Virus record (IMG/VR): IMGVR_UViG_3300029309_000371
Span: 1-22,673 of that record
DNA from: a virus
Reading direction: 5' to 3' (one strand)
Length of the DNA stretch: 22,673 nucleotides
Part shown: positions 1 through 22,673 of the stretch, in pieces
Position numbering within the stretch: position 1 is the first letter of the stretch
How the letters are laid out: each line of letters begins with the position of its first letter
Translations under genes and position numbers: made by a program
Notes under the pieces: model-generated
The model's input: the letters and a program-made list of their open reading frames with translations, nothing else
What the model was told of the DNA's origin: nothing
Databases searched by the model: none

Positions 1-254
1 CAGCTAAAGCCAACCAAACTCCAACAGGACAAGGAGCTACATCTGCACTAGGTACTGCAACCACTAAAACTGATAATAGGTTTGAAGTAAATGTATTTGG
101 TAATACTGTTGGATTAGTTGGAGATCCAAGCTTTAATTGTAAGGCTAATGTTACAATCACAGGTGTCTCTGCAAGTGGAGAGCTTGGTACTCCGTTTAAA
201 TGGCAAGAAGTAGATGATAATCAAACTCCTAATTGGACAGAAGTGGCGGCATAA
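1..254 (+). CDS. Partial uncharacterised phage structural protein (C-terminal 83 residues)
   Basis: An open frame runs from the window edge (first full codon at base 3) to a TAA at 252-254, so only the C-terminal 83 residues are visible. The composition is Thr/Asn/Gly-rich and beta-like with no membrane segment, and the end reads WQEVDDNQTPNWTEVAA. This short Trp-containing ending resembles C-termini I recall from small virion proteins placed just before fibre genes in marine phages; that is memory, not a search. A 27-base gap with a GAGGT ribosome site separates it from the fibre gene downstream. A minor structural or head-tail role is an inference from position, and no function can be assigned. 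Confidence 0.6.
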   Translation, partial: AKANQTPTGQGATSALGTATTKTDNRFEVNVFGNTVGLVGDPSFNCKANVTITGVSASGELGTPFKWQEVDDNQTPNWTEVAA

Positions 255-268
255 TTTAATATAGAAAC

Positions 269-273
269 GAGGT
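269..273 (+). promoter_or_regulatory. Shine-Dalgarno site GAGGT for the fibre gene at 282
   Basis: GAGGT lies 8 bases upstream of the ATG at 282, in one of the few real gaps between genes in the window. It supports this start codon. No convincing -10/-35 promoter was recognised in the 27-base gap. Confidence 0.6.
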
Positions 274-281
274 AAAAAACT

Positions 282-1262
282 ATGGCAACTTACGTTAATA
301 ATTTAAGATTAAAAGAGATAGCAACAGGTGACGAAAGCGGAACTTGGGGTACTTCTACAAACACTAATTTAGAGCTGATAGGAGAAGCTTTAGGTGTTGG
401 CACAGAAGCTATTACTACTAATGCTGATACACACACCACAACCGTAGCAGACGGTAGCTCTGATGAAGGTAGAGCTTTTTATTTAAAATATACTGGCACG
501 TTAGATTCAGCTTGCACCATAACAATAGGCCCTAACACTATGAAAAGGGTGCAAATTATAGAAAATGCAACAAGTGGATCGCAAAATATAATTATATCGC
601 AAGGCTCTGGTGCTAATGTAACTATCGCTCCAGGCAAAGTAGCGGTTGTTCAATTAGATGGAGCAGGTTCTGGAGCCGCAGTTTTAGACGCACTTACAGA
701 TCTAGCTGTTACCGATAGCTTATCAATCAACGGTACAACCTTAACCATAGGTGATGCTACTGCTGAAGATACTAAAATAGTGTTTGATGGTAATGCCCAA
801 GATTATTATGTAGGTCTTGATGATAGTGCTGATGATTTGGTAATTGGTTTAGGATCTGCGGTAGGTACAACACCTGCTATTTCAGTTGATGAGAACCAAA
901 ATGTGACTATGCCACAAATAGTGACAGCATCTACTTCAGCTAATATAACTCAAGTAGCTTTAACAGATGGTACAGTTTCATGGGATGCAAAAGCCGCTGC
1001 TAATGCTTTCTTATTATTAGAAGAAAACTCTACAATATCTGCACCAAGTAATGCAGTAGAGGGAGCTATTATTAGTATTGAGGTAGCACAACATGCTACG
1101 AGCGGTCCATATACTTTAGCTTGGAATGCAATATTTGAATTTGTTGGGGATGTGACTCCGACACAGACCGCAACAGATGCTAAGACAGATATATATGCTT
1201 TTAGATACAATGGCTCTAAGTGGCAAAACATTGGTATCAGTCAAAACCTAACACAAAGCTAA
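282..1262 (+). CDS. Phage tail fibre-like structural protein (326 aa)
   Basis: The protein begins with an N-terminal block (ATYVNNLRLKEIATGDESG, then GTWGTSTNTNLE) that I recognise from memory as the conserved start of fibre-like proteins in many marine phages. The middle (about residues 155-195) holds another block typical of these phages, with TKIVFDGNAQDYYVGLDDSA followed by DDLVIGLGSAVG. The remainder is beta-rich and poor in Cys and Lys, with no signal peptide or membrane segment. The conserved N-terminus probably attaches to the virion and the rest forms a shaft or tip; this is inferred. It is followed one base later by a LamG/SPRY protein and then a DUF7483-like protein, so it opens an adsorption cassette. 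The ATG at 282 is supported by the GAGGT site. Confidence 0.75.
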   Translation: MATYVNNLRLKEIATGDESGTWGTSTNTNLELIGEALGVGTEAITTNADTHTTTVADGSSDEGRAFYLKYTGTLDSACTITIGPNTMKRVQIIENATSGSQNIIISQGSGANVTIAPGKVAVVQLDGAGSGAAVLDALTDLAVTDSLSINGTTLTIGDATAEDTKIVFDGNAQDYYVGLDDSADDLVIGLGSAVGTTPAISVDENQNVTMPQIVTASTSANITQVALTDGTVSWDAKAAANAFLLLEENSTISAPSNAVEGAIISIEVAQHATSGPYTLAWNAIFEFVGDVTPTQTATDAKTDIYAFRYNGSKWQNIGISQNLTQS

Positions 1263-1263
1263 C

Positions 1264-2682
1264 ATGGAAACCCTACAGAGAACTGCTAATCGAGGAAGTG
1301 TCTCGACTGGGTATGAGATTGGTAACTCTTTAAAACTTGAAGCTGATAATTCAGAAAGCTTAACTCATACAGGCACTCAATCAACAGCAGGAAATGCTAG
1401 AACTTGGACGTGGGCAGGTTGGATAAAAAGAACAGAACTTGATGGACATGAATATTTATTTTCAGCAGGTTATACAGGCTTTAAGTTTATGACAACAGAA
1501 AACTGGTTGAGATTTGCTATGTATGATGGTAGTACTTCCTACTACCTTGATTTAGATATGGTGTTTCGGGACACTTCAAGTTGGTATCATATTGTTGGTC
1601 AATTAGATACAACGCAGGGGACTGCGGCTAACAGAGCAAAAGTATGGGTTAATGGAGTTCTTCAAACAGAATTTAGAGCAAGCACAAATTACACAAGTAT
1701 TCCTCAAAACACAGAATTTCAAATAGGTCAAACAGGAAGCTCATCAAACTGGTTAAAAATAGGAGATTGGTTTGCAGCAGGAAGATACCTTTCAGCTTAC
1801 ATAGCAGAATGGCATTTTACAGATGGAGTAGCTAATGAAGCAGATGCTTTTGGTGAGTTTGATAGTGATACTGGTATTTGGATACCTAAAGAATATACAG
1901 GTTCTTATGGCACTATCGGATATTATTTAGACTTTTCTGATTCTGCTAATTTAGGCAATGATTCTAGTGGTAATAGCACAGACTTTTCAGAAACTAACAT
2001 CACAGCCGCAGATCAAGCGACTGACACACCTACTAATAATTTTGCAACATTAAATCCTCTACATTACACAACCAAATATACAATAACTGAAGGAGCTACG
2101 AATCAAGTATCTTCTGCAGATGGATGGGGTGCTAGTGTTGGCTCTGTAGGAGTTACCTCTGGTAAATGGTATTTTGAAGTACAATCTGCTGATACTAATG
2201 GATATACTCTTCTTGGTGTTATAGACCAAGATAGTGTAATAGGCACATATGTAAATGCTGATGCTCACGCAGGAGATGCTCCTTATGGCATAGCCTATTA
2301 TGGTGGCAATGGCTCAATTATTACTAATGGTTCAGCATTATCAGGAGTTTCTTTTCCTTCATGGACTACTGAAACTATGGGTTGTGCATTAGATTTAGAT
2401 AACAATAAAATATATTTTTCTAAAAGTGGAACTTATGGCAACTCAGGAGACCCAGCATCAGGTTCAAATGGAGTATCTTTGCCAACAGGTGGAAGTGGTA
2501 CTTGGTTTATTTCGACATCAACTTATTACGCTGCTAACCCAGCCAAAACGAATCAAGGTGGCTATACAACAAACACACCATCAAGTGCAGCAAGTGATGC
2601 CAATGGCTACGGAACTTTTGAATACGCACCACCTTCTGGATACTATGCAATATGCACTAAAAACTTAGCGGAGTTTGGATAA
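1264..2682 (+). CDS. LamG-like plus SPRY-like receptor-binding protein (472 aa)
   Basis: Residues about 45-200 look like a laminin-G/concanavalin-A-like jelly roll: WAGWIKR, then WYHIVGQLDTT, AKVWVNGVLQTEF and a final IAEWHFTDG, the usual strand order of phage LamG domains. Residues about 297-420 look like a SPRY domain, with GKWYFEV near the start and MGCALDLDNNKIYFSKSG near the end. Both folds bind carbohydrate or protein ligands, so a role in recognising the host surface is likely but inferred. There is no catalytic signature of a depolymerase. The gene starts one base after the previous stop with no clear Shine-Dalgarno site, which suggests translational coupling, and its TAA overlaps the next ATG (TAATG). 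The fold assignments are from pattern only. Confidence 0.7.
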   Translation: METLQRTANRGSVSTGYEIGNSLKLEADNSESLTHTGTQSTAGNARTWTWAGWIKRTELDGHEYLFSAGYTGFKFMTTENWLRFAMYDGSTSYYLDLDMVFRDTSSWYHIVGQLDTTQGTAANRAKVWVNGVLQTEFRASTNYTSIPQNTEFQIGQTGSSSNWLKIGDWFAAGRYLSAYIAEWHFTDGVANEADAFGEFDSDTGIWIPKEYTGSYGTIGYYLDFSDSANLGNDSSGNSTDFSETNITAADQATDTPTNNFATLNPLHYTTKYTITEGATNQVSSADGWGASVGSVGVTSGKWYFEVQSADTNGYTLLGVIDQDSVIGTYVNADAHAGDAPYGIAYYGGNGSIITNGSALSGVSFPSWTTETMGCALDLDNNKIYFSKSGTYGNSGDPASGSNGVSLPTGGSGTWFISTSTYYAANPAKTNQGGYTTNTPSSAASDANGYGTFEYAPPSGYYAICTKNLAEFG

Positions 2683-3737
2683 TGGCTTATACAACGATAG
2701 ACGACCCATCAGCACATTTTCAATGTGAACTTTACACAGGTAATAGCACTACAAATGCAATAACTTTTTCAGGTAACAGCGATATGAAACCTGATTTAGT
2801 TTGGAACAAAAGGAGAGATGCTGCATACAACCATGTTTTGTGGGATTCGACCAGAGGTGTTACAAAGTATATAGCTTCTAACACTTCATCCGCAGAAGCC
2901 ACTTTTGGTTATGTTTCTTCGTTTGATACTGATGGTGTTACTTTTGGCACTGCTGACCAAGCTGTAAATACTAATGGTGGTTCTTATGTTTTATGGAATT
3001 GGAAAGCCAATGGAGGGACAACTGCAAGTAATAGTGATGGAGATATCACCTCAACTGTTCAAGCAAATACAACAGCAGGTTTTAGCATAGTTACTTACGC
3101 TGGTAACGGCAGTCAAGACCAAACAATAGGACATGGATTAGGAGCAGTTCCTAAAATGATTTTATTTAAAAATAGATCAAACTCTGCTTATTGGTATGTT
3201 TATCATATAGGTACTGGAAATGATACTATGATGTATCTTAATTTAAGCAATGCCGCACAATCTTTATCAAGTCAGTTTTCTACCCCAACAACCACAACTT
3301 TTAATGTTAGTAACGAAAACAGCACATTTAATGGTTACAACACAAATACTGATAATTATGTTGCTTATGTATTTGCAGAGGTGCAGGGCTACTCAAAATT
3401 TAGTTCTTACATTGGCAACGGAAATGCAGATGGTCCGTTCGTCTATACAGGATTTAAACCTGCTTTTATAATGTTGAAAAGAACAAATGGTAGCGATGGT
3501 TGGTTTTTACTAGATGCAAAAAGAAATCCAATCAATATTTCAACTAACAGTGCTATAAGAGTTGATGAATCTGGAGCAGAAGGTTCAGCATCAAAATTAA
3601 TAGATATGCTTTCTAATGGTTTTAAATTAAGAGGTAACGATGGTGCTTACAATGGAGGAGGTAATCCCTATATCTTTATGGCATTTGCAGAAAATCCATT
3701 CGTAACATCAACAGGAATCCCAACAACAGCTTTTTAG
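2682..3737 (+). CDS. DUF7483-like phage tail/fibre protein (351 aa)
   Basis: Two successive domains are visible. Around residues 125-230 there is GFSIVTYAGNGSQDQTIGHG, then LGAVPKMILFKNRS and WYVYH. Around 235-345 a second copy-like segment has FSSYIGNGNADGPFVYTG, FKPAFIMLKRT and WFLLDAKRNP, ending with a block (IFMAFAENPF) frequent at the C-terminus of these proteins. The pattern matches what I know as DUF7483, a phage family of unknown biochemical role found with receptor-binding proteins. The N-terminal 120 residues are less conserved. Translation is probably coupled to the LamG/SPRY gene through the TAATG overlap. In many related phages, as I recall, these modules are fused into one long fibre; here they are separate. 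The stop codon lies inside a 16-base palindrome. Confidence 0.7.
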   Translation: MAYTTIDDPSAHFQCELYTGNSTTNAITFSGNSDMKPDLVWNKRRDAAYNHVLWDSTRGVTKYIASNTSSAEATFGYVSSFDTDGVTFGTADQAVNTNGGSYVLWNWKANGGTTASNSDGDITSTVQANTTAGFSIVTYAGNGSQDQTIGHGLGAVPKMILFKNRSNSAYWYVYHIGTGNDTMMYLNLSNAAQSLSSQFSTPTTTTFNVSNENSTFNGYNTNTDNYVAYVFAEVQGYSKFSSYIGNGNADGPFVYTGFKPAFIMLKRTNGSDGWFLLDAKRNPINISTNSAIRVDESGAEGSASKLIDMLSNGFKLRGNDGAYNGGGNPYIFMAFAENPFVTSTGIPTTAF

Positions 3738-3746
3738 ATCTAAAAA
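3731..3746. repeat. 16-base perfect palindrome at the end of the DUF7483-like gene
   Basis: TTTTTAGATCTAAAAA is a perfect palindrome that contains the TAG stop at 3735-3737. It has no loop, so it is a poor intrinsic terminator, although a U-rich/A-rich bidirectional signal is conceivable. In AT-rich DNA such a palindrome could also arise by chance. Confidence 0.5.
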
Positions 3747-3749
3747 AAT

Positions 3750-3754
3750 GAGGT
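3750..3754 (+). promoter_or_regulatory. Shine-Dalgarno site GAGGT for the gene at 3766
   Basis: GAGGT lies 11 bases before the ATG at 3766 in a 28-base intergenic gap. The spacing is longer than ideal, but there is no better site. Confidence 0.5.
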
Positions 3755-3765
3755 AATATAAAATT

Positions 3766-4335
3766 ATGTGGGCATTAGTAGAAGATAGTAAAATAAGTAA
3801 GGTTTATAATAAACCTGCACAATTAACGATAGGAGATATTAAATATCCTAGCAATATACACAACCTTTGGTCAGAGGCAGAACTCAAAGCTATAGGTGTT
3901 TATATAGTAGTAATAGATAACACTAATTATAAAGACCCTAAATACTATATTAATACAGATCAGTCTTTTGCATTTGGTAGTAATAAAGTTACAGCAACTT
4001 ATGGCACAGCTACAGCTAGAGCTTTAGATGATTCAGGTTCAGGTGATACTTTGGTTAGAGGTTTAAAATATACTCATTGTGAAACAATAGACAATCAAGC
4101 TTATGGCTTACTACAACCTAATGATTGGATGGTAGTTAGAAATGCAGAAAGTTCTAAAGCCATACCAACAGATTGGCTAGATTACAGAGTAGCAGTAAGA
4201 ACAGCGGCAACTGATATGAAAGCAAAAATTAATGCAGTTGCAAATGTAGATGCTTTAGCTGATCTTTATAAATACAATGATGCTACACCACCAGTAAGAC
4301 CACTAGGTGAGTTTCCAACCCCACCAACTTCATAG
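3766..4335 (+). CDS. Tail fibre assembly-like protein (189 aa)
   Basis: The N-terminal half begins MWALVEDSKISKVYNKP and has LWSEAELKAIGVYIV, the type of short beta domain seen in phage fibre assembly or attachment proteins that follow fibre genes. The C-terminal part (about residues 125-189) reads NDWMVVRNAESSKAIPTDW followed by an Arg-rich helix and ends in a Pro-rich tail. The order of an N-terminal W/Y segment and then a [IV]P.DW.xYR motif resembles the DUF4376/tail fibre assembly families; this is recall, not a search. The position directly after three fibre-type genes fits a fibre chaperone or fibre-associated protein. It is cytoplasmic by sequence, with no signal peptide. Confidence 0.55.
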   Translation: MWALVEDSKISKVYNKPAQLTIGDIKYPSNIHNLWSEAELKAIGVYIVVIDNTNYKDPKYYINTDQSFAFGSNKVTATYGTATARALDDSGSGDTLVRGLKYTHCETIDNQAYGLLQPNDWMVVRNAESSKAIPTDWLDYRVAVRTAATDMKAKINAVANVDALADLYKYNDATPPVRPLGEFPTPPTS

Positions 4336-4340
4336 GAGAT
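4334..4340 (+). promoter_or_regulatory. Strong Shine-Dalgarno AGGAGAT for the 58-aa membrane protein
   Basis: AGGAGAT lies four bases before the ATG at 4345. It is among the best ribosome sites in the window and is the main evidence that this short ORF is translated. Confidence 0.65.
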
Positions 4341-4344
4341 AATT

Positions 4345-4521
4345 ATGGTATATATGTTAGATCTAATATTAAAATTAATCCAAATCATTCCTTGGGTTGT
4401 TACAGGAGCTTCTTTGATAGCTTCAATAACTCCAACCCCGCGTGATGATGTATGGATTGGTAAAATTTATAAGCTAGTAGATTGGTGTGCAATCAATATT
4501 GGCAAGGCGAAAGATAAATGA
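4345..4521 (+). CDS. Small membrane protein (58 aa), possible holin-type
   Basis: A short ORF reads MVYMLDLILKLIQIIPWVV at its start and TPTPRDDVWIGKIYKLVDW near the middle, and ends with a Lys-rich tail. It has a strong AGGAGAT ribosome site (4334-4340) four bases before the ATG, and its TGA overlaps the next ATG (ATGA at 4518). A single hydrophobic segment covers residues about 5-28. The TPRDD..IGKIYKL block is one I recall in small proteins of many marine phages, so the gene is probably real despite its size. Its placement at the start of a run of small membrane proteins before the lysis genes allows a holin or antiholin role, but nothing proves it. Confidence 0.7.
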   Translation: MVYMLDLILKLIQIIPWVVTGASLIASITPTPRDDVWIGKIYKLVDWCAINIGKAKDK

Positions 4522-4760
4522 GTTGGTGGAAAAAAGTAATTAATTTTTTTAAGCCTTTACCAGCAGACGAGCTACCGAATCCTTTGAAGGATGTAAAAAA
4601 AGAAGAGCCTGTTGTAAAAGAGGTGTTAGAAGAAACAGAATTAGTCAGGGCAAGAAATAAAAAAGGTAGGTACGTTGCAGATGACCCATCTACTCCAGAT
4701 ATAAATGAAGCTTATACAACTGTTAAAGTTAAAAAAAAGAAAAAAAAGCGTAAAAAATAA
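4518..4760 (+). CDS. Small Lys-rich protein of unknown function (80 aa)
   Basis: The start ATG overlaps the stop of the preceding gene (ATGA). The N-terminus is MSWWKKVINFFKPLP, an amphipathic basic/aromatic stretch that could lie on a membrane. A middle block (RARNKKGRYVADDPSTPDIN) resembles a short conserved motif I recall from marine phage proteins. The C-terminus is almost pure lysine, encoded by runs of eight, eight and six adenines at 4731-4757. No enzymatic motif is visible. The A-runs overlap the next reading frame and could allow ribosomal or polymerase slippage. Function unknown. Confidence 0.65.
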   Translation: MSWWKKVINFFKPLPADELPNPLKDVKKEEPVVKEVLEETELVRARNKKGRYVADDPSTPDINEAYTTVKVKKKKKKRKK

Positions 4761-4761
4761 A

Positions 4762-4944
4762 GTGAATATTTATGACGATCCTTTGCATAAAATTGAGATA
4801 CATGAAAAAGAATGTGCTCAAAGATATAAAAATATAGAGGAACGTCTTGAATCAGGAGCTAAAAGGTTTGATAAGCTAGAAAACATGATATGGGGCGTTT
4901 ACCCATTTATCGTAATTAGCGTAGTATTAGCTAAATTTTTATAA
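4762..4944 (+). CDS. Small coiled-coil protein with C-terminal membrane segment (60 aa), GTG start
   Basis: The frame is open from 4705, but the most plausible start is GTG at 4762, one base after the preceding stop; this gives a protein beginning with NIYDDPLHKIEIHEKECAQR. A charged helical stretch (residues about 8-40) precedes a hydrophobic C-terminal segment (MIWGVYPFIVISVVLAKFL). A short soluble helix followed by a C-terminal anchor is a common design among small phage membrane proteins, including some holins and antiholins. The stop overlaps the next start (TAATG). No strong Shine-Dalgarno site precedes the GTG, so the ATG at 4705, which lies inside the upstream gene, remains possible. 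Confidence 0.6.
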   Translation: MNIYDDPLHKIEIHEKECAQRYKNIEERLESGAKRFDKLENMIWGVYPFIVISVVLAKFL

Positions 4945-5327
4945 TGAACGAACATAGAAGCACATTTTCTGGAGATATGGACCGTAATGAAGTTGAGATG
5001 GATCTCAATAAATTTATGGCTATGATTGAAGAAATATCTCAACTCAAAGATAAGATTAGAGATCTTGAAGATGATACAACCAAAAACCCTCATCAAAGAT
5101 GGATTCATCTAGCAAAAGCGGTTGATTCTTGGAGAATATTTCCAAGAGCCTTTCTTACCGTATATATAGTTTTATTGTATAAATGTACTATTTGGTTTAT
5201 GGAATTACCAGAACCTACATTTGAACAGTCTGGCCTTATTTCTATTGTTGTGGGCGCTGGTGCTGCTTGGTTTGGTTTATATGCAGGAACAACAGGGAGC
5301 AGTAAACAATTTAAAGGCGAAGATTAA
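4944..5327 (+). CDS. Predicted holin-like membrane protein (127 aa)
   Basis: Residues 1-50 are hydrophilic and helical. Two hydrophobic segments follow, about 70-92 (FPRAFLTVYIVLLYKCTIWF) and about 100-118 (ISIVVGAGAAWFGLYAGTTG), joined by a short acidic loop, with a short charged tail. The second segment (VGAGAAWFGLY) is a pattern I recall in putative holin-like proteins of marine phages. A two-segment protein of this size upstream of a lysozyme that lacks a signal sequence is a reasonable holin candidate. The gene overlaps its neighbours at both ends (TAATG at 4944; its TAA overlaps the ATG at 5327). The function is inferred from topology and neighbourhood. Confidence 0.6.
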   Translation: MNEHRSTFSGDMDRNEVEMDLNKFMAMIEEISQLKDKIRDLEDDTTKNPHQRWIHLAKAVDSWRIFPRAFLTVYIVLLYKCTIWFMELPEPTFEQSGLISIVVGAGAAWFGLYAGTTGSSKQFKGED

Positions 5328-6451
5328 TGAAGAATGACGACCAAAGAAAGCATGATAATATGCTTGCTTGGGCAGCATTAATGTTTCTTATTACTTTAGT
5401 AGCAGGCGTTTCTATACAAGCAAACGCTCAATCTTCTCAACAATCTGGTACAGCTTGCGTCAACGGTACACAATATTGTGAAAATTCTAATGTTTACACA
5501 ACAAATCAAACCACTACAAATAATACCAATACAAACACTAATACAAACACTAATACCAATAATACGACTACCAGTAACACTAATGTTTCAACAAATACGA
5601 ATGTATCTACAAATACCAATACTTCGACTAATACAAATGTAAATACAAATCAAAACACAAATGTCAATACAAATGTAAATACTTCGACCGCTAATAGCAC
5701 ATCAAATAATACTAATACAAATATAAATACATCTACTTCAACCAGTAATGTAAATTCGACAGTAAATCAAACTGTAAATAATACTAATGTAAATACATCA
5801 ACTAGCACGTCTGACAATACGAACAGAAATATTAATGAATCTACTTCGCAATCAAACGTACAGACTAATAACGTAAATCAAAATAATAATAATACTAAGT
5901 CTGACAATACCAATAGAAACATTAATGAATCAAAATCAGTCCAAACAATCAATCAAAATGTAAAGTCTGAAGCGCCACCAGCTAGTGCTATTGCCCCATC
6001 TATAATGAGTTATTCACAAGACTTATGTACTACTGGCCTGAGTGGAGCTTTCCAAGGTCAAGTATTTGGTTTATCTGGTGGTAAGTCTGTAAGAGATATG
6101 AATTGTGAAAGACTTAAACTGTCTAAATATTTATACGATATGGGTATGAAAGTAGCTGCAATATCTTTGTTGGCTCAAGACGAAAGAGTATTTAAGGCTA
6201 TGTGGCAAGCAGGTACACCTGCTCCATACGAAGGCAAAATAGGAGAGGAAGCAAAAAAATTATGGTTAGCTAATCCTTCTAAAAGACCCGATAAAAAAGA
6301 TATTGAACAAGAGTTTATTGCAGAGTGCAGCCAAGAACACAATCCTAAAAGAGATGAAATACAAAAAGACGTAGCTGGTATAATTAGTAAAGTGGTTGTA
6401 AGAAAAACAAAATCTAAAAGACAATGCAAAAAAGAATTATATGGGGGTTGA
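5327..6451 (+). CDS. Exported Asn/Thr/Ser-repeat protein with conserved C-terminal domain (374 aa)
   Basis: A signal peptide is visible: a charged start, a hydrophobic core at residues 12-30 and an AxA site (A32-N33-A34, cleavage before Q35). After a short region with two Cys (ACVNGTQYC), residues about 57-215 are almost only Asn, Thr, Ser and Val, in units such as NTNTNTN and NVSTNTN, plus a duplicated DNTNRNINES block. The C-terminal 155 residues form a distinct charged and helical domain with four Cys, containing DMNCERLKLSKYLYDMGMKV and LLAQDERVFKAMWQAGTPAP; I recall this domain from proteins of marine phages. The protein is likely exported to the periplasm or beyond and may be fibrous. 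It overlaps the next gene by 28 bases, so the two are probably made together. Function unknown. Confidence 0.7.
   Translation: MKNDDQRKHDNMLAWAALMFLITLVAGVSIQANAQSSQQSGTACVNGTQYCENSNVYTTNQTTTNNTNTNTNTNTNTNNTTTSNTNVSTNTNVSTNTNTSTNTNVNTNQNTNVNTNVNTSTANSTSNNTNTNINTSTSTSNVNSTVNQTVNNTNVNTSTSTSDNTNRNINESTSQSNVQTNNVNQNNNNTKSDNTNRNINESKSVQTINQNVKSEAPPASAIAPSIMSYSQDLCTTGLSGAFQGQVFGLSGGKSVRDMNCERLKLSKYLYDMGMKVAAISLLAQDERVFKAMWQAGTPAPYEGKIGEEAKKLWLANPSKRPDKKDIEQEFIAECSQEHNPKRDEIQKDVAGIISKVVVRKTKSKRQCKKELYGG
5508..5815 (+). repeat. Degenerate trinucleotide-rich repeat encoding Asn/Thr/Ser
   Basis: The coding DNA is made of repeated AAT, ACA, ACT and GTA codons (for example aatacaaacactaatac), giving NTNTN and NVNTN motifs. 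Codon choice varies between units, so this is an old, diverged repeat and not a fresh slippage product. Confidence 0.75.
5810..5932 (+). repeat. Two direct copies of a 33-base unit (S-DNTNRNINES) 90 bases apart
   Basis: Copies at 5810-5842 and 5900-5932 encode the same SDNTNRNINES peptide, in frame, and differ at only four bases. They lie at the end of the Asn/Thr-rich region and point to an internal duplication. Confidence 0.75.
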
Positions 6452-8649
6452 TCCTTCTATCCTGCAATCTTCCAGGACAATACACATACGAAGCCAATCA
6501 GCCTTTATTTGATTTACATGATAACGCTAATAACTTTCAAGGTGAGTTAGCATACGAGGTAGTTGATGACGGTATTTCACCTGCAATTGATCTTTCTTTT
6601 GACTTTACTTTTTACGGCTCTACATTTTCACAAGCACGAATGGCGACCAATGGTTGTTTACACTTTGGCAATAGTGGTAGCTATTGCAGCGACTTTACTC
6701 CTGATCCACTTAACGGACAACACACCTATACCATATATCCTTTTTGGACAGACCTAATTAGAGATAACAATTCTCGTATGAAGTCTTGGGGCGATAGCTC
6801 AAAGATGATTTTTGGTTGGTATTATCTGAGGGAATACAATCGTGCAAATACAGACAATAGTTTTGAAGTTATACTTTGGAACAATAATTCTTTTGATATT
6901 CGCTATAGAGAACTTAATATTATTAACCATGATGTTTTAATTGGTGAGGTAGGCTCTAGTAAAAACAATTCATACACTTATCATTATCACGATGAATGCA
7001 ATACTGGAACAACTAACTCTTCTACTTGCGTAAACACCAACTGGAACAATACATCTATTAATACAACGCTAGAGAATGGCGGTTCACTGTATGGAGCAGG
7101 CAGTGGTAATGGTGTAGATTGTAGCAATCCATTAAATGATTCTAGCTGTAACGGTTATGCCGATGCTTTATTAACTCAACAATGTAATATAAGTCAGCTT
7201 TATAGTGAATCTTGTCCTAATTATTGGGCTGCGTATGATGACCAACAATGTGATGAAGATCCTCAATACGCGTCTTTTTGTCCTGGTTTCAGACAAGAAG
7301 AATCAGTGGCTTTCTTTGATGACAGGAATGTTGACTTTGGTTTTGAAGATGAGCAAGAGCAATTTGCTACAGGTATATTTATAGATGATGGCCCAAATCA
7401 CCATCAAGACGAGCCTTTCATAGTTATAGATATTTTTGAAGAAGAAATGTTCCCGCCTTTTGAAGAGTTTGGCCATGATGACTTTGAGGATTTTTTTGGT
7501 GAGCCTGAAGAAGATGAGTTTATTATTTTCTTTGAACCAGAACCTTTACCATTTATAGATGATTTTAGACCAAGGCATGAAGATCCACTACACCAAGAGG
7601 ATGTATTGTTAGAACAGTTTGTCCTACAAGAAACTTTATTTGTAGAAGATTTTACAGAACCTGAAAATTTCTTAGCCATTAATACTATAGAAGAACTTGA
7701 TGATTGGTTTGAAGAAGAAACTAGAGAGATAAGAGAAGAGATTAGAGAAGAAAGAATTGCTGAAAGAGATGAGCCTGAAGAAGAGTTTATAGAAGAGATA
7801 TTTGAAGAAGAAGCGGTTGAAGAAGTTTTTGAAGAGTTAGAAGAAGTATTTGAAGAGCTAGAACAAGAAAGATTGGCAGAAGTTGAAGAAGAACAGCAAG
7901 AAGAAATAATAGAAGAGCTAGAAGTTATTGAGAGTGATGAGCCTACAGGTAAAAACAAAAATAGGGTTGTTGCACTTAATGTGATTAAAAACGCCTTAAA
8001 CGCAGCCTCAAGCAGCGTAAACTATGGTTCTACTGCCAATCAATCAAGCTCTAATACAAATGTCAGCTCCAGTGTTGCTAATCAAACATCTAGTTCTGGG
8101 TCTGGTGGAGGTATCAGCACATCTAGTTCGCCTAGTATTTCAGACCAATACGCTAGTGCTACAGCCCAAAACAACCAGGTTTTATCTATGAGTGGAGATG
8201 TTGGTGGATCTGTGACGGTTAGCATTACGCCTATGAATACTGTTGATGGCGGTACAGAAGTAGTGATGGCTGATGTGCAAGTTCAAAACGTCCAAGGTGA
8301 AATAGATACTGCCATTGGTGGCGTGATGACCCAATCAGAGGCAGATCAGATAGCAGACAAGATAATTGCTCAAAATATAGAGGCCCAACAAGAAGAAATG
8401 CAAGAAGAACAACAAGCTACAGGTGAGTATAGTGACGAATCAAGTTTGGTTGCCTTGATAGGATATGTTCCACAGTTTAATTCATATACTCAAACGACAA
8501 TTCCTGATAGCTCCAGTTGGTACACTTCTCAAGATATATACACCTCTGCTACACTAGATGACAACATAAACGCTTTTTATAATTATGCGAGTACAAATAT
8601 AAATAATTTACAAAGCATGATGCAAAATCAACCTGAAATATGGAGGTAA
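6424..8649 (+). CDS. Exported nidogen-like mosaic protein with acidic and Ser-rich regions (741 aa)
   Basis: Four to five regions are visible. Residues 1-14 form a signal sequence ending in LLSC, a possible lipobox (C14). About 20-215 resemble the extracellular nidogen (NIDO) domain: DLSFDFTFYGSTFSQARMAT, NGCLHFG, then YTIYPFWTDLI and NSFEVILWN. About 230-290 is Cys-rich with two QQCxxxxxYxSxCP units. About 290-505 is strongly acidic, made of Glu/Asp/Phe and then Glu-rich coiled coil. About 529-573 is Ser/Asn-rich, and a C-terminal region (575-741) ends in LVALIGYVPQFNSYTQ and later QSMMQNQPEIWR. Nidogen-like domains occur in extracellular adhesive proteins. I recall proteins with this order in marine phages, with no known role. 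It starts inside the preceding exported gene, suggesting a joint function at the cell envelope. A structural virion role cannot be excluded. Confidence 0.7.
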   Translation: MQKRIIWGLILLSCNLPGQYTYEANQPLFDLHDNANNFQGELAYEVVDDGISPAIDLSFDFTFYGSTFSQARMATNGCLHFGNSGSYCSDFTPDPLNGQHTYTIYPFWTDLIRDNNSRMKSWGDSSKMIFGWYYLREYNRANTDNSFEVILWNNNSFDIRYRELNIINHDVLIGEVGSSKNNSYTYHYHDECNTGTTNSSTCVNTNWNNTSINTTLENGGSLYGAGSGNGVDCSNPLNDSSCNGYADALLTQQCNISQLYSESCPNYWAAYDDQQCDEDPQYASFCPGFRQEESVAFFDDRNVDFGFEDEQEQFATGIFIDDGPNHHQDEPFIVIDIFEEEMFPPFEEFGHDDFEDFFGEPEEDEFIIFFEPEPLPFIDDFRPRHEDPLHQEDVLLEQFVLQETLFVEDFTEPENFLAINTIEELDDWFEEETREIREEIREERIAERDEPEEEFIEEIFEEEAVEEVFEELEEVFEELEQERLAEVEEEQQEEIIEELEVIESDEPTGKNKNRVVALNVIKNALNAASSSVNYGSTANQSSSNTNVSSSVANQTSSSGSGGGISTSSSPSISDQYASATAQNNQVLSMSGDVGGSVTVSITPMNTVDGGTEVVMADVQVQNVQGEIDTAIGGVMTQSEADQIADKIIAQNIEAQQEEMQEEQQATGEYSDESSLVALIGYVPQFNSYTQTTIPDSSSWYTSQDIYTSATLDDNINAFYNYASTNINNLQSMMQNQPEIWR
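7177..7290 (+). repeat. Two Cys-pair repeats (QQCxxxxxYxSxCP), 66-base period
   Basis: Units starting at 7177 and 7243 encode QQCNISQLYSESCPNY and QQCDEDPQYASFCPGF. The spacing of 22 residues and the conserved Cys, Tyr, Ser, Cys and Pro suggest a small disulfide-bonded repeat, which fits export out of the cytoplasm. Confidence 0.65.
8642..8647 (+). promoter_or_regulatory. Shine-Dalgarno GGAGGT for the gene at 8651
   Basis: GGAGGT lies just before the ATG at 8651, within the last codons of the nidogen-like gene. The match is near-consensus although the spacing is short (3-4 bases), which supports a separate start for the membrane coiled-coil protein. Confidence 0.6.
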
Positions 8650-8650
8650 T

Positions 8651-8998
8651 ATGGACTGGTTACAAAATAAAACAACACAAATAATTGCACTTGTAGGCAT
8701 TGTTGGCACGCTTGCAGGCTTTGGTTATCAAGGCGCAGAGTATGTCAACAGACTAGAAAACCTAGAGGCTAAAATTGGTGGCATAAGCGAAGCAGAGGAT
8801 AACGTACAAGTTATTGAAGAACGCTTTGCATCTATAGAAACATCAGTTCAGTTTTTAGAAAAAGAGATAGATGGTATAGATGTTCCAGATGTTACTGAAA
8901 TAAAAACTGACATTGCAACTATTAAAGCTGATTTAGAAAGCTTAGATAAACAAATAGAGGAAATAAAAGATGACAACAAGAATCCTCTTGCTGGTTAG
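8651..8998 (+). CDS. Membrane-anchored coiled-coil protein (115 aa), spanin-like topology
   Basis: A hydrophobic segment at residues about 9-28 (TQIIALVGIVGTLAGFGYQG) is followed by an extended charged coiled coil to the end, with heptad-like ENLEAKIGG, VIEERFASIETSVQFLEKEI and IKADLESLDKQIEEI. This is the topology of an N-terminal anchor with a long periplasmic helix, as in inner-membrane spanins, but the sequence does not match a named spanin that I recognise. Its last 29 bases overlap, in another frame, the start of a lipoprotein gene, the same arrangement as the clear spanin pair just downstream. Alternatives are a cell-envelope scaffold or an antiholin. The start is supported by the GGAGGT site. 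Confidence 0.6.
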   Translation: MDWLQNKTTQIIALVGIVGTLAGFGYQGAEYVNRLENLEAKIGGISEAEDNVQVIEERFASIETSVQFLEKEIDGIDVPDVTEIKTDIATIKADLESLDKQIEEIKDDNKNPLAG

Positions 8999-9173
8999 TA
9001 TATTTTTAATTGGTTGTTCTACACCATCTAACTACATACCTATAGCTGAAAACTCTAACTTAGAGTGGAACGATAAATTTGACTCTGATAAATGGCGAGA
9101 AAAATATAAAAAATGTCAGGCATTTTTATACCACGATCACGATGCTTGGAATTGGTGTATGGATAATGAGTAA
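8970..9173 (+). CDS. Small lipoprotein (67 aa)
   Basis: The signal sequence MTTRILLLVSIFLIGC ends in a clear lipobox (L13-I14-G15-C16), so the mature protein of about 52 residues should be lipid-anchored. The mature part begins STPSNYIPIAE, is rich in Trp, Lys and Asp, and has two more Cys near the end (KKCQAFLYHDHDAWNWCMD). AGAGGA at 8956-8961 lies eight bases before the ATG. The gene overlaps the membrane coiled-coil gene by 29 bases and the spanin gene downstream by 8. It may act as an outer-membrane partner of the upstream coiled-coil protein, but it lacks the Pro-rich character of many Rz1 proteins, so this is inference. Confidence 0.65.
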   Translation: MTTRILLLVSIFLIGCSTPSNYIPIAENSNLEWNDKFDSDKWREKYKKCQAFLYHDHDAWNWCMDNE

Positions 9174-9561
9174 AGTTTTACTAGGTATAGTTTTAGTTTT
9201 GCTTGCAGTTTCTTATTACTTATACAGTCAAAACCAAATACTCCAAATGAATAACGCAGTTTTAGAGGGCGCAGTAGAAACCCAAGAAGAAGCCATCAAA
9301 TCATTACAACAAGACTTTGAGTTGCAAACCCAACAACTTCAAGATCTAAGTATAAAAAGTCAAATAGCTCAAAGAGAATTAAATAGATATACACAGTTTA
9401 TACAAAACTATGAGTTAGCCTCAAAGATATTGGCTGACCCAGTTGAAATGGAAAGGAAAATAAATAATGGTACAAAACACATTATGGAAGATATTGAGAA
9501 AATCAGCACCACTGTTGATAGTCTTGATAATGGCTTGCAGTTGCAGCCTACTGCCAACTAA
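9166..9561 (+). CDS. Inner-membrane spanin-like protein (Rz-type, 131 aa)
   Basis: The frame is open from 9079, but the ATG at 9166 places a hydrophobic anchor at the N-terminus (MSKVLLGIVLVLLAVSYYLY), as in Rz-like i-spanins, and overlaps the preceding stop by eight bases. A long coiled coil follows (residues about 25-95: QTQEEAIKSL-type heptads, many Gln) and then a conserved-looking block with DPVEMERKINNGTKHIMEDI. i-Spanins span the periplasm and pair with an outer-membrane lipoprotein to disrupt the outer membrane after the wall is cut. The last 95 bases overlap, in a different frame, a lipoprotein gene, the embedded Rz/Rz1 arrangement. This order and topology make the assignment strong even though no close homologue could be checked. 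Confidence 0.75.
   Translation: MSKVLLGIVLVLLAVSYYLYSQNQILQMNNAVLEGAVETQEEAIKSLQQDFELQTQQLQDLSIKSQIAQRELNRYTQFIQNYELASKILADPVEMERKINNGTKHIMEDIEKISTTVDSLDNGLQLQPTAN
9453..9457 (+). promoter_or_regulatory. Shine-Dalgarno AAGGA for the overlapping o-spanin gene
   Basis: AAGGA lies nine bases before the ATG at 9467, inside the i-spanin coding region. It shows that the second frame is independently translated. Confidence 0.65.
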
Positions 9562-9850
9562 ACAAATACAAGTTTCTGCAAAACCTATTGAAAGGCAAAT
9601 AGTACAACCTATTATGCCTAGAGAAATAAATCTCAAGGAACTACAGTGGATTGCAGTAACACCTGAAAACTGGGAAGAACAGCTTGCAAGAATAGAAAAA
9701 CAAGAGGGCGAGTTAGTCTTTCTAGCTATGACAATTCCTGATTACGAAGTTATGGCTTACAATATGCAAGAGATAAAAAGATATATTACAGAACTTAAAG
9801 ATGTGGTTGTGTATTATAGAAAGGTAACTACTAACAAAGATGAGCAGTAA
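9467..9850 (+). CDS. Outer-membrane lipoprotein spanin-like (Rz1-type, 127 aa)
   Basis: The start lies inside the i-spanin gene and has a good ribosome site. The signal sequence runs KSAPLLIVLIMACSCSLLP with a lipobox at I21-M22-A23-C24 (C26 is a less likely site). The mature protein has a short Pro/Lys/Gln linker, then a C-terminal domain with LKELQWIAVTPENWEEQLAR, LVFLAMTIPDYEVMAYNMQ and ITELKDVVVYY. I recall this C-terminal pattern (PxxYExxxxNMxEIxRYI) in small lysis-module proteins of marine T4-like and podo-type phages. At 127 residues it is longer than lambda Rz1, so it may be a two-domain o-spanin. It overlaps the nuclease gene by 11 bases. Confidence 0.7.
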   Translation: MVQNTLWKILRKSAPLLIVLIMACSCSLLPTKQIQVSAKPIERQIVQPIMPREINLKELQWIAVTPENWEEQLARIEKQEGELVFLAMTIPDYEVMAYNMQEIKRYITELKDVVVYYRKVTTNKDEQ

Positions 9851-10220
9851 ACCAGAACCATACATTTACAAGGCAACAGTAGAAAGAGTTGTAGACGGCG
9901 ATACAGTCGATGTAACACTTGATTTGGGATTTGATGTAAAGCTACACAAACAGCGCGTACGTTTGGCCCAAATAGATACGCCCGAATCTAGGACTAGAGA
10001 TTTAGCAGAGAAAAAATTAGGCTTAGCAGCAAAAGAAAGGCTGAAAGAATTATGCGTTGGTTCAATCACCATTAAATCATTTGGTAAGGGTAAATATGGC
10101 AGAATACTTGGGATACCTTATACGGAAGATGGCGAGGATATTTGTCAAATGCTTATTGATGAAGGGCACGCGGTTGTTTATGACGGCGGTAAAAAAACAA
10201 AAGTTTGGGGGGATTACTAA
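9840..10220 (+). CDS. Staphylococcal nuclease-like (thermonuclease) enzyme (126 aa)
   Basis: The active-site pattern of the SNase fold is complete: D19-G20-D21-T22 (calcium site), R41-L-A-Q-I-D46-T-P-E49 (equivalent to R35, D40 and E43 of staphylococcal nuclease) and Y86-G-R88 (equivalent to R87). These enzymes cut DNA and RNA with calcium. The length is close to the core domain (about 130 residues). There is no signal peptide, so it should act in the cytoplasm or be released on lysis. It overlaps the o-spanin gene by 11 bases and is followed at once by the lysozyme, so it is expressed with the lysis genes. Possible roles are degrading host or leftover DNA or lowering lysate viscosity; the role is inferred. 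Confidence 0.88.
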   Translation: MSSKPEPYIYKATVERVVDGDTVDVTLDLGFDVKLHKQRVRLAQIDTPESRTRDLAEKKLGLAAKERLKELCVGSITIKSFGKGKYGRILGIPYTEDGEDICQMLIDEGHAVVYDGGKKTKVWGDY

Positions 10221-10221
10221 A

Positions 10222-10665
10222 ATGAATATTTCAAATGAAGGCATATCTTTAATTAAAAAATTTGAAGGGTGCGAACTAGAAGCCTATAAATGTGCGGCTG
10301 GTGTATGGACTATTGGTTATGGACATACTAAAGATGTGCGCGAAGGCATGACTATATCTAAAGAACAAGCTGATAACATGTTGTTAAATGAATTAGATAT
10401 TTACTGTTTACATGTAGAAAAAGCAGTAGAGGTTGATTTAAAACAATGCGAGTTTGACGCTTTGGTATCTTGGACTTATAACTTGGGGCCAACTAATCTA
10501 AACAATAGCACTATGTTAAAAGTTTTAAACGACAAAGATTTTAACGAAGTTCCACATCAATTAAAAAGATGGAACAAAGCAAATGGTGAAGTATTGCAGG
10601 GTTTGGTAAGACGTAGAGAAGCAGAGGCTTTGTTATTTGAAGGCAAAGATTGGACAGAGGTTTAG
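10222..10665 (+). CDS. Endolysin, T4-type lysozyme (GH24), 147 aa
   Basis: The catalytic pattern E-8-C-5-T of phage lysozymes is present: E15 (KKFEG), C24 and T30 (GVWTIGYGHT, with G32-Y33-G34-H35). Later conserved features are QCEFDALVSWTYNLG, the ...STMLKVLN helix and a C-terminal GLVRRREAEALLFEG. The enzyme cuts the glycan chains of peptidoglycan. Having Cys in place of Asp in the second position is normal in the P21/T4-like branch. There is no signal-anchor sequence, so it must pass through holin holes, which fits the small membrane proteins at 4345-5327. The frame is open from 10057, but the ATG at 10222 with GGGGGGA (10207-10213) is the natural start; the longer version adds residues without homology. 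Confidence 0.92.
   Translation: MNISNEGISLIKKFEGCELEAYKCAAGVWTIGYGHTKDVREGMTISKEQADNMLLNELDIYCLHVEKAVEVDLKQCEFDALVSWTYNLGPTNLNNSTMLKVLNDKDFNEVPHQLKRWNKANGEVLQGLVRRREAEALLFEGKDWTEV
10656..10660 (+). promoter_or_regulatory. Shine-Dalgarno AGAGG for the tail nozzle-like gene
   Basis: AGAGG lies five bases before the ATG at 10666, at the end of the lysozyme gene, and supports the start directly after the lysozyme stop. Confidence 0.55.
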
Positions 10666-12540
10666 ATGACAGTAGCTAGATTTACATTTCAACCAGGCAT
10701 AAAAAGAGAGGGCACTCAGTATGATAATGAAGGCGGTTGGTTTGATTGTAATCTAATAAGATTTAGACAGGGTAGACCTGAAAAATTTGGAGGCTGGGAA
10801 AAATTAACCACTAGCACATATTTAGGAACATCAAGAGCTTTACATAATTGGATTGCTTTAGATGGTAGTAAGTATTTAGGCAACGGAACTAATTTAAAAT
10901 ATTACATAAAAGAAGGTAACACTTTTAATGATGTCACTCCTATAAGACTTACAACGGGTGCGGGAGATGTTACATTTTCAGCCTCAAATGGTGATGCCAC
11001 AATAACAGTAGCGGATACTGCGCATGGAGCAGTAAAAAATGATTTTGTTACTTTTTCTGGCGCCTCTTCTTTAGGTGGTAATATCAACTCAAATGTTCTC
11101 AATCAAGAATATCAGATAGCAACTATAGTCAATGCAAACTCTTATACCATAGAGGCAAAAAATACTAGCGGAGTTACTGTTACTGCTAATGCAAGTGATA
11201 GCGGTAATGGAGGCAGTTCTGTTGTAGGTGCTTATCAAATTAATACTGGTTTAGATGTATTTGTACCTTCTACTGGTTGGGGTGTGAGTTCTTGGGGTAA
11301 CGGCGGTTGGGGATCATCAACAAGTATTTCTGCAACCAATCAGCTAAGACTTTGGACGCATGATAATTTTGGTGAAAACTTAATAATTAATCCTAGAGGT
11401 GCTGGTATTTTTGAATGGATTGAATCAAATGGCCTTAATACTAGAGCAGTAGACTTATCAGCTAGAACTGGAGCTAACCTTGTTCCAACCAAAGGTTTAC
11501 AAGTAATAACATCAGAAATAGACAGGCATTTGATAGTTTTGGGTGCAGACCCTTTGAACGCATCAGGAACAGCTAGAACTGGTAGCGTTGATCCGATGTT
11601 GATAGCTTTTTCCGATCAAGAAAATGAATTGGAGTTTGAGCCAAAAATTACTAATACAGCAGGATCTTTACGGCTATCATCAGGCTCACAAATAATTGGT
11701 GCGGTAAAATCAAGACAAGAAATTATTATTTTTACAGACACTTCAGTTTACAGCATGCAATTTGTTGGGCCACCATTTACTTTTAGAGTAAATCTAATAA
11801 ATGAATCCTCTGGATTGATAAGTCCAAAAGCAGCAGTAACAGCGCCACAAGGCATATATTTTATGTCTTACGATAATTTTTACATTTACAACGGCTCAGT
11901 TATAAAACTTAACTGCGATGTCTTAGATTATGTATTTTCTGATTTTAATTCTGAGCAAGCATTTAAAATTAACGCTTTCACCAACACTAAAGAAAACGAA
12001 GTAGGTTGGTTCTATCCGTCTGCAAGCTCTTCAGAAATAGACAGGTATGTAATTTATAATTACCAAGATAAGGTTTGGTATTACGGTCAGCTTTCACGTA
12101 CAGCTTGGCTTGATTCTGGGGTTGAATCATATCCGCAAGCTACAGCCTCAAATTCTTTATTTCAGCATGAAGTTGGTTTTGATGACGATGGTTCGCCGAT
12201 GACAGGCGTGTTTATAGAAAGTTCTGACTTTGATATTGGCGATGGCAACAACTTTCAATTTATTCGTAGGATATTACCAGACGTAAGATTCTTACAAGAT
12301 CCCAATAACGGTTCAGTAAATTTAATAATTAAAACGCGCAATAACAACGGCTCATCTTTAAGTACTAAATCAACAAGCGAAGTAAAAAGTGATACAGGCC
12401 AATTACATATTAGGGCAAGGGGCAGGCAGGCTGTTTTACGATTAGAATCAAACGATGATGCTGCCAACGATGGCAACCTATCAGTTGGATGGCGCTTAGG
12501 AGCAACTAGATTAGATGTGAAACAAGATGGTAGAAGATGA
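10666..12540 (+). CDS. Tail nozzle / packaged-DNA stabilisation-like protein (624 aa)
   Basis: The N-terminus (FTFQPGIKREGTQYDNEGGW, then FDCNLIRFRQGRPEKFGGWE) is typical of phage proteins that form a beta-propeller-like tail tip, such as P22 gp10 (plug or stabilisation protein) and T7 gp12 (nozzle), which begin with NIRFR.G..E..GGW. The centre and C-terminal part continue with features of this type: IVLGADPLN, EIIIFTDTSVYSMQFVGPPF, ISPKAAVTAPQGIYFMSYDN and a VGWFYPS segment. Residues about 95-200 look like an inserted beta domain rich in Gly, Ser and Asn that ends in a Trp/Gly-rich loop (GWGVSSWGNGGWGSS). The protein would close the portal channel at the end of the tail. The assignment rests on pattern and context. 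Confidence 0.65.
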   Translation: MTVARFTFQPGIKREGTQYDNEGGWFDCNLIRFRQGRPEKFGGWEKLTTSTYLGTSRALHNWIALDGSKYLGNGTNLKYYIKEGNTFNDVTPIRLTTGAGDVTFSASNGDATITVADTAHGAVKNDFVTFSGASSLGGNINSNVLNQEYQIATIVNANSYTIEAKNTSGVTVTANASDSGNGGSSVVGAYQINTGLDVFVPSTGWGVSSWGNGGWGSSTSISATNQLRLWTHDNFGENLIINPRGAGIFEWIESNGLNTRAVDLSARTGANLVPTKGLQVITSEIDRHLIVLGADPLNASGTARTGSVDPMLIAFSDQENELEFEPKITNTAGSLRLSSGSQIIGAVKSRQEIIIFTDTSVYSMQFVGPPFTFRVNLINESSGLISPKAAVTAPQGIYFMSYDNFYIYNGSVIKLNCDVLDYVFSDFNSEQAFKINAFTNTKENEVGWFYPSASSSEIDRYVIYNYQDKVWYYGQLSRTAWLDSGVESYPQATASNSLFQHEVGFDDDGSPMTGVFIESSDFDIGDGNNFQFIRRILPDVRFLQDPNNGSVNLIIKTRNNNGSSLSTKSTSEVKSDTGQLHIRARGRQAVLRLESNDDAANDGNLSVGWRLGATRLDVKQDGRR

Positions 12541-12863
12541 GCAAGCTCTTACCAACGCGTTTACCTATAGCTTTAGATGATGTAACACCCGACATTTTTA
12601 ATAGACTTGTTAGGATTTTAGAGATAAACTTAGGTTCAATAGATCCTGATAATACTTTACAGTTATCGACTATTGAACGTGACAAATTAAATTTTAATCT
12701 TGGCACGCTAATCTTTAATACATCAACCGAAGTGTTGCAAATATTTAATGGGACTGAGTTTATTGATTTGATGAATGAGCCAGACCCAAAAGGCTTTGAA
12801 GCCCAGGGTTTAGTAGGTGATGTATCGATAAAGATAGCAGGCGACATAATAATAACCCTGTAA
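12537..12863 (+). CDS. Small fibre-like structural protein (108 aa)
   Basis: The ATG overlaps the stop of the nozzle-like gene (ATGA), so translation is probably coupled. The N-terminal half reads LLPTRLPIALDDVTPDIFNR followed by LVRILEINLG, and the C-terminal half has GTLIFNTSTEVLQIFNGTEF, the short beta motif (G[TS]..[YF]NT.T..L..FNGT.W) common at fibre tips and minor virion proteins. I recall small proteins with this arrangement directly after the nozzle gene in marine podoviruses. It has no membrane or signal segment. A minor tail or fibre-adaptor role is inferred. Confidence 0.6.
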   Translation: MSKLLPTRLPIALDDVTPDIFNRLVRILEINLGSIDPDNTLQLSTIERDKLNFNLGTLIFNTSTEVLQIFNGTEFIDLMNEPDPKGFEAQGLVGDVSIKIAGDIIITL

Positions 12864-12879
12864 AATTAAAGAGTTACAT

Positions 12880-14187
12880 ATGAGAGAGAATATGCTACAA
12901 CAAAAAGAAGAAGGCTTGGCAACTTTAGCTGCGTTAGGGAGAAACGAAGATACTTATTTGGCCCACGTAGCCCCAGACGAAATGATCGTCCCTGCTCAAG
13001 TTTTACGCGATAATCCACTTTTAAAAACCTACGTTTTAAATTCGATCAGTAAGTATGGTGTAGATCCAAATAAATATATTGTTGGTAACGGCGATATGGA
13101 TTTGAATCCACTTACAGGCTTACCCGAGTTTGGTTTTCTCTCTAAAGTATTCAAAAAAATTAAAAAAGTTGTTAAGAAAGTTGCTCCTGTAGCGATGTTT
13201 ATTCCTGGCGTCGGCCAGGCTTTAGGTGCGGTAGGCGGATCTCTTTTAGGTAAAGTTGGTTTAGGCAACGTGGCAAGTGGTATTGGTAGTTTTGTTGGTA
13301 AAATCCCAGGTCTTGGCGGAGTCGGAAATGCTATTACAGCAGGGTCTGGCGGTGGGCTAGGAAGCGCTTTATCATTTGGAAGAGACGCTATTACTTCTGG
13401 AATAGGAAGTTTATTCACGCCTAAAGGTATGATGAGCCAAGTGATGCAAGGCGGATTTGGGCCCGCGCCCTTAGACCAACAATATAACGGTGGCGGATTC
13501 ATACCCATGCAACAGCAATACTACGGTGGCGGATTTATACCTACTTTTGGCAGCGCTCCTGGTGTTTTTGACCAGCAACAACCACCGCTTCAGCAACCTC
13601 AACAAAGAGGTGGCATATTAAACTTTTTAAGTAGAAAACTTTTACCGCAATCAATAGAAGATGCAATACAAGGCAAAGATGGTAATGTTACTTTAGGCAG
13701 TATGTTTACCAGAGAAGGCGGCGGACTCAACACTCTAGGAGCAGGTGGACTTGCAGCTTTGGTAGGCAAAATAGCTTACGACCAAGCTAAAAGTAGATCA
13801 GGTGGCTTAGCAGAAACTCCAGCAGTAACAATGGATCAACTTGGCAGATACCAGCTTTCTAAAGCTTTAGGTACAGGTGGTACTAGAGAAGAGTTTGGAC
13901 TTGCTCCAGCTCCAAAAGCTTTGAAATTTGCTGAAGGTGGCGTTGCTGAACTAGATATGCGCCAAGGCGGTGAATCAGCAGGCCCAGGAACAGGCACTTC
14001 AGATGACATACCAGCGATGTTAAGCGATGGTGAGTTTGTAATGACTGCCAAAGCCACACGTGGAGCAGGCGCATACAACGTAAAAACATCTAAGGGTGGT
14101 ATAGAGTTAGTCAAAACTTCTAGCCCATCTAGAGAAGCAGGCGTAAAAAACATGCGTAAATTAATGAAAACTTTTGAGGCTGTATAA
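12880..14187 (+). CDS. Predicted internal virion / ejection-type protein (435 aa)
   Basis: The N-terminal part has LATLAALGRNEDTYLAHVAP and, about residues 73-100, LNPLTGLPEFGFLSKVFKKI followed by a Lys/Val stretch; I recall this pair of motifs from marine phage virion proteins. A long Gly/Val/Ile-rich hydrophobic segment (about 100-175) could insert into membranes. Two tandem copies of QQY[NY]GGGFIP lie at 13477-13542. The C-terminal motif GPGTGTSDDIPAMLSDGEF (from residue 368) is common in phage tape-measure-like and internal proteins. The combination fits a protein ejected with the DNA to help form a channel across the host envelope; this is inference. The ATG at 12880 has only a weak ribosome site; the ATG at 12892 (after AGAGAGAAT) is an equally good start. 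Confidence 0.6.
   Translation: MRENMLQQKEEGLATLAALGRNEDTYLAHVAPDEMIVPAQVLRDNPLLKTYVLNSISKYGVDPNKYIVGNGDMDLNPLTGLPEFGFLSKVFKKIKKVVKKVAPVAMFIPGVGQALGAVGGSLLGKVGLGNVASGIGSFVGKIPGLGGVGNAITAGSGGGLGSALSFGRDAITSGIGSLFTPKGMMSQVMQGGFGPAPLDQQYNGGGFIPMQQQYYGGGFIPTFGSAPGVFDQQQPPLQQPQQRGGILNFLSRKLLPQSIEDAIQGKDGNVTLGSMFTREGGGLNTLGAGGLAALVGKIAYDQAKSRSGGLAETPAVTMDQLGRYQLSKALGTGGTREEFGLAPAPKALKFAEGGVAELDMRQGGESAGPGTGTSDDIPAMLSDGEFVMTAKATRGAGAYNVKTSKGGIELVKTSSPSREAGVKNMRKLMKTFEAV
13477..13542 (+). repeat. Tandem repeat encoding QQY[NY]GGGFIP
   Basis: Copies at 13477-13506 and 13513-13542 encode QQYNGGGFIP and QQYYGGGFIP, separated by Met-Gln. They lie in a Gln/Gly/Pro-rich linker of the ejection-type protein. 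Confidence 0.7.
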
Positions 14188-15488
14188 TGGCATTACCGAT
14201 GTTGCCATCCTTACAAGGCGTTACTAGAAAAGAGCTTTTATCAGATCCAGCATTACGCGAACTTTATTTTGGTTCAACTGATACTCCAGGTATTATTGCG
14301 CAAGCTACAGACGCTGCCCAAAAAGCATTACTAGACCAGCCAGCAATATTACAAGAAACAGCAGGTCTTAGCCCAGATGAGATAAGAGCCAGAGAAATAG
14401 CTAGAGCTGGTATTGGTTCTTTTCAACCATTTTTACAAACCGCTGAACAATCTTTTGGTAGAGGTTTAGGGGCTTTACAAAGCAGTATAGGTTTTGGCGG
14501 TCCAAGTGCAAGACAATTATTACGCGGATCTTTGCTTGGTTTTGATCCAAGAATGACAGGTCAGTTTTACAACCCTTTTGAAGAACAAGTTGTTCAGCGA
14601 ACTATAGACGATACTTTACGTGCTGCTGCGCAACAAGATATAGCGCAAAGAGCATCCGATATTGCAAGAGGTGGTCAATCTGCTTTTGGCTCCAGAGCAA
14701 GACTTACTGCTGAAGAAAGACAAAGAGGAATTGGTAGAGGATTAGGAGAGGCACTTTCTAAAATTAGATCAGGCGGTTTCTTGACTGCGCAAGACAGAGC
14801 CCTGCAAGAATTTCAAAGACAAAGAGACGCTGCTCGACAGGCAGCAAGTCTTGAAAGAGGTTTTGGCTCTGATCTATCTGCTGCGCAAAGATTATTTGGC
14901 TCAGATATAGCAGACCTAGGCGCAACTCAGCAAAGATTAAGGGGTATTGATATAGCCAATCTAACTGGTTTAGGCGCAACAGAAAGGGGTATTGAAGAGC
15001 AAAGACTAGCAAGACAATTCGCTCAACAGCAAGCTACAAGACAGGCGCCACTTGAGGCAACTAAGTTTGTACAAGGTTTTATTCCGCAATATCAAGCAAG
15101 TCAAACCGCTATAGGAAAAACTTATACAGCACCAAGAGATCCTTATAAAGATGCTTTAGGTACAGCTCTTGGAACATATGCTGCTTTGGCTCCTAAACAA
15201 CAACAAACATCTTCACTTGAAAGCTTGTTGGCGGCTAATTTACAAAATCAAACTCCTACTAATCCGCAAACTAATACAGGTAATTTTCAATTTGTAGGTA
15301 ATCAACCTCCGCAACTGCAACAAGGTTTTTATAATGCGGCAATACCATTCCAAGTCCCAAGATCTCCAACATTCGGCACTAACATGCAAAATCCGCAGAT
15401 AGCTCAGCAACCCACTAATATAGTTCCGCAAATGCCTAGCCAGGGCATTTTCGGTTTACCGCAAGCTTATAAAGGTATTTACGCGTAA
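14187..15488 (+). CDS. Gln/Arg-rich helical virion protein, probable ejection protein (433 aa)
   Basis: The ATG overlaps the upstream stop (TAATG) and has GAGG seven bases before it. Residues about 60-310 are mostly helix-forming with many Ala, Gln and Arg, including YNPFEEQVVQRTIDDTLRAA, RGGQSAFGSRARLTAEERQR and GIGRGLGEALSKIRSGG; I recall this block in internal proteins of marine podoviruses. The C-terminal 110 residues are Gln/Pro/Asn-rich and look disordered. There is no enzymatic motif and no membrane segment. Its position between two other large internal proteins, after the nozzle gene, suggests an ejected core protein, comparable in role (not in sequence) to T7 gp14/gp15. The codon use matches its neighbours. 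Confidence 0.6.
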   Translation: MALPMLPSLQGVTRKELLSDPALRELYFGSTDTPGIIAQATDAAQKALLDQPAILQETAGLSPDEIRAREIARAGIGSFQPFLQTAEQSFGRGLGALQSSIGFGGPSARQLLRGSLLGFDPRMTGQFYNPFEEQVVQRTIDDTLRAAAQQDIAQRASDIARGGQSAFGSRARLTAEERQRGIGRGLGEALSKIRSGGFLTAQDRALQEFQRQRDAARQAASLERGFGSDLSAAQRLFGSDIADLGATQQRLRGIDIANLTGLGATERGIEEQRLARQFAQQQATRQAPLEATKFVQGFIPQYQASQTAIGKTYTAPRDPYKDALGTALGTYAALAPKQQQTSSLESLLAANLQNQTPTNPQTNTGNFQFVGNQPPQLQQGFYNAAIPFQVPRSPTFGTNMQNPQIAQQPTNIVPQMPSQGIFGLPQAYKGIYA

Positions 15489-15496
15489 TAAATAAT

Positions 15497-17716
15497 ATGA
15501 ATGTGTTGCAAAGAAGAATGTTTCAAGCTGGAGGACCTTCAGATAAATTAATACAAACAGAACCAGTAAACTCTGAGCTTGTTCGTTATTACGTGCAACA
15601 AGGTTACAGCCCTTTGGAGATACAAGAAGTTTATCCTATAGCAAGTCTTGGTTTAATTGAGCAGATAGCAAAAGAAGAGGGCCGTAGTTTAAACCCAACA
15701 GTATCACTGGGCGAATCAATGGGTTCTCCAATAACAGGTGGTCCAATTGTAACGCGAGCGCAAAGAGCAGATGTTATTCCTGAAACAATATCAACACCTT
15801 TGGGCGATTTATCTTTTGAGCAGATGCCTGATCCAGATTTGCCTAAACCTGAAGATATAAATGTTATACCGCCAGCCATACAAAATTATATTTTAAACGC
15901 TGGAACTGTTTTAGATAGAGACAATCTTGTTAGAGGCTTGGGAGTAAGTTTTAACTTGTCGTCTGCTGATGCCAATCAAGCTATTGATATAGTGACTGGA
16001 TCTACTGTTCCAGAAACAACGAAACCAGAAACTCCAGATATGCTTAGTATTGACGATGTAATGACTGGAGAGCAGGCTAAGGTTGCAGGTTCAGTATTAG
16101 GACCAAATCAATACAGGACGAGTGACGGTAAAATATTTAATATTGATCCCAATAAATTTCAAAGCCAATTAGAATCTGAAAGTGCAAGAATTTTAGGCGG
16201 TATTTTACAAAATCCTAATGTTGAATATGGTTCAAATATTGCAAACATAATTGAAACAATAGCTAGAAAAAGATCATCAACTTTAGTTCCACAAGAAGAT
16301 ATACGAGTTGGAAACCCAATACAAGGATTAAGTTATTCTGATGTCTTTGAATCAGGTCTTAAAGGAGCAGTTGATTTTGGTAAAGAAACTGTCGAATCTA
16401 TTTATAATCTAGCTCGAGCTCCTTTTTACAATCCAACTCTTAGAGGTATTTTTGGCACAAGAGAAGGCGAAAGGATTCTAAGAGAATCTGGCGCTGGTGA
16501 TAGAGTTAATTTATTTGAAACTGCGTTGGACGATGGATTCCTTACTGGTCAAAGGAGCGACTTTGATGTAGAGCGTGATTATTTTCTGACAGGCGGAGAA
16601 AAAGCAAAAACTTTAGATTCTATTGTTTTAGAATCATCAATAGGCGAGGAGCAAAAAGCAGCAGAAGATGAAATAGCTAAAGATATTGAAGATTTAGAAA
16701 ACCAAACTCAAGCAGAAAAAGACAAAGCTCAACAAGATGGCGCAGCAGCCCAAGACGCAGGAACTACAACAGACGCAGGAACTACAACAGACGCAGGAAC
16801 TACAACAGACGCAGGAACTACAACAGACGCAGGAACTAAAACAGACGCAGGAACTACAACAAAGCGAAAGGGCCCACCAGACGACGCACCAGCAGATAGC
16901 AGCCCAGAGGCAATAGGCGGAGTATTTAACAGTCCTGGGTTTATAGATTACGTTGCAAGCTTATCTAAAGGATTGTCTCAAGCTGAAGATACAGCATCTG
17001 GCTTAGCTCTTGGCTCAGCCATAGCAGCAGAACAAAGACAAATATCAGATTTAGAACAAAAAAAATTAGATCAAGAATTTTTATTAAAACAAGTTGATAG
17101 CGGTAAATTAGATTTTAAAGATGCAAAAGATATATATTCTCTGAATAATACTGCAAACCTAGCAGCGCAAAGTTTCAGAAATTCAACAGAAACACTTGCC
17201 TTAATTAAAGAACTTGAAAATGTTTTAACAAATGAAGATCCAACATCTTTAACAAGTTTTGCAAAAGATATATTTGAAAAAGCAATGACTGCATTAGGGA
17301 AAAGCAAAACTGGTTCAATAGAAGATTTTAAAAATTTAAGTGCAACAGCCCAAGCAAGAAAATTATCTACCTTGATAAGTCAAGCAAACATTAGGGAGAT
17401 TTTAGGAGAGTCTGGTAGAACCATATCTAATTTTGATAGGCAAATTGTGCAAGATCTTTCAGCCTCTATTACTTTAGGTGCAGAGCCTGCTTTAAATCTA
17501 AAAGCTTTATATAACGTAGAAGGCAGAATAAGAAACAACATGCAAACCCAAATAGATGAAATAAATGCAGTAAGACAAGCTTTAAAATTGGCTGGACAAG
17601 ATTTAATTGGTCAAAATGCTTTTAAGGTAATACAAGATGGTATTAGCTTGGCTCAAGAAACTGGGGTTGAGTTAGGAACCGAAGTAATTGATTTTAGAGA
17701 TCAATTTAAAAAATGA
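15497..17716 (+). CDS. Large internal virion-like protein with DAGTTT repeats (739 aa)
   Basis: The N-terminal region begins MNVLQRRMFQAGGP and contains a segment (residues about 20-65) resembling a short helical repeat (YYVQQGYSPLEIQEVYPIAS). Residues about 375-419 form an acidic coiled coil (DEIAKDIEDLENQTQAEKDK). They run into six copies of the hexapeptide DAGTTT (420-455, fifth copy DAGTKT) and a Pro/Asp-rich linker. Residues about 475-739 are helical, with many Leu, Gln and Lys. No catalytic motif was recognised; in particular no lytic transglycosylase pattern was seen. The repeats probably act as a flexible spacer. The gene starts eight bases after the previous stop without a clear ribosome site and overlaps the next gene by 4 (ATGA). 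A role in DNA ejection is inferred from position and size. Confidence 0.6.
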   Translation: MNVLQRRMFQAGGPSDKLIQTEPVNSELVRYYVQQGYSPLEIQEVYPIASLGLIEQIAKEEGRSLNPTVSLGESMGSPITGGPIVTRAQRADVIPETISTPLGDLSFEQMPDPDLPKPEDINVIPPAIQNYILNAGTVLDRDNLVRGLGVSFNLSSADANQAIDIVTGSTVPETTKPETPDMLSIDDVMTGEQAKVAGSVLGPNQYRTSDGKIFNIDPNKFQSQLESESARILGGILQNPNVEYGSNIANIIETIARKRSSTLVPQEDIRVGNPIQGLSYSDVFESGLKGAVDFGKETVESIYNLARAPFYNPTLRGIFGTREGERILRESGAGDRVNLFETALDDGFLTGQRSDFDVERDYFLTGGEKAKTLDSIVLESSIGEEQKAAEDEIAKDIEDLENQTQAEKDKAQQDGAAAQDAGTTTDAGTTTDAGTTTDAGTTTDAGTKTDAGTTTKRKGPPDDAPADSSPEAIGGVFNSPGFIDYVASLSKGLSQAEDTASGLALGSAIAAEQRQISDLEQKKLDQEFLLKQVDSGKLDFKDAKDIYSLNNTANLAAQSFRNSTETLALIKELENVLTNEDPTSLTSFAKDIFEKAMTALGKSKTGSIEDFKNLSATAQARKLSTLISQANIREILGESGRTISNFDRQIVQDLSASITLGAEPALNLKALYNVEGRIRNNMQTQIDEINAVRQALKLAGQDLIGQNAFKVIQDGISLAQETGVELGTEVIDFRDQFKK
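16754..16861 (+). repeat. Six tandem copies of an 18-base unit (gacgcaggaactacaaca)
   Basis: Units start at 16754, 16772, 16790, 16808, 16826 and 16844. Five are identical at the DNA level and the fifth has one change (acaaca to aaaaca; Thr to Lys). Identity including third codon positions shows recent expansion or active homogenisation. The 18-base period keeps the reading frame. Confidence 0.9.
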
Positions 17717-20700
17717 GAACCTTTGAATTTAGATTAACGGATGATTTAACTGTACCAGTTCGCGCAAATACCAGAGAAGAAGCAGAAAGAATAATGAAGT
17801 ATGAGATTGCCAAAAGAGAGGCATCTCCATTATTTGACAAAGTATATTTTGATTACGAAACAGGTATCAACGTGCCAAGTCTTAGGGCGGCTTTGGGTAG
17901 GCAGGAGAAAGATACAGAAAAAGAAAACGTCTTAAGAAATTTTGTAGGCAGTTCTGGTTTCACTCGCAGCACCAAAAATGATTTTGCCATCACGCCTGAA
18001 GGGCAAAGAACTTTAGCTGATAAAGGTTTGCTTGATAGAGATAAAATATCTGATAAAAATATAGTTATTGATGAAAACAAAGCATTTACCGCAGGCGATT
18101 TTGCTGACTTTTCTGGAGCTGTAGGCCCTATCTTTGGAGCCATAACAGCACTTAATCCATATTTTAGAGTGGCTAGGGGTCTACAAGTTCTTTTTAGATC
18201 GCCCGCTGTATCAAATGCAGTCGCTGCTGGTCTTGGTTCTGCTGGCGGTAAAGCAGCTGAAGAAGGTTTAGATATTGCGCAAGGCTACCAAGATAAAACT
18301 GCAAGTGAATTAGCAGATTTACTAAAATTTGAGTTTGGCGTAGGTACAGTAGCCCAAGGTGTAGGTGAGCTTGGTATTAAAACCTTTGGCGCTTTCTTTG
18401 GCAGAAAAGCACCCACCATAGATGTAAGAGATACATATGTAGTCAACCAAGGTTTAAGTATGGACGACGTTTATCGATTAGATGAAAGGCTGGGCAGAAT
18501 TGCAACAGAAAGAGATATTAAAAAAGCAGTTAAAGCAGGAGAGGTAAAAGAGGTAGGGGTTAGGGCAGCGCTAAGTCAAAGAGCTTTAGGAGCATCTTTA
18601 AGAGCTAGGTTTCAAGCTGCTGGTGAAACAATTTTTGGTAAAACTAAAAGAGAAAGAAAGATAATTGAATACAATTTAGCATCTTTAGCGCAACTACAAA
18701 ATAAGATTGCAGATAAAAGGGCCGCACTTAAATCATATTCTGATTTTGCAGACTCAGATTCAAGAGTCATATCTGAACTGCGAGCAAAAAGAGCTGAGCT
18801 AGATAAAGCAGAATCTGCAATTCAAAATGAAATAACTAGATTGATTACAGATTTAAGCGAGCAAAGTGCTGGTTTTAACTCATCAGTTATGAACGCAGCA
18901 ATTCCAGGTAAAAAAGAGTTAGGCAAAAACATACAAAAAACCATATCTGAAGCTTACAAACAAATGATGAAAAATCACGAATCTTCATATAATTCTATTT
19001 TTAATAGATTGGATAAGCTAAATCCAGAATACACGGTAGATTTATCAGATATTGAAAAAACATTAAATCAAATATTTGGTAGAGGAAGAGGTATTGGAGA
19101 AAGCAATATACCAAGCGAAATCAAAAAATTATTAAAAGCCATAGAGAAAAAGCCAGAATTTACGCCAAAAGAGTTAGTAGAGGCAAGAAAAATAATTAAT
19201 GGCGTTAAAGAGACAAAAGATTTAACAGGCGATGCGGGCGATGCAGTCGAACAAACATATAAAGCTTTGGATGAAAAAATAAACAATTTGCCTAAAAATT
19301 TATCAACAATTAAAGGTGATGATGCAGCAAAAACAAAAGTAGCAAATATAATTAAAGATTTACAAAAACAAAATGCAGATTATTACAATAGTCTTTTACC
19401 ATTTGATAGATTAAAGGCAACAAAAATTATGAGCGATAGGGCTAAAGACCCTGATGATGTTTACAATGCAATTTTTGGATTACGGGAAGTGGGAGACGCT
19501 AAAGCTTTATTGCAATCAATTCCTGCTGAAAGTAGAGCGGCTTTACAACAAGGTTTGCTGCGACGTTTTCTTAAAGAACAAATAAAAACCTCAATAGATG
19601 ATCCAATAACTGGGGCCGTGAACCCAGTAAAATTTGCTAACAAAATATTAAAAAAGAAAGATGTCTTAGAAACATTTTTAGGACCACGTGCAGGACAGTT
19701 TTTTCAAACCATTGATGACTTTGCAAAACTTAGACCAAATTTAAGTAGAGATGAGCTTTTAAGCGTTGCAGATGAACTATCTGGCAGAATACCGCAAATG
19801 GAAGTTATGGCTGAAAAAGGCATTATAAATTACCCGCCAGCGTTTAATAGATTTGTAGAAGCATTAAAAGAAAAAGCTGAAACAAGCGCAGCATCTTTAG
19901 ATTTAAAAAAGTCAGGCTTACTTGGTAGAATTGATGCAGCTTCACCAGAAGAAATAGCAAAAATAGTCTTTCGTCCTAAATCATCAGCAGATATAAATAG
20001 AATTAAAAATTTAGTTAGCGAGGAGGCTTTTGCTGATATACAAGATCAAGCTTTTGAACAAATAATAAAAGATAGTGTGCAAACAGGCAGCACCAAATTA
20101 TCTGATATATTCAAACCTGGTAATCTTGAAAGAGCTTTGCGTTCGTATGATGATGAAACTTTAACTGCAATGTTTGGACCTGAACTTACAAAATCTTTAA
20201 AAAATTACGCAAGAACGCTTAGAATTACGGTAGGCGAAGAGACGGCTGGAGGAGCGGGTAGTTTGGTTGCTGGGGCTTTAGCTTTGAACGTATTTAACGT
20301 AGCGCTCTGGCCAACTGTTGCTGCAATGGGTTTATACAAAGCAATATTTTCAAACCCTAGGATTGCTGGATTGCTTGCAAAAACAGATCCAAGTGCTGTA
20401 GCTGAAGTATTGAAATTTGTTGGTAATACAATTAAGTTTGGTGGCATTAGAGAACTTGGAGGCGCAGTAACTGAGGGAACAGAGGCTTTAGAAGAAGAAA
20501 TAAGAAAGTTAGATCAAAGCGAAGAAGGCGAGGTGGTAAAAGGCGTGATAGATAATTTAAAAGGCACTTTCCAAACAGAATCTAAAAGAGCTTTGACACC
20601 TCAACTTTCTGCAAGTTTAGACATACCACCAGTTGTAATTAACCCAACGCAGACAGCTAGACCGTTAAGCGAAAGTTTGTTAGGCGGCTCGTCTGCAAAC

Positions 20701-20736
20701 GAAGATATAGCTAGAAGTCTAAACAGAATAGCCTAA
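17713..20736 (+). CDS. Very large internal virion / ejection-like protein (1007 aa)
   Basis: This is the largest protein in the window and the last late gene. The N-terminal 60 residues (MRTFEFRLTDDLTVPVRANT, then REEAERIM) look like a small globular lead domain of a kind I recall in marine phage proteins. A Gly/Ala-rich hydrophobic stretch lies about residues 135-215, a coiled coil about 323-386 (AELDKAESAIQNEITRLITD), long helical regions to about 820, and a hydrophobic hairpin-like segment about 845-885 (GSLVAGALALNVFNVALWPT, then VAAMGLYKAIF). The C-terminal tail contains LGGSSANEDIARSLNRIA. Size, position and two membrane-seeking regions fit an ejected channel-forming protein such as the T7 gp16 role, but no lytic transglycosylase or other enzyme motif is visible. 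It overlaps the upstream gene by 4 bases. Confidence 0.6.
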   Translation: MRTFEFRLTDDLTVPVRANTREEAERIMKYEIAKREASPLFDKVYFDYETGINVPSLRAALGRQEKDTEKENVLRNFVGSSGFTRSTKNDFAITPEGQRTLADKGLLDRDKISDKNIVIDENKAFTAGDFADFSGAVGPIFGAITALNPYFRVARGLQVLFRSPAVSNAVAAGLGSAGGKAAEEGLDIAQGYQDKTASELADLLKFEFGVGTVAQGVGELGIKTFGAFFGRKAPTIDVRDTYVVNQGLSMDDVYRLDERLGRIATERDIKKAVKAGEVKEVGVRAALSQRALGASLRARFQAAGETIFGKTKRERKIIEYNLASLAQLQNKIADKRAALKSYSDFADSDSRVISELRAKRAELDKAESAIQNEITRLITDLSEQSAGFNSSVMNAAIPGKKELGKNIQKTISEAYKQMMKNHESSYNSIFNRLDKLNPEYTVDLSDIEKTLNQIFGRGRGIGESNIPSEIKKLLKAIEKKPEFTPKELVEARKIINGVKETKDLTGDAGDAVEQTYKALDEKINNLPKNLSTIKGDDAAKTKVANIIKDLQKQNADYYNSLLPFDRLKATKIMSDRAKDPDDVYNAIFGLREVGDAKALLQSIPAESRAALQQGLLRRFLKEQIKTSIDDPITGAVNPVKFANKILKKKDVLETFLGPRAGQFFQTIDDFAKLRPNLSRDELLSVADELSGRIPQMEVMAEKGIINYPPAFNRFVEALKEKAETSAASLDLKKSGLLGRIDAASPEEIAKIVFRPKSSADINRIKNLVSEEAFADIQDQAFEQIIKDSVQTGSTKLSDIFKPGNLERALRSYDDETLTAMFGPELTKSLKNYARTLRITVGEETAGGAGSLVAGALALNVFNVALWPTVAAMGLYKAIFSNPRIAGLLAKTDPSAVAEVLKFVGNTIKFGGIRELGGAVTEGTEALEEEIRKLDQSEEGEVVKGVIDNLKGTFQTESKRALTPQLSASLDIPPVVINPTQTARPLSESLLGGSSANEDIARSLNRIA

Positions 20737-21194
20737 GTAATACCTAGTTCATCTCTATCAAATCCAAGCGCGTGCTCTGATAAACAATCGAGCTCTTCCT
20801 TGGCTAAATGTATGTAAGGCTCAGAGTCCTCTTCATAGATTGGTTCTTCAATCGTTCCATAACGAACATCATAAACTTTATCTTTTTTCCAAGTATGGCC
20901 ATAAACACTATCAGTCATAGCAAAGACCACCAAGAACGGATGATTGGTTGCCAAAGACAAAGCTGATCCCATTCTAAGCTTACTAGCCGAAAGCAGCAAA
21001 GTATTATATCTATCAATACCAAAGGATCTGCATTTAACCTCTAACCAAAAGCAAGAGTCCTTTGACTCACACCAATAATCTAGCCCATAGCTGGTTGGTA
21101 ATTTATGACACCTGACATTCCAAAGGCCCTCGATAAATCCAGCGACTCGCTCCTCTCTTTTTTGATCGTTAATTGTTTCCATTTTAGGATTCAT
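20733..21194 (-). CDS. Predicted PD-(D/E)XK-type nuclease (153 aa)
   Basis: The core fits the PD-(D/E)XK nuclease pattern: E22 in a first helix, G37-L-D39-Y (metal-binding Asp), then a strand with W50-L-E52-V-K54 (the ExK motif). It continues into CRSFGIDRYNTLLLSASKLR, where the helix after the ExK strand often holds a Ser/Lys. Such enzymes cut or resolve DNA, and phage examples act in recombination, DNA breakdown or end processing. The frame is open from 21275, but AGGAG at 21201-21205, six bases before the ATG at 21194, decides the start. The start overlaps the upstream membrane protein gene by 11 bases. Its stop overlaps the stop of the converging late gene by 4. The enzyme class is predicted; the substrate is unknown. 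Confidence 0.6.
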   Translation of the reverse strand: MNPKMETINDQKREERVAGFIEGLWNVRCHKLPTSYGLDYWCESKDSCFWLEVKCRSFGIDRYNTLLLSASKLRMGSALSLATNHPFLVVFAMTDSVYGHTWKKDKVYDVRYGTIEEPIYEEDSEPYIHLAKEELDCLSEHALGFDRDELGIT

Positions 21195-21408
21195 ATTTTT
21201 CTCCTTTTTTAAATGTAACGCGTATGTAATATTTTCTGAGTATGGCAAAGATGGTAAAAACAAATGTTTGGGCAATAGATGTTGCCAAGATGGAAGCGTT
21301 AAAATAATTGCAGATATTTAACACCGTAAGCGATATGGGAAAGGCCAGTAAAAAGCCAACCCCTACATCACTCATAGTTTCTTTGAGTGCGTATCTATCA
21401 ATCTTCAC
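21184..21408 (-). CDS. Small two-segment membrane protein, DUF7220-like (74 aa), GTG start
   Basis: The probable start is GTG at 21408, which overlaps the end of the ATPase gene by 11 bases; the protein then begins KIDRYALKETMSDVGVGF. Two hydrophobic segments follow (VGFLLAFPISLTVLNIC and ILATSIAQTFVFTIFAILR), and a basic tail. The layout of a charged start with an (L)xE[TS] helix, two membrane segments and an R.Y..R tail matches what I recall of DUF7220, a small phage and bacterial membrane family of unknown function. It sits between replication-type genes, so it is probably an early protein. An alternative ATG at 21375 would remove the first 11 residues, and the frame is open up to 21468 inside the ATPase gene. 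Confidence 0.55.
   Translation of the reverse strand: MKIDRYALKETMSDVGVGFLLAFPISLTVLNICNYFNASILATSIAQTFVFTIFAILRKYYIRVTFKKGEKYES
21201..21205 (-). promoter_or_regulatory. Shine-Dalgarno AGGAG for the nuclease-like gene
   Basis: The + strand reads CTCCT here, so the - strand has AGGAG six bases before the ATG at 21194. It argues against the longer frame beginning at 21275. Confidence 0.7.
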
Positions 21409-22673
21409 TGAAAAACTCTGGGTCGATTGCAACAATCCTTTTGGTTGGCCTACCCGTCCCCTTGGCACGTAAATCTTTCTCTTGTATTTCGCCTGAATTT
21501 TTAAGTCGTTCTATAATCTCTTTGACCTCATACGACTTCATTGATCTGAATATCTCTCGTCTATCAATATCACGTTTACTTATACCCCATTCGCCTTGGG
21601 ATCTGATAAAGCTGAGTATTTGTTTGATACGACCCTCCATCTCTGAACCTGCAACTTTATCGCGACAAGCCTCAATCAATACCTGGTCGTAATACATGAC
21701 ATAATCTATAGCCCATTTGGTAAATGAGGCATCTATCTTTTTTGCATATCTGTTATCAGCTAAAGCACATATCATTGCAAGCCGCATAGATTTTTCTCTA
21801 GTTCTTGAAAGTAATACTTCGAGCCCCTCTTTTTCTAATTTGTTTTGTCGGTCAACAAGATCGTAGGCAAGCTTTTCTAAAAGTATTTTACTTTCATCAC
21901 TAAAACTTATAAGGCGTTGCTTAAAATCTAACTCAGCGTTATCTCTTGATATTTGCTCCATTTCATCGCGGACCTCTCTAATACCAACCACCCAATCAGA
22001 TATGGGTTTGGGTGGTTTGACAAACTTCTTCATCTTACCAACGACTCTTGGCAGAGTAGATTCAACCACGATAAATCTATTGAGAAACCCATCGACAATA
22101 CGCCCCGTTGATAAAGCACCATAAAAATTCTTTGGCACGCTCATACCAACCAAAGTTATAGCTGGTTTGACCGTTGATCTATCAAGGGCCTCTTTTTGTT
22201 GTTTTTGGGTTAGAGTCATCATCGAGTAGTTATCTGGACGCAAGATACCATGACACCTCCCCCAAGTCTCCATTAAGACTTGCAAGGCATCTTCTTTATT
22301 GGAGTTACTAGAATTAGATATGCTTTCAAGTCTTTTACCAAACTCGTCCATTACTGTTATATGAGTTGGTTTGTATCTAAGCAAAGAATAGATAGCGCCA
22401 CTAGAGGTATAACCATCGCCCGCCATAAGGTCTAAGTAATCAGCTTGCTCTAAGATAGCTTCTATAACTGTTTTTACATTCTCTTTACCCTGCCCTGATT
22501 TAGCAATACACATGAAGAACAAAGATGAAAAGTTATTCATATCTGTTTTATACATACGTCCAAGCGCTACAGATCCTAAAGCCAAAGATGCTTGCATGCT
22601 AAGTGCAGGCTGAGATATTTGAGCCACCTGTTCTGAGTAATCATAGATGTCTTTTAATATGCCTGGCGGACTA
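21398..22673 (-). CDS. DUF3987-type P-loop ATPase / primase-helicase-like protein, 5' end cut by window
   Basis: The frame is open to the window edge (first full codon 22672-22670), so the N-terminus is missing; the GTG at 22627 is internal and not needed as a start. Visible features are a Walker A-like A-K-S-G-Q-G-K-E (around 22504-22481), a Walker B-like I-T-V-M-D-E (D at 22348) followed by FGKRL, and G-F-L-N-R-F-I-V-V-E, which resembles the arginine-finger region of phage ATPases. A C-terminal winged-helix-like segment (ISKRDIDRREIFRSMKSYEV, then KEIIERLKNSGEIQE) ends the protein. DUF3987 proteins are phage and plasmid replicative ATPases often fused or linked to primase domains. The missing part upstream may hold the primase. 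Confidence 0.75.
   Translation of the reverse strand, partial: SPPGILKDIYDYSEQVAQISQPALSMQASLALGSVALGRMYKTDMNNFSSLFFMCIAKSGQGKENVKTVIEAILEQADYLDLMAGDGYTSSGAIYSLLRYKPTHITVMDEFGKRLESISNSSNSNKEDALQVLMETWGRCHGILRPDNYSMMTLTQKQQKEALDRSTVKPAITLVGMSVPKNFYGALSTGRIVDGFLNRFIVVESTLPRVVGKMKKFVKPPKPISDWVVGIREVRDEMEQISRDNAELDFKQRLISFSDESKILLEKLAYDLVDRQNKLEKEGLEVLLSRTREKSMRLAMICALADNRYAKKIDASFTKWAIDYVMYYDQVLIEACRDKVAGSEMEGRIKQILSFIRSQGEWGISKRDIDRREIFRSMKSYEVKEIIERLKNSGEIQEKDLRAKGTGRPTKRIVAIDPEFFSED

Follow-up and report, generated by a model that had tools for sequence, protein, structure and literature searches.

Proteins by which phages exclude superinfecting competitors or mask receptors, such as Llp of T5, are small single proteins. 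RemA of Flavobacterium johnsoniae is a cellular gliding adhesin secreted by the type IX system. Pelagiphages of several families also carry multi-gene T8SS/curli modules (CsgA/B, CsgF, CsgG, FecR and AC genes), for which the main text of PMC9599517 proposes a role in host aggregation (sibling capture) or in superinfection defence. The locus described here lies in a virus record of 22.7 kb, which we call the window over its whole length, where tail-fibre and structural genes at positions 282-3737 are followed by a region of three genes on the plus strand: A (5327-6451), B (6424-8649) and C (8651-8998). Like the curli modules as presented in that text, A-B-C consists of several genes, is directed at the envelope and occurs in more than one phage family; it is a parallel to them, not a relative, at least as far as the main text allows the comparison, in which the A-B-C module is not named. 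Csg components were absent from A, B and C in Pfam scans, and NCBIfam gave none above the curated cut-off. With superinfection-exclusion proteins of the Llp type the likeness, which is one of description only, is in being phage-made, exported, accessory and envelope-directed, whereas A-B-C comprises three genes and includes a large head that can be exchanged. The family matched by A, phrog_20531, is of unknown function, and partner genes have not been described with it. No description of the A-B-C module was found in open-access papers, subscription literature being outside the search, and its parts are annotated as hypothetical or, misleadingly, as 'lysozyme', 'OmpA family' or 'tonB'.

The comparison of loci gives good support to the view that A, B and C are one conserved gene module of marine phages. 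Among 229 unique A loci, 151 had enough downstream sequence to be assessed: B lies directly downstream of A in all 151, and a C gene with an NPL-type end is found in 141, while some of the ten loci counted as lacking C do carry it with a slightly longer tail. Conversely, A lies directly upstream in 64 of 64 assessable loci of the B type found in the window, 12 others starting too near a contig end to be counted. The loci counted are those that matched best in each scan; they do not sample phages at large. The first-pass annotation had suggested that A and B form a phage-encoded surface or envelope system, an idea to be abandoned if the genes were usually apart in other phages; they were not, and the proposal of one exported, envelope-directed system stands, except that it is not a two-gene set, because C is its third component. 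In the window, B starts (ATG at 6424) before A ends (TGA ending at 6451), confirming the reported overlap of 28 bp, and such an overlap exists at 87% of loci, so that translation of the two genes is probably coupled. Predicted promoters and terminators in the A-B region did not exceed those of shuffled sequence.

The module is common in marine phages, since the A domain is found in at least 597 viral contigs (in two scans, 600 of 600 and 597 of 600 of the matches listed encode a relative); a scan with the window type of B gave a relative in 590 of 599 matches listed. Contigs from metagenome-assembled genomes were presumed to derive from phages and to have been binned with their hosts. The A domain occurs in 11 of 50,697 GenBank phage records. 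Eight GenBank phages have an exported A, a larger exported B and then a membrane/coiled-coil C ending in NPLxx, with at least one small gene interrupting the run in HTVC023P, HTVC115P and Baldr, and three further phages (the roseophages CRP-207 and CRP-810, and ct7L0027) have a divergent A. That of CRP-810 bears the label 'OmpA family' but has no match in Pfam. More distant A proteins are present in the Achromobacter phages phiAxp-2, AXY1, 2-1 and ART (hhalign E=1.4e-6), which differ in genome size and each have an exported partner gene close to A. In phiAxp-2 (44598-45710, minus strand), the distant A adjoins an exported Gly/Ser-rich protein, and both are also found in AXY1, 2-1 and ART.

The tree of A cuts across phage groups. 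HTVC033P, an HMO-2011-type phage (PMC9038755), clusters with Baldr and HTVC202P, and a 100/100 branch separates it from CRP-207, which by our reading of the same isolate series is also of HMO-2011 type. The myovirus Mosig pairs with the podovirus HTVC023P at 89/88, short of full support, and S28C10 sits on a long branch whose placement is unsure. On these few isolates, the tree suggests that the module was exchanged among phages of one host. In the group of HTVC023P and HTVC027P it is also accessory. Neither A nor B was matched within the first 45 kb of HTVC027P, and tblastn of the whole phage collection gave no match in this phage either, although it belongs to the same group as HTVC023P and lyses the same host (PMC12753301), so that in its case lysis does not require A and B. 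The genes of HTVC027P that lie between PurM and the M15 peptidase (8980-10936) encode a transmembrane coiled coil, an exported protein of 177 residues, another transmembrane coiled coil and a small ORF, and they are a possible functional substitute for A-B-C.

Gene A encodes 374 residues and was studied with alignments A1, A4, A5 and A7. It has a signal segment (hydrophobic residues 12-30), a linker of variable length, a conserved domain at about 220-320 (positions 5983-6286) and a charged tail. As the first-pass annotation had noted, an Asn/Thr/Ser-rich region precedes the conserved domain: residues 41-215 are of low complexity and 73% N/T/S. In searches of Pfam, NCBIfam and PHROGs, the sole match was that of residues 144-302 to phrog_20531 (PHROGs v4, E=1.8e-12). 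A fold search of the PDB with the full-length model gave nothing significant, long disordered parts restricting such a search, and a search of BFVD returned uncharacterised viral homologues and a weak match in phiAxp-2, which the hhalign comparison given above supports. AlphaFold2 models the domain as a beta hairpin with helices (pLDDT mostly above 90 at about 270-340, and 67-89 around the hairpin). The domain spans about 100 residues and contains four cysteines in most relatives. C234 and C260 are kept in 225 of 225 A sequences. C283 and C299 occur together in 221 of them and never singly; in the other four, the A of the window among them, alanine stands at both positions. This pattern fits a C283-C299 disulfide, and the joint loss may go back to a single ancestral event.

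Gene B encodes 741 residues arranged as an N-terminal beta domain, a Cys repeat, an acidic linker, a Ser-rich linker and a C-terminal segment. AlphaFold2 gave pLDDT of about 80-90 across most of residues 50-290 and low values elsewhere. Window B had no match in Pfam, NCBIfam or PHROGs, and neither did 50 B proteins in Pfam; a PDB fold search with its full-length model, restricted in the same way by long disordered parts, found nothing significant. The head (residues 20-200, positions 6481-7023) is nevertheless related to a known domain: in a profile search of PDB sequences, positions 7-160 of the B profile matched the N-terminal ~165 residues of RemA (PDB 8gl6 chain D, E=1.4e-9). RemA is a cellular protein, and B is phage-encoded, with another linker and C-terminus. 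A T9SS C-terminal domain was not reported by Pfam and NCBIfam scans of window B, which had no dedicated control. The homology is not proof of binding. The first-pass annotation had called the domain nidogen-like, which was not confirmed: at E<=10 the Pfam NIDO profile (PF06119) matched nothing in the window, and it was absent from the Pfam scans of the 50 B proteins, in a search whose positive control scored in one genome only and below the cut-off. The Cys repeat and the long acidic region that it had described were recovered. Residues 201-300 (7024-7323) consist of QQC..D..Y..xCPGF units with Cys and Tyr conserved in alignment A6, and residues 301-505 (7324-7938) are 40% D+E and 4% K+R, although this linker is weak or absent in the B proteins of L098, ctXG6705 and the roseophages. 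A supposed echo of A in the Ser/Asn-rich region of B does not go beyond composition, 33 of 500 shuffles scoring as high.

At the same position, other B proteins have different heads, of a CBM_4_9-like type (a sub-threshold match, E=0.009-0.02), of an 'LCTPGVEE' type, or others. Two visibly different head types have one common C-terminal family, which is itself related to the C-terminus of the RemA-type B of the window (last 120 residues, 8287-8646; hhalign of alignments A10 and A12, E=3.2e-5, probability 73%), while the C-terminus of the CBM-type B is weakly related to those of the other types. By these comparisons, the head of B is interchangeable, and the C-terminal segments of at least two head classes are related. 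The window B itself is a recombination mosaic, given that its head and its acidic linker have different nearest relatives (L015 and L012, respectively).

Gene C encodes 115 residues, with one membrane segment (residues 11-29) and a coiled coil, and ends in NPLAG; the NPL is near-invariant at the C terminus in alignment A3. Ends of this type are found in 3.7% of all ORFs of the size of C, most of which are probably C genes themselves. The charges flanking the membrane segment (102 N-in, 16 opposite and 56 ties) predict an N-in/C-out topology. Several pelagiphage C proteins hold His/Asp-rich stretches (HNHDFDHTHD and similar, e.g., in L005 at 8044-8364 and in L004 at 7990-8346) that could bind metal. 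Two roseophage C genes (L269 7162-7584 and L270 3292-3873) are annotated 'lysozyme' or 'putative lysozyme', likely a misannotation, as their sequence is that of a transmembrane/coiled-coil protein ending in NPL.

All segments of A and B are under purifying selection. The dN/dS is mostly 0.02-0.3, also in the low-complexity and acidic segments (0.07-0.24 for the acidic linker of B where computable), with a value of 0.47 in one short stretch, the tail of A compared with one relative. Since even the Asn/Thr/Ser and acidic regions are constrained, A and B are real, used proteins. The export signals reported by the first-pass annotation are a general trait of the families: N-termini resembling signal peptides are found in 210 of 217 A (97%) and 140 of 151 B (93%). 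Among other ORFs, counted from 200 residues upwards, the share is 15%, by the same home-made heuristic and with some unrecognised B genes among these control ORFs. A and B are accordingly read as Sec-exported proteins.

These traits lead us to propose, tentatively, that A, B and C form a complex anchored in the inner membrane, which holds a binding head in the envelope of the infected cell and is most likely directed at competing phages or at re-adsorption. C would be the inner-membrane component, its coiled coil reaching into the periplasm; A would be a disulfide-bonded periplasmic partner, and B would dock through its C-terminal segment, with a long linker by which the adhesin-like head is held either across the periplasm or on the outer surface. 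There, the head might bind a host surface molecule, such as a glycan or a receptor, so that competing phages are blocked or released progeny are kept from sticking to debris. The module would then be an accessory trait held in common by phages that infect one host. Of the possible uses, keeping out competitors or preventing re-adsorption agrees best with the accessory distribution, with the tracking of the host seen on few isolates, and with the diversity of heads.

An accessory role in lysis, where a periplasm-spanning A-B-C destabilises the envelope and adds to or replaces spanins and holins, is a less probable reading, but one that the gene neighbourhood brings to mind. C has a predicted topology like that of an i-spanin (a single N-terminal membrane segment and a periplasmic coiled coil), and late or lysis genes are often found close to the module. 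In the window it is separated only by a small lipoprotein gene from two spanin genes (9079-9561 and 9467-9850; phrog_739 at E=1e-11 and phrog_812 at E=7e-12), followed downstream by a nuclease, a phage lysozyme and a virion structural protein. The first-pass annotation had placed A and B between holin-like and spanin genes; the spanins are supported, whereas the gene upstream of A (4944-5327), which has two hydrophobic segments, matches only phrog_10198, of unknown function. The lipoprotein-like ORF (8970-9173, 67 residues, ...FLIGCSTPSNY) begins within the end of C and lies ahead of the spanin genes. The nuclease (9840-10220) is SNase-like (phrog_452), lies between the spanins and the lysozyme, and belongs to a family also seen close to A at 56 of the 229 loci. 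Farther along, an 18-bp tandem repeat at 16753-16861 (6.1 copies, 97% match) corresponds to DAGTTT repeats in the ORF 15497-17716. In other phages, too, lysis genes are close: an M15 peptidase lies directly after C in HTVC023P, a lysozyme about 1 kb downstream in ctXG6705, and the slot in HTVC027P between PurM and M15 holds another exported protein with membrane coiled coils. Yet, besides A-B-C, a separate spanin pair and a lysozyme are encoded in the window, a recognised lysis gene is near only 23 of 51 well-flanked loci (a moderate association), several isolates have the module beside terminase or capsid genes, and diverse B heads are not expected of a lysis part. C matches phrog_739 at E=0.0015 only, among many generic coiled-coil matches. 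The lipoprotein feature of o-spanins is missing as well, the signal region of A having no Cys and the lipobox-like LLSC of B not being conserved in the family alignment, and hence A-B-C does not belong to the two-component spanins. The separate spanins and lysozyme of the window, the moderate association with lysis genes and the lysis by HTVC027P, which lacks A and B, also weaken the earlier suggestion of an envelope scaffold used at lysis.

We regard as rather improbable that B heads, exposed on the exterior of the infected cell, make neighbouring hosts adhere to each other. The RemA-like adhesin head and the long linkers of A and B would suit such aggregation, for which the curli of pelagiphages and the sibling-capture hypothesis set out in the main text of PMC9599517 offer a precedent; against it, the module comes without an outer-membrane secretion partner, and the curli-bearing phage Melnitz showed no clumping (PMC9004378). 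Still more doubtful is that A and B decorate the virion tail or head, with hydrophobic N-termini that remain uncleaved, even if the module is often near tail-fibre genes and its exchangeable heads recall the modularity of tail fibres. The near-universal signal-peptide-like starts argue against ordinary virion proteins, C is a membrane protein, the paired loss of cysteines in A suggests an oxidised periplasmic domain, and neither A nor the window B matched a virion-structural PHROG.

If A-B-C is indeed an envelope complex presenting a binding head, it could represent an undescribed class of phage envelope machine, a suggestion we make with slightly more reserve than the proposed function itself: a conserved chassis of A and C on which B heads can be swapped, moving between unrelated phages that infect one host and forming a reservoir of envelope-binding specificities in abundant ocean phages, while Achromobacter phages have distantly related versions of it. 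HTVC023P, which has the module, and HTVC027P, which does not, infect one host and make the question of its function testable. Should the module guard infected cells or keep progeny off debris, phages would be competing in this way on a wide scale on SAR11 and related bacteria.
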